64,000 nt of DNA, taken from the NCBI RefSeq assembly GCF_000746255.1, contig NZ_JQKW01000010.1:1-64000 (forward strand), in the 5' to 3' direction. Every line of letters begins with the position of its first letter. Position 1 is the stretch's first letter. Of this stretch, positions 1 through 64,000 are shown in pieces. This stretch comes from Thermodesulfobacterium hydrogeniphilum. GTDB lineage: Bacteria > Desulfobacterota > Thermodesulfobacteria > Thermodesulfobacteriales > Thermodesulfobacteriaceae. The notes under the pieces are model-generated. The model ran no database searches. It was not told where the DNA came from and was given only the letters and a program-made list of their open reading frames with translations. The translations under genes and the position numbers were made by a program.

Positions 1-1
1 T

Positions 2-352
2 TTAGAAAAGTTTAAGGAAAAGTGTGAAAAATTTATAAAAAAGTATCCAGAATATATGAAATATCTTTTAGAGAAAGGAGAAAAGTATTTAGTATTTTTG
101 AGGTATCCAGAGGGTGTAAGGAAGCATATATATACTACGAACATAGTAGAGAATTTTCATAGTAAATTGGAGGTAGCAAGAATGAGGAGTGGTGGATATT
201 TTCAGAGTGTGAAGACAGCAGAAGTGAGTATTTATGTGGTATATGAAAATATGAGGGATAGAAATTGGAGAAAACCTTTACCAGGGGTAAGACATTGTTC
301 TTATGAATTGAAACAAATGTTTCATTTAAAATTCCAGACACAATTCTCTTGA
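2..352 (+). CDS. IS256-family (mutator-type) transposase, C-terminal part
   Basis: The frame is open from the left edge of the window, so only the last ~116 residues are present. The pattern TTNIVENFHSKLEVARMRSG, followed by a Tyr/Asn-rich helix and a Trp, is the typical C-terminal end of IS256/mutator DDE transposases, which carry the last catalytic Glu in the IVE(N/S) segment. The gene ends at TGA 350-352, immediately beside the broken PIN-toxin gene on the other strand, so the right end of the insertion sequence lies within a few bases of 350. The left end and the terminal inverted repeat partner are outside the window. Whether the full transposase is intact cannot be judged. Confidence 0.85.
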   Translation, partial: LEKFKEKCEKFIKKYPEYMKYLLEKGEKYLVFLRYPEGVRKHIYTTNIVENFHSKLEVARMRSGGYFQSVKTAEVSIYVVYENMRDRNWRKPLPGVRHCSYELKQMFHLKFQTQFS

Positions 353-440
353 CAACTGCCGAAATAGCCTTTTTATGATTTTCTCTCGTTGTATCAATAG
401 CAGATACAAGCACATTAGTATCCAAAAATATTTTATTCAT
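349..440 (-). pseudogene. vapC: PIN-domain toxin (VapC-like), truncated by IS insertion
   Basis: Reading from ATG 440 down, the first ~30 residues start MNKIFLDTNVLVSAID. This is the classical PIN-domain opening with the first catalytic Asp in the LDTN motif. VapC-type toxins are usually ~130 residues and act as RNases. Here the frame runs directly into the antisense of the transposase near position 350, so three of the four acidic active-site residues are lost. The start overlaps the stop of the antitoxin gene (ATGAATAA), as in a normal vapBC operon. The remnant cannot encode an active nuclease. Confidence 0.8.
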
Positions 441-671
441 AAAGATCTTCTCTTCTAAATTCTTTTATACCTAAAGGTCTTGGGTTAGGCCAATAAGCAT
501 GTTTTTTGGAAGCTCCGAGCATTTCTTGAAGTGCTTTTCTAATTAATTCTGTAACAGTAATGTTTCTCCGCTTTGCTTCTTCTACTAAAGCTATTTTTTT
601 CTTAAAGGAATTCTAATAGTAAGAGTCACCTTAGGATCTGGTGATTAACTAATTTTTGCCCTTGTTCCCAT
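433..671 (-). pseudogene. vapB: Ribbon-helix-helix type antitoxin (VapB-like), inactivated
   Basis: From ATG 671 the reading begins MGTRAKIS and hits a stop. It then continues in the same frame as VTLTIRIPLRKK, and a one-base shift in a run of A restores KIALVEEAKRRNITVTELI. The rest runs uninterrupted to TAA at 433-435, overlapping the toxin start. The beta strand TLTIRI followed by two helices is the shape of a ribbon-helix-helix antitoxin of ~75 residues. One stop plus one frameshift mean it is a pseudogene, unless these are sequencing errors. It formed an operon with the adjacent PIN toxin, so both halves of the module are decayed. Confidence 0.75.
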
Positions 672-813
672 AATTTTTACCTACCTATTGCATTTAGAGA
701 ACCGTTATCAGAAAAAGGTAAAGAATTATTTAAAAAAACATCTGCATTGTAAAGAAGAAATATATTTTAAGAGGAGATACCATAATCTATAATGTTAATT
801 TTCTTATTCCAAG

Positions 814-838
814 GGTGGCAGCAATCGAATCCGAATTG
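814..838 (-). repeat. Degenerate copy of the tmRNA 3' end (possible old attachment site)
   Basis: Read on the minus strand this stretch contains GGATTCGATTGCTGCCACC. It resembles the end of the tmRNA gene ~110 bases away (GGTTCGATTCCCGCCGCCT followed by CCACCA), with small gaps. It lies between the broken toxin-antitoxin/IS segment and ssrA. A decayed attachment-site duplicate left by an element that integrated into ssrA would look like this, but the match is short and could be chance. Confidence 0.3.
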
Positions 839-886
839 ATATGTATGATTTTGCAAGAGATTCAAAGAAAATAAAAGCTCTTAACT

Positions 887-916
887 GTTCCCAGAGGGAC
901 TTTGGCTTTCTGGAAC
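887..916 (-). terminator. Hairpin downstream of tmRNA
   Basis: On the minus strand GTTCCAGA pairs with TCTGGGAAC (8 bp with one bulged G) across a 13-base loop. It begins ~20 bases after the tmRNA CCA end and is followed by AGTTAAGAGCTTTTATTTTC, a moderately U-rich tail. It is probably the transcription end of ssrA, although the tail is weaker than a textbook terminator. Confidence 0.45.
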
Positions 917-936
917 CTGCATGAATTTTACATTTT

Positions 937-1294
937 TGGTGGAGGCGGCGGGAATCGAACCCGCGTCCGAGGATAGTTCAGGTTAAACCTCCTACAGGCT
1001 TAGCCTGTGTTTGATTCTCGTAGAAAGCCGGGCACAGGCACCCAGGCTTTCTACAAGGTAGGTTCACTTCTCGGCTAAAGGAACCCTACCAATTCCTTTA
1101 GCCAAAGCCCGCGTACTTGACGCAGTTTTAGACCCGCGGGCAAAGTCTAAAACTGCGTGGCAGCTCTATCTTAGGCTGCCAAAGCGTAGGAATATTCGTC
1201 GGCAGTTGTGTTTTTGCACCCTTTTTTACGTGGAGGGTGCGACCACGGCCTGCTGTTTAACCCTACCTATCCCCGTCGAGCCCTTATCGCCCCC
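937..1294 (-). ncRNA. ssrA: tmRNA (transfer-messenger RNA)
   Basis: This one-piece tmRNA of 358 nt rescues stalled ribosomes. The 5' end GGGGGCG pairs with CGCCTCC at the 3' end, giving a G3-U70 wobble as required by alanyl-tRNA synthetase. The 3' end carries a T-arm (GGGTTCGATTCCC) and an encoded CCA at 937-939. The 5' half has the conserved AGGGCTCGACGGGGAT segment. Inside are several strong pseudoknot stems, for example a 13-bp stem pairing CGCAGTTTTAGAC with GTCTAAAACTGCG. The RNA is far more GC-rich than its surroundings. It lies between the GGDEF/EAL gene terminator and the decayed toxin-antitoxin region. Confidence 0.95.
1171..1203 (-). other. tmRNA tag reading frame (ADEYSYALAA)
   Basis: Within tmRNA the frame GCC GAC GAA TAT TCC TAC GCT TTG GCA GCC TAA encodes ADEYSYALAA, ending in the conserved YALAA degradation signal and a TAA stop. 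GCC at 1201-1203 is taken as the resume codon because Ala resume codons and a 9-11 residue tag are usual. An earlier in-frame resume point cannot be excluded. Confidence 0.8.
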
Positions 1295-1357
1295 ATCTTT
1301 TTCAAAGAACTAAATTAAAATTAAAACTTTTTTTATAATTTTCAAGTATTTTAAAAC

Positions 1358-1384
1358 AAATTACCACTTACGAAGTGGTAATTT
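1358..1384 (-). terminator. Rho-independent-type terminator of the GGDEF/EAL gene
   Basis: AAATTACCACTT and AAGTGGTAATTT form a perfect 12-bp stem around a 3-base loop. It directly abuts the stop codon of the PAS/GAF/GGDEF/EAL gene, between that gene and tmRNA. The AT-rich outer stem and following T-containing tract fit intrinsic termination on the minus strand. Perfect symmetry means it could also act in the other direction. Confidence 0.65.
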
Positions 1385-3898
1385 TTAGGTGAGATATTTT
1401 TTTTCTATTTCTTCTGGTGGGAGAGGTTTGGAAAAATAGAAACCCTGTACTTTATCACATCCTAATTCTTTAAGAATTTTATAATGCTCTTCTGTTTCTA
1501 CTCCTTCTGCCACGGTCTCAAATCCAAGATTATGACAAAGATCTATAATTCCTTTAACCAGTTTTTTTTCCTTTTCCCCTTTTGTAATTCTCCTTATAAA
1601 AGAAATATCAATTTTTACATAATCCACAGGTAAATCTTTAAGATAAGAAAAATTGGCATGCCCTGTTCCAAAGTCATCAATAGCTAATTTAATATTTGTG
1701 TTTTTAGATTTTAAATATTTTAAATTTTGTATAGCTATGTTTATTATTTTAATTAACTCTCTTTCTGTAATTTCAATGATAAGATTTTTGGCTATATTTG
1801 GAAAAATATTTATAATTTTTCGAATAAATGGGGTATTTTGTAAGGATTTAGCTGAAAGATTGAAAGATATGGGTTTTTTCCATCTTTCTATCTGCTTAAT
1901 TATTTTTTCAAGCCCTATTTGTTCAAATTTAAATAAATACTCTTCATGTTCCTCTAAATAATCTATAAAGCTATCAGGATAATAAATTTTTCCATCATCT
2001 TTTTTTATTCTTACTAAAGCCTCAAAACCTGCTAATTCTAAATTGCTTATATCAAAATATGGTTGATAATAGAAAATAAAAAGATCTTTTTCCAGAGCCC
2101 TGGTAACAAGATCTTCAGCTTTTAATAAATATTCTAATTTTTCACTTAATTCTTTATTATAAAAAACAAAGACTCCTGGGCCTTCATTTTTGGCTTCTTT
2201 TAAAGATATAGTTGCCTTTTCATACAAATCTTTAAAACTTTTACCATCTAATGGAAAAAAGGAACAACCTAAATTTATTTTTACTTTTATTTTATAATCA
2301 TCTATTTTTATAGGATTTTCAAAAATTTTTGCTAATTTTGCGATTTCAAATGTTCCAGTTCCATGAATATTATATAAAAATATTCCAAATTCATCCCCAC
2401 CTAATCTTCCTATTATAGCGTTGTCTTTAAAGGTTTCCTGTAAAATAGAAGCAATTTTTTTAATTAAATTATTTCCTATTTCTAATCCATGGCTTTTATT
2501 AATGTAACTCATTCCCCAGATATCCATTAAGATTAATATCCCTTGGCTAGTTAAAATTTTTAAAATTTCATCAACCTTAATAGCAAAAGCATCAAGGTTT
2601 AAAAGACCTGTAAGAAGATCAGAATTTTTAAACTTCTCAAGTTTATCCATAATTTTTAGTTCTTCTGTAACATCTTTTCCTATTATAACGAAATAAGCAA
2701 TATCACCAGGAAGTTTTACAGGGATAATTTCCTGAACTAAAAATATTTCCTTACCATCCTTGCTTCGCTTAACAAAAATATTATTGTACTCTTTTTTCTT
2801 TTTTAAAATCATTATGTTAAGTTCTTCGTAAAATTCTAATAAAGCATTAAAGTTATCTAAAAAGGAGGCATGTTTACCTATAAGCTCCTCTTTAGAATAA
2901 CCTGTGGCTTGGCAAACTATATCATTTACATTTAAAATATAACCATTTTCATCTGTAATAATTATCCAATCTTTTGCTTTAGAAAGAGCTGTAACTATTA
3001 AAAGATTATTTTTTATCCTTTCTATTTTTTCTAAACCAAAACTTAGATCTCTTTGAATTTCTTCTAAAAGTGGTTTTACTGCTTTATCAAAAAAGTAAGG
3101 CTCAGGAGAATAAAGATTTAAAACAGCTACTACTTTACCATGTTTTTTTAATGGGATTGCACAAGAAGACAAATAACCTTTTTTAATAGCATCCTCTTTT
3201 CGTAGAAGAAAATTAGGATTAACCCGACTATCAGGATTAATAATAATTTTTCCCTTTTTAAAAGCTTGAACTGTAGGGCATTGTCCTTCTGGTAGATTTT
3301 CATCTAAGGAAATTTTAATTTTTTCTAAATATTCTACATTTTCTCCGTATTTATAAACAAGTTTAATAGTTTTATTTTCTTCGTCAAGAGAACCTATCCA
3401 GGCTAATTTTAAATTTAAATTTTTCACTAAAATAGGACAGATTCTTTCAAAAAGCTCTTTTTCAAAGGTAGTTTGGAGTATCAATTGATTTATTTCTTTT
3501 AGGGTATAAAACAAAGATTCAAATTTTTGTTCATAAGTAATATCTGCTCCAAAAAGCAAACCTAAAGTTTTATTATTGTTATATAAAACATCTAAATAAC
3601 TAATAAGCCAAAAAGAGCTTTTATCTTTTTTTATAAACTTTATTTTTTCTATAGAGGTAATTTTTTCGTTTTTTAATAATTTTTCTTCCAAAAGTTTAAC
3701 TTTTTCTTTAGATTCTGAGGCAACTATATCTGAAAGTTTTAAATTTTTTAATTCTTCTTTGGTATATTTTGAAAAATTGCAAAAGGTAGAATTCACTTTT
3801 AAAATTTTTTCAGAAGAAAAAATAATCTTTCCAAGCAAAGGAGAAGAATAAGCAATTTTAAAAGTTTTACAAGGCTCAAAAGTAAACTTTTGCAACAT
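1385..3898 (-). CDS. PAS-GAF-PAS-GGDEF-EAL cyclic-di-GMP signalling protein
   Basis: This 837-residue protein probably makes and/or breaks the second messenger c-di-GMP. Rough domain order: PAS (5-115), GAF (145-290), PAS (300-415), GGDEF (425-580) and EAL (590-835). The diguanylate cyclase signature RLGGDEFG is intact. The phosphodiesterase half keeps EALVR, the DDFGTG loop, VAEGVE and QGFYFSKP, so both activities may be possible. No membrane segment is obvious, suggesting a cytoplasmic sensor. The start is the second of two adjacent ATGs, 4 bases after an AAAGGAGGA ribosome site. Longer readings of the frame run into tRNA-Arg and are not real. A terminator follows directly. Confidence 0.92.
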   Translation of the reverse strand: MLQKFTFEPCKTFKIAYSSPLLGKIIFSSEKILKVNSTFCNFSKYTKEELKNLKLSDIVASESKEKVKLLEEKLLKNEKITSIEKIKFIKKDKSSFWLISYLDVLYNNNKTLGLLFGADITYEQKFESLFYTLKEINQLILQTTFEKELFERICPILVKNLNLKLAWIGSLDEENKTIKLVYKYGENVEYLEKIKISLDENLPEGQCPTVQAFKKGKIIINPDSRVNPNFLLRKEDAIKKGYLSSCAIPLKKHGKVVAVLNLYSPEPYFFDKAVKPLLEEIQRDLSFGLEKIERIKNNLLIVTALSKAKDWIIITDENGYILNVNDIVCQATGYSKEELIGKHASFLDNFNALLEFYEELNIMILKKKKEYNNIFVKRSKDGKEIFLVQEIIPVKLPGDIAYFVIIGKDVTEELKIMDKLEKFKNSDLLTGLLNLDAFAIKVDEILKILTSQGILILMDIWGMSYINKSHGLEIGNNLIKKIASILQETFKDNAIIGRLGGDEFGIFLYNIHGTGTFEIAKLAKIFENPIKIDDYKIKVKINLGCSFFPLDGKSFKDLYEKATISLKEAKNEGPGVFVFYNKELSEKLEYLLKAEDLVTRALEKDLFIFYYQPYFDISNLELAGFEALVRIKKDDGKIYYPDSFIDYLEEHEEYLFKFEQIGLEKIIKQIERWKKPISFNLSAKSLQNTPFIRKIINIFPNIAKNLIIEITERELIKIINIAIQNLKYLKSKNTNIKLAIDDFGTGHANFSYLKDLPVDYVKIDISFIRRITKGEKEKKLVKGIIDLCHNLGFETVAEGVETEEHYKILKELGCDKVQGFYFSKPLPPEEIEKKYLT

Positions 3899-3917
3899 CA
3901 TTCCTCCTTTCTTAGTT

Positions 3918-3990
3918 TGAGCCTGGGGGGATTTGAACCCCCGACCACTGGCTCCGGAGGCCAGTGCTCTGTCCACTGAGCTACAGGCCC
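3918..3990 (-). tRNA. tRNA-Arg (anticodon CCG)
   Basis: This is a 73-nt cloverleaf. Acceptor GGGCCTG pairs with CAGGCTC (one G-U), the D-arm is GCTCAGTGGACAGAGC, the anticodon stem CTGGC/GCCAG encloses loop CTCCGGA with anticodon CCG, and the T-arm is GGGGGTTCAAATCCCCC. The discriminator base is A and no CCA is encoded. It lies 24 bases downstream of thyX on the same strand and may be processed from a dut-thyX transcript. Confidence 0.95.
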
Positions 3991-4014
3991 AACTATAAAA
4001 ATTACTATTTTATA

Positions 4015-4965
4015 TTATAAACTTAAATTATTTTTTAGTAAATAAGCTAATCTTCTGATTTCTTCTTGAGCTTGAGGAATAGCTCTCTTAGTGATGAAAT
4101 CTTCCCAGACTAAAGAGGGACCTGTAGCAATAAGAGAAGTAGCTACCCCTTGAGGAACTACAAAACGAGCACTTTCTTTTTTCATATCCTTGCAAAACTC
4201 TTTATAAACCTTCATACCTTCTTCAATCAATTTTCTATAAATTTCTATATGCTTTTCTGTAAAAACTTCTGGAACTACAAATTTATCAACAGAAGTATAT
4301 CTATGTGATCTCTGATTAAAATTAAGCCATGTGTGTCTTACAAATTGATGAGAAAAAATACGAGAAAAATTGTGAACAATTACTCCTATCCATCTAAAAG
4401 GATGAGAAATTTCAATTTCAATGATAATCACTTCAGGAATAGCCCAGATATTATTATCTTCTTTTTCAATTAATTCAGAAGGAAATTTTAAAAAAGAGCC
4501 TTCATAAATTTTCTCAAAATTTTTAAAAAATTTAATTTCCACAGAGGATAAATCTGGAGGAGTTTCTATTAATTTTATAAAACTTTTTTCTTCTAAATTT
4601 TCAGCAAAGTGCCTTAGATTAAAAAGAGCTAAATTATTTTTTTCATCCCAGAAAACTTTAAAATAGGTTTGAGCAAGCTCAACCTTTTCTTTTTCTGTAA
4701 AATCTTCAGTATTTATAAAAATAGGGGTATGAGCAAAAACACTAAAATGCCCCATTTTCTTTAAATGTAGTAAAAAACCTTTAAATTTTTCATAGTCTTT
4801 AAATTTTTCTTCATAAAAAAGTGCCAAGGGATGGGATTCAGCATAGCAAATCCTTGCACCTAAGTAGCTAAAAAATAAAAAATGAGGTAACAAAGATAGA
4901 TCTGCTTTTTCTAAGACTTTATTTATTAGTTCTTTTTGTTTATCTTTTAAATTACTGAGTTTCAT
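4015..4965 (-). CDS. thyX: Flavin-dependent thymidylate synthase (ThyX), elongated variant
   Basis: ThyX makes dTMP from dUMP using FAD and methylene-tetrahydrofolate. The N-terminal family segment (GARICYAE followed by GHFSVFAH) and the core (FSHQFVRHTWLNFNQRSHRY) are recognisable, as is the end EDFITKRAIPQAQEEIRRLA. The signature is normally RHR-x7-S; here it reads RHT-x7-S. At 316 residues it is longer than the usual 220-250, because ~90 extra residues sit between the two conserved blocks. It overlaps dut by 4 bases, so dUMP production and dTMP synthesis are transcribed together. The family call is firm; the substitution and insertion are odd. Confidence 0.9.
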   Translation of the reverse strand: MKLSNLKDKQKELINKVLEKADLSLLPHFLFFSYLGARICYAESHPLALFYEEKFKDYEKFKGFLLHLKKMGHFSVFAHTPIFINTEDFTEKEKVELAQTYFKVFWDEKNNLALFNLRHFAENLEEKSFIKLIETPPDLSSVEIKFFKNFEKIYEGSFLKFPSELIEKEDNNIWAIPEVIIIEIEISHPFRWIGVIVHNFSRIFSHQFVRHTWLNFNQRSHRYTSVDKFVVPEVFTEKHIEIYRKLIEEGMKVYKEFCKDMKKESARFVVPQGVATSLIATGPSLVWEDFITKRAIPQAQEEIRRLAYLLKNNLSL

Positions 4966-5402
4966 AAATAACCTCCTGTAGAACCAAATCCACCTCTGGA
5001 GGAGGATTGAGGAGGATTAGGCAATTCCTCTATTTCAGGGAAAGCAACTTTTATAAAAACAGCCTGAGCTATCTTTTCCTGAGCTTTTATAACAACTTTT
5101 TCTTTTCCAAGATTTACTACAGGAATTTTAACTTCATCTTCTTTTCCGCAATAATCAAAGTCTATAATACCAGCAGAATTAGGCATAATTAAAGACTTTT
5201 TTTTAAAAAGAGAAGATCTGGGGAAAATAAAAAGGGCATAGGGGGGTTCTGATTGAATAACTAAGCCTGTTCTTACAAGCTTAAATTCTCCTGGAGCAAT
5301 TTCAATTTCTTCCAAAGAAAAAATATCATATCCTACAGACCCTTCTGTGCTTCTTTCAGGTAATTTTGCTCTGGGATCTTTTTTCCAGACTTTTAATTTC
5401 AT
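4962..5402 (-). CDS. dut: dUTP diphosphatase (dUTPase)
   Basis: This enzyme hydrolyses dUTP to dUMP, keeping uracil out of DNA and supplying ThyX. All five trimeric dUTPase motifs are visible in 146 residues: GYDIFS, PRSSL, NSAGIIDFDYCG, KIAQAVF and the C-terminal Gly-rich RGGFGSTG that closes over the substrate. The ATG is preceded by AAGGGG. The stop overlaps the thyX start (ATGA-type), indicating a coupled dTMP-synthesis operon. Its length is normal for the family. Confidence 0.95.
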   Translation of the reverse strand: MKLKVWKKDPRAKLPERSTEGSVGYDIFSLEEIEIAPGEFKLVRTGLVIQSEPPYALFIFPRSSLFKKKSLIMPNSAGIIDFDYCGKEDEVKIPVVNLGKEKVVIKAQEKIAQAVFIKVAFPEIEELPNPPQSSSRGGFGSTGGYL

Positions 5403-5425
5403 TTTAACCCCTTTTTAATTAAAAC

Positions 5426-6049
5426 TTATTTACTGAGAAAATAGGAAAGTTTGGTTAAAGCTGTGGTAAAAGAAAGATTTTCTATTTTAATAGAAGAATC
5501 ATTTACAAAAAGAGGAACTTTACTTAAATTTAAAATTGCTTTTAATCCCTGATTTACAAAGGCTTCTAAATATACTTCTGGATTTTCTTCATCTACAATT
5601 ATACCTATATCTACTTTGATAGCCTTAAAGACATAAGAGATCTGATCTAAATTGTATACAGAAATTCCATGATAAATTTTTCCTATGTTTTCTTCCTGTG
5701 TATCAAATGCAGCCATAAAATAAAAACCTTCTTTTTGCAAGTCTTTGTTTCCCAAAAGAAAAATACCTAAGGGTGTTATTCCTCCTAAGATTAAGTTCCA
5801 TTCCTGGGAACGACCCAAGAATTTTTTGAGACTGAATTTCAGACTTTTTACATTATAACCTACACCTTTCGTTCCCAAATTTCCCACAAAACTTAAATCT
5901 TTTCTTAATTGAGCTGAATTAACACCACATCTTTTAGCCAGATCTTCCGAAGAAATAGCATCAATACCCTTACTTTCCAAATTCTCTAAAATTTTTAGAT
6001 AAATTATTAATCTTTCTAAAGTGTTTTCTGGTATATTTTTAATCTTCAT
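5426..6049 (-). CDS. rex: Redox-sensing transcriptional repressor Rex
   Basis: Rex senses the NADH/NAD ratio and represses fermentative and respiratory genes. The 207 residues show the N-terminal winged-helix with the family hallmark DLSFVGNLGTKGVGY (~55-70), then a Rossmann domain and a C-terminal swapping helix. The dinucleotide loop, usually GxGxxG, reads GITPLG, so the middle Gly is replaced by Thr, and the loop continues to FDTQ at the end of strand 2. NADH binding may therefore be altered. It overlaps mtnA by 11 bases and belongs to the gatB-mtnA-rex run. Confidence 0.9.
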   Translation of the reverse strand: MKIKNIPENTLERLIIYLKILENLESKGIDAISSEDLAKRCGVNSAQLRKDLSFVGNLGTKGVGYNVKSLKFSLKKFLGRSQEWNLILGGITPLGIFLLGNKDLQKEGFYFMAAFDTQEENIGKIYHGISVYNLDQISYVFKAIKVDIGIIVDEENPEVYLEAFVNQGLKAILNLSKVPLFVNDSSIKIENLSFTTALTKLSYFLSK

Positions 6050-7175
6050 TTTTTATGGTTTTTAAAATGTTTTCCTTATAAGGAGGTAGAATAATACCTT
6101 TTTCTGTAATAAAAGCTGTGATTAAATCGCCTGGAGTAATATCAAAGGCAAGGTTATAGGCTTGAGATTTGGGAGGAGCGATTTTACTTTTAAAACAGGT
6201 TAAAACTTCTGTAGGAGACCTTTCTTCTATGGGAATTTCTTCTCCGCTTTCAATTTGTAAATCAAAAGTGGAAGAAGGAGCAGCTATAAAGAAAGGGATT
6301 TTATGATAATGAGCTAAAACAGCTAAAGAATAAGTGCCTATTTTATTAGCGGTATCTCCATTTTTAGCAATTCTATCAGCTCCTACAACAACAGCAGAAA
6401 TCTCTCCTCTTTTCATTAAAAAACCTGCGGAATTGTCTGTTATTATTTTATAAGGAATTTTAAGTTTGCTCAACTCCCAGGCTGTTAACCTTGCACCTTG
6501 AAGAAAAGGACGGGTTTCATCAACAAAGACCAAAATTTTTTTCTTGTTTTCAGAAGTTTTCCTTATTACTCCTAAAGCTGTTCCATAACCTCCTGTAGCT
6601 AAAGCTCCTGTATTGCAATGAGTAAGTATTCCTCCCTCAGGAAGCAGACCTTTACCAAATTCAGCCATTTTAAGATTGGCTTTTATGTCTTCTTCCCAGA
6701 TAATAAGAGCTTCTCTTTCAAGAATTTCTGCTAATTCTAAAAGAGATTTCTTAGGGACTTTTCTTTTAAAATTTTCTAAAAAATCCAAACAGAGTTTCCT
6801 CATTTTGGAAATTGCCCAAAATAGATTAACTGCTGTAGGCCTTGCAGTAGCAAGAAGATTACTAATTTTACCAATTTCTTCTTCAATTTTATTTTTTAAA
6901 ATTTCTTCTTTTTTAATATTGGAAACATAATTTTTAAATTCTATAGCAAAACCAATAGCTGCACAAATTCCAATAGCAGGAGCTCCTCTAACTACTAAGT
7001 CTCTAATAGCATTTCTAATTTTATAAATATTATCACATAAGATATATTTTTCTTCTAAAGGTAATTTTCTTTGATCTAAAAGATAAAGACCTTTTTCAGT
7101 CCAGATCCAGGTTTTAATAATATCTACTTGTGCTGGAGCTTTGATTTTTTCTTCTTTTGGTAGATTTAAAATCAT
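6039..7175 (-). CDS. mtnA: S-methyl-5-thioribose-1-phosphate isomerase (MtnA / eIF2B-alpha family)
   Basis: It converts methylthioribose-1-phosphate to methylthioribulose-1-phosphate in the methionine salvage pathway. The 378 residues contain VRGAPAIGICAAIGFAIE, the catalytic Cys in LTHCNTGALATGGYGTALG, RPFLQGARLTAWEL, and the catalytic Asp segment VVGADRIAKNGDTANKIGTY. A related activity (ribose-1,5-bisphosphate isomerase, also in the eIF2B family) is an alternative, but the motif set matches MtnA better. It overlaps gatB by 4 bases and rex by 11 bases, so the three are probably one operon. No other salvage gene is in the window. Confidence 0.85.
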   Translation of the reverse strand: MILNLPKEEKIKAPAQVDIIKTWIWTEKGLYLLDQRKLPLEEKYILCDNIYKIRNAIRDLVVRGAPAIGICAAIGFAIEFKNYVSNIKKEEILKNKIEEEIGKISNLLATARPTAVNLFWAISKMRKLCLDFLENFKRKVPKKSLLELAEILEREALIIWEEDIKANLKMAEFGKGLLPEGGILTHCNTGALATGGYGTALGVIRKTSENKKKILVFVDETRPFLQGARLTAWELSKLKIPYKIITDNSAGFLMKRGEISAVVVGADRIAKNGDTANKIGTYSLAVLAHYHKIPFFIAAPSSTFDLQIESGEEIPIEERSPTEVLTCFKSKIAPPKSQAYNLAFDITPGDLITAFITEKGIILPPYKENILKTIKNED

Positions 7176-8602
7176 TTTTCTAATAATTCAGTTAATATTT
7201 TATTTACTATCTTAGGGTTAGCTTTTCCTTGAGTTTTCTTTAAAACCTGCCCCACAAAAAATCCTATAATTCCCTTTTTACCAGCTTTATATTTTTCTAC
7301 TTCTTTTGGATTTTCTTTTAGAACTTCCTCACAAACAGATTTTAATTTATCTTCAGAACTCTCCTGAATAAGTCCTCTTTCTTCTATAATCTTTTTAGGT
7401 TCAATCCCTTTTTCATATACTTCAGGAAAAACCTGTTTGGCGATAGTCATTGAAATAAGACCCTTTTCAACCAACTGTAAAAGCTGAGCCAGATTTTGAG
7501 AGGTTAAATTGGTTTCATAGATATCTTTTCCATCTCTATTAAGATAGCGTAAAACCTCTGTAAGCATAAAATTAGATATAGCTTTGGGATTATTATATAG
7601 TTTAACAGTTTCTTCAAAGAAATCAGCTAAGGATTTCTCTTCTATAAGAATATCTACTTCATAAGGAGTTAGACCATAAGTCTGAAGGAATCTCTGTTTC
7701 TTGACATGAGGAAGTTCAGGAAGCTCAGTTTTAACATTTTCTATAAGCTCTTCTTCAAGCTGTATTTCTATTAAATCAGGATCAGGAAAATAGCAATAAT
7801 CATGTGCTTCTTCTTTCCCTCTCATAGGATGGGTAGTTTGAGTAGCTTCATCATAAAGCCTTGTTTCCTGAATAATTTCTTTACCTTCTAAAAGAAGGCC
7901 TATTTGTCTTTTGATTTCATAACTTAAAGCCCTTTCTACATGCTTGAAAGAGTTCATATTTTTAAGTTCAACCTTGGTTCCAAATTTAGTGCTTCCTTTT
8001 GGTCTTACTGAAACATTTGCATCACATCTTAAACTTCCTTCTTCCATGTTTCCATCACATATACCCAAATAACGAACAATTCTTCTTAAGGTTTTTAAAT
8101 AAGCTACTGCTTCTTCTGGAGAAGAAATTTCTGGTTTGCTTACAATTTCAAGAAGAGGAACACCAGCTCTGTTAAAATCTACATAAGAATAGGGTTGTTT
8201 TTCATCATGGATAAGCTTTCCAGCATCCTCTTCCATATGAATACGAACCAGATTTATTTTCTTTTTTTGTCCGTTTATTTCTATTTCAACTGCTCCTCCT
8301 TCTGCAATAGGAAGTTCATATTGAGAAATCTGATAACCCTTAGGAAGATCTGGATAAAAATAATTTTTACGAGCCATTACAGAAACAAAATTAATTTTAC
8401 AACCTAAAGCAAGAGCTAATCTAAGAGCATATTCCACAGCTTTCTTGTTTATTACAGGAAGTACTCCTGGCAAGCCCATACACACAGGACAGACCTGAGT
8501 ATTTGGAGGATTTCCAAATTTAGTAGAACAGGAACAGAACATTTTAGTTTGAGTAGTTAACTGAGCGTGAACTTCTAAACCAATGACTGCCTCAAATTCC
8601 AT
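7172..8602 (-). CDS. gatB: Aspartyl/glutamyl-tRNA amidotransferase subunit B
   Basis: GatB is the kinase/transamidase subunit of GatCAB, which converts Glu-tRNA-Gln or Asp-tRNA-Asn to the amidated form. EFEAVIGLEVHAQLTTQTKM, the zinc-site Cys pairs (CSCSTKFGN, QVCPVCMGLPG) and ARKNYFYPDLPKGYQISQYE are diagnostic. The C-terminal part holds the tail domain that touches the tRNA (KGIIGFFVGQVLKKTQGKANP). I chose ATG 8602 because it has GAGAGG 7 bases upstream and gives the normal ~476 residues; a TTG five codons earlier is less likely. A strong promoter lies at 8634-8662. It is the first gene of gatB-mtnA-rex. Confidence 0.95.
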   Translation of the reverse strand: MEFEAVIGLEVHAQLTTQTKMFCSCSTKFGNPPNTQVCPVCMGLPGVLPVINKKAVEYALRLALALGCKINFVSVMARKNYFYPDLPKGYQISQYELPIAEGGAVEIEINGQKKKINLVRIHMEEDAGKLIHDEKQPYSYVDFNRAGVPLLEIVSKPEISSPEEAVAYLKTLRRIVRYLGICDGNMEEGSLRCDANVSVRPKGSTKFGTKVELKNMNSFKHVERALSYEIKRQIGLLLEGKEIIQETRLYDEATQTTHPMRGKEEAHDYCYFPDPDLIEIQLEEELIENVKTELPELPHVKKQRFLQTYGLTPYEVDILIEEKSLADFFEETVKLYNNPKAISNFMLTEVLRYLNRDGKDIYETNLTSQNLAQLLQLVEKGLISMTIAKQVFPEVYEKGIEPKKIIEERGLIQESSEDKLKSVCEEVLKENPKEVEKYKAGKKGIIGFFVGQVLKKTQGKANPKIVNKILTELLEK

Positions 8603-8633
8603 CTGATTCCCTCTCAAAAAACTTTAAAAATAA

Positions 8634-8662
8634 ATCTTACAATTTTTTTACCTTTCTGTCAA
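8634..8662 (-). promoter_or_regulatory. Promoter of gatB-mtnA-rex
   Basis: On the minus strand a perfect -35 TTGACA (8657-8662) is followed by a 17-base spacer and TAAGAT (8634-8639). The expected start is around 8627, leaving a ~25-base leader that contains the gatB ribosome site. Confidence 0.7.
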
Positions 8663-8667
8663 TATGA

Positions 8668-9687
8668 TTAATATTTATTTTTTATAATTCCTCCTCCTAA
8701 TAAATAATTTTTTTCATAAAAAGCACACACTTGACCTGGGGTTACACTTTTAACAGGCTCTTCAAATAAAACTACATAATTACTGTTTTCTTTAAAAATA
8801 TTTTTAACTTTCACTGGTTTAGTTCTGTATCTTATTTGAGCCCAAGGATCCTCCCATTTTTCTAAAGGGAGATGTAAATTGAGATTTTCTAAAATTAGTC
8901 CTTTTGAATATAGCTTCTCTTTTTCTCCAAGAAAAATAGTATTGGTTTCAGGGTCTAAAGAGATAACATAAAGAGGTTTTCCCAAAGGGATTCCTAAACC
9001 TTTCCTTTGACCTACAGTAAACCAGTAAATTCCTGGATGAAATCCTACAATTTTATTGTCATATACAATAGGTCCATTTTTTTTAGATAAATAGTTAGCC
9101 AAAAATTCTTTTAAAGTTTTACCTTTTAAAAAACAAATATCCTGGGATTCATTAGTTTTTAAAAAACTAAAAAATGTTTTAGCTAATTTTTTTACTTCTT
9201 CTTTTTCCCAGTCTCCCAGAGGAAAAATAAGATAAGGAATAACTTCCTTTTTTACCAGAGCTAAAAAATAGGACTGATCTTTGTTTTTATCTTTTCCTCT
9301 TTTAAATAAAATTTCATCTTTATATTTTTCAGTTTCTATATAATGTCCTGTAGCAAATTTATTCGCTCTTAACTGATATATAGCATAATTAAAAGCCTCT
9401 CCAAATTTGATTAATCTATTACACAAAGCGCATGGATTAGGAGTTTTTCCATGTTCATAAGATGTTATAAAATAATCTACAATTTCTTTCTTAAACTTCT
9501 TTCTTAAGTCTATAATATAATGAGAAATTTTTAATTTATTAGCAATTTGAGAAGCTCTTTCTATGTTTTCTTCATGAGAGTCAAATAGCTTAAAGGTTAT
9601 GGCAACCAAATCATAACCTTCTTTTTTAAGGAGATACGCTGAAACTGCACTATCAATGCCACCGCTTAAGGCTATAGCTATTTTCAT
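8668..9687 (-). CDS. mnmA: tRNA-specific 2-thiouridylase MnmA
   Basis: MnmA transfers sulfur to U34 of tRNA-Lys, -Glu and -Gln after adenylation. The PP-loop ATP site SGGIDSAV (~8-15) is followed by TPNPCALCN (~82-90), which holds the first catalytic Cys. SQDICFLKG (~180-190) holds the second Cys that carries the persulfide. The C-terminal beta domain includes TVGQRKGLGI. The 339 residues are slightly shorter than the usual ~360. No ribosome-binding site precedes the ATG, and a promoter at 9698-9725 would place the transcript start only a few bases upstream, so this mRNA is probably leaderless. Confidence 0.93.
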   Translation of the reverse strand: MKIAIALSGGIDSAVSAYLLKKEGYDLVAITFKLFDSHEENIERASQIANKLKISHYIIDLRKKFKKEIVDYFITSYEHGKTPNPCALCNRLIKFGEAFNYAIYQLRANKFATGHYIETEKYKDEILFKRGKDKNKDQSYFLALVKKEVIPYLIFPLGDWEKEEVKKLAKTFFSFLKTNESQDICFLKGKTLKEFLANYLSKKNGPIVYDNKIVGFHPGIYWFTVGQRKGLGIPLGKPLYVISLDPETNTIFLGEKEKLYSKGLILENLNLHLPLEKWEDPWAQIRYRTKPVKVKNIFKENSNYVVLFEEPVKSVTPGQVCAFYEKNYLLGGGIIKNKY

Positions 9688-9697
9688 TTTCTAAGGT

Positions 9698-9725
9698 ATA
9701 ATAATATTTTAGAAATTTAGTTCAA
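9698..9725 (-). promoter_or_regulatory. Promoter of mnmA, adjoining a divergent promoter for the YcaO gene
   Basis: Minus strand: TTGAAC (9720-9725), 16-base spacer, TATTAT (9698-9703). The predicted start, ~9690, is within a few bases of the mnmA ATG at 9687. On the plus strand a TATAAT at 9734-9739, with no clear -35, probably serves the YcaO gene, so the 83-base gap would hold two divergent promoters. Confidence 0.55.
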
Positions 9726-9770
9726 AATTATACTATAATTTTGAAAATTTTACACTTAATAGGAGGAAAA

Positions 9771-11513
9771 ATGGAAGATTTATTGAAAAAATTTTTAGAG
9801 CCTTCTCAAAAGGTTGTTGCTGATAAAGCTAAATTTCCTGAAGAAACAGTAAAAGAGGTAGAAAAAAAGCTTTTATCTGTGGGATTAAAAATTTACAAAG
9901 GTGTAAAAAGGGTGGATAAAGGGAGACTGGGTATTCCTGTATATTTGAGCTTATATGATATAGAAGGGCAAAGAATAACAGGGAAATTTAAACAAATGGG
10001 GAAGGGTGCTACAGAAACATTGGCAAAGGCAAGCGCTCTTATGGAGTTGGTTGAGCGTTTTTCCTTGTTTTTTTATTATAAAAAAATTCATGAAATAGGT
10101 AAATTTGCCACTTTTGAAGAGTTGGGAGATAAAGCTATTCCTTTTGAAAATATTTTAAAATCTGTAGAGGATGAAGAAGATAAAAAAACAAAAGAAATAG
10201 CTAAAAGATTTCTTAAAAAGGTTCCTTTTCATTTTGTTCCAGCTTTTGAGTTTAGAACTAAAGAAATAAAATATTTGCCTTTTCATTGGTTCTGGTTACT
10301 TTATGAATATAATGGATCAGCTGCTGGAAATACTTATCCTGAAGCTTCAGTTCAGGGAGTCTGTGAATTAATAGAAAGGCATGTTAGTGCTTATTCAATC
10401 AGAGAAAATAGTCCTATGTCTGCAATAAAAAGAGACTCTATAAAAGGAGAGGCAAAAGAATTATTAAATTGTTATGAAAGACTAAGGATAAATTTATGGA
10501 TTAGAGATATGACTTTTGGAATGCCTGTGCCAACTATAGCTGTGATGGCTATGGATCCTTCTACCTATCCTCATAGAAGTGAAATAGTTTATACAGCAGG
10601 AACAGCAACTTCTCCAGAAAGGGCGCTTATCAGGGCTTTAACAGAAATAGCCCAGCTTGCTGGAGATTTTGATACAGAAGGAAGATATGAAGAAAGTGGA
10701 CTTCCCAAATTTTCAACCTTAGAAGAGGCTAAAAATGTAATAAATTACACTAAAGAAATTAGTTTAAATGATCTACCTAATCTTTATGCTGAAGATCATG
10801 TAAAAGAACTTGAACTTCTTTCTGAAAAAATGAAAAACTTAGGTTATGAGATATATTTGGTAGATATTACACATTCTGCTTTGAATTTACCTGCAGTTTA
10901 TACTATTATACCTGGTATGCTATTTAGAGAAAGAACCAAAATTTCACTGCTTTATCAACTTATAAGAACTATTAGCTTATTTATACCTGTGGAAGAAAAT
11001 AAAAAAATATTAGAAGAAATATTGAAAGAAGTAGAAGATAAATACTATTTATGGGCATATTTAGGAACTGTTCATAAAAACTCAGGTAAAAATCTTGAAG
11101 CTATATTTTGCTATGAAAAAGCTTTGCAGTTATCACCTCCAGAGGCTGATAAGATAGCTATTTATACTCATATTGCTGATACTTATTTTAGAATGGAAGA
11201 GTATAAAAAGGTAATAGAAACAGTTTTAAAAGGGCTGGAAATAGAGGAAATTCCTGAATTGTATAATCTTTTAGGCAGGGCTTATTATAGATTGGGAGAT
11301 TACTTTCAGGCTATGGAAGCTTTTTTAAGGGCTACAGAATTGGCTCCAGCTTCAGCTATAGATTATGCTAATGTAGGGTATTGTTTAAAAGCTATAAATC
11401 AGCTTTCTACAGCTCAGATTTTTTTTAGGAAAGCTTTAGAACTTGATCCAGATTTGACTATGGCAAAAAGGGGATTAGAATATTGTGAGGCTTTTTTAAA
11501 TACTAAAAACTAA
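9771..11513 (+). CDS. YcaO-domain protein with C-terminal TPR repeats
   Basis: YcaO proteins use ATP to activate backbone amides, forming azolines, thioamides or amidines. The domain occupies ~40-390 of 580 residues and keeps the ATP/Mg motifs: KASALMELVERFS (SxxxExxxR), EASVQGVCELIERH (QxxxExxER) and RALTEIAQ. Residues ~410-575 form about four tetratricopeptide repeats (NSGKNLEAIFCYEKALQLSP; FFRKALELDPDLTMAKRGLE), a likely partner- or substrate-binding arm. I chose ATG 9771, which follows AATAGGAGGAAAA, over an earlier ATG without a ribosome site. The ferredoxin gene 13 bases downstream is probably co-transcribed. No precursor peptide or TfuA gene is nearby, so the substrate is unknown; E. 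coli YcaO also ends in helical repeats. Confidence 0.88.
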   Translation: MEDLLKKFLEPSQKVVADKAKFPEETVKEVEKKLLSVGLKIYKGVKRVDKGRLGIPVYLSLYDIEGQRITGKFKQMGKGATETLAKASALMELVERFSLFFYYKKIHEIGKFATFEELGDKAIPFENILKSVEDEEDKKTKEIAKRFLKKVPFHFVPAFEFRTKEIKYLPFHWFWLLYEYNGSAAGNTYPEASVQGVCELIERHVSAYSIRENSPMSAIKRDSIKGEAKELLNCYERLRINLWIRDMTFGMPVPTIAVMAMDPSTYPHRSEIVYTAGTATSPERALIRALTEIAQLAGDFDTEGRYEESGLPKFSTLEEAKNVINYTKEISLNDLPNLYAEDHVKELELLSEKMKNLGYEIYLVDITHSALNLPAVYTIIPGMLFRERTKISLLYQLIRTISLFIPVEENKKILEEILKEVEDKYYLWAYLGTVHKNSGKNLEAIFCYEKALQLSPPEADKIAIYTHIADTYFRMEEYKKVIETVLKGLEIEEIPELYNLLGRAYYRLGDYFQAMEAFLRATELAPASAIDYANVGYCLKAINQLSTAQIFFRKALELDPDLTMAKRGLEYCEAFLNTKN

Positions 11514-11526
11514 AGGAGGAAAAAAG

Positions 11527-11958
11527 GTGATATATAAAAAAGGACTATATTTAAAATTTCCTCCAGAGGTGGTAGATAGGCCCATTGTTTATAAATTAGT
11601 TAAGGACTATGATCTTGTTTTTAATATTTTAAAAGCTACTATTACTCCTGGAAAAGAAGGAATAATGATTATGGAATTGGAAGGGACTCCAGAAAAACTT
11701 AAAGAAGGTTTGGATTATTTAAAAGAAATAGGAGTTGAAGTAAAACCTTTAGAACAGCAAATTATCAAAAATGAAGAAAAATGTATCCATTGCGGAAATT
11801 GCATTGCAGTATGCCCTACAGGAGCTTTATATATAGATAGAGAAACATTTTATGTGAATTTTAATCCTGAAAAATGTAGTGCCTGCGAATTTTGTGTAGC
11901 AGTTTGTATAACAAAAGCTATGGAAGTTCATGTAGAAAGCAAACTTGAGATGCTTTAA
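11527..11958 (+). CDS. NIL-domain 2[4Fe-4S] ferredoxin
   Basis: This 143-residue protein has an N-terminal NIL domain (~1-75, the ligand-binding fold also found in methionine ABC transporters). It is followed by two ferredoxin clusters, CIHCGNCIAVCPTGAL and CSACEFCVAVC. NIL-ferredoxins of this type have been linked in methanogens to sulfur incorporation into homocysteine. Here the gene follows a YcaO gene by 13 bases and starts with GTG after AAAGGAGGAAAAAAG. An electron- or sulfur-supply role for the YcaO reaction is an inference from adjacency. The domain assignment is firm. Confidence 0.88.
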   Translation: MIYKKGLYLKFPPEVVDRPIVYKLVKDYDLVFNILKATITPGKEGIMIMELEGTPEKLKEGLDYLKEIGVEVKPLEQQIIKNEEKCIHCGNCIAVCPTGALYIDRETFYVNFNPEKCSACEFCVAVCITKAMEVHVESKLEML

Positions 11959-11968
11959 TAAAAATGTC

Positions 11969-11996
11969 TTGACTTTTAGATCAAAAATAGTATAAA
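11969..11996 (+). promoter_or_regulatory. Promoter of the pilT genes
   Basis: TTGACT (11969-11974), 16-base spacer, TATAAA (11991-11996). The transcript would start near 12003, while the pilT ATG is at 12007 and has no ribosome-binding site, suggesting leaderless initiation. Confidence 0.65.
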
Positions 11997-12006
11997 TAAA
12001 CAAAGT

Positions 12007-13098
12007 ATGGCAAGATTAGATCCCTTTTTCAAATTAATGATAGATACTCAGGCTTCAGATCTTCATCTTTCCGCAGGGAATCCCCCTCTTTTAAGAGTTC
12101 ATGGAGATTTACAGAAGGTAAAATATAAAATTTTAGAAGATGAAGAACTTAGAGAGATGCTTTATGAAATTGCTCCAGAGGAAATAATTAAAAAATTTGA
12201 AGAAGATGGGGAGGTTGATTGGGGATATGAGATTCCTGGTTTAGCAAGATTTAGAGTTAATTATTTTAGACAAAGAAAAGGTGTAGCAGCAGTTTTCAGG
12301 CTTATTCCAAATAAAATTAAAACAGTTGAAGAATTGGGTTTACCATCTTTGCTAAATAAATTAGCTTTACTTCCAAGAGGACTTATTTTGGTCACAGGTC
12401 CTACAGGTTCTGGTAAATCCACTACCTTAGCTGCAATTATAGATTATGCTAATAGAATGCGCTATGATCATATTATTACTATAGAAGATCCTATAGAATT
12501 TGTTCATGAACCTAAGAATTGCTTAGTTAATCAAAGAGAATTAGGGACTCATACTAAAAGCTTTTCCAATGCTTTAAGAGCAGCTTTAAGAGAAGATCCT
12601 GATATTATATTAGTTGGAGAAATGAGAGATCTGGAAACTATAGCCTTAGCTTTGGAAGCATCTCTTACAGGCCATTTGGTATTCTCTACTTTACATACTA
12701 TCTCTGCTGCTCAAACTGTAAGCAGAATTATAGAAGTCTTTCCTCCAGAAGCAAGAGATCAAATAAGAATGTCCTTATCTGAATCTTTAAGAGCAGTAAT
12801 TTCTCAAACCATGTTTAAAAGAATAGATAAACCTGGAAGAATAGTTGCTTTAGAAATAATGATAGCAACTCCCGCTATCAGAAATCTGATAAGAGAAAAT
12901 AAAATTCATCAGATACCTTCTATGATTCAGACAGGTAAAAAATATGGTATGATGTCCTTAGATGATTGTATAATGGATTATCTTAAAAAGGGCTGGATCA
13001 GCCCAGAAGAAGCTTTTATTAAATCCATAGATAAAACCAGATTCTTACCTTATGTGCAAAATAAAGAAGCTATTGATTTTACAGAAATGCCTGGTTAA
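12007..13098 (+). CDS. pilT: Type IV pilus retraction ATPase PilT
   Basis: PilT is the hexameric ATPase that depolymerises type IV pili and powers twitching motility. The 363 residues carry the PilT-type N-terminus ASDLHLSAGNPPLLRVHG, Walker A GPTGSGKST (131-139), Walker B-type ILVGEMRDLET and the His box TGHLVFSTLHT. A second PilT-like gene follows after 2 bases, and a small gene of unknown role comes third. The start shown lacks a ribosome site but sits only ~10 bases after the -10 box, and no better start exists downstream. Confidence 0.93.
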   Translation: MARLDPFFKLMIDTQASDLHLSAGNPPLLRVHGDLQKVKYKILEDEELREMLYEIAPEEIIKKFEEDGEVDWGYEIPGLARFRVNYFRQRKGVAAVFRLIPNKIKTVEELGLPSLLNKLALLPRGLILVTGPTGSGKSTTLAAIIDYANRMRYDHIITIEDPIEFVHEPKNCLVNQRELGTHTKSFSNALRAALREDPDIILVGEMRDLETIALALEASLTGHLVFSTLHTISAAQTVSRIIEVFPPEARDQIRMSLSESLRAVISQTMFKRIDKPGRIVALEIMIATPAIRNLIRENKIHQIPSMIQTGKKYGMMSLDDCIMDYLKKGWISPEEAFIKSIDKTRFLPYVQNKEAIDFTEMPG

Positions 13099-13100
13099 AA

Positions 13101-14252
13101 ATGCTTACTGAATTAGAAATTAAAGAATTATTACATAGGTTGGCTTTTTTAGAACCCGGGATTTCAGATATTTTCATTTTATCAGGTTATCCTTTTCAAG
13201 TAATGGTTTATGGCAAGATGAAATCTGTATTTTTTGAAGATTTTCCAGTAGAGGCTCTTACACCTTTTCAAACAGAAGTTATAGCTTTTAATATGATTAA
13301 AGATAGACCTTATCTTTATACCAAACTTATTAAAGATGGATATGCTGATTTTTCTTATGCCTTAGATGACGAAACAAGATTCAGAGTAAATATCTTTTCC
13401 CGTCAGAAGACTTATAACATTATAATGCGTAAACTTGATAGTAAAGTTAAATCTATAGAAGAATTGGGATTACCTAAAATTTTTTATAAGATTGCTAAAG
13501 AAAAATATGGAATTATTTTAGTAACAGGAGCTACAGGTCAGGGTAAAACTACTACTTTAGCAGCTATTTTGCATGAGATTAATAAGAACAATTCTGTACA
13601 TATTCTTACCTTGGAAGATCCTGTAGAATATATTCATAAACCTATAAAAGCAACTGTTAATCAGAGAGAGCTGGGAACAGATTTTAGTTCTTATGCAGAG
13701 GGTCTAAGAGCAGCTTTAAGGCAGGCTCCTCATGTTATTCTGGTTGGGGAAATCCGTGATAGAGAAACCATGGATATAGCTTTAACAGCTGCAGAAACAG
13801 GACATTTAGTATTTTCTACTTTACATACTATAGGAGCTTCTCAAACTATCAACAGAATTGTAGGTTTTTATCCCTTAGATGAGGAGCATCAAATAAGACA
13901 AAGAATAGCTGCAACTTTAAAATGGATTGTTGGGCAAAAGTTATTGCCCAAGGTTGGTGGAGGAAGAATCCCTGTTTTTGATATTTTGTATAATAATTTA
14001 AGAGTAAGAGAAATAATTTTAACAGGGGAATCCGAGGGAAAAACTTTGTATGATGCTATGACCCAGGGTGGTCCTTTTGGAATGCAGACATTTGATCAGC
14101 ACCTTATAGAGCTATATAAAAAAGGTTTGATAGATGAAGAACAGGCTCTATATCATTGTTTAAGAAGAGATATAGTAGGAAGACAGATAGATCTTATTAA
14201 AAAAACAAAAAGGAACTCTTTCTATGGAAGAAATAACTTTAGAGCTTGGTGA
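13101..14252 (+). CDS. PilT/PilU-like type IV pilus ATPase
   Basis: This second retraction-type ATPase of 383 residues resembles PilU more than PilT. Walker A is GATGQGKTT, the Walker B region is HVILVGEIRDRETMD, and the His box TGHLVFSTLHT is conserved. The N-terminal domain is PilT-like, but ASDLHL is replaced by ISDIFILSGYPFQVM. PilU-type partners usually act only together with PilT, which fits the 2-base spacing between the two genes. The last ~15 residues (KKTKRNSFYGRNNFRAW) are basic and may reflect a drifted terminus. Assignment as pilU itself is probable, not certain. Confidence 0.85.
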   Translation: MLTELEIKELLHRLAFLEPGISDIFILSGYPFQVMVYGKMKSVFFEDFPVEALTPFQTEVIAFNMIKDRPYLYTKLIKDGYADFSYALDDETRFRVNIFSRQKTYNIIMRKLDSKVKSIEELGLPKIFYKIAKEKYGIILVTGATGQGKTTTLAAILHEINKNNSVHILTLEDPVEYIHKPIKATVNQRELGTDFSSYAEGLRAALRQAPHVILVGEIRDRETMDIALTAAETGHLVFSTLHTIGASQTINRIVGFYPLDEEHQIRQRIAATLKWIVGQKLLPKVGGGRIPVFDILYNNLRVREIILTGESEGKTLYDAMTQGGPFGMQTFDQHLIELYKKGLIDEEQALYHCLRRDIVGRQIDLIKKTKRNSFYGRNNFRAW

Positions 14253-14264
14253 TAAAGGAGTCAA

Positions 14265-14729
14265 ATGGTAAACAATACTTATAAAGATTATCTTATAGAA
14301 AAACCTTTATGTTTGATATTGTGGAATTTGGACTCTTCTCCTGATAGTATTATTGATTTTTTTAAAAATAAAAAAGACCTTGAAATCAAAGAAATTAAAA
14401 ATACAGAGAACTTAGAATATTGGCTTAAGATTTCCAGAGTAGAAAATATAATTTTAGGAATTAAAAATTTAGAAGAAGGTAAAGATATACAAGAATATAT
14501 AAACAAAAAATTACCTATGGAAAAGAGAAGAGAAATAAAGTTGATTTATATTTTACCAGAAGCAAAGACCTTAGATCCTAAGGAGACCTTTTTATTAAGT
14601 GCCAATTTGGTTGTTTCAGAAAAACATCTGTCAGATATAGAGAAAATATACGAGAGAGCTGAACAATATTGGATTTTTCTTTATAAAGATTATAAGAGAG
14701 CTTTTTCAAAATATTTGGAAACTCTTTAA
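14265..14729 (+). CDS. Hypothetical protein of the pilT cluster
   Basis: I do not recognise this 154-residue protein. It has alternating hydrophobic strands and charged helices (CLILWNLDSS, ENIILGIKN, KLIYILPEA, NLVVSEK), consistent with a small Rossmann-like or receiver-like alpha/beta fold. No phosphoacceptor Asp in a DxxxPxxDG context is seen. There is no signal peptide or membrane segment. It starts 12 bases after the second pilT-like gene, with AAAGGAG upstream, so it is probably in the same operon and could regulate pilus retraction. That role is a guess from position. Confidence 0.6.
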   Translation: MVNNTYKDYLIEKPLCLILWNLDSSPDSIIDFFKNKKDLEIKEIKNTENLEYWLKISRVENIILGIKNLEEGKDIQEYINKKLPMEKRREIKLIYILPEAKTLDPKETFLLSANLVVSEKHLSDIEKIYERAEQYWIFLYKDYKRAFSKYLETL

Positions 14730-14746
14730 TTGTAGGGGGGGTATAA

Positions 14747-15628
14747 ATGATTAAAAAAGCTGTCCTTCCTGTAGCAGGTCTTGGTACCAGAATGCTCCCT
14801 ATAACAAAAGTAGTTCCTAAGGAACTTCTTAATATTATAGATAGACCAACTATTGAATATGTAGTAGATGAGACTATAAATTCAGGTATAGATACTCTAA
14901 TTTTTATCATTTCTCAAGGAAAGGGCAAAATTATAGACTATTTTGATATGGATATGAATTTAAGAAGTTTTTTAAAAGAAAGAGGAAAATTAGATTTATT
15001 AAAAAAAGTTGAAGGAGTAGAAGATAAAATTAAACACTTAATAGAGGTTCGTCAAAAAATTCCAGAAGGGTTAGGACATGCTGTTCTCATGGCTGAAAAA
15101 GCTGTGGGAAATGAGCCTTTTGCAGTCCTGTTAGGAGATGATCTGGTAGATGCAGATCCTCCTTGCATGAAACAGATGATAGAAGTCTATACTCAGCTTT
15201 CTGCTAAAACTAAAAATCATAGTATTATTGCTGTAGAAGAGGTTCCATTAGAGGATATTTCTAAATACGGAATTGTTGATGGAGAAAGGATAGAGGAAGA
15301 TCTGATAAAAATAAAAAAAGTTATAGAAAAACCCTCTCCAGAAGAGGCACCTTCAAATTTAGCTATTATTGGAAGATATATTTTTGATCCTGTTATTTTT
15401 ACTTATTTAAAACAGATACCTAAGGTTAAAGGAGAATATCAGCTTACTGATGCTATACAACTTATGATAGATAATGGCTATGAAGTTTACGCTTATCTTT
15501 TTAAAGGAGAACGTTTTGATACAGGAAATAAAGAAGGATTTTTTAAAACGATTCTTCATTATGCAAGTAAAAATTCAAAATTAAAAGAAGTTTTGATAAA
15601 GTTTGTTAAAGAAAATAAACTAACTTAA
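14747..15628 (+). CDS. galU: UTP-glucose-1-phosphate uridylyltransferase
   Basis: GalU makes UDP-glucose, feeding LPS and exopolysaccharide synthesis. The 293 residues open with AVLPVAGLGTRMLPITKVVPKE, the nucleotide-binding signature. They continue with GLGHAVLMAEKAVGNEPFAVLLGDD and the end segment GERFDTGNKEGF, all standard for GalU. The start follows GTAGGGGGGG. The stop overlaps the priA start (TAATG). A UDP-glucose 6-dehydrogenase that would use its product is encoded ~11 kb downstream on the other strand. Confidence 0.95.
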   Translation: MIKKAVLPVAGLGTRMLPITKVVPKELLNIIDRPTIEYVVDETINSGIDTLIFIISQGKGKIIDYFDMDMNLRSFLKERGKLDLLKKVEGVEDKIKHLIEVRQKIPEGLGHAVLMAEKAVGNEPFAVLLGDDLVDADPPCMKQMIEVYTQLSAKTKNHSIIAVEEVPLEDISKYGIVDGERIEEDLIKIKKVIEKPSPEEAPSNLAIIGRYIFDPVIFTYLKQIPKVKGEYQLTDAIQLMIDNGYEVYAYLFKGERFDTGNKEGFFKTILHYASKNSKLKEVLIKFVKENKLT

Positions 15629-17988
15629 TGTATTTAAATGAAGTAGTTCTTCCTCTTCCTCTTTTCCAAACTTTTTCTTATTTAAGTGATGTTTTTTTGA
15701 TTCCTGGTATCAGAGTAATTGTCCCTTTCAGAAATTTAAAGTTGGTTGGAATAATCAAAGATTGCCATGAAATAACAGAAGAGGATATAAAAACATCAAA
15801 GATAGAATATAAAAAAATAGAAGAAGTTTTAGATTCAGAGCCAATAATTAATTATAATTTATTTCCTTTTTTAGAATGGGTTTCCCAGTATTATTTAGCT
15901 CCTTTAGGTCTGGTTTATAAAATAGCTTTACCTTCTGGTGTGTTTAATTTACCTCAAAAAAGAATTTATCTAACTCAAGAAGGCAAAGAAGCAATTAAAA
16001 AAGGATATTTACCAGAAATTTTCTCTATTATTAAAAGAAAAGGCTACCATCTGAAAAGGTTTTTAAAAAAAGCCAATTTGTCTCAAAAAGAGATTCTCAA
16101 TTATAAAGATAAAGGTTGGATTGAAATCAGATACGAATTTTCCCAAGTAAAAATACCTACTGAAATTTTTGTAAAAATAAATCCAGATTTAAAAGATAAT
16201 AAAGAAATCTATAAAAACGAAATTCTGGTTTATCTTAAAGAAAAAGGAGATATTCCTGAAAAAATTTTGAAAAAATTATTTCCAAAAAAAGAAGTAAACA
16301 AATTATTAAAAAAAGGATGGTTAATAAAAGTAGAATTTCCGAAAATGAGGAGGATTATACTTTCTTTTCCTATTCCAGAAAAATATGAACTCACCCCTTA
16401 TCAAAAGGAAGTTTTTAAAAATATAAAAGTTCTATTAGAAAGAGGAAAATTTCAGCCTATTTTACTTTTTGGGATCACAGGAAGTGGTAAATCTTTTATT
16501 TATTTAGAAGCTATAAAAGAGATTTTAAAAAAAGGAAAAAGAGTTTTAGTTCTGGTTCCTGAAATAGCTTTGACTAATTATATGGAAATGTTGCTTTTAA
16601 ATTACTTTAAAAGGGATATTGCACTTTTACACAGTGGCCTTTCTCCAGGAGAAAGATTTAATGAATGGAAAAGAATTTTGAAAGGTGAGGCTCAGATTGT
16701 AGTTGGCACAAGATCAGCTATTTTTGCTCCTATAGATAACCTTGGATTAATTGTGGTAGATGAAGAACATGATCCATCTTATAAAGAAGAAAAATTAGCA
16801 TGTAAATATCATGCCAGGGATTTAGCCCTTATAAGAGGTAAAATGGAAAATATTCCTGTAATACTTGGTTCTGCAACTCCCAGTATAAAAAGCTTTTATT
16901 GGGCTAAAAAAGGGAAATATCATCTGTTTACCTTAAAAGAAAGACCTTATACCACTTTGCCTGATATAAAATTAATAGAAAATAAAAAATTTAGCTTGAT
17001 TTCTGATAAATTAAAAGAAGAAATAGAGAAAATTTTATCTGAAAAAAAATCTGTTTTTCTTTATTTAAATCGTAGAGGTTATGCCCCTTTGGTTAGATGT
17101 GAGGAATGTCATTATATCTGGAGCTGTCCAAATTGTGGCATTCCTTTAACTTATCATAAGGAAGATAATAAGCTTTTATGTCATTATTGCAATTTTGAGT
17201 TAAATGTTTTTACAGTATGTCCTCATTGTGGAGGAACAAAAGTTAAATTTCAAAGAGCTGGAACTGAAAAAGTTGAGGAAGAGATAAGAAAACTTTTTCC
17301 AGAAGTTGAAATAGTTCGTTTAGATAGAGATAGTGTAAGCACAGAAAAAAAACTATTACAAGTTTTAGAAAAGATTTACAAGGAGGGGGCTAAAATTATT
17401 GTAGGGACACAAATGGGGGTTCATGGCCATAATTTTCCTGAAGTAAATTTAGTAGGAATTTTAAGAGCTGAGGAAGGATTGCTTATTCCATTTTATAAAG
17501 CAGGAGAAAGAAGCTTTCAACTTTTGATACAGGCTGCAGGTAGAGCAGGAAGAAAAAAAGAAAAGGGGAAAGTAATTTTTCAAACCTTTTTGGTGGAGCA
17601 TTATGTAATAAAATATGCTTTAGAACAGGATTATGAAGGGTTTTATGAAGAAGAAATAAAATTAAGAAAAAAATTTTCCTTTCCTCCTTTTTGTAGACTG
17701 GCAACTATTAGAATTGAAGGAATAAAAGAAGAAAAGGTAAAAGAAAAAAGCTTAGAAGCTAAGCAAATTTTAGAAGAAATTATTTTAGAAGAAAATATTA
17801 AGAAGGTAAAAATTTTAGGACCTGCTCCATGTCCTTTTAGAAAATTAAGGGGATTATATAGATGGCATTTTATTTTAAAGGCTTATAATTATAAAGATTT
17901 AAATAGAATTTTGAAAAAATTTTTAGTGAGTTTTAAAGTTGCAGGTTTAAAAATATTTTTTGATATAGATCCTGAAGAATTGTTATAA
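15628..17988 (+). CDS. priA: Primosomal replication protein N' (PriA helicase)
   Basis: PriA restarts stalled replication forks as a 3'-5' helicase. The 786 residues include an N-terminal fork-binding domain, the helicase domain with Walker A GITGSGKS and the DEEH box (VVDEEHDPSYKEE), and a zinc-binding insert with eight Cys (CEECHYIWSCPNCG, CHYCNFELNVFTVCPHCGG). The helicase C-terminal motif QAAGRAGRKKEKG follows. The length is typical. Translation is coupled to galU by a TAATG overlap. Confidence 0.95.
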   Translation: MYLNEVVLPLPLFQTFSYLSDVFLIPGIRVIVPFRNLKLVGIIKDCHEITEEDIKTSKIEYKKIEEVLDSEPIINYNLFPFLEWVSQYYLAPLGLVYKIALPSGVFNLPQKRIYLTQEGKEAIKKGYLPEIFSIIKRKGYHLKRFLKKANLSQKEILNYKDKGWIEIRYEFSQVKIPTEIFVKINPDLKDNKEIYKNEILVYLKEKGDIPEKILKKLFPKKEVNKLLKKGWLIKVEFPKMRRIILSFPIPEKYELTPYQKEVFKNIKVLLERGKFQPILLFGITGSGKSFIYLEAIKEILKKGKRVLVLVPEIALTNYMEMLLLNYFKRDIALLHSGLSPGERFNEWKRILKGEAQIVVGTRSAIFAPIDNLGLIVVDEEHDPSYKEEKLACKYHARDLALIRGKMENIPVILGSATPSIKSFYWAKKGKYHLFTLKERPYTTLPDIKLIENKKFSLISDKLKEEIEKILSEKKSVFLYLNRRGYAPLVRCEECHYIWSCPNCGIPLTYHKEDNKLLCHYCNFELNVFTVCPHCGGTKVKFQRAGTEKVEEEIRKLFPEVEIVRLDRDSVSTEKKLLQVLEKIYKEGAKIIVGTQMGVHGHNFPEVNLVGILRAEEGLLIPFYKAGERSFQLLIQAAGRAGRKKEKGKVIFQTFLVEHYVIKYALEQDYEGFYEEEIKLRKKFSFPPFCRLATIRIEGIKEEKVKEKSLEAKQILEEIILEENIKKVKILGPAPCPFRKLRGLYRWHFILKAYNYKDLNRILKKFLVSFKVAGLKIFFDIDPEELL

Positions 17989-17992
17989 AATG

Positions 17993-18020
17993 TTTACTTT
18001 TTTTAAAAAAAGCATATATT
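17993..18020 (+). promoter_or_regulatory. Promoter of the ClpX-like gene
   Basis: TTTACT (17993-17998), 16-base spacer, TATATT (18015-18020). The predicted start is ~18027, only a few bases before ATG 18031, and there is no ribosome-binding site, as in a leaderless mRNA. Confidence 0.45.
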
Positions 18021-18030
18021 ATGAAATAAT

Positions 18031-19668
18031 ATGATTAAAAGTTCCAGAATAAAATTTGAAAAGATATCAATTTCCAAAGCTTCTTTTTCTTTTGAAAGTT
18101 TTAAATTAAAACCTGTAGAACTGGAAGATTATTTAGATGAATATATAGTAGGTCAAAAAGAAGCTAAGGCAATTATTTCAACAAAAATTTGTACGCATTT
18201 TCATAAGATAAAATTTATTATAAATGAAAGGATAGATGATCATAGTGAATTTATCAAAAACAATATTCTTATCATTGGTCCCACAGGTGTAGGCAAAACT
18301 TATATGATGAAACTTATTGCCAAAAAATTAGGTGTTCCTTTTGTCAAAGGAGATGCAACTAAATTTAGCGAAACAGGTTATGTAGGAGGGGATATAGAAG
18401 ATTTAATTAGAGAACTATATTGGGAAGCTAATGGAGATCTGGAAAAAGCCCATTTTGGTATAATATTTTTAGATGAAATAGATAAAATAGCTTCTGCTGG
18501 AGAAACAATAGGGCCTGATGTTTCAAGAACAGGAGTTCAAAGAGCTTTATTAAAACCTTTAGAAGAAACCAATATTGAAATTAAAATTCCTCAAGAAGGA
18601 TACGGAGTTTTTGAATTTCATGAAACTTCTGAAAAAAGAAGAAAGAAAAAATTAATTTTGAATACTAAATATGTTCTTTTTATTGCAAGTGGTGCTTTTC
18701 AAGGATTAGAAGAGATCATAAAAAAAAGATTAAAAAAACAAAACATGGGATTTATTTCAGATATTGTAGTAAAAGAAGATATAAAATTAAATTATTTAAA
18801 ATTAACTACCCCTGAAGATCTGGTAACCTATGGGTTTGAAAGAGAATTTGTAGGAAGATTTCCTGTAATTGCTATCTTTGATCCACTTACAGAAGAAGAA
18901 CTTTTTAGCATACTGTCTAATCCAAATAATCCTATTATACTTAATAAAAAGAGAGATTTTAAAGTTTATGGAATAGATATAGCTTTTACAGATGGAGCTT
19001 TGCAAGAAATAGCAAAACTTGCTTATAAGGAAAATACAGGTGCCAGAGCTTTATCAAGAGTTATGGAAAAAATTTTGGTTCTTTTTGAAAGGGTTTTGCC
19101 ATCCAAAAGTATAAAATATTTGGGTATTACTAAAGAGATAATAAAAGATCCAGAGGGAAGTTTGGCTTCTATTTTAAACTCTCCCAGAAATTTCAAATGG
19201 AAAGAAGATTATTTAAAAGCCTTAGAAGATGAGAAAAAAAGAGTAGAATCATATATTAATAAAAAAACACATCTATTTGGTGATGAAAAATTTGAGCTTA
19301 CTTCTAAAAGATTAAATTTGATTTTTGAGATCTATAAAGGAAAAGATATAGAATTGAATAAAGCCTTAGAAGAAGTTTTATTTTTGTGGAAGCAGATTAA
19401 AAATTATGAAAAGACTTTTGAAAGAAAAAAAGGTATTAAATTAGTTTTTACAGAAGAAAGCATAGATTTTATTTTAGAAGAGGTTATAAAAAAAGATTGG
19501 GGGATTTTTGCCTATTGCGAAAAGGTAATGTCAAGGTTAGAATATATTTTTAATTATATGAAAGATGTTTTGGAAGAAAATGTATTTCATATAACACCTT
19601 TAGCTTTAAAAAAACCTAATAAGTATTTGGAAAATTATTTAAAAGAGATTAAATCGCAAGAGAGATGA
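18031..19668 (+). CDS. ClpX-like AAA+ unfoldase without zinc-binding domain
   Basis: This is a ClpX-type ATPase of 545 residues. The Clp/HslU opening (DEYIVGQKEAK, 36-46), Walker A GPTGVGKT (83-90), pore loop GYVG (116-119) and Walker B IIFLDEIDK (144-152) are all present, as is a segment aligned with the ClpP-docking IGF loop (QNMGF, MGF at 239-241). The N-terminal zinc finger that ClpX uses for substrates and adaptors is missing. Instead there is a ~150-residue C-terminal extension rich in charged helices. It could therefore feed ClpP with a different substrate set. The next gene, a degenerate receiver protein, overlaps it by 4 bases and may be an adaptor. HslU is less likely because the I-domain is absent. 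Confidence 0.85.
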   Translation: MIKSSRIKFEKISISKASFSFESFKLKPVELEDYLDEYIVGQKEAKAIISTKICTHFHKIKFIINERIDDHSEFIKNNILIIGPTGVGKTYMMKLIAKKLGVPFVKGDATKFSETGYVGGDIEDLIRELYWEANGDLEKAHFGIIFLDEIDKIASAGETIGPDVSRTGVQRALLKPLEETNIEIKIPQEGYGVFEFHETSEKRRKKKLILNTKYVLFIASGAFQGLEEIIKKRLKKQNMGFISDIVVKEDIKLNYLKLTTPEDLVTYGFEREFVGRFPVIAIFDPLTEEELFSILSNPNNPIILNKKRDFKVYGIDIAFTDGALQEIAKLAYKENTGARALSRVMEKILVLFERVLPSKSIKYLGITKEIIKDPEGSLASILNSPRNFKWKEDYLKALEDEKKRVESYINKKTHLFGDEKFELTSKRLNLIFEIYKGKDIELNKALEEVLFLWKQIKNYEKTFERKKGIKLVFTEESIDFILEEVIKKDWGIFAYCEKVMSRLEYIFNYMKDVLEENVFHITPLALKKPNKYLENYLKEIKSQER

Positions 19669-20024
19669 TTTTTTTAGCACTTTCAGAAAAATTATTTAAT
19701 AAAATTAAAGATATTTTAGAAACTCATAAAATAAAATATAAACTTATAGAAGATGGAGAAAGTTTGCTTAAATTGGCTAAAAAGGAAAAGCCAGAATTAA
19801 TAATTTTAGAAAAAGACATACCTCTTTTAGATGGTTTTGCTACTACGCTTTTATTAAAATCAGATAAAGATACCCAAGATATACCTATTGTTGCCATCTG
19901 TAAATCCAATTTTAAAGAAGAGGAAATAAAGGCTAAGGATAGTGGTTGTGATGAGATAATCAATTGTCCTATTGATGAGGAAAAATTTTGGGAAAAAATA
20001 GAAAAATATTTAAAAAAGAAATAA
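19665..20024 (+). CDS. Stand-alone pseudo-receiver (CheY-like fold) protein
   Basis: The 119 residues follow the receiver fold (LIILEKDIPLLDGFATTLLL aligns with the LIILDxxxPxxDG segment), but the phosphorylation machinery is gone. The acidic pair after strand 1 is missing (FLALSE), the phosphoacceptor Asp is Glu, the Thr after strand 4 is Cys (VAICKS) and the Lys of strand 5 is Cys (INCPID). It is therefore likely a constitutive protein-protein module. The ATGA overlap with the ClpX-like gene implies coupled translation. RssB, a receiver-domain protein, delivers sigma S to ClpXP in E. coli, so an adaptor role is plausible but inferred. Confidence 0.8.
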   Translation: MIFLALSEKLFNKIKDILETHKIKYKLIEDGESLLKLAKKEKPELIILEKDIPLLDGFATTLLLKSDKDTQDIPIVAICKSNFKEEEIKAKDSGCDEIINCPIDEEKFWEKIEKYLKKK

Positions 20025-20042
20025 AAGGGAGGTTATTCTTAA

Positions 20043-21227
20043 ATGATAGGAATTTCTAAGTTATATTGTGGAACTATAGAAGCTTCGGATCCCTTGAGAT
20101 ATGGGAGAAAATCTAAAAATCTTCCATCTCATCTTTTGCAGTTTTCTGCAGATAAAAAGCCTGTAGTGGTATGGAATGTTACCAAAGCTTGCAATTTAAG
20201 ATGTATTCACTGTTATGCAAAAGCAGATCCCAATCCAGCTCCTGATGAACTCACTACAGAAGAGGGTTTTAGACTTTTGGAAGATTTAGCTCAATTTGGT
20301 TGTCCTGTGGTTCTTTTTTCTGGTGGAGAACCTTTGGTTAGACCCGATATTTTAGATCTTATTAAAAAAGCTACCTCTCTTGGTATGAGAGCAGTTCTTT
20401 CTACTAATGGTGTCCTTATAGACGAAAATTTAGCTAAGGAATTAAAAAAATTGGGGCTTTCTTATGTGGGAATAAGTCTTGATGGGGGAAGAGAGGTTCA
20501 TGATAGGTTTAGAGGGGTAAAAGGTGCTTTTGATAAAGTTATCTCTGCTATAGAGGCTTGTAAAAAAGAAAGTTTAAAAGTAGGACTTAGGTTTACTATA
20601 AACAAGCTTAATGCTCAGGAAATTCCCAAAATTTTTGATCTTGTTGAGGAGATGGAAATCCCTCGTATATGTTTTTATCATTTAGTTTATGCAGGAAGAG
20701 GAACTAAATTGGTAGAAATGGATCTGTCCCATGAAGAAACTCGTTATTGGGTAGATTATATTATAGATAGAACAAAAGAAATACATGATAAAGGTTTAAA
20801 AGTGGAAGTTCTTACTGTGGACAATCACGCTGATGGACCGTATCTTTATTTAAGAATGAAAAGAGAAGGCAATCCCAGAGCAGAAGAGGTCTATGAGCTT
20901 CTTAAGATGAATGGAGGAAATAATAGTGGAGTTGGAATAGGCTGTGTTTCTTGGAATGGAGATGTTCATGCTGATCAATTCTGGCGTCATTATTCCTTTG
21001 GAAATGTAAGAGAAAGGCCTTTTAGTGAAATTTGGATGGACACTTCTGATCCATTAATGGCTAAACTTAAAGAAAAGAAAAAGCATGTGAAAGGTAGATG
21101 TGCTAAGTGCAGATTTTTAGAAGTTTGTGCAGGTAATTTCAGAGTTAGAGCCGAAGCTGTAACAGGAGACGTTTGGGCTCCTGATCCTGCCTGTTATTTA
21201 ACAGATGAAGAAATAGGAATAGCTTAA
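20043..21227 (+). CDS. ahbC: 12,18-didecarboxysiroheme deacetylase (radical SAM, AhbC)
   Basis: AhbC removes the acetate side chains of didecarboxysiroheme to give Fe-coproporphyrin III in the siroheme-dependent haem pathway of sulfate reducers and archaea. The 394 residues begin MIGISKLYCGTIEASDPLRYG, a family hallmark. They then show the radical SAM cluster CNLRCIHC, the SAM-binding GGEP, and a C-terminal SPASM-like Cys set (GCVSWNGD; GRCAKCRFLEVCAGN). The related AhbD lacks this N-terminus. No other haem gene is in the window, so the pathway must be completed elsewhere. It has a GGGAGG ribosome site. Confidence 0.9.
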   Translation: MIGISKLYCGTIEASDPLRYGRKSKNLPSHLLQFSADKKPVVVWNVTKACNLRCIHCYAKADPNPAPDELTTEEGFRLLEDLAQFGCPVVLFSGGEPLVRPDILDLIKKATSLGMRAVLSTNGVLIDENLAKELKKLGLSYVGISLDGGREVHDRFRGVKGAFDKVISAIEACKKESLKVGLRFTINKLNAQEIPKIFDLVEEMEIPRICFYHLVYAGRGTKLVEMDLSHEETRYWVDYIIDRTKEIHDKGLKVEVLTVDNHADGPYLYLRMKREGNPRAEEVYELLKMNGGNNSGVGIGCVSWNGDVHADQFWRHYSFGNVRERPFSEIWMDTSDPLMAKLKEKKKHVKGRCAKCRFLEVCAGNFRVRAEAVTGDVWAPDPACYLTDEEIGIA

Positions 21228-21242
21228 AAAAAGGAGGGAAAC

Positions 21243-21833
21243 ATGAGCAAAATTGGAAGGGCTTTGATAAGTGTTACTGATAAAACTGGAATCGTTGAAT
21301 TTGCTAAAGAACTTCAGAATTTAGGAATTGAAATTGTTTCTACAGGTGGAACAGCAAGAGTTTTAAGAGAAGGGGGAGTAAAAGTAATTGATGTTTCAGA
21401 ATTGACAGGATTTCCAGAAATTTTAGAAGGAAGAGTAAAAACTCTTCATCCTAAAATTCATGGTGGTATCCTTTTTAAGAGAGATAAAGAAGATCATGTA
21501 GAAACTATCAAAAAGCATGAGATAAAGCCTATAGATTTAATAGTTGTTAATCTTTATGCCTTTGCCAAAGTGGTAGAAAAAGGAGCTGATCTTGATACTG
21601 CTATAGAAAATATTGATATAGGAGGTCCTACTTTAATCAGGGCTTCTGCTAAAAATTTTAAATATGTTACAGTAGTAGTAGATCCATCAGATTATTCTAA
21701 GGTTCTTGAAGAAATCAAACAATATGGGAATACTACTTTACAAACCAGATTTGAATTAGCTAAAAAGGTTTTTAAGCTTACCAGTGAATATGATAAAATG
21801 ATTTATGATTATCTTTCTAAAATCCAGCTTTGA
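21243..21833 (+). CDS. purH: IMP cyclohydrolase (N-terminal half of PurH)
   Basis: It closes the purine ring, converting FAICAR to IMP. The 196 residues match only the MGS-like cyclohydrolase domain of Pur[46 protein letters not shown] and the NLYAF segment are clear. The C-terminal AICAR transformylase domain (~300 residues) is absent, and the frame ends normally with no remnant after it. The formyl transfer must be done by a separate protein. The stop TGA overlaps the aroD start (TGATG). It has an AAAGGAGGG ribosome site. Confidence 0.92.
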
Positions 21834-22522
21834 TGTTTTGCCTAACTGTGGCAGAAAAAAATTATGATAAAATCTTTGAGAAGATAAAAAAAGGCTCTCA
21901 GTATACAGATTTTTTTGAATTAAGAATAGATTATTTAGAAAAGCCAGAATTTTCAAAAGTTAGAGAAATTTTAAAACTACCTTATAAATTTCTTTTTACT
22001 TTTCGTAGTAAAAAAGAAGGAGGAGCTAAAAGAGTTTCAGAAAAGACACAATTAGAATGGATTTTATGGGCTTTAGAAGAAAAATTCCATTTAGTAGATA
22101 TAGAATGGCAATTATTGAAGAAATATTATAAAAAATTGAATATAACTCCTTATTATTACAACAAAATTTTGGTTTCTTATCACAATTTTCACAAAACTCC
22201 TTCTGATAAATATTTAAATAATCTTCTTAAAGAGATGTATAAAAAAGGTGTTAAAAGAGCTAAAATTGTATGTATATGCCAAGTTTTTCAGGATTCTTTA
22301 AGATTGTTAAACCTTGTTTCCAGAGCTAAGGAATTTGGTATAGAATTAATAAGCTTTGGAATGGAGACACAGGGAAAACTTAGCAGAATTTTATGTTTAT
22401 TAGCGGGTTCTCCTTTTACTTATGTGGTTTTAACAAAGGAAGAAGCAGTAGCTCCTGGACAGCTTGATATTGTTACTGCTAAAAATACTTATTTCTTTTT
22501 AAAAAATTTCTTAAACTCTTAG
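21833..22522 (+). CDS. aroD: Type I 3-dehydroquinate dehydratase
   Basis: The third shikimate step, 3-dehydroquinate to 3-dehydroshikimate by a Schiff-base mechanism. Type I motifs are visible in ~229 residues: FELRIDYLE, FTFRSKKEGG, VSYHNFHKTP (general-base His), AKIVCICQ (Schiff-base Lys), ISFGMETQGKLSRIL and APGQLD. ATG 21833 gives a TGATG coupling with the upstream purH stop; a TTG one codon earlier is possible. aroE follows after 13 bases, starting a compact aromatic-acid operon. Confidence 0.92.
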   Translation: MFCLTVAEKNYDKIFEKIKKGSQYTDFFELRIDYLEKPEFSKVREILKLPYKFLFTFRSKKEGGAKRVSEKTQLEWILWALEEKFHLVDIEWQLLKKYYKKLNITPYYYNKILVSYHNFHKTPSDKYLNNLLKEMYKKGVKRAKIVCICQVFQDSLRLLNLVSRAKEFGIELISFGMETQGKLSRILCLLAGSPFTYVVLTKEEAVAPGQLDIVTAKNTYFFLKNFLNS

Positions 22523-22535
22523 GAGAAGTTTAAAA

Positions 22536-23369
22536 ATGTATGATGTTTATGGGATTATAGGAAATCCTGTGAGTCATTCTTTATCTCCTATTATGCATAA
22601 TGTTGCTTTTAAAGAGCTTGGAATAAAAGCAGTTTATGGAGCTTTTTTGGTGAAAGAAGAAAATTTGAAAAAAGCTGTAGAAGGTATAAGGGCATTAAAT
22701 ATAAAAGGACTTTCCATTACCATACCTCATAAAGAAAGTATTATGAAGTTCTTAGATGAGATAGATAGAGTAGCTTTAGAAATAGGAGCTGTAAATACTA
22801 TTGTAAATGAAAATGGATACTTAAAAGGATATAATACAGATTGGATAGGGGTTTTAAAAGCTTTTACAAAAAATGAAGTAGAAATAAAAGATAAAAAGGT
22901 TGTTATTATTGGAGCTGGAGGTGCTTCCAAAGCAGTGGTTTATGCAATAAAAGCAGGAGGGGCTAAGGAAATAGAGGTTTATAATAGGACTTTTGAAAAA
23001 GCAAAAACCTTAGAGAAAAATTTTGGAATTATGGCTAAACCTTGGAACGAATTAAAAAATGCCTCTGGAGATATTATAATTCAGACAACCTCTGTAGGTT
23101 TAAAAAGCTGGAAAAGTCCTGTAGAAGAGGAGGTTCTTTCAAGATTTAAAATAGCTATGGATATAGTATATATACCTTTAAAAACCAAATTTTTAAGTTT
23201 AGCAGAAAAGTATGCCAAAGTTATAGATGGATTACAGATGCTTCTTTATCAAGGAGTTGAACAATTTAGACTATGGACAGGTATTGAACCACCTGTAAAA
23301 CTTATGGAGGAAGCTATATATAAAGAAGTCAAAAAGATGGAAAAGGAGATTAAAAAGGAGATGAAATGA
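22536..23369 (+). CDS. aroE: Shikimate dehydrogenase
   Basis: It reduces 3-dehydroshikimate to shikimate with NADPH. GNPVSHSLSPIMHNVAF binds the substrate and IPHKESIM holds the catalytic Lys. NTDWIGVLKAF and the Rossmann loop VVIIGAGGASKAVVYA complete the set, followed by NRTFEKA of the NADP site. The 277 residues are the usual length. It overlaps aroA by 4 bases, and the last ~12 residues are a Lys/Glu run. Confidence 0.95.
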   Translation: MYDVYGIIGNPVSHSLSPIMHNVAFKELGIKAVYGAFLVKEENLKKAVEGIRALNIKGLSITIPHKESIMKFLDEIDRVALEIGAVNTIVNENGYLKGYNTDWIGVLKAFTKNEVEIKDKKVVIIGAGGASKAVVYAIKAGGAKEIEVYNRTFEKAKTLEKNFGIMAKPWNELKNASGDIIIQTTSVGLKSWKSPVEEEVLSRFKIAMDIVYIPLKTKFLSLAEKYAKVIDGLQMLLYQGVEQFRLWTGIEPPVKLMEEAIYKEVKKMEKEIKKEMK

Positions 23370-24646
23370 ATTATAAAGAAATTAAGGCTCTAAAATTTTT
23401 CAAAAAAGCAATTTTTAAACTACCAAGTTCTAAAAGTTTGACCCAAAGGGCCTTAATTTGTGCTTCTCTTGCAGATGGAACTTCAGAAGTTATAAATCCT
23501 TTAATAAGTGAAGATACTCTTCTTTTAAAGCAGGCTCTTCAAGAAACAGGTGTAGAAATTAAAGAAAAAAATGAAAAATGGATTATAAAAGGGATTTTTC
23601 CACCTTTATTGCAAGAAAAAAAGATTTATTTAGGAAATAATGGCACAGGTTCTCGTTTTTTTTTAGCCTTTTCTACCCTGGGAAAGGGTTCTTATATAGA
23701 AATTTATGGAAAATCAAGACTACATGAAAGACCAGTAGCTCCTTTAATTCAGGCTTTAAGAGAATTATCAGCACAAATAGAGTGTTTAGAAAAAGAAGGA
23801 TATTTTCCTGTAAAAGTAAAAGAATCAGGACTTATTTCAAAGAAATTAAATATTTTAGGAAATATAAGCAGTCAATTTGTTTCAGCTTTAATTCTTATAG
23901 CACCTTATTTACCTGAGGGTTTAGAGTTGAAAATAGAAAAAGAGCTCATTTCCAAAAGTTATGTGAATATGACATTAAATGTAATGAAAGCCTTTGGTAT
24001 AGAAGTTGTTACAGATAAAGATCTAAAACATTTTAAAGTCCCGGCAGGATCGTATAATGCTACTAATTATGAAATAGAAGCTGATGCCTCCAGTGCATCT
24101 TATTTTTTAGCTCTTCCCTTAATACTTGGAAAAGGAGAAATAATTGTAGAAAATTATAATGCTAATTCCAAACAAGGAGATGTAAAATTTTTAGAGTATA
24201 TAAAAAAAATGGAGGCAGAAATAGAAGTGTTAAGCCCCGTAGGAGTAAAAGTAAAATTTGAAGGGATACCCAAAGGAGCAGAGATAGATCTTGGAGATAC
24301 TCCAGACCTTTTTCCGACCATGTGTGTTTTGGGAGCAGTTGCAGAAGGAAAAACGATTCTCAAAGGTGCTCCTCATCTGCGTTATAAAGAGACAGATCGT
24401 ATTAAAGCTATGGTCACAGAACTAAGAAAACTTGGTGTAAAGGCAGAAGAATTGCCAGATGGAGCTATAATTGAAGGGACTCAAAATTTCAACTCAGCTT
24501 TTATTAATACCTATGATGATCATCGCATTGCAATGTCTTTTGCTATTTTAGGTTTAAAAATAGGAAATTTAAAGATAGAAAATCCTGAATGTGTAGTTAA
24601 ATCATTTCCAGACTTTTGGAATTACATAGAGAGACTTTATGAATAA
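23366..24646 (+). CDS. aroA: 3-phosphoshikimate 1-carboxyvinyltransferase (EPSP synthase)
   Basis: It joins shikimate-3-phosphate and phosphoenolpyruvate. The N-terminal PSSKSLTQRALICASLADG, the loop NNGTGSRFFLAF, the substrate segment SRLHERPVAPLI, QFVSALILIAPYL, and the C-terminal YKETDRIKAMVTEL and TYDDHRIAMSFAI are all standard. NNGTGSR replaces the common NAGTAMR, a change at the loop that contacts PEP and glyphosate, so inhibitor response may differ from the E. coli type. It overlaps both neighbours (aroE by 4, aroK by 8 bases). Confidence 0.95.
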   Translation: MNYKEIKALKFFKKAIFKLPSSKSLTQRALICASLADGTSEVINPLISEDTLLLKQALQETGVEIKEKNEKWIIKGIFPPLLQEKKIYLGNNGTGSRFFLAFSTLGKGSYIEIYGKSRLHERPVAPLIQALRELSAQIECLEKEGYFPVKVKESGLISKKLNILGNISSQFVSALILIAPYLPEGLELKIEKELISKSYVNMTLNVMKAFGIEVVTDKDLKHFKVPAGSYNATNYEIEADASSASYFLALPLILGKGEIIVENYNANSKQGDVKFLEYIKKMEAEIEVLSPVGVKVKFEGIPKGAEIDLGDTPDLFPTMCVLGAVAEGKTILKGAPHLRYKETDRIKAMVTELRKLGVKAEELPDGAIIEGTQNFNSAFINTYDDHRIAMSFAILGLKIGNLKIENPECVVKSFPDFWNYIERLYE

Positions 24647-25166
24647 AATAATACTTATTGGTTTTAGATGCTCTGGTAAGACTACTATCGGAAAAAAACT
24701 TGCAGAAGCTTTAAATTGGGAGTTTCTGGATTTAGATATAGAAATTCAAAAAAAAATTGGAAAAACTATAAAAAAGATGGTAGAAGAATTTGGTTGGCAA
24801 TTTTTTAGGGATTTAGAAAAAAAAGAAATGCAAAGTCTCGTAAATATTAAAAACACAGTTGTAGCTTTGGGAGGAGGAGCAGTTTTACATGAAGAGGAGA
24901 TGAAGCGATTAAAAGAAAAAGGAATAATAATCTGGTTGTATGCACCTTTTGAAACCATTTTAAAAAGGATTAAAGAAGATAAAAAAACAGAGTTCCAAAG
25001 ACCAGCTTTAACTGAAAAATCCTTAGAAGAAGAGATCAAAACAATTCTAAAAGAAAGAGAGCCTCTTTACAAAAATTTTTCTCATATAAAAATAGATACA
25101 AGCAAAGAACCTGCAGAAAAAATAATAGAAAAAATTATAAAAGAGGTAAGTAGTTATGAAAATTGA
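24639..25166 (+). CDS. aroK: Shikimate kinase
   Basis: It phosphorylates shikimate with ATP. Walker A is GFRCSGKTTIGKKLA; DLDIEIQKKIGKTI and EKKEMQSL lie in the shikimate-binding half, and VVALGGGAVLHEE carries the conserved GGG. FQRPALTEKSLEEEI contains the lid-region Arg. At 175 residues it is normal. It overlaps aroA by 8 bases and the downstream MBL gene by 11, completing aroD-aroE-aroA-aroK. The order of genes differs from the order of the pathway steps. Confidence 0.93.
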   Translation: MNKIILIGFRCSGKTTIGKKLAEALNWEFLDLDIEIQKKIGKTIKKMVEEFGWQFFRDLEKKEMQSLVNIKNTVVALGGGAVLHEEEMKRLKEKGIIIWLYAPFETILKRIKEDKKTEFQRPALTEKSLEEEIKTILKEREPLYKNFSHIKIDTSKEPAEKIIEKIIKEVSSYEN

Positions 25167-25800
25167 AAGACTGGTGGTAGGGCCTTTAGAGGTTTGTTGT
25201 TATATAGTTTATTGTCCTGAAACTAAGGAAGGGGTGATTATTGATCCAGGTGAGGCTGATCTAAGAATTGTCAAAAAGGTAAAAGAATTGGATCTTAAAA
25301 TAACAGCTATTTTAGGAACTCATGCTCATGCTGATCATGTGTTAGGAGTAGATTATTTAAGAAAAGAACTAAAAGCTCCTTATTTAGTGCATAGAATTGA
25401 TGAGGAATTTTTCCAGGATCCACAAAACTTTGCACCTTTTAGAAACTGGGGTTTTCCACCCAATCCAAAAGCTGATGAAGTTTTTGAAGATGGAGACATT
25501 ATTAAATTTGGCAAGGAATATTTAAAGGTTATTCACACTCCTGGACATTCTCCGGGATCTTCTTGTTTTTATAATGAAGAACATAAAACTCTTTTCACAG
25601 GAGATACTCTATTTGTAGAAGCAGTTGGAAGAGCAGATTTACCAGGGGGAAATTATTTTCAAATGATAGAGTCTATCCAGAATAAACTTTTAGTTTTACC
25701 AGATAATACCAAAATTTTTCCCGGACATGATTATGGCTCAAAACCTGTTTCTACTATAGGTGAAGAAAAAATTAATAATCCCTTTTTACAAGAGTTTTAA
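25156..25800 (+). CDS. Metallo-beta-lactamase fold hydrolase (glyoxalase II-like)
   Basis: A 214-residue MBL-fold protein with the two-metal motif THAHADHVLGV (HxHxDH), a further metal-binding His in TPGHSPGSSCF, the bridging Asp in LFTGDTLFVEAVGRAD, and the last His in FPGHDYGS. This set is shared by glyoxalase II and persulfide dioxygenase-like enzymes, and the substrate cannot be told from the motifs. It is translationally coupled to aroK, whose pathway gives no hint of function. Its stop overlaps the stop of ugd on the other strand, so the two genes converge with no spacer. Confidence 0.85.
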   Translation: MKIERLVVGPLEVCCYIVYCPETKEGVIIDPGEADLRIVKKVKELDLKITAILGTHAHADHVLGVDYLRKELKAPYLVHRIDEEFFQDPQNFAPFRNWGFPPNPKADEVFEDGDIIKFGKEYLKVIHTPGHSPGSSCFYNEEHKTLFTGDTLFVEAVGRADLPGGNYFQMIESIQNKLLVLPDNTKIFPGHDYGSKPVSTIGEEKINNPFLQEF

Positions 25801-27104
25801 ATTCTGCCAATTCCCGAATAGCTAAATCCAAGTTTTTTAACAATAGACGGTTCATAAATATTTCTCATATCTATTAAAACAGGATTTTTCATAACTTTTT
25901 TAATCTGAGAAAGATCAAGGAAACGGAATTCATTCCATTCTGTTAGAATAACCAAGGCATCAGCTTCTTTAGCACAGTCCATAGCAGTAGAAGCATATTC
26001 AATTTTTAGATTACCAGCAGCTTTTTTAAATTCTTCCATAGCAACAGGATCATAAACTTTAATTTTGGCTTTTTTCTTGATAAGAACAGGTATAATTACC
26101 AAGGCAGGGCTTTCTCTAACATCACTGGTATTTGGTTTAAAGGATAGCCCCAATATACCAATAGTTTTTCCTGATAAATCTCCAAGAAAGTTCTCTAATT
26201 TTTTCACAACCTTTAATTTTTGCTTTTCATTAACCTCTATAACAGCTTCTAAGATTTTAAAAGGAGAGCTTACCATTCTTCCCTGATGAATAAGAGCTTT
26301 TACATCTTTTGGAAAGCAGGAACCACCAAAACCAGGACCAGGATTTAAAAATTTAGATCCTATTCTTGGATCCAAGCCCATTCCTTTTGCTACTACAGTA
26401 GCATCAGCACCTACCTTTTCACAGAAATTGGCTATCTCATTAATAAAAGTTATTTTGGTAGCTAAGAAGGCATTAGAAGCATATTTAATTAATTCTGCAG
26501 TTTCTAAGTTAGTTATAATAAATGGAGTTTCTGCTAAATAAAGAGGGCGATAAATATCCTTAATAATAGCTATAGCATAGGCACTTTCTCCTCCTATAAT
26601 AACTCTATCAGGATGCATGAAGTCCTCTACAGCAGATCCTTCTCTTAAAAATTCTGGATTTGAGATGATATCTATAGATACATCAGATTTTTTATTAGCG
26701 TCTATAAGGCTTTTAATCCAACGATTAGTTCCTACAGGAACAGTGCTTTTGGTAACAATTACTTTATAATCATCTATCACTTCTGCTAAAGACAAAGCTA
26801 CCTCTTTAATCTGAGAAAGATCTGCAGAACCATCAGGATTAGGTGGGGTTCCTACACAAATAAATATTACTAAGGAATTTTTTACAGCTTCTTCTAATTT
26901 ATTGGTAAAAAAAAGTCTTCCTGCTTTAATATTTTTTTTGACAAGTTCTTCTAAACCAGGTTCATAAAAAGGAACAATTCCTTTTTTAAGTTTCTCAATT
27001 TTATTTTTATCTATATCTACACATACAACCTTCATTCCAAAATCTGCTAATCCTGCACCAGATACCAAACCTACATAACCTGTACCTATTACTGCAATAT
27101 GCAT
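25797..27104 (-). CDS. ugd: UDP-glucose 6-dehydrogenase
   Basis: It oxidises UDP-glucose to UDP-glucuronate for surface polysaccharides. The Rossmann N-terminus HIAVIGTGYVGLVSGAGLA, TVPVGTNRWI, the substrate segment NPEFLREGSAVEDFMHPDR and the catalytic Cys in GFGGSCFPKDV are all present, with KPNTSDVRESP near the C-terminus. I chose ATG 27104, preceded by AGAAGGAG, giving ~435 residues; the reading from 27128 adds eight unlikely residues. The GalU product is its substrate. It converges with the MBL gene. Confidence 0.93.
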   Translation of the reverse strand: MHIAVIGTGYVGLVSGAGLADFGMKVVCVDIDKNKIEKLKKGIVPFYEPGLEELVKKNIKAGRLFFTNKLEEAVKNSLVIFICVGTPPNPDGSADLSQIKEVALSLAEVIDDYKVIVTKSTVPVGTNRWIKSLIDANKKSDVSIDIISNPEFLREGSAVEDFMHPDRVIIGGESAYAIAIIKDIYRPLYLAETPFIITNLETAELIKYASNAFLATKITFINEIANFCEKVGADATVVAKGMGLDPRIGSKFLNPGPGFGGSCFPKDVKALIHQGRMVSSPFKILEAVIEVNEKQKLKVVKKLENFLGDLSGKTIGILGLSFKPNTSDVRESPALVIIPVLIKKKAKIKVYDPVAMEEFKKAAGNLKIEYASTAMDCAKEADALVILTEWNEFRFLDLSQIKKVMKNPVLIDMRNIYEPSIVKKLGFSYSGIGRI

Positions 27105-27133
27105 AGCTATTTCTCCTTCTGTATTCATTTAGA

Positions 27134-28411
27134 TTAAGAAGATTCTTTTTTAATATACTTTTTGGCTAAAGGAAGAGTTTTAGATTTTTTTTTGTAAGTT
27201 TTATGTCTATGTTTTGAATAACGCTTTTTATAATAATGTCTTCTATATCTTTTGTAATAATGTCTTCTATGTTTTGAATAATGCCTTTTATGTTTATAAT
27301 AACGTCTTTTATAATGACGCTTTTTGTGTTTATATTTTTTATACTTTGAATAATAGCGTCTTTTTTTGTAATAATGACGATGCCTTTTATAATAATATCT
27401 TCTATGTTTTGAATAATGCCTTCTATGTCTATAATAACGATGCCTATAATGACGGTGTCTTCTATATTTATGTCTATAGTAACGTCTTTTTGGAAAAGCA
27501 AATTCTTTTATATTTTTACTTGCTAAGATTTCAGTATTTACTACTGTATTAATAAAAACAGGAGTTGTTTTCCCTGCTAATACAAGTTCAGAAAAATTAA
27601 TCAATTTTTTTGTATTTTTCCATAAAAAATCTCTTTTTGGTGCTCCTAAAATAGAAGTGATAATTAATCTATTTTTTATTCTTGCTGCATTCACTAAGCA
27701 ATGCTTAGAAGCTCTGGTAAAACCAGTTTTTCCTCCTATTATTTCATTTTTCAATTTAGGATCTTCTAAAAGATGATTGGTATTTTTGATTACTAAAGTA
27801 CGTCCCCGTTTAGAAGTGATAACTTTTACAGGGGTGTTGATAATTTCCTTAATAAGAGGATATTTGAGAGCTTCATACAAAATAAGTGCTAATTCATAAG
27901 AGGTAGTATACTGATCAGGAGCAGGAAGACCAGAAGCAGAGGAAAAATGGGATTCTTTAAATCCTAAACTTCTAATTTTTTGATTCATCAAAACTGTAAA
28001 ATTATCTTCAGATCCTGCTACTGCTTCTGCTAAAGCAACAGCAGCCTGATTAGAAGATTTCATAAGCATAAGATAAAGAAGATCTTTTACAGTATAAACT
28101 TCTCCTTTATAAAGTCTGGGAGATCCACTGGGAGTATTGGCAGCATTTTTAGAAATTTTGACCTTTTTATCAAGTGGTAGATGATCCAAAACTACCATAG
28201 CAGTAACAAGCTTCGTTGTACTTGCTGGAGGAATTTTTAAATGAGGATTTTTAGCAAAAAGAATTTTTCCTGTGTTCCCATCTATAGCTACTGCAGAAAG
28301 CGCATTTATTTCTTCTAAATCTGAAATGTTTTGCAAAGCTTGAACTGAAGGAATATGAGAAAAAAGAAAGAAAAAAAAGAAAAGAAATATATATATATAT
28401 TTAACTTTCAC
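27134..28411 (-). CDS. Serine D-Ala-D-Ala carboxypeptidase with a His/Tyr/Arg/Lys-rich tail
   Basis: This is a low-molecular-weight penicillin-binding protein (DacF/DacA type) that trims peptidoglycan peptides in the periplasm. A signal peptide (KVKYIYIFLFFFFFLFS followed by a VQA cleavage site) starts at a GTG 5 bases after AAAGGAGG. The three active-site motifs are STTK, SSN and KTGFT. The catalytic domain ends near residue 305. Residues ~308-409 are then almost only His, Tyr, Arg and Lys in imperfect repeats such as HYSKHRRHYYKR, with no acidic residue, replacing the usual C-terminal beta domain and membrane anchor. The tail's role is unknown; binding to LPS, peptidoglycan, nucleic acid or metal are possibilities. 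Confidence 0.9.
   Translation of the reverse strand: MKVKYIYIFLFFFFFLFSHIPSVQALQNISDLEEINALSAVAIDGNTGKILFAKNPHLKIPPASTTKLVTAMVVLDHLPLDKKVKISKNAANTPSGSPRLYKGEVYTVKDLLYLMLMKSSNQAAVALAEAVAGSEDNFTVLMNQKIRSLGFKESHFSSASGLPAPDQYTTSYELALILYEALKYPLIKEIINTPVKVITSKRGRTLVIKNTNHLLEDPKLKNEIIGGKTGFTRASKHCLVNAARIKNRLIITSILGAPKRDFLWKNTKKLINFSELVLAGKTTPVFINTVVNTEILASKNIKEFAFPKRRYYRHKYRRHRHYRHRYYRHRRHYSKHRRYYYKRHRHYYKKRRYYSKYKKYKHKKRHYKRRYYKHKRHYSKHRRHYYKRYRRHYYKKRYSKHRHKTYKKKSKTLPLAKKYIKKESS
27185..27490 (-). repeat. Imperfect tandem repeats encoding the basic tail of the carboxypeptidase
   Basis: About 300 bases of degenerate repeats on units such as TATTACAAAAGACAT, containing His, Tyr, Arg and Lys codons. 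Similar blocks (for example a TTTTGAATAATGCCTT-type unit on the plus strand) recur several times. Because the units keep several frames open, other long frames appear here on both strands; only the minus-strand frame continuing from the enzyme has a start and a recognisable domain. Confidence 0.8.
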
Positions 28412-28620
28412 TTTCACCTCCTTTAAATTTTCAAAAATTAAAACTTTATGAAAAACTTTCAAAGAAATTAACATAAAAATTTCAAAAAGTCAAATAATTA
28501 AAATTAATAGAACTTTAAAAAATAAAAATAAGGCTTAAAATTTTAAATTAAAAGAAAGATAATCAAAAATAACAAAAAGTAATTCTTTATTTTTTAGTAA
28601 ATTTTGAAAAATAAAATATT

Positions 28621-30357
28621 ATGAAAAATAAAGAAGTAGCTGAAATTTTTAATAAAGTAGCAGCGCTTTTAGAAATAAAAGGAGATAATCCTTATAGAAT
28701 AAGGGCTTATCAAAGAGCAGCTCAAGTAATAGAAGCTCTCACTACTGATGTAGAAGAACTGGCTAAACAGGGAAAGTTGGAAAGGCTTCCTGGTATAGGT
28801 CCTGATTTAGCAAGTAAGATAAAAGAAATTTTAAGAACAGGAACTTTATCTCTTTATGAAGAATTAAAAAAAGAAATTCCTCCTGTTTTGCTTACTTTTT
28901 TAGAAATTCCTGGTTTAGGTCCTAAAAAAGTAAAAGCTATTTATGAAAAATTTGGCATTACCTCTATAGAAGAGTTAGAAAAAGCATGTAAAGAGCATAA
29001 AATTGCAAAACTCCCGGGGTTTGGATGGAAAACAGAAGAAAATATTCTTAAAGGGATAAAACTTTTTAGGGAAAAAATAGGAAGAAGGCCCTTAGGAGAA
29101 ATTCTACCTTTGGCAGAAAAAATTACAGAGATTTTAAAAAAGGAAAGCCCTGTAGAAAATATATCCATTGCAGGAAGTATTAGAAGACGTAGAGAAACAG
29201 TAAAAGATATAGATGTGCTTATTACTTCTACTGAGCCTGAAAAAGTAATGAAAAAAGTTGTTGAATTGCCTTTAGTAGAAGAAATTATTGCCTTTGGAGA
29301 AACCAAAACTAGTGTAAGAGTAAAAGCAGGACAGTCTACTATCCAAATGGATATAAGAGTAGTAGAGCCTGACTCTTGGGGAGCAGCTTTAGCTTATTTC
29401 ACAGGATCAAAGGCTCATAATATTAGAGTTAGAGAACTCGCTTTAGAAAAAGGTTTAAAAATTAATGAATATGGAGTTTTTAAAGGAGAAACTAAAATAG
29501 CTGGAAAAACAGAAAAAGAGGTTTATGCCTCTATAGGTCTTCCTTTTATTCCACCAGAATTGAGAGAAGATAGAGGAGAAATAGAAGCAGCTTTACAAGG
29601 AAAATTGCCTAAATTGGTAGAATATAATGAGATTATAGGAGATGGACATGTTCATTCTAAATATAGTGATGGAACTGCAAGTTTAGAGGAGATTATGGAA
29701 AAAGCAGAAAAATTAGGTCTTTCTTGGGTAGCGGTTTGTGATCATTCCCAGAGTTTAAAAGTAGCAGGTGGAGTTCCTGTAGAAGACCTTTTTAAAAAGA
29801 AAAGACGGATAGAAGAACTTAATAAACGCTCTTCCAAAGTAAAGCTCATTTTCGGAGCAGAAGTAGATATTCTTTCTGATGGAACCTTAGATTATCCAGA
29901 TGAGGTTTTAAAGGAAATAGATTTTGTCATAGCAGCTATTCATACAGGCTTTCAGCAAAGTGAAGAGCAAATTACTAATAGAATTATATCAGCTTTAAAA
30001 CATCCCTTAGTGCATGCCGTAGCTCATCCAACAGGTAGAGTAATAGGAGAAAGGGACCCTTATGCTGTTAATCTCTCTAAAATTTTGGAAGTAGCAGCAC
30101 AATACGGGAAGGCTTTAGAAATAAATGCCTATTATAAAAGGCTTGATCTTAATGATGTAAATGCCAGAGCAGCTAAAGAAAAGGGTATTCCTTTAATAAT
30201 AGGAACAGATGCCCATTTCATAGATCAAATGGAATATATACACTTAGGAACAGCAGTAGCACGTAGAGCCTGGTGCGAAAAGAAAGATATTTTAAACACT
30301 TTGAGTTATGAGGAATTCATGAACTGGCTAAAAAAACTTAGAGCTAACTCCAGATAG
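28621..30357 (+). CDS. polX: DNA polymerase X family protein with PHP domain
   Basis: Bacterial/archaeal PolX repairs DNA by gap filling and has 3'-5' exonuclease activity. Order in 578 residues: helix-hairpin-helix region (LPGIGPDLASKI, IPGLGPKKVKAIYEKFG), nucleotidyltransferase palm (AGSIRRRRETVKDIDVLI, with the metal-binding DxD), then the PHP phosphoesterase domain (DGHVHSKYSDGTASLEE, CDHSQSLK, EVDIL, IGTDAH). All metal ligands expected of PHP are visible. There is no clear ribosome site before ATG. The UvrA-like gene starts 2 bases later. Confidence 0.93.
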   Translation: MKNKEVAEIFNKVAALLEIKGDNPYRIRAYQRAAQVIEALTTDVEELAKQGKLERLPGIGPDLASKIKEILRTGTLSLYEELKKEIPPVLLTFLEIPGLGPKKVKAIYEKFGITSIEELEKACKEHKIAKLPGFGWKTEENILKGIKLFREKIGRRPLGEILPLAEKITEILKKESPVENISIAGSIRRRRETVKDIDVLITSTEPEKVMKKVVELPLVEEIIAFGETKTSVRVKAGQSTIQMDIRVVEPDSWGAALAYFTGSKAHNIRVRELALEKGLKINEYGVFKGETKIAGKTEKEVYASIGLPFIPPELREDRGEIEAALQGKLPKLVEYNEIIGDGHVHSKYSDGTASLEEIMEKAEKLGLSWVAVCDHSQSLKVAGGVPVEDLFKKKRRIEELNKRSSKVKLIFGAEVDILSDGTLDYPDEVLKEIDFVIAAIHTGFQQSEEQITNRIISALKHPLVHAVAHPTGRVIGERDPYAVNLSKILEVAAQYGKALEINAYYKRLDLNDVNARAAKEKGIPLIIGTDAHFIDQMEYIHLGTAVARRAWCEKKDILNTLSYEEFMNWLKKLRANSR

Positions 30358-30359
30358 CC

Positions 30360-32666
30360 TTGCAGTATTTAGAAATAAATGATATTTTAACTCATAACTT
30401 AAAAGGTTTTAATTTAAAAATTCCTTTAAACACTCTTGTCATTATTACAGGCCCTTCGGGTTCTGGAAAAAGTTCCTTAGCTATAAATACTATTGCAGAA
30501 GAAGGGAAAAATCGGTTTTTACAGGCTTTGAATTATTCTAAAGAATTTTTAATAACTTCTTCATATCAGGCAAAATTTTTAACTTCTATACCACCTGTAA
30601 TATCTTTGACTCAAGGATTAAAAAATTGGTTCCCTTATAAAACAGCAGGAGATTTTTTTTTAATTTCCAGATTTTTAGAAACCCTGTTTATGGAGAAAGG
30701 AGAATATTATTGCCCTAAATGTAATAGCTATAACAGAGTTTCTTCTATAAATGAAGTAATAAAATGGTTTCAAGAATTAAAAAATGGCACCAGATTTTAT
30801 TTCCTTTTGCCCTTGCCTGAAAAGTCTCCCAAAGCTTTAGAATATCTTATTTCCCAAGGATATACTAAATATTTGATAGATAATAAAGAAGTAGATTTAT
30901 CTGAAGAAAACTTACCCTTATTTTTTAATAAAATTTTTCTTGTGTTGGATAGGATGATCAAAGAAGACAAAGAAACTGATAGATTTATAGAAAATTTGAG
31001 ACTCAGTTTAGCTTTAAATAAAGGCAGAGTGGTGTTAAAACTCAAATCAGGAGAAGAACATGTTTTTAATCTTAGACCTGTTTGTTTAAACTGTGGGAGC
31101 AATCTTTGCATCATTTGGAAAAAATGCGAGGCTTGCAAAGGCTATGGATATAAAGAAAAGATCCCTTGCAAAGTTTGTCGTGGATTAAAATTAGATCCGG
31201 TCATTTTAAAAAGTAAAATCTTAGGGAAAACTGTAGAAGATTGGTTAAATAGTTCTGTAGAAGAGTTCTATAATTTTTTAAAAAAATCAGAAATTTTAAA
31301 AGAGCATAAAGTATGGACAGAAGTTATTTTATCTAAATTAGAAAAAGCTATATTTTTAGAGCTAAATTATTTAAAACTTTCTACACCTGTATTTAAACTT
31401 TCTACAGGGGAGAAAAAACTTTTAGAGCTTATTCAAATTTTCAGTTCAGATTTAAGAAATTGTCTTTATATTTTAGATGAACCCTCTCTCGGATTAGATC
31501 TTGGTAAAAAAGAAAAATTAATCAAACTTTTAAAAGAGATTATAAATAAACAAAGTTCTGTTATTTTAATAGAACATGATCCTTATTTAATAAAAGAAGC
31601 AGATTATATCATAGAACTTGGACCTAAAGGAGGAGAAAAAGGAGGGTATTTGATAAAAGCCTGTTTTAAAGATGAATATTTTAAAAATGATGATTCTTTA
31701 ACTTTAAAATATTTTAAAGGTAAAAAAAATTTATGTAAATTTTGGCAAAAAAAGGAAGAAATTTTAGATATAAATTGTGATAACTATAATATAAGTATTT
31801 TAAAAAAAGGATTTAATATAATTTATGGAAAAGTAGGAAGTGGAAAGGCTTTAATTTTTAATACCTTGGTTGAGGAGCTTAAAAAAAGAAAAGAAAAGGT
31901 TGTAATAAGTGAAACAGAGCTTTTCAAAAAAAGAAATGACTGGATTATAACTTATTTAGGGATATGGGATGAATTAAGAAAAATTTTTATTAAAACACCT
32001 TTAGCTCGCATGAAGGGTTTAACTTCTAAACACTTCAGTTTTACTTCTAAAGAGGGGGTTTGTCCTGGATGTAAAGGAAAAGGAAAAAAGACCTATGAAA
32101 GTAATGGTATAAAGATAGAGTTTTTATGTGAAGACTGCTTAGGTAAAAGATTAAATTCAGAGGTATTAAATCTGGAATATAAAGGCTTTAAAATTTCTGA
32201 ATTGCTGGATTTTACTGTAGAGGAAGCTTTATCTATATTTGCTAATATATTAAAAATAAAAGAAAAATTAATACATGTTAATAATTTGGGACTTGGTTAT
32301 CTTAAATTCAGTCAAGAAATAAGTGAACTTTCTGGTGGTGAAAAAGTTAGATTATCCTTAGTTAAAAAACTTTATTCAGAAAAAGATTTTAAATATGTTT
32401 TTTTAGAATATCCTTTTCAAGGTTTACATTTAGAGGATATAAAAAATTTTTTAAATTGGATGAGAATTTTACTTGAAAAAGATATAACTTTCGTTATTTT
32501 AGAAACCAATCCTTTAGCTATACTTTTAGCAGATTTTATAATAGAGGTGGAGAATCAAAAAATTAAATATACAGGTTTTAAAGAAGATTGGGTAAAACTT
32601 TTAAAAGATAAACCAGAACTTAAAGTTTTTGAGTTTTATAAAAATTTTATAAAAAAGGAGGTGTAA
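30360..32666 (+). CDS. UvrA-like ABC ATPase with a degenerate second nucleotide-binding domain
   Basis: Related to UvrA, the damage sensor of nucleotide excision repair, but only 768 residues instead of ~940. The first ATPase half is intact: Walker A GPSGSGKSS (31-39) and Walker B YILDEPSLGLD. In the second half Walker A reads GKVGSGKA, lacking the Ser/Thr that binds Mg, and Walker B is VFLEYPFQGLH instead of ILDEPTTGLH, so Asp and the catalytic Glu are replaced. Its signature LSGGEK is kept. Cys pairs remain in both zinc modules (EACKGYG/CKVCRGL; CPGCKGKG/CEDCLGKRL). The start is TTG 2 bases after polX, suggesting a joint repair role. It is not a typical uvrA. Confidence 0.85.
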   Translation: MQYLEINDILTHNLKGFNLKIPLNTLVIITGPSGSGKSSLAINTIAEEGKNRFLQALNYSKEFLITSSYQAKFLTSIPPVISLTQGLKNWFPYKTAGDFFLISRFLETLFMEKGEYYCPKCNSYNRVSSINEVIKWFQELKNGTRFYFLLPLPEKSPKALEYLISQGYTKYLIDNKEVDLSEENLPLFFNKIFLVLDRMIKEDKETDRFIENLRLSLALNKGRVVLKLKSGEEHVFNLRPVCLNCGSNLCIIWKKCEACKGYGYKEKIPCKVCRGLKLDPVILKSKILGKTVEDWLNSSVEEFYNFLKKSEILKEHKVWTEVILSKLEKAIFLELNYLKLSTPVFKLSTGEKKLLELIQIFSSDLRNCLYILDEPSLGLDLGKKEKLIKLLKEIINKQSSVILIEHDPYLIKEADYIIELGPKGGEKGGYLIKACFKDEYFKNDDSLTLKYFKGKKNLCKFWQKKEEILDINCDNYNISILKKGFNIIYGKVGSGKALIFNTLVEELKKRKEKVVISETELFKKRNDWIITYLGIWDELRKIFIKTPLARMKGLTSKHFSFTSKEGVCPGCKGKGKKTYESNGIKIEFLCEDCLGKRLNSEVLNLEYKGFKISELLDFTVEEALSIFANILKIKEKLIHVNNLGLGYLKFSQEISELSGGEKVRLSLVKKLYSEKDFKYVFLEYPFQGLHLEDIKNFLNWMRILLEKDITFVILETNPLAILLADFIIEVENQKIKYTGFKEDWVKLLKDKPELKVFEFYKNFIKKEV

Positions 32667-32667
32667 G

Positions 32668-33723
32668 ATGGATCCTCGTTTGGGGGGTGTTTTAATAGGG
32701 ATTTTAGTAGTGATTTTGGAATATCTTTTTTATCCCTGGGGTACTGCCCAAGAAATTAAACTCTGGGGAGAGGAATTTTTAAATTTAGTGGGTCTCCATT
32801 TAAATCTTGCTCATTCTTTTAATTATAATTTAGCTTTAATTTTAGGAGCCTTTTTTTCAGCAAGTTTTTTTAAAGAATTTGCTTTAAAAATTCCCTCTAA
32901 AATAGAATTTTATAAAGCTATTTTAGCAGGAATTTTAATGGGATTGGGAGCTTCTTTGGCTTTAGGAGATAATATTACAGCTTTTTTTACTTCCTTTGCT
33001 AATCTCTCTGCGAGTTCTTTGTTAATGCTTTTAGGTCTTGTCATAGGGATTTATATAGGAGTTCAGTATCAGGTTTGGGAACTTGATAAATATCCATCCT
33101 TGGGTGGCAAGCAGGTTCGTTTTCCTAAATTTAATCTATTTTTTGCTTTTTTAGGCTTGTTAGGGTTGATTTTTCTTATAAAAGAGAACTGGATTTTAGC
33201 TATTTTAGCAGTTATGGGAATTGTTTTACAAAAAAGCCGCTGGTGCATGCTAAATGCTTTTAAAGAACCTTTTTTTTCTGAAAAAACTCAAATGTCCCAG
33301 GCTGTAATTATAGCACTTTTAATAGCCACTACTGGAATAGGAATTTTAAAAATGCAAGGTTTAATAAAAAATCCTTATCTTTATGTTTTTCCTGCTTTTG
33401 GATGGACTGCTGTAGCAGGAGGTATCCTTTTTGGAATAGGAATGATGTTAGCAGGCTCCTGTAGTGCAAGTTTGTTATGGAAATTTGGAGAAGGAGATAT
33501 TAAAGCCTTTATCACCCTTTTGTTTTTTTCTATTACTTATGCTTTAAATTCGTTTTTAATAGAAAAATTTGGAGACACACTATTTAAAGGAGAAAAAGTT
33601 TATTTGCCAGATTATTTAACTTATTATGGTGCTTTTGGAATTTTAGTCTTAATCCTTGTTATCTGGTATGGTATTGTGTTTTGGAATAGCAAAACTAAAA
33701 AATTGATAAAGAGATATTTTTAA
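32668..33723 (+). CDS. YeeE/YedE-family sulfur-compound transporter
   Basis: An inner-membrane protein of 351 residues with about nine to ten hydrophobic segments. The family's Cys motifs are present: QKSRWCMLNAFKEPF in the middle and GMMLAGSCSASLLWKFGEG near the end, which in characterised relatives pass thiosulfate through the membrane. PSLGGKQVRFPKF is another conserved loop. The substrate (thiosulfate or another sulfur species) is inferred from the family. No TusA/TsuB gene is adjacent. It follows the UvrA-like gene with one base between them; the ribosome site AAAGGAGGTG lies inside that gene's last codons. Confidence 0.85.
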   Translation: MDPRLGGVLIGILVVILEYLFYPWGTAQEIKLWGEEFLNLVGLHLNLAHSFNYNLALILGAFFSASFFKEFALKIPSKIEFYKAILAGILMGLGASLALGDNITAFFTSFANLSASSLLMLLGLVIGIYIGVQYQVWELDKYPSLGGKQVRFPKFNLFFAFLGLLGLIFLIKENWILAILAVMGIVLQKSRWCMLNAFKEPFFSEKTQMSQAVIIALLIATTGIGILKMQGLIKNPYLYVFPAFGWTAVAGGILFGIGMMLAGSCSASLLWKFGEGDIKAFITLLFFSITYALNSFLIEKFGDTLFKGEKVYLPDYLTYYGAFGILVLILVIWYGIVFWNSKTKKLIKRYF

Positions 33724-33733
33724 TAGAAATTTA

Positions 33734-33856
33734 TTATTTTAAATGCATAAATTTTATAACAACAGAAGCTATTAATACAGCTCCACCTATTCTCAAAACC
33801 CATAAATACCAGGGACTATTTTTTAAATAATTTAAAATAAACTGTTTTTTATTCAT
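33734..33856 (-). CDS. Small single-pass membrane protein, 40 residues
   Basis: This short frame begins MNKKQFILNYLKN and has one hydrophobic segment (WYLWVLRIGGAVLIASVVIK). Its ATG overlaps the hpt stop codon (GATGAATAA), the arrangement expected for translational coupling, and no other ribosome site is needed. It ends 10 bases from the convergent YeeE/YedE gene. I do not recognise the family. The positive-inside charge and Pro/Trp at the membrane edge look like a real small protein, but expression is unproven. Confidence 0.5.
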   Translation of the reverse strand: MNKKQFILNYLKNSPWYLWVLRIGGAVLIASVVIKFMHLK

Positions 33857-34376
33857 CTTTTATGACCTCGTATATTTCTGGTAAATGCCTATATTTTTCT
33901 GCAAAATCAAGACCATATCCTACAAGGAATCCCTTTTCAATTTCAAATCCTACATAATCTATGGGAATATTAAATTTTTTTCTTTCTTTTTTATCAATTA
34001 AAGCACATATTTTAAGATTTTTGGGATTAAATTTTTTAATATATTCATAGAGATATTTTAAAGTTAAACCTGTATCTACAATGTCTTCCACTATTATTAC
34101 ATTTTTTCCTTCTAAAGGTATTTCTATATCTTTGGTAAGTATAACATTTTCAGAAGAAGTATCAGACATTCCATAACTTTTAACCCTTACAAAATCTATT
34201 TGAATATTAGGATTTTTAATATAACGCAATAAATCAGAAAGAAAAATAAAGGCACCTTTAAGGGTTCCGATAAAAACTAAGGACTCATTATTAAAATCTT
34301 TATCAATTTTTTCAGCTAACTCCTTAATTTTCTGTAAAATTTTTTCCTTGGATAAAACTAAATTTAATTTTTCCAT
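33849..34376 (-). CDS. hpt: Hypoxanthine phosphoribosyltransferase
   Basis: It salvages hypoxanthine and guanine to IMP/GMP with PRPP. The PRPP loop NVIIVEDIVDTGLTLKYL is exact, with GTLKGAFIFLSDLLRY and DFVRVKSYGM earlier and YVGFEIEKGFLVGYGLDF at the base-binding end. The 175 residues are standard. It lies 13 bases after gyrB on the same strand and overlaps a small membrane-protein gene, so the likely unit is dnaN-gyrB-hpt-small protein. Confidence 0.95.
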   Translation of the reverse strand: MEKLNLVLSKEKILQKIKELAEKIDKDFNNESLVFIGTLKGAFIFLSDLLRYIKNPNIQIDFVRVKSYGMSDTSSENVILTKDIEIPLEGKNVIIVEDIVDTGLTLKYLYEYIKKFNPKNLKICALIDKKERKKFNIPIDYVGFEIEKGFLVGYGLDFAEKYRHLPEIYEVIKDE

Positions 34377-34389
34377 ACTTTAAAACCTT

Positions 34390-36798
34390 TTATATATCAA
34401 GTTCTTTATATTCTAAAGCATGTTGATAAATAAATTCTCTACGGGGTTCTACATTTTCACCCATGAGAACAGAGAAAAGCTCATCAGCTTTTTCAGCATC
34501 TTGGATACTAACCTGTTTTAAGACCCTTTTTTCTGGATCCATGGTAGTTTCCCATAATTGTTTGGAATTCATTTCTCCTAAACCCTTGTATCTCTGAATA
34601 AATAGACCTTTTCTACCCTCAGTTCTTAGGTATTGAAGAATTTCAGTTAGAGAAAAAATCCAATTTTCCCAGATCTTGGTTTCCCCTTTATAATCTATTT
34701 TTAATTTGTAATTTAAATAATCTTTAATTTTATCAAAAATTTTATAAGCCTCTCTGTAATCCCTTTCTAAAATAATTTCAGGACCTATCTGAGTAGAAAC
34801 AAAAGCTTCTTTTTCAGAAAGAACGAAAAATTCATAATATTTAGGATTATATTCACTTGGCTTGATCTTGGATACTTTAAAACCCAATTTTTGACATTCT
34901 TGACTTAAAGTTTCAACCCTGCTTTGGTCTTCAAACATGGATAAATTGTTAAAACCCAATTTAAACAAAATAAGAAGAACCTGAGGAGGATAGGTTTTCT
35001 TTAATAAATTTAAAAGCAACCTATCTAATTTAGCCAGATTAAAGAAGAAATTTTTAAAATCTTTTATTTCTATAGATTTGTCATTTATAAAAGAAATTTT
35101 AATGTTTTGAATAAGTCTTTTTATAATATATTGATCAAGCTCTTCATCATTTTTAAGATAGATTTCCTTTTTCCCTTCAACTATTCTGTAAAGAGGAGGT
35201 TGAGCGATGAATAACCAACCTTTTTCTATTATGTCTGGCATCTGGCGATAAAAAAAGGTAAGAAGAAGTGTTCTGATATGAGCACCATCTATGTCTGCAT
35301 CTGTCATGATAATAATTTTATGATATTTACACTTGTCTATGTTAAAATTATCAGGACCTATTCCTGTTCCAAGAGTAGCAATCAGACTTTTGATTTCTTC
35401 AGAAGAAAGCATTTTTTCTATATTTGCCTTTTCTACATTAAGGATTTTACCTTTTAAAGGTAAAATAGCCTGAAATTTTCTATCTCTTGCTTGCTTAGCA
35501 GAACCTCCTGCAGAATCACCTTCTACTATAAAAAGCTCTCTTTTTTCAGGATCTTTATCAGAGCAATCAGCAAGCTTTCCAGCAACTATAAAATCTTCTA
35601 TTTCACTTCTTTTTCTTATAAGTTCTCTTGCTTTTCTGGAAGCTTCTCTTGCTTTAGCAGCTATAACTAATTTTTGAATTATTTTTTTAGCTTCTCCAGG
35701 ATTTTCTTCTAAAAATTTCAATAAACCTTCATAAACAATGGATTCTACAATAGGTTTAACTTCGCTGTTACCGAGTTTCATTTTTGTTTGACCCTCAAAC
35801 TGAGGATCAGGAACTTTTAAGGATATAATAGCACAAAGCCCCTCCTTTACATCTTCACCTTCTATTTTCATTTTTAGTTGCTTAGGAACTCTGTCTTCTG
35901 AGATGTATCTATTTATAGCTTTTGTTAAGGCAGCTCTAAAACCTATTACATGGGTTCCCCCCTCTTTAGTATGTATATTATTCACATAACTATAAATAAT
36001 CTCGCTATAACCTGAATTGTATTGTAGAGCTACTTCTACTTTTACATTATCTTTTTCTCCAGAAATATAAATAACTTTTGAATGAACAGGATTTTTTTTA
36101 GTATTTAAATGTTTAATTAATTCTACAATACCACCTTTATAATGATATTTTTCTGAAAATCCGATTCTTTCATCTATTAAATAAAATCTTATATTAGGAT
36201 TAAGATAAGCTAACTCTTTAATTCTTTTTTGAACTATATCCAGATCAAATTCCAGATCTCCGAAAATTTCAGGATCAGGTTTAAATCTAACAAATGTTCC
36301 TGTTTTTTTAGTTTTTCCCACTATTTGAACAGGTCCTTCAGGAAAGCCCCTTTTATACACTTGTCTATAAATTTTGCCTTCTCTATAAACTTCTGCTATT
36401 AACCATTCAGAGAGAGCATTTACTACAGAGACCCCAACCCCATGAAGTCCTCCAGAGACTTTGTAAACTCCATGGTCAAATTTTGCTCCTGCATGAAGTC
36501 TGGTCATTACCAGTTCTAAAGCTGGGATTTTTTCTTCAGGATGAATATCTACAGGTATACCTCTTCCGTTGTCTTCACAGCTGGCAGATCCATCTTTATG
36601 AAGAACAACTTTAATTTCTGTAGCATAACCTGCTAATGCTTCATCTACAGAATTATCCAAAACTTCCCATAAAAGATGATGAAATCCAGAAATATCAGTA
36701 GAACCTATATACATAGCAGGACGAATTCTAACACCTTCTAAACCAGAAAGAACTTTAATATTTTGTGCCTTATAAGCGATTGTTTTTTTTCTTTCCAT
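34390..36798 (-). CDS. gyrB: DNA gyrase subunit B
   Basis: The ATPase and TOPRIM subunit of the type II topoisomerase that supercoils DNA. RPAMYIGSTDISGFHHLLWEVLDNSVDEAL is the start of the GHKL ATPase; GGLHGVGVSVVNALS and QTKMKLGNSEVKP follow. The TOPRIM domain has FIVEGDSAGGSAKQARDR and the DADIDGAHI acidic triad. An insert around residues 545-720 and the tail QRYKGLGEMNSKQLWETTMDP are like E. coli GyrB (804 residues); the 802-residue length agrees. gyrA is not in the window. The ribosome site is GAGGAG. Confidence 0.96.
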   Translation of the reverse strand: MERKKTIAYKAQNIKVLSGLEGVRIRPAMYIGSTDISGFHHLLWEVLDNSVDEALAGYATEIKVVLHKDGSASCEDNGRGIPVDIHPEEKIPALELVMTRLHAGAKFDHGVYKVSGGLHGVGVSVVNALSEWLIAEVYREGKIYRQVYKRGFPEGPVQIVGKTKKTGTFVRFKPDPEIFGDLEFDLDIVQKRIKELAYLNPNIRFYLIDERIGFSEKYHYKGGIVELIKHLNTKKNPVHSKVIYISGEKDNVKVEVALQYNSGYSEIIYSYVNNIHTKEGGTHVIGFRAALTKAINRYISEDRVPKQLKMKIEGEDVKEGLCAIISLKVPDPQFEGQTKMKLGNSEVKPIVESIVYEGLLKFLEENPGEAKKIIQKLVIAAKAREASRKARELIRKRSEIEDFIVAGKLADCSDKDPEKRELFIVEGDSAGGSAKQARDRKFQAILPLKGKILNVEKANIEKMLSSEEIKSLIATLGTGIGPDNFNIDKCKYHKIIIMTDADIDGAHIRTLLLTFFYRQMPDIIEKGWLFIAQPPLYRIVEGKKEIYLKNDEELDQYIIKRLIQNIKISFINDKSIEIKDFKNFFFNLAKLDRLLLNLLKKTYPPQVLLILFKLGFNNLSMFEDQSRVETLSQECQKLGFKVSKIKPSEYNPKYYEFFVLSEKEAFVSTQIGPEIILERDYREAYKIFDKIKDYLNYKLKIDYKGETKIWENWIFSLTEILQYLRTEGRKGLFIQRYKGLGEMNSKQLWETTMDPEKRVLKQVSIQDAEKADELFSVLMGENVEPRREFIYQHALEYKELDI

Positions 36799-36833
36799 TT
36801 TTTTTATATTCTCCTCAAATTTTTAAAAAAATT

Positions 36834-37955
36834 TTATAAAACCATAGGCATTACTAAATATAAAAATCCTTCATCCCTGTAACCAGTGATAATAGCAGGA
36901 ACTCTTTCTTCGCCTATTTTCATTTCTATCTCTTCTGATTTCATGACTTGTAGTGCATCCAAAAGATAATCAGCGTTATAATTTACAGTAAGAGGTTTAC
37001 CTTCATAAGAAGCACTGAGTTTTACCTGGGCTTTTCCCATCTCTGTTTCCTGAGAGGTAAGGATAATTTCATCAGTTTGCAATTCAAGAGTAATAGGTTT
37101 AAATTTTTCATTTATTACTAAAGAGACCCTTTTTAAAGCATCAATAAAAAGCTTTCTATCTACTTTTAGAATATTTTCATATTCATTTGGTATAACACTT
37201 CTGTAATCAGGATAAGTACCTTCTATAGTTCTTGCGAAAAAGACCGAATTGGTTGTCCAGATTACTACATAGTTATTGATATAACCAAATTTTACTGCTA
37301 ATTCATCTTCAGCAATATCTTCTATCTGTTTAGCTGCCTTTCTTCCCACAATAAATCCTTCATTAAAATCAGCATTTTCAATCCCTACAATTTCTCTATC
37401 AAGAAGAACCAACCTGTGTCCATCAGAAGCAACAGCTCTTAATTTTCCTTCCTCTTTAAGAGGTTCAAAAAAAATTCCTCCTAAAACAAAGCGACTTTCT
37501 TCTTTTGAGGTACAGAAAATAGTATTTGAAATAAGTTCTGCTAAAGTTTTTCCAGGAACTTCTAAAGCATTTTCTTCTACAAATTCAGGAAGGCTTGGAA
37601 ATTCTTCACTATCAGTAATACTTAAATTGTAAACTATGCGTTCTTCTGAGTCCTTAATAATTAATTTATTTCCATCTTTAATTAAAAGTACTTCATCTTC
37701 AGGAAAATTTTTGATAATTTCATAAAATTTTCTCGCAGGGACACAAAAAGATGTTTCATCTCCTTCTACTTCTGCAAATATTTTCCCTTTATAACCTATT
37801 TCCAAATCTGTAGCTGTTAAATAAATATAACTTTCAGAGGATTTGGGTTCTACAAGAACCATAGATAAAACTGCCATAGAAGCTTTTTTATCTGCTACAT
37901 TTTCAATATTTTTCAACATTTTTTCCAAACGAGAAGTTTCTATCTTAGCTTGCAT
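36834..37955 (-). CDS. dnaN: DNA polymerase III beta subunit (sliding clamp)
   Basis: It forms the ring that tethers the replicative polymerase to DNA. The 373 residues show three repeated clamp folds: VLSMVLVEPK and TATDLEIGY in the first, FVLGGIFFE and AVASDGHRLVLLD in the second, YNADYLLDAL and YLVMPMVL at the end. It sits 35 bases upstream of gyrB on the same strand, a pairing often found near the chromosomal origin, but dnaA is absent here. The start follows AAAGGGGG and a promoter lies at 38001-38029. Confidence 0.95.
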   Translation of the reverse strand: MQAKIETSRLEKMLKNIENVADKKASMAVLSMVLVEPKSSESYIYLTATDLEIGYKGKIFAEVEGDETSFCVPARKFYEIIKNFPEDEVLLIKDGNKLIIKDSEERIVYNLSITDSEEFPSLPEFVEENALEVPGKTLAELISNTIFCTSKEESRFVLGGIFFEPLKEEGKLRAVASDGHRLVLLDREIVGIENADFNEGFIVGRKAAKQIEDIAEDELAVKFGYINNYVVIWTTNSVFFARTIEGTYPDYRSVIPNEYENILKVDRKLFIDALKRVSLVINEKFKPITLELQTDEIILTSQETEMGKAQVKLSASYEGKPLTVNYNADYLLDALQVMKSEEIEMKIGEERVPAIITGYRDEGFLYLVMPMVL

Positions 37956-38000
37956 AAAAAAACCCCCTTTTAAAATAAAAAAATTTTAAAATTCTTAAAA

Positions 38001-38029
38001 ATTATAACATAAAATTTTAAAATTTCTAA
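38001..38029 (-). promoter_or_regulatory. Promoter of dnaN
   Basis: Minus strand: TTAGAA (38024-38029), 17-base spacer, TATAAT (38001-38006). The start would be near 37994, a ~40-base leader before dnaN. The -35 is only moderately conserved, in a highly AT-rich background. Confidence 0.5.
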
Positions 38030-38031
38030 TT

Positions 38032-39417
38032 TTAAAGGAAATTTCTTCTTTTTAAAATTTCTCTTGCTACAATAATACCTGATGCAGAAGCTTGAACAAG
38101 TCCTCTGGTAATACCAGCTCCATCACCTATAGCAAAAAGATTTTTAATTTCTGTTTCCAAACAAGAACTCAATTTCAATCTTAAACTATAAAATTTTACT
38201 TCAACTCCGTATAATAAAGTATATGGAGAATTTAAACCAGAAGCTAAATTATCAAGAACTTCTATCATTTCCAAAATATTTATTAAATAACGATAGGGTA
38301 AAACAAAGCTAAGATCTCCTGGAGTAGCACTTTTTAATGTTGGTTTAACAGGATTTTTATCAATTCTTGCCTTGGTAGATCTTCTTCCTTTTTTAATATC
38401 CCCAAGTCTCTGAACCAAAATACCTCCCCCAAGAAGATTAGCAAGTTTAGCAATGTTTTGGCCATAAATAATAGGCTCTTTAAAAGGTTCTGTAAAATAG
38501 GTGCTACACAAAATAGCAAAGTTAGTATTTTCCGTCTTTTTATTAGCATAACTATGCCCATTTACAGTCCATACTCCATTTATATTTTCCATAACAACTT
38601 CGCCATAAGGATTCATACAAAAAGTTCTTACCTTATCATCAAAAGTTTTAGAGTAATAAATGATCTTGGGTTCATAATAAATAGAAGTTAGATCTTCCAT
38701 AACCGAAGCCGGGACCTCAACTCTTACTCCTATATCTACAGGATTTATTTGGGTACTCAATTTTAACCTTTTAACTTCTTTTTGAAGCCACTCACTTCCT
38801 GCTCTACCAGGAGCTAATATTACGAAAGATGCCAAAATTTTTGTTCCATCTCTTAACTGTACTCCTTTTACTGTTTTTCCTGAAGTCAATATTTTTGAAA
38901 CAGAATTTTCAAAAATAATATCTACTTTTTTGGATATCTCATCTTTTATATTTTTTAAAACCTCTTTACATCTTTCAGTCCCTATATGCCTTATTTTAGA
39001 TGGAACAAAAAGAAGACCAAATTTACTGGCAGATTTTTTAATTTTTTTAACAGTTTCTTGATCAGGAGAATATAATTTTTTAGAAGCACCGTATTTTATG
39101 TAGATTTTATCTACATAATTAATTATATTTATTAATATATTTTTATCTACATACTCACAAAGGAAGCCTCCTATTTCTGGAGAAATATTCAGTTTACCAT
39201 CACTAAAAGCACCAGCACCTCCCCAACCACTTATTATATTACAGGGTTTGCAATGCAAACATTTACCTTCCTTTTTAGCAGGACATTTTCTTTCTGTAAT
39301 GTCTTTACCTTTTTCAATTATAAGGATTTTAAGATTGCTATGTTGGATTAATTCAAAGGCTGAAAATATACCTGCAGGACCAGCTCCTACAATAATGACA
39401 TCATATTCTGTATTCAT
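38032..39417 (-). CDS. FAD-dependent oxidoreductase (COG2509-like)
   Basis: A 461-residue flavoprotein with an N-terminal FAD-binding Rossmann motif DVIIVGAGPAGIFSAFEL and a Cys-rich segment shortly after (KCPAKKEGKCLHCKPC). This is followed by ISGWGGAGAFSDGKLNIS, typical of a family annotated only as FAD-dependent dehydrogenase. A second FAD-contact segment lies near the end (NLFAIGDGAGITRGLVQASASG). The Cys set could bind iron-sulfur or zinc. The reaction is unknown. It ends 76 bases upstream of dnaN on the same strand but dnaN has its own promoter. Confidence 0.75.
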   Translation of the reverse strand: MNTEYDVIIVGAGPAGIFSAFELIQHSNLKILIIEKGKDITERKCPAKKEGKCLHCKPCNIISGWGGAGAFSDGKLNISPEIGGFLCEYVDKNILINIINYVDKIYIKYGASKKLYSPDQETVKKIKKSASKFGLLFVPSKIRHIGTERCKEVLKNIKDEISKKVDIIFENSVSKILTSGKTVKGVQLRDGTKILASFVILAPGRAGSEWLQKEVKRLKLSTQINPVDIGVRVEVPASVMEDLTSIYYEPKIIYYSKTFDDKVRTFCMNPYGEVVMENINGVWTVNGHSYANKKTENTNFAILCSTYFTEPFKEPIIYGQNIAKLANLLGGGILVQRLGDIKKGRRSTKARIDKNPVKPTLKSATPGDLSFVLPYRYLINILEMIEVLDNLASGLNSPYTLLYGVEVKFYSLRLKLSSCLETEIKNLFAIGDGAGITRGLVQASASGIIVAREILKRRNFL

Positions 39418-39588
39418 CTAAAACATAATATACTACATTTTTAAATTTTTAAAAATAATTGAAAAAATTATATACATAGCCCTTAATTTCAGATTGTGGC
39501 TGTTTAAAAGAAATAGAAAGTTTTAATAATTTATAATTATCTATTTTTATCAGATATTCTTTAGAATTTAATAATTTTTCTTTTTTAC

Positions 39589-39616
39589 TTGTAATTTTTT
39601 TGAAATAAATTATAAT
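39589..39616 (+). promoter_or_regulatory. Promoter of tRNA-Gly and possibly rimP-nusA
   Basis: TTGTAA (39589-39594), 16-base spacer, perfect TATAAT (39611-39616), 22 bases before the mature tRNA 5' end. The rest of the 221-base gap upstream (39418-39638) is AT-rich and shows nothing else recognisable. Confidence 0.6.
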
Positions 39617-39638
39617 AATCATTAAATTTGGAAATAAA

Positions 39639-39710
39639 GCGGGCGTAGCTCAGGGGTAGAGCACCAGCTTCCCAAGCTGGGGGTCGCGGGTTCGAATCCC
39701 GTCGCCCGCT
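39639..39710 (+). tRNA. tRNA-Gly (anticodon CCC)
   Basis: Cloverleaf of 72 nt: acceptor GCGGGCG/CGCCCGC, D-arm GCTCAGGGGTAGAGC, anticodon stem CCAGC/GCTGG around TTCCCAA, giving anticodon CCC, and T-arm GCGGGTTCGAATCCCGT. The discriminator is U and no CCA is encoded. It stands directly upstream of rimP-nusA, which is a common neighbourhood for tRNAs. Confidence 0.95.
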
Positions 39711-39741
39711 CTTATTTTATTTTTAAAACTTTGTAAAAACT

Positions 39742-40209
39742 ATGGAAGAAAGAGATTTAAAAGAAAAAATTAAAGAACTTATAGAATTACCAATTTTAAA
39801 GAAAAACATAGAATTGGTGGATTTGGAATGGAAAAGAGAAAGAGCTGGCTGGGTGTTAAGGATTTTTATTGATAAACCAGGTGGTGTTACTATAGGAGAT
39901 TGTGTTAAAATCAGCGAACTTGTTGGAAAAATTTTAGATAAAGAAAATATTATACATCGTTCTTATAATTTAGAGGTTTCTTCTCCTGGAATAGAAAGGC
40001 CCTTGGTTAAAAAAGAAGATTATGAAAGGTTTAAAGGAGAAAAAGCAAAAATTACTTTAAAAGAACCTTTAGAAGGTAGGAAAAATTTTACAGGTATTAT
40101 AATAGGAATAAAAGATGATAAAGTTTGGGTAGAAATTGATGGGAAGGTTTTTAAATTACCTATAGAAAATATTAAAAAAGCTAATCTCCAGCCAGAGATT
40201 AAATTTTAG
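39742..40209 (+). CDS. rimP: Ribosome maturation factor RimP
   Basis: RimP helps mature the 30S subunit. Segments NIELVDLEWKRERAGWVLRI, DKPGGVTIGDCVKISELVG and YNLEVSSPGIERPL are diagnostic, and the C-terminal Sm-like domain includes ITLKEPLEGRKNFTG. The 155 residues are normal. It starts the classical rimP-nusA-ylxR order. No ribosome site is visible before ATG, and only 31 bases separate it from the tRNA, so its mRNA end may arise from tRNA processing. Confidence 0.93.
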   Translation: MEERDLKEKIKELIELPILKKNIELVDLEWKRERAGWVLRIFIDKPGGVTIGDCVKISELVGKILDKENIIHRSYNLEVSSPGIERPLVKKEDYERFKGEKAKITLKEPLEGRKNFTGIIIGIKDDKVWVEIDGKVFKLPIENIKKANLQPEIKF

Positions 40210-40224
40210 AAAGGAGTAATATTT

Positions 40225-41490
40225 ATGCACCAGAGTGAGCTAAAGAAAGTTATAGAAACTTTAAGTAAAGAAAAGGGTTTATCTAAGGAAATAGTAGTGG
40301 AAGCTTTGGTGGAAGGAATAAAAACTGCTGCTAAAAAGAAATTTGGGAATAAAGCCAAAATTGATGTAAGGTTTGATGAAGAACATGGGAATATAGAAAT
40401 TTATCGCTTGAAAGAGGTGGTTGATAAAGTTGAAAACCCAGAAACTGAAATATCCATAGACGAAGCTTCTAAAATGGCTCCTGATGTAAAAATAGGAGAT
40501 ATCATTGGAGAGAAAATAGAACTTCAGGATCTGGGACGTATAGCTGCTCAGATTGTAAAACAACTTTTTTCTCAAAGATTAAGATTAGCAGAAAAACAAC
40601 TGATTTATGAAGAATATAAGCATAAACTCGGAGATATAGTAAGCGGATATGTTCACAGATTTGATAAAAGAGGTGTTATTTTAGCTGTAGGTAGAGCAGA
40701 AGCTCTTTTACCTGAAGAAGAACAAGTCCCTGGAGAGAAGTATATAAGAGGTCATAGATTAAAAGCTCTGGTAATAGAAGTTTACAGACAACAAGAACCT
40801 CAAATAGTTGTCTCTCGTTCTCACCCTGCTTTTGTTAAAAAGCTTTTTGAAAAAGAGGTTCCCGAAATCCAAGAGGGAATTGTTCAAATCAAGGCTATAG
40901 CTCGTGAACCGGGATCAAGAACTAAAATAGCTGTGACTTCTAATAATCCCAATATTGATCCTGTAGGAGCCTGTATAGGAGTTAGAGGATCAAGAATTTC
41001 AGTTATTTTAGAAGAATTAAACCTTACTACAAGGGGAGATCGTAGAGAATTTAGGGAAAAGATAGATGTGGTTTTATGGGATCCAGATCCTGCTAAATTT
41101 GTCTATAATGCTTTAGCACCTGCTGAATGTAGCAGGGTTATTGTAGATGAAGCTAATAAAACTCTGGAAGTAGTGGTTCCTGATGATCAGTTATCCTTAG
41201 CTATAGGAAGAAAGGGCGAAAATGTAAGACTTGCTTCTAAATTAGTTGGATGGAGAATAGATATTTTAAGTGAAACTCAGTATTTAAGAAGACAGGAACC
41301 AGAATTTTTAAAACTTTTAAAAGTTACAGGTCTATCTGATGAAATAGCAGGATATTTGTATGAGGCAGGAATTAAAGATTTAAAAACTTTGGTAGAAACC
41401 TCACCTGAAAAAATTGCAGAACTTACTAAACTTAGTTTAGATGAAGTTCAACAAATAATTGAAAAAGCAAAAAAGGAAATAAGTGCCTAA
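40225..41490 (+). CDS. nusA: Transcription elongation/termination factor NusA
   Basis: NusA binds RNA polymerase and affects pausing, termination and antitermination. The N-terminal domain (~1-125), S1 domain (KLGDIVSGYVHRFDKRG, ~133-200), and tandem KH domains (DPVGACIGVRGSRI; LSLAIGRKGENVRLASKL) occur in the expected order. After them is a single helix-hairpin-helix-like acidic repeat (LKVTGLSDEIAGYLYEAGIKDLKTLVE). At 421 residues it is shorter than the E. coli protein (495), as one C-terminal repeat is missing. Its stop overlaps the ylxR start. Confidence 0.96.
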   Translation: MHQSELKKVIETLSKEKGLSKEIVVEALVEGIKTAAKKKFGNKAKIDVRFDEEHGNIEIYRLKEVVDKVENPETEISIDEASKMAPDVKIGDIIGEKIELQDLGRIAAQIVKQLFSQRLRLAEKQLIYEEYKHKLGDIVSGYVHRFDKRGVILAVGRAEALLPEEEQVPGEKYIRGHRLKALVIEVYRQQEPQIVVSRSHPAFVKKLFEKEVPEIQEGIVQIKAIAREPGSRTKIAVTSNNPNIDPVGACIGVRGSRISVILEELNLTTRGDRREFREKIDVVLWDPDPAKFVYNALAPAECSRVIVDEANKTLEVVVPDDQLSLAIGRKGENVRLASKLVGWRIDILSETQYLRRQEPEFLKLLKVTGLSDEIAGYLYEAGIKDLKTLVETSPEKIAELTKLSLDEVQQIIEKAKKEISA

Positions 41491-41731
41491 GAAAGGACAT
41501 ATTCCTGAAAGGACATGTATTGTTTGTAGAAAAAAATTACCCAAGAAGGAACTTATTAGATTTTGTTTTAAAGAAGGAAAGATAATAATGGATAAAGAGC
41601 AAAAAGGAGGAGGAAGAGGAGCTTATTTTTGTTCTGAATGCATTTCAAAGCTCAAAAATAAAAAAATTTTTAGGAAATTAATAAATGCTTTAAAAATAAA
41701 AGATAATAAAAATGTAATTCTGGAAATTTAA
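41483..41731 (+). CDS. ylxR: YlxR-family RNA-binding protein (RNase P modulator)
   Basis: The 82-residue basic protein has PERTCIVCRKKLPKKELIRF, GGGRGAYFCSECISKLKNKK and a C-terminal basic helix, the YlxR signature. The family member in Bacillus modulates RNase P. It overlaps the nusA stop by 8 bases with a GTG start. In most bacteria infB follows; here pheA starts immediately after its stop codon (TAAATG), so the operon has been rearranged. Confidence 0.9.
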   Translation: MPKKGHIPERTCIVCRKKLPKKELIRFCFKEGKIIMDKEQKGGGRGAYFCSECISKLKNKKIFRKLINALKIKDNKNVILEI

Positions 41732-42808
41732 ATGAAAAAAGAAGACCTGAAAAATTTAAGAAAAAAAATAGATGAAATAGATAGTCAGATTATTGAGCTT
41801 TTAAAACAACGTATTGAAATTGCTAAAAAAATAGGAGAAATAAAAGAAAAAAGGGGTAAAGTAAGTTTTGATTTAGAAAGAGAAAAAGAGGTTTTAAAAA
41901 GAATTTTAACTTTAAATAAAGGAGTTTTTCCAGAGGATACTTTAAAAGTAATTTATTCAGAGATAATAAAGACCTGCAGAACAATTCAGCAGAAGATAAA
42001 AGTAGCTTATTTAGGACCTGAGGCAACATTTAGTCATATAGCAGCTTTAAATCATTTTGGGACTTCAGCAGAGCTTCTTCCGGTAGAAACCATTTTAGAC
42101 ATTTTTGAAGAAGTAAGCAGTGAAAGGGTAAATTTTGGAGTTGTTCCTATTGAAAATTCTATAGAAGGTGTAGTAGCTACCACACTTGATGCTATTTATG
42201 AATATGGTTTGAAAGTTTGTGGAGAGATCTATGAGTCTATTTCTCATCATCTTATGAATCAGACTGGGAAATTAGAAGATATTAAAAAGGTTCTTTCTCA
42301 TCCTCAGGCTATAGCTCAATGTAGGAAGTGGTTAAGAAAAAAATTACCTTCTGTTCCTGTTGAAACAGTGCCTTCTACTGCTTTTGCTGCTAAATGGGCT
42401 GCAGTGGATGAAAAAGTAGGAGCAATTGCGAGTCTTATGGCAGCAAAGCTTTATCATCTTCAAATAGTTGCTAAAAACATAGAAGATATAAAAGGAAATT
42501 GCACCAGATTTTGGATTATTGGTAAGCAGGAAATGAAACCTACAGGTAATGATAAAACATCTCTGCTTTTCAGTGTAGCTGATAGACCAGGTGCTCTTTT
42601 TGCAGTTTTAAAATGTTTTGCTGAAAAAGGAATAAACCTTACAAAAATAGAAAGCAGACCTTCTAAAAATGAACCCTGGAAATACATTTTCTTTTTGGAT
42701 TGTGAGGGGCATATAAAAGATGAAAATATAAAAGCTTGTATAGAAGAAATACAGAATTATTGTTTGCAGGTGGTGTGGTTAGGCTCTTATCCCAAGGGAC
42801 AACAATAA
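41732..42808 (+). CDS. pheA: Chorismate mutase / prephenate dehydratase (P-protein)
   Basis: This bifunctional phenylalanine enzyme converts chorismate to prephenate to phenylpyruvate. Domains in 358 residues: chorismate mutase helices (LRKKIDEIDSQIIELLKQR, ~8-85), prephenate dehydratase (VAYLGPEATFSHIAAL, PIENSIEGVV, IKGNCTRFWII, ~90-275) and an ACT regulatory domain (TSLLFSVADRPGALFAVLKC, ESRPSKNEPWKYIFFLD). The TRF catalytic motif is intact. Feedback by Phe through the ACT domain is expected from the family. It uses the chorismate whose synthesis genes lie at 21.8-25.2 kb. Confidence 0.95.
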   Translation: MKKEDLKNLRKKIDEIDSQIIELLKQRIEIAKKIGEIKEKRGKVSFDLEREKEVLKRILTLNKGVFPEDTLKVIYSEIIKTCRTIQQKIKVAYLGPEATFSHIAALNHFGTSAELLPVETILDIFEEVSSERVNFGVVPIENSIEGVVATTLDAIYEYGLKVCGEIYESISHHLMNQTGKLEDIKKVLSHPQAIAQCRKWLRKKLPSVPVETVPSTAFAAKWAAVDEKVGAIASLMAAKLYHLQIVAKNIEDIKGNCTRFWIIGKQEMKPTGNDKTSLLFSVADRPGALFAVLKCFAEKGINLTKIESRPSKNEPWKYIFFLDCEGHIKDENIKACIEEIQNYCLQVVWLGSYPKGQQ

Positions 42809-43287
42809 ATAATTTTTTAAAAAACACGCCTGTTTTAAGGTCTCAATTAGCAGAAATTTTTCGTCTTTCAGAAGATAATTTAATTGATAAATTAAAACTG
42901 TCTCACAAAGAGTTAACCCGTTTAAGTTATGATATTTATGTTTTAAAAGAAAATAAGTTTATAAAAAATAAATTTGCTACTATTTTAAAAGCTGAGGTTC
43001 TTCACGATTTACCTTCTAAAAGAAAAAATTTTTATCTGATCTGTCTTAATAAAAATAGAATTTTTAAAAGAAATAACCCTTTTCTAAAAGAACTTTTGCT
43101 TTATATTTTAACTCACGAATTAGTTCATCTGGTAAGATTTATAAGATATGAAAGTAGTTTTTATTTTAAAAATAAATGGCAAGAGGAAAAAACTGTTCAT
43201 AAGATTACCAAAGAACTTCTAAAAAATTTAAAATTTTTGCCTCGTATGGAAGAAATTTTGAATTATTTTGATAAAATTTATTCTTAG
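42775..43287 (+). CDS. Unrecognised HExxH protein (possible metallopeptidase)
   Basis: A frame of ~170-183 residues overlapping the end of pheA. The start is uncertain: an ATG at 42736 lies well inside pheA and has no ribosome site, while GTG 42775 is preceded by GCAGGTG. The core YILTHELVHLVRFIRYES carries an HExxH zinc motif, followed 25 residues later by another His and Glu (EEKTVHK) that might complete the site. No signal peptide is seen. I do not recognise the family. The FmdB-type zinc-ribbon gene follows by 12 bases. Confidence 0.65.
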   Translation: MVRLLSQGTTINNFLKNTPVLRSQLAEIFRLSEDNLIDKLKLSHKELTRLSYDIYVLKENKFIKNKFATILKAEVLHDLPSKRKNFYLICLNKNRIFKRNNPFLKELLLYILTHELVHLVRFIRYESSFYFKNKWQEEKTVHKITKELLKNLKFLPRMEEILNYFDKIYS

Positions 43288-43299
43288 GAGGTGAGGAAG

Positions 43300-43533
43300 A
43301 TGCCTATTTATGAATATAAATGTAAAAAATGTGGAAAGCACCTGGAAGTCTGGCAAAAAATAACAGAAGAGCCTTTAAAAGTCTGTCCTGAATGCGGAGG
43401 TGAACTGATAAAATTAATAAGTGAAAGTGGATTTATTTTAAAAGGAACAGGCTGGTATGTAACAGATTATGCCAGAAAAGAAAAAGAAAAAAAAGAAACC
43501 AAGAAGAAAGAAAATACTTCTAAGAGTAAATAA
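43300..43533 (+). CDS. FmdB-type zinc ribbon protein
   Basis: The 77-residue protein begins [20 protein letters not shown] and has a second Cys pair in [12 protein letters not shown], the zinc ribbon typical of FmdB/FmdB-like regulatory proteins. A Lys/Glu tail ends it. ATG 43300 lies 8 bases after TAGGAGG and matches the family start, whereas GTG 43291 touches the ribosome site and is rejected. The function of the family is poorly known. Confidence 0.85.
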
Positions 43534-44841
43534 GTGTTATATGAAGATTTAATTTATTTATGGCTTTCTTTTTTGATTTATGAATTTTTGCCTTCTTTCT
43601 CTTCTCCCTTTTCTTTTTCAGTATTAATAATAATTTTTTTGATTAAAGAATTTTTTTTCTTTTCATTTATTTTGTTATTGAGAAAAAAGATACCATCAGA
43701 TTATGTTTCCACAGGATCTATTTTAGAAAAATTTTTGATATTTATAGTTTTTGTTTTATACTTTTTTGATTTAACATTTTTCAACTTAAAATCTATAATA
43801 GATCAGTATTATTTTTCTTCTTTAATAGCTTTTCTATGGTTTTTACACTATTTCTTAGCTATGAAAATTTTTTTGTTCAGATTTACTTTTAATTATTTAA
43901 AACTATTATCGGGTCTGGTTTCTCCCATTTTAGTTTTAATAGCTATTGAAAACATTTTAGATTTACTGGGAATAGCGGTAAAAAGTTTTGACTGGTTGTT
44001 ATTGTTTTTTATTTTGTTTTTTGCTCCTGTTTTTATGATCAAACTCTGGCCGGTGTATCCTTTAAAGGATGGATTTTTAAGAGATTTAATTCTTTTATTT
44101 TTGAAAAAGAATAAAGTAAAAGTGAGAGATATTTATGTTCTTGGAGACATAGGTAAACGTGTTTATACAGCAGGAGTAGTAGGATTTCCCGGAGGTTTAA
44201 AATATTTATTTTTTTCGCAACATCTATTAGATATTCTTACTCCTGAAGAGATTCTTGGAGTAGTAGCTCATGAAATAGGGCACATTAAAAAGAAACATGC
44301 CTTTTGGCTTTTATTACTTATAATTAATTTACCCTTATTTCTTATGACAATTTTGTTATTTATTCTATCAATCATTCATCAAATATATCCCAATTTTATA
44401 GAGATGTTAAACAAACAACACAGAATTTATCTTGAAATTGAGATAGGTATATTTTTTACTCTTTTTGCTTATATCTATATAAGATATATCTTTTCATTTT
44501 TTCTAAGACAGTTTGAAAGAGAAGCGGATTTACAATCTTTAATTTTGATAAAAGATCCTCGTCCTTTAGTTTCAGCGTTGTTTAAAATAGGAGAAATTAC
44601 AGGGCAATTGTATAAAAAGAGCTGGCATCACTATGGTATTTATGAAAGAATTGAATTTCTTAAACATAGTCATTTAAATTTTGATACAAATCAGATAAGA
44701 AAGCAGTCTTTCAAAATAAGGTGGATAATTATATTTTGGATTTTAATAAACTTTTTAATTTCTTCTGTTTTTTATTCTGAAAGTATAGCAAATCTGGTTT
44801 ATAAATTTTTAGGAATTCAATTTTTATTGACATCTTTATAA
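43534..44841 (+). CDS. M48-family membrane metalloprotease
   Basis: An integral membrane peptidase of 435 residues with about five hydrophobic segments in the first half and two after the active site. The zinc motif is VVAHEIGHIKKKHAF and the third ligand is in EREADLQSLIL. The layout (long membrane N-terminus, catalytic domain after residue ~200) resembles CAAX prenyl protease 1/HtpX relatives, which degrade misfolded membrane proteins. The start is GTG right after the preceding stop, with no other in-frame choice nearby. Substrates are unknown. Confidence 0.85.
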   Translation: MLYEDLIYLWLSFLIYEFLPSFSSPFSFSVLIIIFLIKEFFFFSFILLLRKKIPSDYVSTGSILEKFLIFIVFVLYFFDLTFFNLKSIIDQYYFSSLIAFLWFLHYFLAMKIFLFRFTFNYLKLLSGLVSPILVLIAIENILDLLGIAVKSFDWLLLFFILFFAPVFMIKLWPVYPLKDGFLRDLILLFLKKNKVKVRDIYVLGDIGKRVYTAGVVGFPGGLKYLFFSQHLLDILTPEEILGVVAHEIGHIKKKHAFWLLLLIINLPLFLMTILLFILSIIHQIYPNFIEMLNKQHRIYLEIEIGIFFTLFAYIYIRYIFSFFLRQFEREADLQSLILIKDPRPLVSALFKIGEITGQLYKKSWHHYGIYERIEFLKHSHLNFDTNQIRKQSFKIRWIIIFWILINFLISSVFYSESIANLVYKFLGIQFLLTSL

Positions 44842-44888
44842 ATTGTCCTAAAATTTAGGTAGCTTGTATTTGAATTTTTGATAATAGA

Positions 44889-45713
44889 ATGTTAAAAGGA
44901 AAATACAAAAATTATACAGATCTTTATATTTATATATTCAAAAACAGTCATCCAGAGCTTAAAAATTTAGAGGATGAGGATTTCATTGGTGTTTGGGAGG
45001 AAGATGGAGTAGGGGTTTTATTTTTTCATAAACCAAAGGATGATTTGATACAAGAATTATCTAAAAAATACAATTTAGAGCTTGAACTTAAAGATAAAGT
45101 TCCTTATGATAAATGGAATGAAAATCGTTTCCCTAAACCTTTAGAAATAGGAAACTTAAAGATTGCTCCTATTTGGTGCGAAGGTAAATGGGATCTGGTT
45201 TTTGATCCCAGTGTGGTTTTTGGAGAAGGAGGGCATCCTACTACTGTTATGATGCTTGAATTAAGCTGGGAATTTTATAAAAATTTTTGTAAACCTGACC
45301 GTGTTTTGGATATAGGTTGTGGAAGTGGTATTTTAACTCTTTTTTGGGCTAAACTCGGGTCTAATTTGGTCTCCATAGACATAAATCCTTTATGTATAAA
45401 AGTAACAAAACATAATTTAGCTTTAAATGGCCTTTTAAATAAAGCAGAAGTAATAGAAGGAAATATTAAAAAGCTTTTACCTTTAAAAGCAGATCTTGTA
45501 TTGGGAAACCTGTATAAAGGGCTTTTGTTAGACCTTTTTGGACTCCCTTCTTTTTGGACTTCACCTTATTATTTGCTTTCTGGATTTTCTGTAGCTATGG
45601 AAAGAGAGCTTAAAGAGGCTTTAAAACCACGTTCTGCAGAAATTATTTTAAGAAAAGAGATGAATAACTGGGTTTGCTGGCTTTTGAAGAATAAAGAGAT
45701 AAAGGGGGATTAG
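44889..45713 (+). CDS. PrmA-like SAM-dependent methyltransferase
   Basis: Resembles ribosomal protein L11 methyltransferase. The SAM site is RVLDIGCGSGILTLFWAKLG, preceded by VFGEGGHPTTVMMLE, where PrmA usually has FGTGxHPTT. The later catalytic-loop segment reads DLVLGNLYKGLL instead of the usual NI-type motif. At 274 residues the length fits, but the changed loop and divergent N-terminal domain leave open whether L11 is the substrate. coaX starts one base after its stop codon. Confidence 0.75.
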   Translation: MLKGKYKNYTDLYIYIFKNSHPELKNLEDEDFIGVWEEDGVGVLFFHKPKDDLIQELSKKYNLELELKDKVPYDKWNENRFPKPLEIGNLKIAPIWCEGKWDLVFDPSVVFGEGGHPTTVMMLELSWEFYKNFCKPDRVLDIGCGSGILTLFWAKLGSNLVSIDINPLCIKVTKHNLALNGLLNKAEVIEGNIKKLLPLKADLVLGNLYKGLLLDLFGLPSFWTSPYYLLSGFSVAMERELKEALKPRSAEIILRKEMNNWVCWLLKNKEIKGD

Positions 45714-46484
45714 ATGCTTCTTGCTGTAGATATAGGCAATACATCTACAGTTTGTGGAGTTTTTGAGGAAAAAGGAAATATTACTGCTTTGTTCACTTTT
45801 AAAACAGAAATTCCTGTTTCTTCTGAAGAGATTTTGATTAAATTGAAAAATTTCTTAGAGCTTTATAAAATAAAATTAAAAGATATAAAAGGATTATCTA
45901 TTGCCTGTGTAGTTCCTTCTGCGCTCAATTATTGGGTGGAGATGGGAAAAAAATGGTTAGCAAGAGAGGTTTTAGTAGCAGACCATACCACAGTAGATAT
46001 TCCAATGGATTTATTATATCCTTCTGAAGTAGGAGCGGATAGATTAATAAATGCTTTGGCAGGTTGGGAGAAATATAAAACTTCATTAATTATAGTGGAT
46101 TTTGGAACAGCTATTACCTTTGATTGCATTTCTGAAAAAGGAGTTTATTTAGGAGGTGCTATTGCTCCAGGGCTTTTCATTTCTGCAGAAGCTTTATTTA
46201 AAAAAACAGCCAAATTACCCAAGATAGATCTAAGTGAAATTCCATTGCAAACTATAGGGAAAGATACCATATCTGCTTTAAAAACAGGACTTCTTTATGG
46301 ATTTACAGGTCTTACAGATTATTTAATAGATAAACTTTCTAAAGAAATGGGAAGTAGTCCCAAGGTTATAGCTACAGGAGGCATGGCTAAATTTATAGTG
46401 CCTCTGTCTAAAAAAATAGAAAAAATAGATCCCTATTTAACCTTAGAGGGTCTTTACTATTTATGGAAACAAAAAAAACCGTAG
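45714..46484 (+). CDS. coaX: Type III pantothenate kinase
   Basis: The first step of coenzyme A synthesis, phosphorylating pantothenate without the feedback of type I enzymes. The 256 residues open with LLAVDIGNTSTVCGVF (phosphate loop) and contain EVGADRLINALAG, LIIVDFGTAITFDCI and YLGGAIAPGLFISAEAL, the CoaX set. Type III enzymes usually need a monovalent cation. It overlaps ldcA by 22 bases. Confidence 0.94.
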   Translation: MLLAVDIGNTSTVCGVFEEKGNITALFTFKTEIPVSSEEILIKLKNFLELYKIKLKDIKGLSIACVVPSALNYWVEMGKKWLAREVLVADHTTVDIPMDLLYPSEVGADRLINALAGWEKYKTSLIIVDFGTAITFDCISEKGVYLGGAIAPGLFISAEALFKKTAKLPKIDLSEIPLQTIGKDTISALKTGLLYGFTGLTDYLIDKLSKEMGSSPKVIATGGMAKFIVPLSKKIEKIDPYLTLEGLYYLWKQKKP

Positions 46485-47323
46485 CTATAGTTTCTCCTGC
46501 TAACTTTCCGTCTAAGGAAAAATATGAAAAAGGGTTAGAGATTTTAAGACAATACTCTATTCCTTTTAAAAGCTATGTAGATTTTTCAAAAACATCCCCA
46601 GGGTTTAAAGCGTTTCTATTATATGAATTGATTACTAATAAAGACTTTTTTTATATTTGGACAGCACGAGGAGGTTTTGGTTCAATAAAATTATTACCAT
46701 ATTTAGATGAATTATTAAGTGATGTAAAAAATTTGAAATTTCATCCTTATTTAATAGGATTTAGTGATATTACGGCTTTGCATCTTTATTTTTATAAAAA
46801 ATTTAACAAACCAGGTATCCATGCTCCTATGATAGCTGATTTACCCAATTTAGATAAAAATACAACAAAAAAACTTTTTGAAATTTTATTTAGGGATAAG
46901 AATATCTATTTAGAGGGTAAAGGTTATCAGGAAGGAGAAATTGAGGGTGTTTTATTAGGGGGAAATCTTATTACTATAGCAAGTTTATGCGGAACACCTT
47001 ATTTCCCTTATGTTGATGGTATAATTCTGTTTATAGAAGATATAAACGAAAAACTTTATCGTTTAGAAAGGGCTTTGATTCAGGTAATTTTTACTTTGGG
47101 AAAGGAGAAGATAAAGGCTTTGATAATAGGGGATTTAGGGGGAGAAGATCCTCTAAATTTTTTGGGAAATATTAAAGAATTTTTGCCTCAGCACATGCCT
47201 ATTGGTTATGAATTTCCTATAGGCCATAATTTAAAAAATTATCCTGTAATCATAGGCAAAAGAGCTTATTTAAAAATTAAAAATAACAAAGCAGAACTTT
47301 ATCAAGAAAAATTTTTTTCTTGA
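46463..47323 (+). CDS. ldcA: LD-carboxypeptidase (S66 family)
   Basis: It releases the terminal D-Ala of murein tetrapeptides during peptidoglycan recycling. The N-terminal AIVSPANFPSK, the ARGGFGSIKLLPYLD segment, the catalytic Ser in LIGFSDITALHLY, the Glu in LFIEDINEKLYRLER and the His in IGHNLKNYP form the S66 Ser-Glu-His set. The 286 residues lack a signal peptide, so it is cytoplasmic. Its stop codon lies inside the -35 box of the cheA promoter. It is the last gene before the chemosensory cluster. Confidence 0.92.
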   Translation: METKKTVAIVSPANFPSKEKYEKGLEILRQYSIPFKSYVDFSKTSPGFKAFLLYELITNKDFFYIWTARGGFGSIKLLPYLDELLSDVKNLKFHPYLIGFSDITALHLYFYKKFNKPGIHAPMIADLPNLDKNTTKKLFEILFRDKNIYLEGKGYQEGEIEGVLLGGNLITIASLCGTPYFPYVDGIILFIEDINEKLYRLERALIQVIFTLGKEKIKALIIGDLGGEDPLNFLGNIKEFLPQHMPIGYEFPIGHNLKNYPVIIGKRAYLKIKNNKAELYQEKFFS

Positions 47324-47348
47324 CAACTTTTTAAAATGATTTTATAAA
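47320..47348 (+). promoter_or_regulatory. Promoter of the chemosensory cluster (cheA)
   Basis: Perfect TTGACA (47320-47325), 17-base spacer and TATAAA (47343-47348). The -35 box overlaps the TGA stop of ldcA. The expected start (~47355) leaves a ~32-base leader holding GCAGGAGG before the cheA ATG. Confidence 0.8.
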
Positions 47349-47386
47349 ATATAAAGATATAAGCTAAAATTGCAGGAGGTTTAAGC

Positions 47387-50032
47387 ATGGAATTTGATGA
47401 GGATATTTTACAGGATTTTTTGGTAGAAGCAAAAGAAACTATAGAAAACTTAGAAGAAGGTTTTATAGAATTAGAAAAAGATAAATCAAATTTAGAAGTC
47501 ATAAGGTCTATATTTCGAAGTATGCACTCTTTGAAAGGGGCTGCAGGATTTTTCGGTTTTAAAAGTCTGGAAAGCATAGCTCATTTTTCAGAAGATATTT
47601 TATCAAAATTGAGAGACGGGCTTTTAGAGCCCACAGAAGAGATAATAGATATATTATTAAAAGCAGTAGATTGGATAAAATATATTATAAACCATATAGA
47701 ACAAAACAAAACAGAACCCATAGATGATAATTTGTTAGAGTTTTTAGTAGAAATATCAAATTTCAATGAAAAATTGAAAAAACAGATAGGAGGCAAAGGT
47801 AAAGAAGAGCCTAAGGAAGAGGCTAAGAAAGAAAAGGTTGAGGAGGCTAAGGAAGAAGCTAAGGAAGAGAAAAAAGAGGAGGTAAAACCTGAAGAAAAAG
47901 AGAAAAAAGAAGTCAAGGAAGAAAAACAGGTCTCTTCAAAAGAAGTGAAACCTGCAGTAAAGGATGCACCTAAAAAAGAAAAAAAGGAAGCTATAGCAAC
48001 ACCTCACATAGAATTAACAGAAACTCACATTAAAGTGGATGTTAAACTTTTAGATCAGCTTATGAATTTAGCAGGAGAGCTTGTTCTTGCAAGAAACAGG
48101 GTGGTTCAACTCGCTCAAAAAATCATGGATGAGGATTTAACCAGAAGTGTTCAGGCTTTATCCATGATCACAACTGAGATGCAGGAAGCCATAATGAAAA
48201 CCAGAATGCAACCCATAGGAACAGTATTTAATAAATTTCCGAGAATTGTAAGGGACCTTTCTAAAGCTCTTGGTAAAAAAGTGAATTTACAGCTGGAAGG
48301 AACAGAGACAGAGCTTGATAGATCTATTATAGAAGCAATTAAAGATCCTCTTACACATCTTGTTAGAAATGCTATAGATCACGGTATAGAACCTCCTGAT
48401 GTAAGAGTTCAGGTGGGTAAACCTCCTGAGGGTAATTTAATTTTAAGAGCTTATCAAGAAGGTGGACAGGTGGTTATTGAAATTGAGGATGATGGAAAAG
48501 GAATAGATATAGAAAAGATAAGAAAAAAAGCCATAGAAAAAGGATTTATGACAGCTGAAGAGGCAGAAAAAGCCTCTGAAAAAGAACTTTTGTCTCTTAT
48601 ATTTAAACCTGGATTTTCAACAGCGGAAAAGGTTACTCAGGTCTCTGGTCGCGGTGTGGGTATGGATGTTGTAAAAACCAATATAGAAAAATTGGGTGGA
48701 TCTATAGAAATAGATACTGTGTATGAAAAAGGAACCACTGTTAGAATTAAAATACCTTTAACTCTTGCTATCATTCCTGCACTTATTGTAACATCACAAG
48801 ATTACAGATATGCTATACCTCAGGTGAATTTAAAAGAGCTGGTAAATATTGATCCTGAAAAAGATCTTCTTAAGGTTGGAGATACAGAATTTTACAGACT
48901 CAGAGGAGAGATTATCCCCGTGCTAAGGTTATCTCAAATTTTAAAACATAATGGAAAAGATCAAAATCAAAAAAATTTGGTGATTTTAACTACAGGTGAA
49001 AGATTAGTTGGACTATTGGTAAGTAAAATATTCAACTCTGAAGAAATAGTGGTTAAACCTCTTGGTAAGTGGTTTAAAAACATACCTATCTATTCTGGTG
49101 CCACTATAATGGGAGATGGTAAATTGGCATTAATTCTTGATGTAGTGGGTTTATCTAAGTATATAGGTTTAAGTATAGAAGAAGTGGAAAAAACTCAGGA
49201 TATACAAGCTGTTAAAAGAAAAATTTCAGGAGAAGAGACCTATTTTATTTTAATATTTGAAATAGGAGAAGAAAGGCTTGCTCTTCCCATCGCTCTTATA
49301 TCAAGACTTGATAAAATAAAAGCCGAAGACCTTCAATTTGTCGGTGGAAAAGAGGTAATTATATACAATGAAGAAGTTATTCCAATTATAAGGCTGGAAA
49401 ACTATCTTCCTTTACAGGGGCTTCCATCTCAAGAAGAATATAATGTTTTATTTTTTACAGAAAGGGATAAAACATGTGGAATTTTATGTTCAAATATTGT
49501 TGACACTTTTGAAACTACTTTGGAGGTTGAAGAAGGGCTTTATAAACATCCTGGAATTTTGGGACATAGAATAATAGATGGAAAGACTGTTTTATTTATT
49601 GATGTTTATAAAATAATAGAAATGTATGATCCTGAGTGGTTTATTGTAAAGGAAGAAGATGTGCAGCCCAGAAAGATTTTGTTAGTTGAGGATTCTCCGT
49701 TTTTTAGAAATATGATGAAAAATTATTTGGAAACTGCAGGTTATCAGGTTGAGGATGCTGAAAATGGTAAAGAGGCGTTAAATAAGCTAACTACAGATCC
49801 CAATTTTGATATTATCATTACAGATATAGAAATGCCAGAAATGGATGGTTTTGAACTTATAAAAGTTTTAAAAAGTGATCCTAATTTAAATAAGATACCA
49901 ATTATTGTAGTTACAGCTTTAGCAGGAGAAGATATCAAGAAAAAGGTCTTTGAACTGGGAGCAGATGGATATGAGGTTAAATTGCAAAGAGATAGAGTAT
50001 TGGAAACTATTAAAAATCTTTTGTCTAAATAG
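47387..50032 (+). CDS. cheA: Chemotaxis histidine kinase CheA with two CheW-like domains and a C-terminal receiver
   Basis: The 881 residues read: Hpt domain (1-115, phosphorylated His47 in RSMHSLKGAAGFF), a Lys/Glu-rich linker (~140-205), dimerisation helices, GHKL ATPase (LVRNAIDHGIE, GRGVGMDVV), a CheW-like domain, a second CheW-like domain (~610-760), and a receiver (~765-881) with the phosphoacceptor in IIITDIEMPEMDG and Lys in YEVK. Fused receivers are typical of CheA proteins for type IV pili or developmental systems, such as ChpA and FrzE. cheW, cheX and an MCP follow; no cheY, cheR or cheB is nearby. A link with the pilT genes in this window is an inference. Confidence 0.95.
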   Translation: MEFDEDILQDFLVEAKETIENLEEGFIELEKDKSNLEVIRSIFRSMHSLKGAAGFFGFKSLESIAHFSEDILSKLRDGLLEPTEEIIDILLKAVDWIKYIINHIEQNKTEPIDDNLLEFLVEISNFNEKLKKQIGGKGKEEPKEEAKKEKVEEAKEEAKEEKKEEVKPEEKEKKEVKEEKQVSSKEVKPAVKDAPKKEKKEAIATPHIELTETHIKVDVKLLDQLMNLAGELVLARNRVVQLAQKIMDEDLTRSVQALSMITTEMQEAIMKTRMQPIGTVFNKFPRIVRDLSKALGKKVNLQLEGTETELDRSIIEAIKDPLTHLVRNAIDHGIEPPDVRVQVGKPPEGNLILRAYQEGGQVVIEIEDDGKGIDIEKIRKKAIEKGFMTAEEAEKASEKELLSLIFKPGFSTAEKVTQVSGRGVGMDVVKTNIEKLGGSIEIDTVYEKGTTVRIKIPLTLAIIPALIVTSQDYRYAIPQVNLKELVNIDPEKDLLKVGDTEFYRLRGEIIPVLRLSQILKHNGKDQNQKNLVILTTGERLVGLLVSKIFNSEEIVVKPLGKWFKNIPIYSGATIMGDGKLALILDVVGLSKYIGLSIEEVEKTQDIQAVKRKISGEETYFILIFEIGEERLALPIALISRLDKIKAEDLQFVGGKEVIIYNEEVIPIIRLENYLPLQGLPSQEEYNVLFFTERDKTCGILCSNIVDTFETTLEVEEGLYKHPGILGHRIIDGKTVLFIDVYKIIEMYDPEWFIVKEEDVQPRKILLVEDSPFFRNMMKNYLETAGYQVEDAENGKEALNKLTTDPNFDIIITDIEMPEMDGFELIKVLKSDPNLNKIPIIVVTALAGEDIKKKVFELGADGYEVKLQRDRVLETIKNLLSK

Positions 50033-50053
50033 ATTTAAGGAGGAGGCTGTGTA

Positions 50054-50536
50054 ATGACTTTAGCAAAAAAAGAAGACCTGAAACTTGAAGAAAAAGAAAT
50101 CTCAAGACTTGGTATTCAAAAAACTCAAACTTTTGTTACCTTTTATATGGGAGATTTTTTGTTTGGAATTTCAGCTGATAAAATAATGGAAATTAACAAG
50201 GATTTAGAAATTACTCCAGTTCCTTTAGCAGAGGATTACATTTTGGGAATAATGAATTTAAGAGGGCAGATTGTTACTGTTATGAATCTTGCAAAAAAGA
50301 TAAAACTTTATACTGATATAACTCCTAAAATCAATTTGATCATCAAAAATGAAGAGGAGGTGCCAGTTTCTTTTGTTGTAGAGAGAATAGGTGATATTTT
50401 GGAAATACCAGTAAATAAACTTGAAAGAACTCCTGAAAGGTTGGAAGGGCTTGCTAAGGAATACATAAAAAATGTATATCAACTTCCTGATAAGCTTGTT
50501 TTAATGCTTGATGTTGAAAAGGTGATAGAGGGTTAA
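50054..50536 (+). CDS. cheW: Chemotaxis coupling protein CheW
   Basis: It connects receptors to CheA. The 160 residues include QTFVTFYMGDFLFGISADKI, YILGIMNLRGQIVTVMNLAKK (the conserved NLRG turn) and a final VYQLPDKLVLMLDVEKVI. The first ~25 residues are a charged extension. It begins 21 bases after cheA with AAGGAGGAGG. Confidence 0.93.
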   Translation: MTLAKKEDLKLEEKEISRLGIQKTQTFVTFYMGDFLFGISADKIMEINKDLEITPVPLAEDYILGIMNLRGQIVTVMNLAKKIKLYTDITPKINLIIKNEEEVPVSFVVERIGDILEIPVNKLERTPERLEGLAKEYIKNVYQLPDKLVLMLDVEKVIEG

Positions 50537-50559
50537 AATTTGTTAAGAGGAGGAATTTA

Positions 50560-51030
50560 ATGAATGCACAAAAAGTAACAGATTCTATCAAAAAAGCCAT
50601 TGAAGAAGTTGTTGGTATGTATTTAATGGACAAACCGAATTTGAAGGAAACTAAGGTTAAAAAAGATGATAGTGGTCTTAAGGATATTTCGGTTATAGTA
50701 GGCCTTGCTTCTGATAAACTTGAAGGCGTTCTTATAGTAAGTTATGATAAAGAGATAATTTTCGATTTTATGAAAAATATACTTGGTGAAGAAGTTAAAG
50801 AGATCAACAAAGAGGTTATTGATGCAAGTGGAGAGATGACCAATCAGATTTCAGGTGTTTTTAGAAGAGAACTGGAAAAAGCTGGACTTATTTTAGAAGG
50901 CTCCACCCCTTCTATTGTTACAGGAAACGATCATAAAATAGAAATACCAAGCAAAATTCCAAGAATGGCTTTTCTTTTTGAAATAAATGGGAAAGAACTT
51001 TTGGTAGAATTTGGTTTAACAAGAAAATAA
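50560..51030 (+). CDS. cheX: CheX-type phosphatase
   Basis: CheX dephosphorylates CheY-P, or here possibly the CheA receiver. The 156 residues show the family active-site pattern GEMTNQISG (ExxN in a helix) and the beta-sheet ISVIVGLASDKLEGVLIVSYD. It is small and without membrane segments. It is the only signal-terminating enzyme in the cluster, as cheC, cheD and cheZ are absent. The ribosome site is AAGAGGAGG. Confidence 0.88.
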   Translation: MNAQKVTDSIKKAIEEVVGMYLMDKPNLKETKVKKDDSGLKDISVIVGLASDKLEGVLIVSYDKEIIFDFMKNILGEEVKEINKEVIDASGEMTNQISGVFRRELEKAGLILEGSTPSIVTGNDHKIEIPSKIPRMAFLFEINGKELLVEFGLTRK

Positions 51031-51071
51031 AAATTTAATTAAAATAATTTTAATAATAGGAGGAAGAAAGT

Positions 51072-52946
51072 ATGTTTAAAAATTGGAGTATTGTTAAAAA
51101 ATTAATTTTTGGTTTTTTAATTTTAATTGTAATAGTAGGAATCGTAAGTGCTTGGACTTTATTTTGTTGTTATAAAACAAAAATAGATGCAAATGATATA
51201 AAAGAAACTATGAAAAAAGAAAGATGTTTGATTGAAATAAAAGATGAGGGAATAGCAGAAATTAGAGATAATATGTTGAAAATATTTCTTACTGAAAATA
51301 TAAATAAAAAAAGAGAATACTATAATAGAATTTTAGAGGCAAAAGAAAAATTTAAAAAAGCTTTAAAAATTTTGAAAATTTCTCATAAATTTTCTCCTGA
51401 AGAGGAAAAAGCAATTAATAAACTTATAAATAACATGATAAATTTGGAAAAGTTTTACAATAAAGCTATAGAATTTTCTATGGGAGGGAATAATAAAAAA
51501 GCTTTAGCTATTTACCAAAAAGAAATACTTCCAAAGATGGAAGCAATACACCGTTTAATAGATGAGAAATTAGAAACCCCTTATTATAGGTTCTTTTATA
51601 ATAAAATTATTAAAATTGAAAATGACCTAAAAAAACAGATTATAATTTTATTAATTTGTGGAGCTTTATTTATTAGTATTTCTATATTAGTTATTTATAC
51701 AGTGGTTCTTTCAATTAAAAGACCTGTACAGAAACTTGAAAATATACTTGAGAGAATAAAAGAAGGTGATTTAAATGCAGAAATAGATATAGATAGTAAA
51801 GATGAAATTGGACTAATAGCTATAGCTATAAAAGGAACCATTGAGAAATTAAAACATGTGATAAGCGATGTTAGAAATGTGTCAAGAGATATAGTCAATT
51901 TTTCAGGAAAACTAAGTGGAATTACAAATGAGTTCAGTAATAATTTAAATATGCAGGCAGAAAAAGCTACACAAATTGCTTCCTCTGCAGAAGAAATGAG
52001 TATAACTATAGTTGATATCGCTAAAAACACAAATAACATTTTGGAAAACAGTAAAAACACTGCTGAGGTATCTAAAAAAGGTGAAGAAATGACTCTTAAG
52101 ACTGCTGAAGAAATAAAAACCATAGAACAGGCTGCCGAAAAGCTCCAGAGTATTATGGGAAATCTGGAAGAGCGTTCAAAAGCAATAGAAAATGTGTTGA
52201 CTTTTATCAAAGATGTAGCAGAGCAAACTAATTTACTTGCTTTAAATGCCACTATTGAAGCAGCAAGGGCAGGGGAGCATGGAAAGAGCTTTGCAGTGGT
52301 AGCAGGTGAGATTAGAAAACTTGCTGAGAGAACAAACAAGTCCACAGATGAAATCGGACAGATGATTAAGGAGATACAGGTAGTTGTGGGTGATGTTAAA
52401 GGAGCTGTGGATGATATTAATAAGAAAGTTGCTTCAGGAGTGAAGTTGTCTGAGGAAACCTCTGAAATTTTAAAAGAAATAACCAAACAATCAGAATCAC
52501 TTCAGGAGAGGATACAGAGTATAGCAAGTGCAACAGAGGAGATGTCCACAGTTGCAGATCAGGTATCTCAGGATATTAACAGTGTGGCTCAAGCTTCTCG
52601 TGAAATGACTCAAGGAGTTGAAGAAGTTATTAAAACAGTTGAAAACATGTCTAACCTTAGTATAAAACTAAACAAATCGATAGAATTTTTTAAAATGGAT
52701 AAAGATATAAATGGTGAAAAATGTCCAAATTTAGAAAGGTGTCCATTTTTTGGTGATCGTTTAGAAAACATGCCAGCTACAGCAGAGCTTCTTAAGAGTG
52801 AATACTGTCTTGGAGAGGGTAAAAATTATAAAGAATGTGCGAGATATATAGTAGCTTCCACCTTAGGTAAAGAATTTGTTCCTCCAGATTTATTTCCTCA
52901 CCAAAAGGAAAGAGCTTTGGAAATAATTAAAGCAAATAAAAAATAA
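51072..52946 (+). CDS. Methyl-accepting chemotaxis protein with a cysteine-rich C-terminal extension
   Basis: A transmembrane receptor of 624 residues. A first membrane helix (~10-30, [17 protein letters not shown]) and a second (~190-215) enclose a helical sensor domain of the four-helix-bundle type. HAMP follows, then the signalling hairpin with [20 protein letters not shown] at the tip. Beyond it, residues ~549-624 contain a compact Cys set: [10 protein letters not shown], then [16 protein letters not shown], then VPPDLFPHQ. Receptors of this class normally end at a CheR/CheB tether, so the extension may be a metal or redox sensor in the cytoplasm. It is fourth in the cheA-cheW-cheX cluster, with AATAGGAGGA as ribosome site. 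Confidence 0.9.
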
Positions 52947-52955
52947 AATTTAAAA

Positions 52956-54053
52956 ATGCTTTTAGATTATTTAGCAGAAAAATCGCCTTTATCCTTTGAA
53001 AATTATATGGAAATTTGCCTTTTTCATCCTGAGTATGGTTATTATGCTAAAGGTAATCTCCCTGGTAAAAAGGGAGATTACCTAACTTCTCCATGTGTTC
53101 ACAGGGTTTTTGGAGCAACAATGGCTAATCAAATAATAGAAATATATGAAATTTTGGAAAAACCAAAAGATTTTACCATTGTTGAAGCTGGTGCAGGTCA
53201 GGGTTATCTTGCTTTTGATATGTTAGAATATCTTAATAAAAAAGGTTATGATTTTTTTTATATAATTGTTGAGCCTTTTTCCTCTATTAAAGCTGTTCAA
53301 GAAGAAACTTTGGCGGTTTTTAAAAATAAAATAAAATGGATAAAAAGTTTAGAAGAATTGCCAGAATTTAAAGGGGTTTTTATTTCTAATGAACTTTTTG
53401 ATTCATTTCCAGTAAAAGTTATACAAAAAAATACCTCTAAGATAAAAGAAGTATGGCTTGAAATAAAAAAAGATGGAACTATAAAAGAAATTTTTAAAGA
53501 TTTGGAAGATGAAGAGATTTTAAAAAGATTAAAACCATATTCTCATCTTTGGATAGAAGATTATAGGACAGAGGTTTGTGTAAAAATAAAAAATTTTTAT
53601 AAAATTTTGTTCCAAAAACTTAAAGAGGGATTTATTGTTACCATAGATTATGGATACCCCAGAGCAGATTATTATTCTCCTGAAAGATACAGAGGAACTT
53701 TGTATTGTTATTACAGGAATAGAGTTATAGATAATCCTTATTTTAAACCTGGGGAGACAGATATAACTTCCCATGTTGATTTTACTCTTCTTAAAGAGCT
53801 GGGAGATAAATATGGTTTTTTCACAACAGGATTTACTCAGCAAGGATCCTTTCTGGTATCTCTTGGTATTGAGAAGGTTCTTTATGAGATTTCAGATGTT
53901 AACTGGAGAGATATAGAAGCCTTGAAATTTCTTATTTTTCCTCAAGGTTTTGGAAGCTCTCACTGGGTTTTAATTCAAGGTAAACTTCTCAATAAAAATT
54001 TTAAAGGATCTCTAAAAGGGTTTACTCTTAGTAATAGAGCTTATTTATTATAA
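52956..54053 (+). CDS. MidA/NDUFAF7-type SAM-dependent methyltransferase
   Basis: The 365 residues match the class I methyltransferase family that includes mitochondrial NDUFAF7, an arginine methylase for complex I. PLSFENYMEICLFHPEYGYYA and KKGDYLTSPCVHRVFGATMANQI start the protein, VVEAGAGQGYLAFDML is the SAM site, and FISNELFDSFPVKV and TIDYGYP follow. Its bacterial substrate is unknown. A perfect 13-bp inverted repeat lies inside the coding region at 53051-53083. The gene starts 9 bases after the MCP stop with no strong ribosome site. Confidence 0.85.
   Translation: MLLDYLAEKSPLSFENYMEICLFHPEYGYYAKGNLPGKKGDYLTSPCVHRVFGATMANQIIEIYEILEKPKDFTIVEAGAGQGYLAFDMLEYLNKKGYDFFYIIVEPFSSIKAVQEETLAVFKNKIKWIKSLEELPEFKGVFISNELFDSFPVKVIQKNTSKIKEVWLEIKKDGTIKEIFKDLEDEEILKRLKPYSHLWIEDYRTEVCVKIKNFYKILFQKLKEGFIVTIDYGYPRADYYSPERYRGTLYCYYRNRVIDNPYFKPGETDITSHVDFTLLKELGDKYGFFTTGFTQQGSFLVSLGIEKVLYEISDVNWRDIEALKFLIFPQGFGSSHWVLIQGKLLNKNFKGSLKGFTLSNRAYLL
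53051..53083 (+). repeat. Perfect 13-bp inverted repeat inside the MidA-type gene
   Basis: AGGTAATCTCCCT and AGGGAGATTACCT flank the loop GGTAAAA. The repeat is in frame and encodes part of GNLPGKKGDYLT, a conserved segment. It is more GC-rich than the surroundings and would form a stable RNA hairpin ~95 bases into the gene. No U-run follows, so it is not a classical terminator. Confidence 0.85.
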
Positions 54054-54506
54054 ATGGGAAAAGAAAACTTTATAGAAATCTATGTAGATGGCTGCTGTCT
54101 GGGTAATCCAGGACCTGGGGGATGGGCTTGTATTATTAAAAAAAATAATGAAGAGATAATTTTGACAGATGGAGAACCCTTTACTACAAACAATCAGATG
54201 GAGCTCAAAGCTGTTATTTCAGCTTTAAGCTATTTTAAAGAACCTCGTAAAATTAAAATCTATACTGATTCAGAATATGTTTTAAAAGGAATTACCCAGT
54301 GGTTAGTTTCATGGAAAAAAAGAGGTTTTAAAACATCACAGGGAAAACCTGTTAAAAATAAAGAACTTTGGGAGACTTTAGAAAAACTAACCAATTTTCA
54401 TCAGGTTAAATTTATAAAAGTTTCTGCACATAGTGGAAATTTTTACAATGAAAAAGCAGATAGAATTGCTAAAAAGAGCGCTAAAAAATGGAAGAAAAAA
54501 TTTTAG
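54054..54506 (+). CDS. rnhA: Ribonuclease HI
   Basis: It degrades RNA in RNA-DNA hybrids. The four acidic positions are in EIYVDGCCLGNPGPGGWACI (first Asp), TNNQMELKAVISAL (Glu), IYTDSEYVLKGI (Asp) and NEKADRIAKKSAKKW (Asp). The handle region WLVSWKKRGFK is present. The family HxGxxxNE motif reads HSGNFYNE. The 150 residues match E. coli. It begins directly at the end of the previous gene and overlaps ubiX by 19 bases. Confidence 0.94.
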   Translation: MGKENFIEIYVDGCCLGNPGPGGWACIIKKNNEEIILTDGEPFTTNNQMELKAVISALSYFKEPRKIKIYTDSEYVLKGITQWLVSWKKRGFKTSQGKPVKNKELWETLEKLTNFHQVKFIKVSAHSGNFYNEKADRIAKKSAKKWKKKF

Positions 54507-55060
54507 TGGGAATAACAGGAGCAAGTGGAGCTATTTATGCTTATTATTTTTTAAAAGAATTAAAAAATTTAAATTTTTCTGTAGAGGTTATTATTACTAA
54601 AGCAGGGAAAAAAGTCTGGGAATATGAGCTGGAAAAACCTGTAGAGGAAATTTTTAAATTTGCTGATAGGATTTATCAAGAAGATGAAATTTCAGCTCCT
54701 CCTGCCAGCGGTTCTAATTCTTATTTTGGTATGGTTATCATTCCCTGCACAATGGGAACACTATCTGCTATATCACAAGGAAGTGCCAGAAATCTTTTAC
54801 AAAGAGCAGGAGACGTAATGCTTAAGGAAAGAAAACCTTTAATTTTAGTTATAAGGGAAACTCCTTTAAATTTTATTCATATTAAAAATATGGAAATTTG
54901 TACTCAGGCAGGAGCAGTAATTTTCCCTGCTATGCCTTCTTTTTATCACAAACCTAAAAACTTAGAAGAGTTAATAAGTCAATTTGTTAAAAGAATTTTT
55001 CAATTTTTAGGATTTAAGCCCAAAAATTTAAAAGCTTGGCAAAATTTAAATACGGAATAA
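54488..55060 (+). CDS. ubiX: Flavin prenyltransferase UbiX
   Basis: It prenylates FMN to make the cofactor of UbiD-type decarboxylases. The N-terminal VGITGASGAIYAYYFLKEL, IIPCTMGTLSAISQGSARNL, LKERKPLILVIRETPLN and GAVIFPAMPSFYHKP are family blocks. At 190 residues it is normal. No ubiD lies next to it. The coding end overlaps the convergent lnt gene by 15 bases. Confidence 0.93.
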   Translation: MEEKILVGITGASGAIYAYYFLKELKNLNFSVEVIITKAGKKVWEYELEKPVEEIFKFADRIYQEDEISAPPASGSNSYFGMVIIPCTMGTLSAISQGSARNLLQRAGDVMLKERKPLILVIRETPLNFIHIKNMEICTQAGAVIFPAMPSFYHKPKNLEELISQFVKRIFQFLGFKPKNLKAWQNLNTE

Positions 55061-56629
55061 GACAATTAAGAAACTTCCTACTAAAATCAGACTCCCTAAG
55101 ATTCCTAAAATATTTCCATAATTTACAAAAAGAGTCTTTTTATAAAAAGGTTTTACTTCTCCAAAAAGAATAGCTTCTTTTTCAAGTTGAGTTTGTTTTA
55201 AGACTTTTCCTGTGGGATCAATTATTCCTGTTATCCCTGTATTTGCCACCTGAAGGGTATATCTTCTTGCTTCCACAGCTCTTATTACAGCCATCTGAAA
55301 ATGTTGATAAGGAGCAGAGGTTTTATCAAACCAAGCATCATTTGTGGCAATATAAATTAACTGAGTATTTTCCTTAGCTCTTTTTTGTAAAATTTTAGAA
55401 AAAGCACTTTCAAAACAAATAAGAGGGGTAATTTTTATAAAACCAGAACTTAAAGGCACAGTAAGATTTTTGGAAAAGCCTGGCTTTATTATATCAGAAA
55501 CTACAGAAATATGTTTTAAAAATGAAAAATAATTTCCTAAGGGAATATATTCTCCAAAAGGAACAAGATGCTCTTTATCATAAAGATCTACAAAATTTTC
55601 ACCATCCCACACTATAAGACTATTATAGACCTTGGGTTTGCCTTGAGTATAACTTAATCTAAAAGTTCCAAAGATTATTTTTGGAATCTTTCCCAATTTT
55701 TGACTTTCTTTTTTTAGATTATCTAAATATGAAAGTAAATAAAAAGTAGGTTCCTTTTCATAGGGAAAATAAAAAGGAAAAGCTGTTTCAGGAAGAAGAA
55801 TAAGATCAGGTTTTTCTTTTATAGCAGAAAAGCTTAATTTACGATAAATTTTTAAAGAATAGGCAATTTCCTTAGCTTCTTTTATCTCCTGAGGGACATT
55901 TCCCTGTAATAAAGCTACTTTCAAACATTGTTTCTTATGTAAAATTTTATTTTCCCAATTATTTTTGGAAATTATTCCATAAATAGAAAACAGACTTATA
56001 AAAAAGATAAAAAGAAAATTGTTAAAACTGAAAAATTTTTTTAAATTTTTTTCAATAAAAAAAATGTTTATAAGAAAATAAAAATAATAATTTATAAAAA
56101 CAACTATTAGAGTCAAACCCCAGACACCCCAGATATCTGCTGATTGAAGTAAAAGAGAGAAATTGCTCAAAAGATATCCCAACTGCCCCCAAGGAAAACC
56201 TGTTAAAAGTTTACTTCTTAGGTATTCAGTTCCTGAAAAAGATAATGCCAAGAATAAACCTTTTATAAAGTTGGGTTTTTCAAAGATTTTGATTTTAAAA
56301 GTTGTATAAAAAAGCAAAATAAAATATAAAGCCAGATAAGAAGACAAAAGTAATAAAAGAAAAAAAGAAGCTATAAAAAATATATGGCCGTATTTAACAA
56401 GAGTATAAACTATCCAATAAAGAAGGGTAGAAAAATGTCCGATTCCAAATAAAAAACTTAAAAATATAACTTCTTTGGGATTTTTAGTATAACTAAACAC
56501 CAGAAATAAAGGGACCAAGGCACATAAGCTTAGTAAATAAAGGTTCCATTTTGGAAAAGCAAGGGTTAAAAGTAAAGCAGACAGAATAGTAAAAGAGATG
56601 TTATACCAATTAAAAAATTTTTTTGACAT
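55046..56629 (-). CDS. lnt: Apolipoprotein N-acyltransferase
   Basis: An inner-membrane enzyme that adds the third acyl chain to lipoproteins, implying a Gram-negative envelope. About six membrane helices (1-200 and one at the end) precede the nitrilase-like periplasmic domain. The catalytic Glu is in LLPETAFPFY, the Lys in the KIIFGTFR region, and the Cys in PLICFESAFSK. At 527 residues it is typical. It is followed by a CorC-type gene upstream on the same strand, a pairing (corC-lnt) known from many proteobacteria. Confidence 0.92.
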   Translation of the reverse strand: MSKKFFNWYNISFTILSALLLTLAFPKWNLYLLSLCALVPLFLVFSYTKNPKEVIFLSFLFGIGHFSTLLYWIVYTLVKYGHIFFIASFFLLLLLSSYLALYFILLFYTTFKIKIFEKPNFIKGLFLALSFSGTEYLRSKLLTGFPWGQLGYLLSNFSLLLQSADIWGVWGLTLIVVFINYYFYFLINIFFIEKNLKKFFSFNNFLFIFFISLFSIYGIISKNNWENKILHKKQCLKVALLQGNVPQEIKEAKEIAYSLKIYRKLSFSAIKEKPDLILLPETAFPFYFPYEKEPTFYLLSYLDNLKKESQKLGKIPKIIFGTFRLSYTQGKPKVYNSLIVWDGENFVDLYDKEHLVPFGEYIPLGNYFSFLKHISVVSDIIKPGFSKNLTVPLSSGFIKITPLICFESAFSKILQKRAKENTQLIYIATNDAWFDKTSAPYQHFQMAVIRAVEARRYTLQVANTGITGIIDPTGKVLKQTQLEKEAILFGEVKPFYKKTLFVNYGNILGILGSLILVGSFLIVLFRI

Positions 56630-56637
56630 AAGGGAAT

Positions 56638-57444
56638 TTATTTCTCTTTATTTTCTACAATTTTTAATCTTATAAGATCTATTTTTCTTTGATTAGATTT
56701 CAGGATTTCTATTTCTAAAGGAGGAATTTTTATTTTTTCTCCAACCTTAGGGATTTTTTTAGTGTGTTCTATAATAAGTCCTGAAACAGTTTCATATTCT
56801 CCCTTGGGAAGTTCTATATTTAAACATCTTTCCAGTTCTCTTATTTTAAAAGTTCCTGGCAAAACAATCCATCCCTCTGCATCTGGATGGGGGCAGGTGA
56901 CTTCTTTTTTTAGAATCTCTTTCAAAATATCTTTTAAACAAAGCATACCTGTTAATTCTGAATGTTCATCTACTACAAAAGCTACTTCTGTTTTGCGGTC
57001 TACCATTTTTTCAAAGGCTGAAATTACAGATATATTTTCTGGTATAATTAAAGGTTCTTTAACCCATTCAGTCCAATTAAAAATACTTATTCCCATACCT
57101 CTTGCCAGATCTTTTAAAGATATAAAACCTACAAGATTATCTAAAATATTTTTATAAACAGGATAAAAATAATGAGGAGATTGAGAAATAAGCATTTGTA
57201 CCTCTTCCCAGTCAAAAGAAAGATCAAGACCTATTAATTCATTTCTTGGTATAACAAACTCTCTAACCTCTAAATTCTTTAAATTCAGAAAATTGAGAAT
57301 AAGTTTTTCTTCAAAATCAGTAACAACTTTTTCTTCTTTATAATCTTCAAGTAATTCTTTTATTTCTTCTTCTACTTCTGCAAGTTCTGAGGTTTTTCTT
57401 TTGAAAAGAAATTTTAAAATATCAAAAAAAGAGTCGTTTTCCAT
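56638..57444 (-). CDS. CorC/HlyC-type CBS-domain protein
   Basis: 268 residues: a short N-terminal helix region, two CBS repeats (FVIPRNELIGLDLSFDWEEV; PENISVISAFEKMVDRKTEVAFVVDEH), and a C-terminal transporter-associated domain (LPGTFKIRELERCLNIELP). There is no DUF21 membrane region, so it is the soluble CorC type, proposed to aid magnesium/cobalt efflux. Position between hldD and lnt, 8 bases from lnt, fits the usual corC-lnt operon. The ligand of the CBS domains is not known. Confidence 0.88.
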   Translation of the reverse strand: MENDSFFDILKFLFKRKTSELAEVEEEIKELLEDYKEEKVVTDFEEKLILNFLNLKNLEVREFVIPRNELIGLDLSFDWEEVQMLISQSPHYFYPVYKNILDNLVGFISLKDLARGMGISIFNWTEWVKEPLIIPENISVISAFEKMVDRKTEVAFVVDEHSELTGMLCLKDILKEILKKEVTCPHPDAEGWIVLPGTFKIRELERCLNIELPKGEYETVSGLIIEHTKKIPKVGEKIKIPPLEIEILKSNQRKIDLIRLKIVENKEK

Positions 57445-57449
57445 AGAAA

Positions 57450-58424
57450 TTAGAAAATATCTTGATTTTCTAACCAGTTTACATAATTTTTAACAGCTTC
57501 TTCCAATTCATACATAGATTTATTATAACCCACTTTTCTTAATTTAGTAATATCAGCTTGCGTGAAATATTGATATTGTTTTCTTAAATATTCAGGCATA
57601 TCAATATATTCTATATTAGGAGAAAGACTTAAAGCTGAAAATACTGCTAAAACCAAATCTTTAAAAGATCTTGCTTTGCCTGTTCCTACATTAAAAATGC
57701 CTTTAATTTGTGGATTTTCCAAGAAAAAAAGGGTAACTTCTACTGCATCTTTTACATAAATAAAATCTCTTAGCTGTTCTCCATCTTTATAATCAGGATG
57801 ATAGGACTTAAATAATCTCACTTTACCTTCTTTTTTAATTTGTTCATAAGCTTTTAAAACCACACTTCTCATCTCACCTTTGTGAAATTCTTTTTCTCCA
57901 AAGACATTAAAATATTTCAAACCTACTACTTTATTTAAAAGACCATTATAATAAAGCCAGAGATCAAAAAGCTGTTTTGAAAAACCGTAAGGATTAAGAG
58001 GTTTAAGCTTAGGTATAAAGCTTTCGTCATCAGAAAAACCAAGAGACCCATTTCCATAAGTAGCGGCTGAGGAGGCATAAATAAAGGTTATATCATTTTC
58101 TAAAGCAAAAAGAGTCAATTTTTGAGAGTATTTATAATTGTTGAGATAAAGATAATGTAAATCTTTTACTGTGGTATCACTGCAAGCTCCAAGATGAATG
58201 ATAGCAGAAATTTCTTTGAAATGTCCTTTTTCTATAAGATTTAAAAAATCGTCTTTATCCAGATAATCCAAAAATTTTAAACCTATGAGATTTTTCCATT
58301 TAATACCCTCTTTTAAATGATCTACAATAATTATTTTATCTTCTCCTCTTTGATTTAGAGCTTCAACAACATTAGATCCTATAAATCCAGCACCACCTGT
58401 AACTACTATTTTACATGTTTTCAT
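57450..58424 (-). CDS. hldD: ADP-L-glycero-D-manno-heptose 6-epimerase
   Basis: It makes the heptose precursor of the LPS inner core. The NADP-binding KIVVTGGAGFIGSNVVEAL, the family-specific IIVDHLKEGIKWKNLIGLKF, ASSAATYGNG (catalytic Ser/Tyr region), NPYGFSKQLFD and FRDFIYVKDAVE-type segment are all visible. I chose ATG 58424 (GTGAGG 8 bases upstream) over GTG 58436; the result is ~324 residues. With lnt it supports a diderm cell envelope. It lies 5 bases from the CorC gene. Confidence 0.92.
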   Translation of the reverse strand: MKTCKIVVTGGAGFIGSNVVEALNQRGEDKIIIVDHLKEGIKWKNLIGLKFLDYLDKDDFLNLIEKGHFKEISAIIHLGACSDTTVKDLHYLYLNNYKYSQKLTLFALENDITFIYASSAATYGNGSLGFSDDESFIPKLKPLNPYGFSKQLFDLWLYYNGLLNKVVGLKYFNVFGEKEFHKGEMRSVVLKAYEQIKKEGKVRLFKSYHPDYKDGEQLRDFIYVKDAVEVTLFFLENPQIKGIFNVGTGKARSFKDLVLAVFSALSLSPNIEYIDMPEYLRKQYQYFTQADITKLRKVGYNKSMYELEEAVKNYVNWLENQDIF

Positions 58425-58440
58425 TAATAACCTCACTTTG

Positions 58441-60033
58441 TTAAAATTTAATAAAAATAAGATTCATTATACCAGTAATTAAAGTCATTAATATAATGGG
58501 GATAAGGACAGTTTTGATAAATTGTCCTTCCTCTTTTCCTTTTACCCCTATAGTAGCAGCAGCATTAGTAATTTTAGCAGGAGTAATAGCAGAAGCTATA
58601 CCACCTCCCACAGCATGAGCTGCATAAATCCACATAAAAGCACCTGCTCCAACTGTAGAAATTGTAGCATCCCATTGAATTTTTGCAAAAAGAACATTGG
58701 AAGCTGTCTCACTACCTCCTACAAATGCTCCTATTAAACCAAGGAAAGGAGCAGCCAAAGGATAAGCAGAACCTAATAAATTAGAAAGAGCAAGAGCAAT
58801 AATACGATCCATATTAAATTCTTTAAAATAAGGAGAAGGAACCAATTTTTCATTTACCACATCCATAGCAGACCATGCCATAATAAAAGCTACTGCAAAA
58901 AATAAAGAATAAGCCAGAAAAGGACCCGGAGTTCTTTTTAACCAGATTTTAAAGGTATTTTTTAATTGCTGTGAATTTGGTCTTAAAATAAAGATAGATA
59001 TAATGCAAACTACCATAATCCAAAACCATACATTAGCCATAATATTAAGATCAGCTTTTTTATCTGCAAAGATATGTATGACTTCTGCTTTTCCTAAAAC
59101 TTGGGCAAGTTTTACTTTGATGGATTTCATGTTTACAATAAAGGAAGTAACAATAAGCAAAATAAAAGGAGAACAGGATTTAAAGGTATGTATATCAAAT
59201 TTTTCAGATCTTTTTTCATAAATATTATTGCTTTTTAATTTGTAATAAAAATATACAAAAATCATGGTAGCAAAGCCAGAAACAATTCCAATAATTTCCA
59301 CAGGAACCAATTTAAAAGTAGCACAAAGAAGAGCTGTGCCTGATAAAATTAAACCAGCTAAAAGGGCAGGTAAAAAATTTTTTCTAATAGCATAAAAACC
59401 ACCTACAGCGTAAAGCATAAGAAAGGAAAAGCATACAGAAATTACAGGTAAAAAAACTGTGATTTTAAAAGTAAAATCTGAGATAAAACTTTGAGGATTA
59501 TCAATTCCAGGAGGTCTTATACCAAAAGCAGTCCAGGCAATTTTAGAAGGAAGTGTAATAGGGATAGAAAAGAGAGCAAAAGATGTTAAAGGATCATAAC
59601 AAAGAATACTTACAGCAATTGCTGCTAAAGAGGAAAATCCAAGAATTCTAAAGATAGGAGGAAACATGGCAGGAGTTACCATTCCAAGAGCTGTGGACAA
59701 AGAACCAAATCCCATTCCTATAAAAAGAGTTTGTTCTTCTTTGGTTTTAACAATACCTTTTATATAATCAATAATCCTTTTTAAATCTCCAGTTTCTTTC
59801 ATAAGAAAGATAAGAAACATAGTAAAAGCAACAGCTAAGGTAATTCCTAAGGCTTTAACAATACCCATTAAACTTGCTCCTAATACTACATTCCAAGGGG
59901 TATGGAAATAATATACAGCAATAAACATTGCTAAAATCCAACCTATTATAGAAACAAAAGTTCCTGATCTATGAAAAAATATCATACCAATAAGAACAAT
60001 TAACAGAGGTAAGATAGCCCCCAAAAAATGCAT
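58441..60033 (-). CDS. lctP: L-lactate permease family transporter
   Basis: A polytopic membrane protein of 530 residues with about 12-14 hydrophobic segments, matching LctP: TFVSIIGWILAMFIAVYYF, KALGITLAVAFTMFLIFLMKETGDL, MGFGSLSTALGMVTPAMFPPI and IGAFVGGSETASNVLF are family blocks. It probably imports lactate or glycolate as electron donor, in line with a sulfate reducer. ATG 60033 is preceded by AAAGGAGGTGAAT; a GTG two codons earlier is less likely. A promoter lies at 60089-60116. hldD starts next to its stop, perhaps in the same transcript. Confidence 0.9.
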   Translation of the reverse strand: MHFLGAILPLLIVLIGMIFFHRSGTFVSIIGWILAMFIAVYYFHTPWNVVLGASLMGIVKALGITLAVAFTMFLIFLMKETGDLKRIIDYIKGIVKTKEEQTLFIGMGFGSLSTALGMVTPAMFPPIFRILGFSSLAAIAVSILCYDPLTSFALFSIPITLPSKIAWTAFGIRPPGIDNPQSFISDFTFKITVFLPVISVCFSFLMLYAVGGFYAIRKNFLPALLAGLILSGTALLCATFKLVPVEIIGIVSGFATMIFVYFYYKLKSNNIYEKRSEKFDIHTFKSCSPFILLIVTSFIVNMKSIKVKLAQVLGKAEVIHIFADKKADLNIMANVWFWIMVVCIISIFILRPNSQQLKNTFKIWLKRTPGPFLAYSLFFAVAFIMAWSAMDVVNEKLVPSPYFKEFNMDRIIALALSNLLGSAYPLAAPFLGLIGAFVGGSETASNVLFAKIQWDATISTVGAGAFMWIYAAHAVGGGIASAITPAKITNAAATIGVKGKEEGQFIKTVLIPIILMTLITGIMNLIFIKF

Positions 60034-60088
60034 ATTCACCTCCTTTTATTCAAAGGATTATTGTTAAAAACAGTATTTAAAAAGAACT

Positions 60089-60116
60089 TTTATATCATAT
60101 ATTTAAAAATTTTCAA
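60089..60116 (-). promoter_or_regulatory. Promoter of the lactate permease operon
   Basis: Minus strand: TTGAAA (60111-60116), 16-base spacer, TATAAA (60089-60094). The leader would be ~50 bases and contain the AAAGGAGGTG ribosome site. It shares the 260-base gap with the divergent rpsT promoter. Confidence 0.6.
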
Positions 60117-60240
60117 ATTTAAAATAAAAAATTCCCTAACCAAAAAGTTACCACTTTGCAGGTTAAAGAAGTCTTGACATTTCAAAATAAGTAATTAAGT
60201 ATGACATTTTAAATTTGAAACCACAGATTTATTAAATAGG

Positions 60241-60269
60241 TTGACAAAATAAGAAATTGTTATTAAATT
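60241..60269 (+). promoter_or_regulatory. Promoter of rpsT
   Basis: Perfect TTGACA (60241-60246), 17-base spacer, TAAATT (60264-60269), ~25 bases before the rpsT ribosome site. A second TTGACA at 60174-60179 has only a poor -10 (AAGTAT) and may be an additional weak promoter. Confidence 0.65.
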
Positions 60270-60300
60270 AGGACAAAACTAAAAATTAGGAGGGGGTACT

Positions 60301-60582
60301 GTGCCACATCATAAATCAGCTAAAAAGGCTTTAAAACAGAGTGAAAAAAGAAGGCTAAGGAATAAAGCTTTTAAAAGTAGAGTGAAAACAGAAACTAAGA
60401 AATTTTTAGCCTATTTACAGATTGGTGATTTTGAAAAAGCTGAACAGCAATTGAGAGTGGTTCAGAGTTTGCTTCATAAAGGAGTAAGTAAAGGTATTTT
60501 TCACTGGAAAAAAGCAGGCAATAAGATTTCTAAATTGTTTGAAAAATTCAATAAAGCTAAACTTCAGACTACAACCCAGTAA
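60301..60582 (+). CDS. rpsT: 30S ribosomal protein S20
   Basis: A primary 16S rRNA-binding protein of 93 residues, very rich in Lys/Arg. HHKSAKKALKQSEKRRLRNKAFKSRVKTE-like N-terminal helices, LRVVQSLLHKGVSKGIFHWKKA and SKLFEKFN identify S20. The start is GTG, preceded by TAGGAGGGGG. tRNA-Ala follows after 4 bases and may be co-transcribed. Confidence 0.95.
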   Translation: MPHHKSAKKALKQSEKRRLRNKAFKSRVKTETKKFLAYLQIGDFEKAEQQLRVVQSLLHKGVSKGIFHWKKAGNKISKLFEKFNKAKLQTTTQ

Positions 60583-60586
60583 ATAA

Positions 60587-60659
60587 GGGGATGTAGCTCA
60601 GGTGGGAGAGCGCCGGAATCGCACTCCGGAGGTCGGGGGTTCGAATCCCCTCATCTCCA
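60587..60659 (+). tRNA. tRNA-Ala (anticodon CGC)
   Basis: 73 nt: acceptor GGGGATG/CATCTCC with the G3-U70 pair that identifies alanine tRNAs, D-arm GCTCAGGTGGGAGAGC, anticodon stem CCGGA/TCCGG around ATCGCAC (anticodon CGC), T-arm GGGGGTTCGAATCCCCT. The discriminator is A and no CCA is encoded. An integrase gene begins 271 bases downstream, so the 3' end is the probable attachment site. Confidence 0.95.
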
Positions 60660-60740
60660 AGTATAGGTAGTCTAAGGGGATCCAACTAAATCTAAAAAAT
60701 TAGATAAAATCAGCTTTTCACAACTCTTGACTTTCCAAAA

Positions 60741-60900
60741 AACTCCAATAAAATCCAATATTATCTAACATTTTAGGAGTTAATTTTGGAGTTATTTTTT
60801 AAAACTCCGTTTTCGGTAACTCCACTTCTAAAGGTTAATAAAAATCTACCTTTTCAGGATCTCTTAAATTGCCAAATAAAGTTTAAGTTACTCCACTTAA
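60741..60900. repeat. Cluster of AACTCC/GGAGTT repeats between tRNA-Ala and the integrase
   Basis: AACTCCA occurs at 60741-60747, GGAGTTA at 60776-60782, TGGAGTTA at 60787-60794, AACTCC at 60803-60808, TAACTCCACTT at 60817-60827 and TACTCCACTTA at 60889-60899. Copies occur on both strands; TGGAGTTA and TAACTCCA make a perfect inverted pair. Their place just upstream of int, beside the presumed attachment site, suits integrase arm sites or an int operator. The remaining sequence of this 271-base gap shows no gene. Confidence 0.6.
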
Positions 60901-60930
60901 CCCAAGACAATTTTAAAACGGGAGTTTAAA

Positions 60931-62124
60931 ATGAAAGGCAAGTTAACAGATGCTTTGCTTAGAAGCCTAAAGCCGAAAGAAAAACCTTACAAAATTGTAG
61001 ATGGATCAGGATTATTTATCTGGGTAACTCCTGCAGGTTCAAAGCTCTGGAGATTAGATTATCGTTTTAATGGTAAAAGAAAAACCCTTGCTCTTGGAAG
61101 ATATCCAGAAATAAGCCTTGCAGAAGCCAGAGAAATAGCTTTTGAGATGAGGAAACTTATTGCTAAGGGAATAGATCCAGCTCGAAAGAGAAAGGAAGAA
61201 AAATTAGCTAAATACAATACTTTTGAGGCTATAGCCAGAGAATATTTTGAAAAAATGAGTAAAGTTTGGTCACCAGATCATTATAAAACCCAGGTTTATA
61301 GACTTAATAAATATCTCATTCCTTCTCTTGGCTCAATGCCTATTAATGAAATCAAAGCTCCTCATCTTCTTGATTGTGTAAGACCTTTAGAAAAGCATGG
61401 CAAGTTGGAAACAGCCCGGAGAATTTTACAGATTGCTGGACAAGTAATAAGATATGCTATAGCTACAGGTAGGGCTGAATATGATCCTACTCCATCCCTT
61501 AGAAGGGTTCTTCCATCAGCACCTGAAAGACATTTACCAGCTGTCACAGATCCTGAGAAACTTGCAGGGATTTTAAAAGCTATATGGAGCTATCCTTATT
61601 CTCCTATTGTAGCAGGAGCCTTAAAAATGTTGGTTTATACTTTCCAAAGACCTGGAGAAGTTAGAACTATGAAATGGCAAGATATAGACTTTGAAAAGGC
61701 AGAATGGAGATTTAAACTTTCCAAAACTAAGCAAGACCATATAGTGCCTTTAAGCAGACAGGTAATACAAATTTTGCAAGAACTTAAGCCTTTAACAGGA
61801 CATTCTCCCTATGTTTTTACAGGAAGAGGATGGAATAGACCTATAAGCGATGCTGCCACTAATGCAGCTTTACAGAGGATGGGAATTGATACTAAAACTG
61901 AGATCACAAGTCATGGTTTTAGAGCGGTAGCAAGAACTCTTTTACATGAAGTTTTAGGATATGAGCCTGATATCATTGAACATCAATTAGGACATAAAGT
62001 TCCTGATAGATTGGGACAGGCTTACAATAGAACTAAGTTCCTGGAGCATAGAAAAAAAATGATGCAGGATTGGGCTGATTATATTGATAACCTGAGAGAA
62101 GGTAAAATAAAAAGGGGGGGATAA
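60931..62124 (+). CDS. int: P4-type tyrosine integrase
   Basis: This site-specific recombinase of 397 residues has the N-terminal P4-integrase arm-binding domain (GSGLFIWVTPAGSKLWRLDYR and ALGRYPEISLAEAR), a central SAM-like core-binding domain, and a catalytic domain. Catalytic residues: Arg in FQRPGEVRTMKW, His-x-x-Arg in SHGFRAVART, His in HQLGHKVP and the nucleophile Tyr in QAYNRT. Integrases of this family usually insert into the 3' end of tRNA genes; tRNA-Ala lies upstream. Repeats at 60741-60900 could be its arm sites. A 57-residue gene starts 1 base after its stop. Confidence 0.94.
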   Translation: MKGKLTDALLRSLKPKEKPYKIVDGSGLFIWVTPAGSKLWRLDYRFNGKRKTLALGRYPEISLAEAREIAFEMRKLIAKGIDPARKRKEEKLAKYNTFEAIAREYFEKMSKVWSPDHYKTQVYRLNKYLIPSLGSMPINEIKAPHLLDCVRPLEKHGKLETARRILQIAGQVIRYAIATGRAEYDPTPSLRRVLPSAPERHLPAVTDPEKLAGILKAIWSYPYSPIVAGALKMLVYTFQRPGEVRTMKWQDIDFEKAEWRFKLSKTKQDHIVPLSRQVIQILQELKPLTGHSPYVFTGRGWNRPISDAATNAALQRMGIDTKTEITSHGFRAVARTLLHEVLGYEPDIIEHQLGHKVPDRLGQAYNRTKFLEHRKKMMQDWADYIDNLREGKIKRGG

Positions 62125-62125
62125 A

Positions 62126-62299
62126 ATGAAAATATTATCTACCTGGAAAGAAATTGCTTCTTATTTAGGAATTTCGGTTTCTACACTTAGGAAGAATTGG
62201 AAAAACTGGGGAATTCCTATAAAACTTCTTCCTACTTCCAAATATAAAAAACCAATGATAACCGAGGAAAAATTAAGAAACTGGATGATGTCTAATTAG
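62126..62299 (+). CDS. Small helix-turn-helix protein (excisionase-like), 57 residues
   Basis: The frame starts at ATG after AAAGGGGGGGATAAA and reads MKILSTWKEIASYLGISVST, continuing as LRKNWKNWGIPIKLL. The pattern WKEIASYLGIS followed by LRKNWKNWGIP resembles the DNA-binding helices of MerR-like excisionases. It begins one base after the integrase stop, a usual place for an excisionase or directionality factor. The small size and Trp-rich nature fit, but the family is not certain. Confidence 0.65.
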   Translation: MKILSTWKEIASYLGISVSTLRKNWKNWGIPIKLLPTSKYKKPMITEEKLRNWMMSN

Positions 62300-62319
62300 A
62301 AAATTTTTTAAGCTAAAAA

Positions 62320-63579
62320 TCAGGTTATATTAAAAGTTGTTATTAACTTTCTAAGAATTTCCTCACCAAACCAACTTTTAACATCTTTTTCTACCCAGCC
62401 TCTTTTCAGGTTAAGTTTAATTCTTTTTGTCAATAATTTGTAAGGATCATATCTTCCAATTTTTTTCTTAATGTTAGCCAGTTCTTCTTTGCTTAAACTT
62501 CTATTTAAAAATTTTTCAAAAAATTCAGGATCTTTTAACATGATTGAAAGGTTTTTTATATAAGTTTTTTCTTTGGAGCAGGTCCCACAGTATTTACCCT
62601 TTCGACTTACCTTAGAAAGGTCTTCCCCGCAGAGAAGACATCTTCCCACCTTAGGAGCTTGCCTCTTCCTCCTCTTTTGTCTGAAATAATCCCTAACAAT
62701 ACTCCGAACAGTTTGCTTTATCTCTCCAATTGTAGCATTTTCTAAAAGACCTTTTTCCTTGACCCTCTGGGTGATCATTTCCCTTAGAAGGTCCCTTTCC
62801 TCATCAGTTAGGCTTTTCCTTTTCAAAAACCCATCCTCTATGATACCATTTAAGAAGGCTGTCTTATCGTGGAAAAAATTGTTGACTGCCTCTCTGATCT
62901 CTTTAAGAACTATATTATTCCTCGTGATTAGATAACTATGCTTGTCTATTTCAAACTTGTCCGAACACATAAAAACTTGAATTTGTATGGGAGTAAAATA
63001 TGCCTCATAATCAGGAACATGTTTCGTCTCTCCTGTATCAAACTTAAAGGCTACAAAGTAGTTACCTTTGAAGTAGATCGGTAGGGCATTAGGTGCTTTT
63101 AGTCTGTCGTTTACGATGTTAAGCCAAGTCTTTTCTGAGTATTCATCAAAGGGCCTAACAATTGACCAAGTTTCTATCTCTTCTAAAGGGTTAAGAACGG
63201 CTGGTTCTTTGCCATAGAAGAGGAGAGAGAGGGCTCTTAGTAGCTTGGCGAGCCATTTGTTTAACTTAAAGGGAAGAGGCATAACAGGTTTGTTCCAAAT
63301 CTTGCCAACCCAATCGTAAAAAAGAAAAAACCCATAGTTTAAAAGTAAGCCGTTAAGCAGAGGGGCAGGGATGTCCAAAGGCTTTTGCAAGGTATTAAAA
63401 GGAAAGGCAGAAATGGCAGTTCCGAGGTATGTGGTCCATCCTTTTAAAAGTCTCAAGTAAATCCATCTTCTCTTCTCGGCGGGAAGTTTATCCCATGCAT
63501 AAATATGTCCGACTACATAATCATATTCAAAGGTACTGTCATTAAACTTTGGAATAGTAGAATTTTTTTCTCCATCCAT
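62320..63579 (-). CDS. Unrecognised protein with a zinc-knuckle-like motif (element cargo)
   Basis: I do not recognise this 419-residue protein. Residues ~1-150 are rich in aromatic and hydrophobic amino acids (GWTTYLGTAISAFPFNTLQ, LLNYGFFLFYDWVGKIW), without clear membrane helices. The middle is mixed alpha/beta. Residues ~285-330 form a basic stretch (VRDYFRQKRRKRQAPKVG), followed by a four-Cys motif CLLCGEDLSK...YCGTC, likely a zinc site. The end is helical and Lys-rich. It is opposite in direction to its neighbours, and its DNA is more GC-rich than the host genes. It may be a nucleic acid-binding accessory gene. It has its own ribosome site GAGGAGG. Confidence 0.7.
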   Translation of the reverse strand: MDGEKNSTIPKFNDSTFEYDYVVGHIYAWDKLPAEKRRWIYLRLLKGWTTYLGTAISAFPFNTLQKPLDIPAPLLNGLLLNYGFFLFYDWVGKIWNKPVMPLPFKLNKWLAKLLRALSLLFYGKEPAVLNPLEEIETWSIVRPFDEYSEKTWLNIVNDRLKAPNALPIYFKGNYFVAFKFDTGETKHVPDYEAYFTPIQIQVFMCSDKFEIDKHSYLITRNNIVLKEIREAVNNFFHDKTAFLNGIIEDGFLKRKSLTDEERDLLREMITQRVKEKGLLENATIGEIKQTVRSIVRDYFRQKRRKRQAPKVGRCLLCGEDLSKVSRKGKYCGTCSKEKTYIKNLSIMLKDPEFFEKFLNRSLSKEELANIKKKIGRYDPYKLLTKRIKLNLKRGWVEKDVKSWFGEEILRKLITTFNIT

Positions 63580-63649
63580 TTATAGACCTCCTCAATCCTT
63601 TCTACGAAAGTTAAACTGAATATAAAAAAAGTCAAGGAGGTGTAAAGTT

Positions 63650-63874
63650 ATGCAAAAAGAAAAACTTGAACATCACGGGAAGTTTGGTCTTTACAGGATT
63701 GATGATCTTGTAGAGCTTCTCAGGGTCGGGCGGTCCACAATTTACCTTTGGGTGAAGGAGGGCCGGTTCCCCAAGCCTGTGAAGTTGAGCCGTCGAGTTT
63801 CAGGCTGGCTAAGGTCTGATGTTCATGCTTGGCTCGAGGCAAGGAAAGAAGAAATAAAAGAGGAAAATGCGTAG
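63650..63874 (+). CDS. AlpA/MerR-type helix-turn-helix regulator
   Basis: The 74-residue protein has GLYRIDDLVELLRVGRSTIY, WVKEGRFPKPVKLSRRVSGW and LRSDVHAWLEARKEE, the layout of AlpA-family prophage regulators and excisionases (one winged-helix domain). Such proteins switch on integrase or excision genes in P4-like elements. It has AAGGAGGTG upstream. Its DNA is clearly more GC-rich than the rest of the window, a sign of acquired DNA. Confidence 0.88.
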   Translation: MQKEKLEHHGKFGLYRIDDLVELLRVGRSTIYLWVKEGRFPKPVKLSRRVSGWLRSDVHAWLEARKEEIKEENA

Positions 63875-63913
63875 TTCCTCACTTTCCTGTGTTTAAACAG
63901 AAGGAGGGATAGG

Positions 63914-64000
63914 GTGGAAATTAATGCCTTGGTTGAAAGGATTAAACGATCTTTAGATTATCGAAGTTTTTATGAAAAATATTTAAATTTTGAAATTTTT
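63914..64000 (+). CDS. Start of a gene running out of the window
   Basis: A GTG start follows AAGGAGGGATAGG, and 29 codons are open to the window edge, beginning MEINALVERIKRSLDYRSFY. The helical start with DYRSFYEKYL resembles the N-terminus of some element-borne primase/replication proteins, but too little is visible to name it. Its place after the AlpA-type gene would fit a replication gene of the element. Confidence 0.5.
   Translation, partial: MEINALVERIKRSLDYRSFYEKYLNFEIF

Follow-up and report, generated by a model that had tools for sequence, protein, structure and literature searches.

Many anaerobic bacteria carry a second ClpX-type unfolding machine besides the normal ClpX. We describe it from a 64,000-nucleotide stretch of the Thermodesulfobacterium hydrogeniphilum genome (hereafter the window), where the unfoldase gene overlaps a gene for a free-standing receiver and a heme-synthesis gene follows. 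It is a real and conserved variant of the ClpX-type unfoldase that has apparently gone undescribed; the literature that we searched holds no account of such a family. We tentatively read it, at somewhat less than an even chance, as a ClpP-competent unfoldase that serves tetrapyrrole enzymes specifically and that, in some lineages, has a phosphorylation-independent receiver as its adaptor. The open reading frames of the two proteins, as read in the window, their features and the heme gene that follows are:

18031..19668, + strand: ClpX-type AAA+ unfoldase paralogue, 545 aa
18277..18300, + strand: Walker A, GPTGVGKT, aa 83-90, identical in 107 of 111 aligned members
18376..18387, + strand: pore-1 loop, GYVG, aa 116-119, in 111 of 111 aligned members
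18466..18483, + strand: Walker B, FLDEID, aa 146-151
18568..18666, + strand: longer segment in place of the ClpX RKH-loop region, 30-31 versus 20 residues
18745..18753, + strand: ClpP-docking tripeptide, MGF, aa 239-241, [ILMV]GF in 111 of 111 members
18937..19158, + strand: first AAA+ small (lid) domain, aa 303-376, which carries the sensor-2 motif TGAR
19183..19383, + strand: helical linker, about aa 385-451; members from other phyla have a shorter one
19384..19638, + strand: second small (lid) domain, degenerate and without the sensor-2 motif, about aa 452-536
19665..19668, + strand: ATGA overlap of the unfoldase stop and the receiver start
19665..20024, + strand: free-standing pseudo-receiver, 119 aa
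19809..19811, + strand: codon for Glu49, at the phospho-Asp position of the receiver
19899..19901, + strand: codon for Cys79, at the Thr/Ser position of the receiver; Cys in 14 of 15 aligned receivers and in the sixteenth (G156)
19965..19967, + strand: codon for Cys101, at the conserved-Lys position of the receiver; residue variable in the family
20043..21227, + strand: ahbC, 12,18-didecarboxysiroheme deacetylase (radical SAM); TIGR04546, 716 bits, cut-off 650

A paralogue alongside ordinary ClpX

The window's genome also holds an ordinary zinc-domain clpX, immediately 3' of clpP (G000:C5). The window gene is therefore a paralogue, and the possibility raised in the preliminary description, that it is simply the clpX of this genome, was rejected. 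The same genome has one clear copy of clpP, as well as hslUV and a ClpB-type gene. The paralogue falls below both ClpX family cut-offs (294 bits against TIGR00382, cut-off 371; 317 bits against NF003745, cut-off 359) and, with 175 bits against the HslU model (cut-off 362), also lies outside the HslU clade. Its best structural matches were all ClpX. Coexistence is general in the genomes that we checked: ClpX scored above its family cut-off in 12 of 12, of which 11 carry the paralogue, and the 11 paralogues themselves scored 249-319 bits against the cut-off of 371.

Of 198 genomes from the phylum, 96 contain a relative alignable over the full length at 43-70% identity, which excludes chance. A search of public genomes added members, most of them in metagenome-assembled genomes, from records whose titles name Poribacteria, KSB1, Gemmatimonas, Latescibacterota, Zixibacteria, Calditrichaeota, Fermentibacteria and Verrucomicrobia. 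We then compared 30 sequences in a tree, where the paralogues, ClpX and HslU each formed one clade (supports 99/98, 100/97 and 100/100), with the paralogues sister to ClpX and not inside its clade; the window row sits on a long branch. Judged from this sequence tree, the paralogue is an old clade separate from ClpX. A phage origin was also considered and set aside, as one scan of viral contigs found no relative, which is weak evidence given the short patterns used.

Motor motifs and the C-terminal extension

The paralogue shares with ClpX the AAA+ core, the GYVG pore loop, an IGF-type ClpP loop, the Arg finger and sensor 2; it differs in its separate clade, the absent zinc domain, the replaced RKH-loop region and a second lid. 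The Walker motifs, GYVG and MGF that the preliminary description reported are all present in 18031-19668, and we also identified the Arg finger (EFVGR) and sensor 2 (TGAR). Across the 111 aligned members, GYVG, [ILMV]GF and the sensor-2 GAR are without exception, and the docking tripeptide is kept by the 25 members outside Desulfobacterota as well. Because the tripeptide is conserved in such strongly diverged proteins, it argues for a working contact with ClpP.

The loss of the zinc domain was likewise borne out: we found no CxxC in the first 80 residues of the window unfoldase, and only 1 of the 111 members has one there. In the paralogues that we measured, the region corresponding to the RKH loop spans 30-31 residues versus 20 in ClpX. 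An N-terminal helix motif seen in the alignment of most Desulfobacterota members is missing in the window lineage.

The preliminary description put the C-terminal gain at ~150 residues, and we measured about 170 beyond the normal C-terminal lid; the nature of this extension, like the link to heme genes below, was not part of that description. Profile comparison shows that the extension duplicates the AAA+ small (lid) domain. The C-terminal region aligned with the normal small domain at 97% probability (E 1e-10), with 80 columns in colinear order, and the C-terminal profile reached 92.8% against the small domain of ordinary ClpX, with a maximum of 1.7% among 60 column-shuffled controls. When the extensions from other phyla were aligned separately, their match was 96.8% to the normal lid and 99.8% to the extension of Desulfobacterota members. 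A structure model of the extension alone (mean pLDDT 93) had ClpX and HslU small domains as its best PDB matches, covering residues 72-156 of the model (about aa 452-536 of the window unfoldase), with Z up to 7.5 and an rmsd of about 2.1-2.5 over 72-78 residues. For the lid assignment we rely on the sequence profiles, because the Foldseek E-values for this model are weak alone (0.05 and above) and a Z below 8 can reflect a common arrangement. Given the profile and structure comparisons, we rejected a new fold for this region. The TGAR motif is absent from the second copy. We know of no other ClpX or HslU with a duplicated lid.

Heme genes and other neighbours of the unfoldase

The ahbC gene after the receiver in the window belongs, by its TIGR04546 match, to siroheme-dependent heme synthesis, and the window's genome contains ahbC, ahbD and hemB. 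This neighbourhood is conserved: among the 68 genomes having both genes, 47 (20 families) have ahbC as the next gene downstream and in the same orientation, where chance placement would give about 0.03 such cases, and hemB lies directly downstream of the unfoldase in 9 further genomes. If a locus counts as heme-linked when ahbC or hemB comes straight after the unfoldase or straight after its receiver, the link is present in 56 of the 96 genomes and covers 28 of the 41 families. A direct heme-gene neighbour is missing in 40 of the 96 paralogue genomes, with some contigs ending nearby. The frequent order is unfoldase-ahbC-hemB-ahbD, followed in some genomes by an ahbA/B-type gene. These are the genes and the order of the AhbC-HemB-AhbD-AhbA/B operon, which genomes without the paralogue retain without any unfoldase. 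The presence of the unfoldase and of ahbC is associated (Fisher p = 3e-4, uncorrected for phylogeny), and 46 genomes carry ahbC without the paralogue. Upstream of the unfoldase the genes vary by family, with priA in the window's order and ntrYX-like genes, named by inspection, elsewhere. The closest named relative sharing the window's gene order is a record labelled Thermodesulfobacterium (L134). We looked for a C-terminal tag on AhbC shared among, or specific to, unfoldase genomes and saw none, and our literature search found no paper treating ClpX together with ahbC.

We also made several side observations on gene content in the window and at other loci. In the window, 21243-21833 encodes a PurH cut down to its IMP-cyclohydrolase part (196 aa), which covers 59 of 311 AICARFT model positions, below the family cut-off, and is kept across the window's order. 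A pair of neighbouring pilT-family ATPase genes (12007-14252) is followed by a 154-aa open reading frame (14265-14729) without a Pfam or NCBIfam match, kept between the second pilT and the next gene in relatives with the window's order. At seven loci (L050, L052, L053, L055, L061, L062 and L068), a DnaJ/CbpA-type co-chaperone gene, and not heme genes, comes after the unfoldase. At L046-L048, L102, L110, L117 and L120, the upstream genes encode a DUF4390 protein, an NtrY-like kinase and an NtrX-like regulator, preceded at some of these loci by a further conserved gene. In Poribacteria (L137, L138, L139, L141, L147 and L151), the unfoldase belongs to a conserved cluster whose other genes encode a LarA-like isomerase, a protein resembling methionine synthase, a product that partly matches the chlorite-dismutase family and GldF/GldG-like transporter components.

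The heme neighbourhood could reflect a shared promoter and not shared substrates if the paralogue were a general stress unfoldase that handles damaged or aggregated proteins as a second ClpX. We consider this somewhat unlikely. It would suit families f9, f12, f21 and f22, in which dnaJ/cbpA (named by inspection) lies directly 3' of the unfoldase, and the other phyla, in most of which we found no heme link around the unfoldase. It would also recall Myxococcus xanthus ClpX3 (MXAN_2743), an extra ClpX without N-domain and RKH motif that is required for growth at 36 C (PMC11423568); ClpX3, encoded by an isolated gene, is a possible member of the clade. However, the heme genes stay downstream over 28 families while the upstream genes change, and receiver genomes in the 198-genome sample are heme-linked in 11 of 11 cases.

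ClpX control of heme synthesis is documented best in mitochondria. There, ClpX activates ALA synthase through partial unfolding (PMC7077987). Both systems thus connect a ClpX-type unfoldase with heme synthesis, although the link here is gene neighbourhood only, the bacteria have the siroheme-dependent pathway and the ClpP loop is kept. The mitochondrial precedent (PMC7077987), together with the operon that the unfoldase shares with cofactor enzymes, would also fit a pure remodelling chaperone that degrades nothing and supplies AhbC/AhbD (Fe-S/SAM), HemB or a PLP enzyme with cofactor, as mitochondrial ClpX does with ALA synthase. This seems improbable to us, as a ClpP-independent chaperone would find the [ILMV]GF tripeptide superfluous, yet all 111 members keep it.

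The pseudo-receiver and a possible role in heme synthesis

The receiver matches PF00072 (44.8 bits, cut-off 30.2). As the preliminary description stated, it is free-standing, overlaps the unfoldase gene by 4 bases (ATGA, 19665-19668) and has Glu49, Cys79 and Cys101 in place of Asp, Thr/Ser and Lys; its N-terminal acidic pair is also lost. Adjacent receivers occur in families f1, f2, f49, f56, f62 and f66 and at five further public loci. Among 16 receivers, the phospho-site residue is Glu in ten Thermodesulfobacteria, Arg in five others and Tyr in one, with Asp in 0 of 16, and all but one have Cys at the Thr/Ser position.

When the 198 genomes were scored with a receiver profile, the ten best matches (149-171 bits) all adjoined the unfoldase; the next scores were at 95 bits, and one of these, from G156, adjoins it as well. 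A second profile, from receivers outside Thermodesulfobacteria, placed the unfoldase-linked receiver top in 7 of 7 held-out Thermodesulfobacteria genomes, at 67.7-98.3 bits versus 60.9 bits or less for any other receiver. Because these profile tests single out the unfoldase-linked receivers, the receiver is one orthologous partner, retained in some lineages and absent in most. We found no close match away from the unfoldase in unfoldase genomes, with up to 22 candidates scored per genome. We conclude that the pseudo-receiver partner is ancient but optional. The dedicated pair proposed in the preliminary description thus holds in part, since the two genes are an old pair, kept together, and the receiver is found only beside the unfoldase. 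However, we detected no adjacent receiver in 85 of the 96 unfoldase genomes, so the unfoldase is not built around its receiver partner.

That description also likened the receiver to RssB and called it always on. RssB docks on the ClpX zinc domain via its own C-terminal PP2C domain, its receiver domain alone gives no crosslink to that zinc domain, and a ClpX that lacks the zinc domain is unable to use RssB (PMC7226468). Here too a receiver domain is associated with a ClpX-type protein, but the zinc domain and the PP2C effector domain, both of which RssB needs, are absent, and on these docking parts the analogy fails. An always-on state agrees with the Glu of the window lineage, given the strong activity of RssB D58E, and disagrees with the Arg or Tyr of four families, given that D58K is weak (PMC7226468); phosphorylation-independent is the safer wording. 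An always-on, RssB-like unfoldase-adaptor pair, although in keeping with the Glu, the 4-base overlap and the exclusive adjacency, is therefore very unlikely, given the two missing domains, the Arg or Tyr at the phospho-site in other families and the many unfoldases without an adjacent receiver.

By analogy, a closer precedent than RssB would be CpdR, a single-domain receiver that docks on the ClpX N-domain. In Caulobacter, unphosphorylated CpdR primes ClpXP (PMC8865702). Both are free-standing receivers tied to a ClpX-type unfoldase, here by genetic linkage, but the window-type receiver never has the phospho-Asp, and its unfoldase has no zinc N-domain to dock on.

Returning to the ClpP-competent unfoldase that we tentatively favour, we infer a hexameric-type AAA+ protein of the ClpX-related clade that would share the one ClpP of the cell with ordinary ClpX. 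It may have given up the zinc domain, the general adaptor platform, and the RKH-loop region in favour of its own substrate-selecting parts, including the second lid. At least in Desulfobacterota, it would unfold one or more tetrapyrrole or heme-synthesis enzymes, whether for degradation or to gate cofactor loading. In six families, the pseudo-receiver, whose gene lies after that of the unfoldase and ahead of the heme genes, may bind the unfoldase and serve as a phosphorylation-independent adaptor or regulator. A bacterial counterpart of the mitochondrial control of ALA synthase by ClpX, in which the duplicated-lid unfoldase gates or removes siroheme-dependent heme enzymes and a phospho-dead receiver is the adaptor in several lineages, is possible, and we advance it with more reserve.

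To our knowledge, the regulation of the siroheme-dependent heme pathway in sulfate reducers has been little studied. The position of the unfoldase at the head of heme genes suggests an undescribed protein-unfolding step in bacterial heme synthesis. An unfoldase leading ahb/hemB operons makes the bacterial use of a mitochondrial-type principle testable, and the duplicated lid and the strictly linked pseudo-receiver offer concrete parts with which hexamer assembly and substrate choice may be tested.
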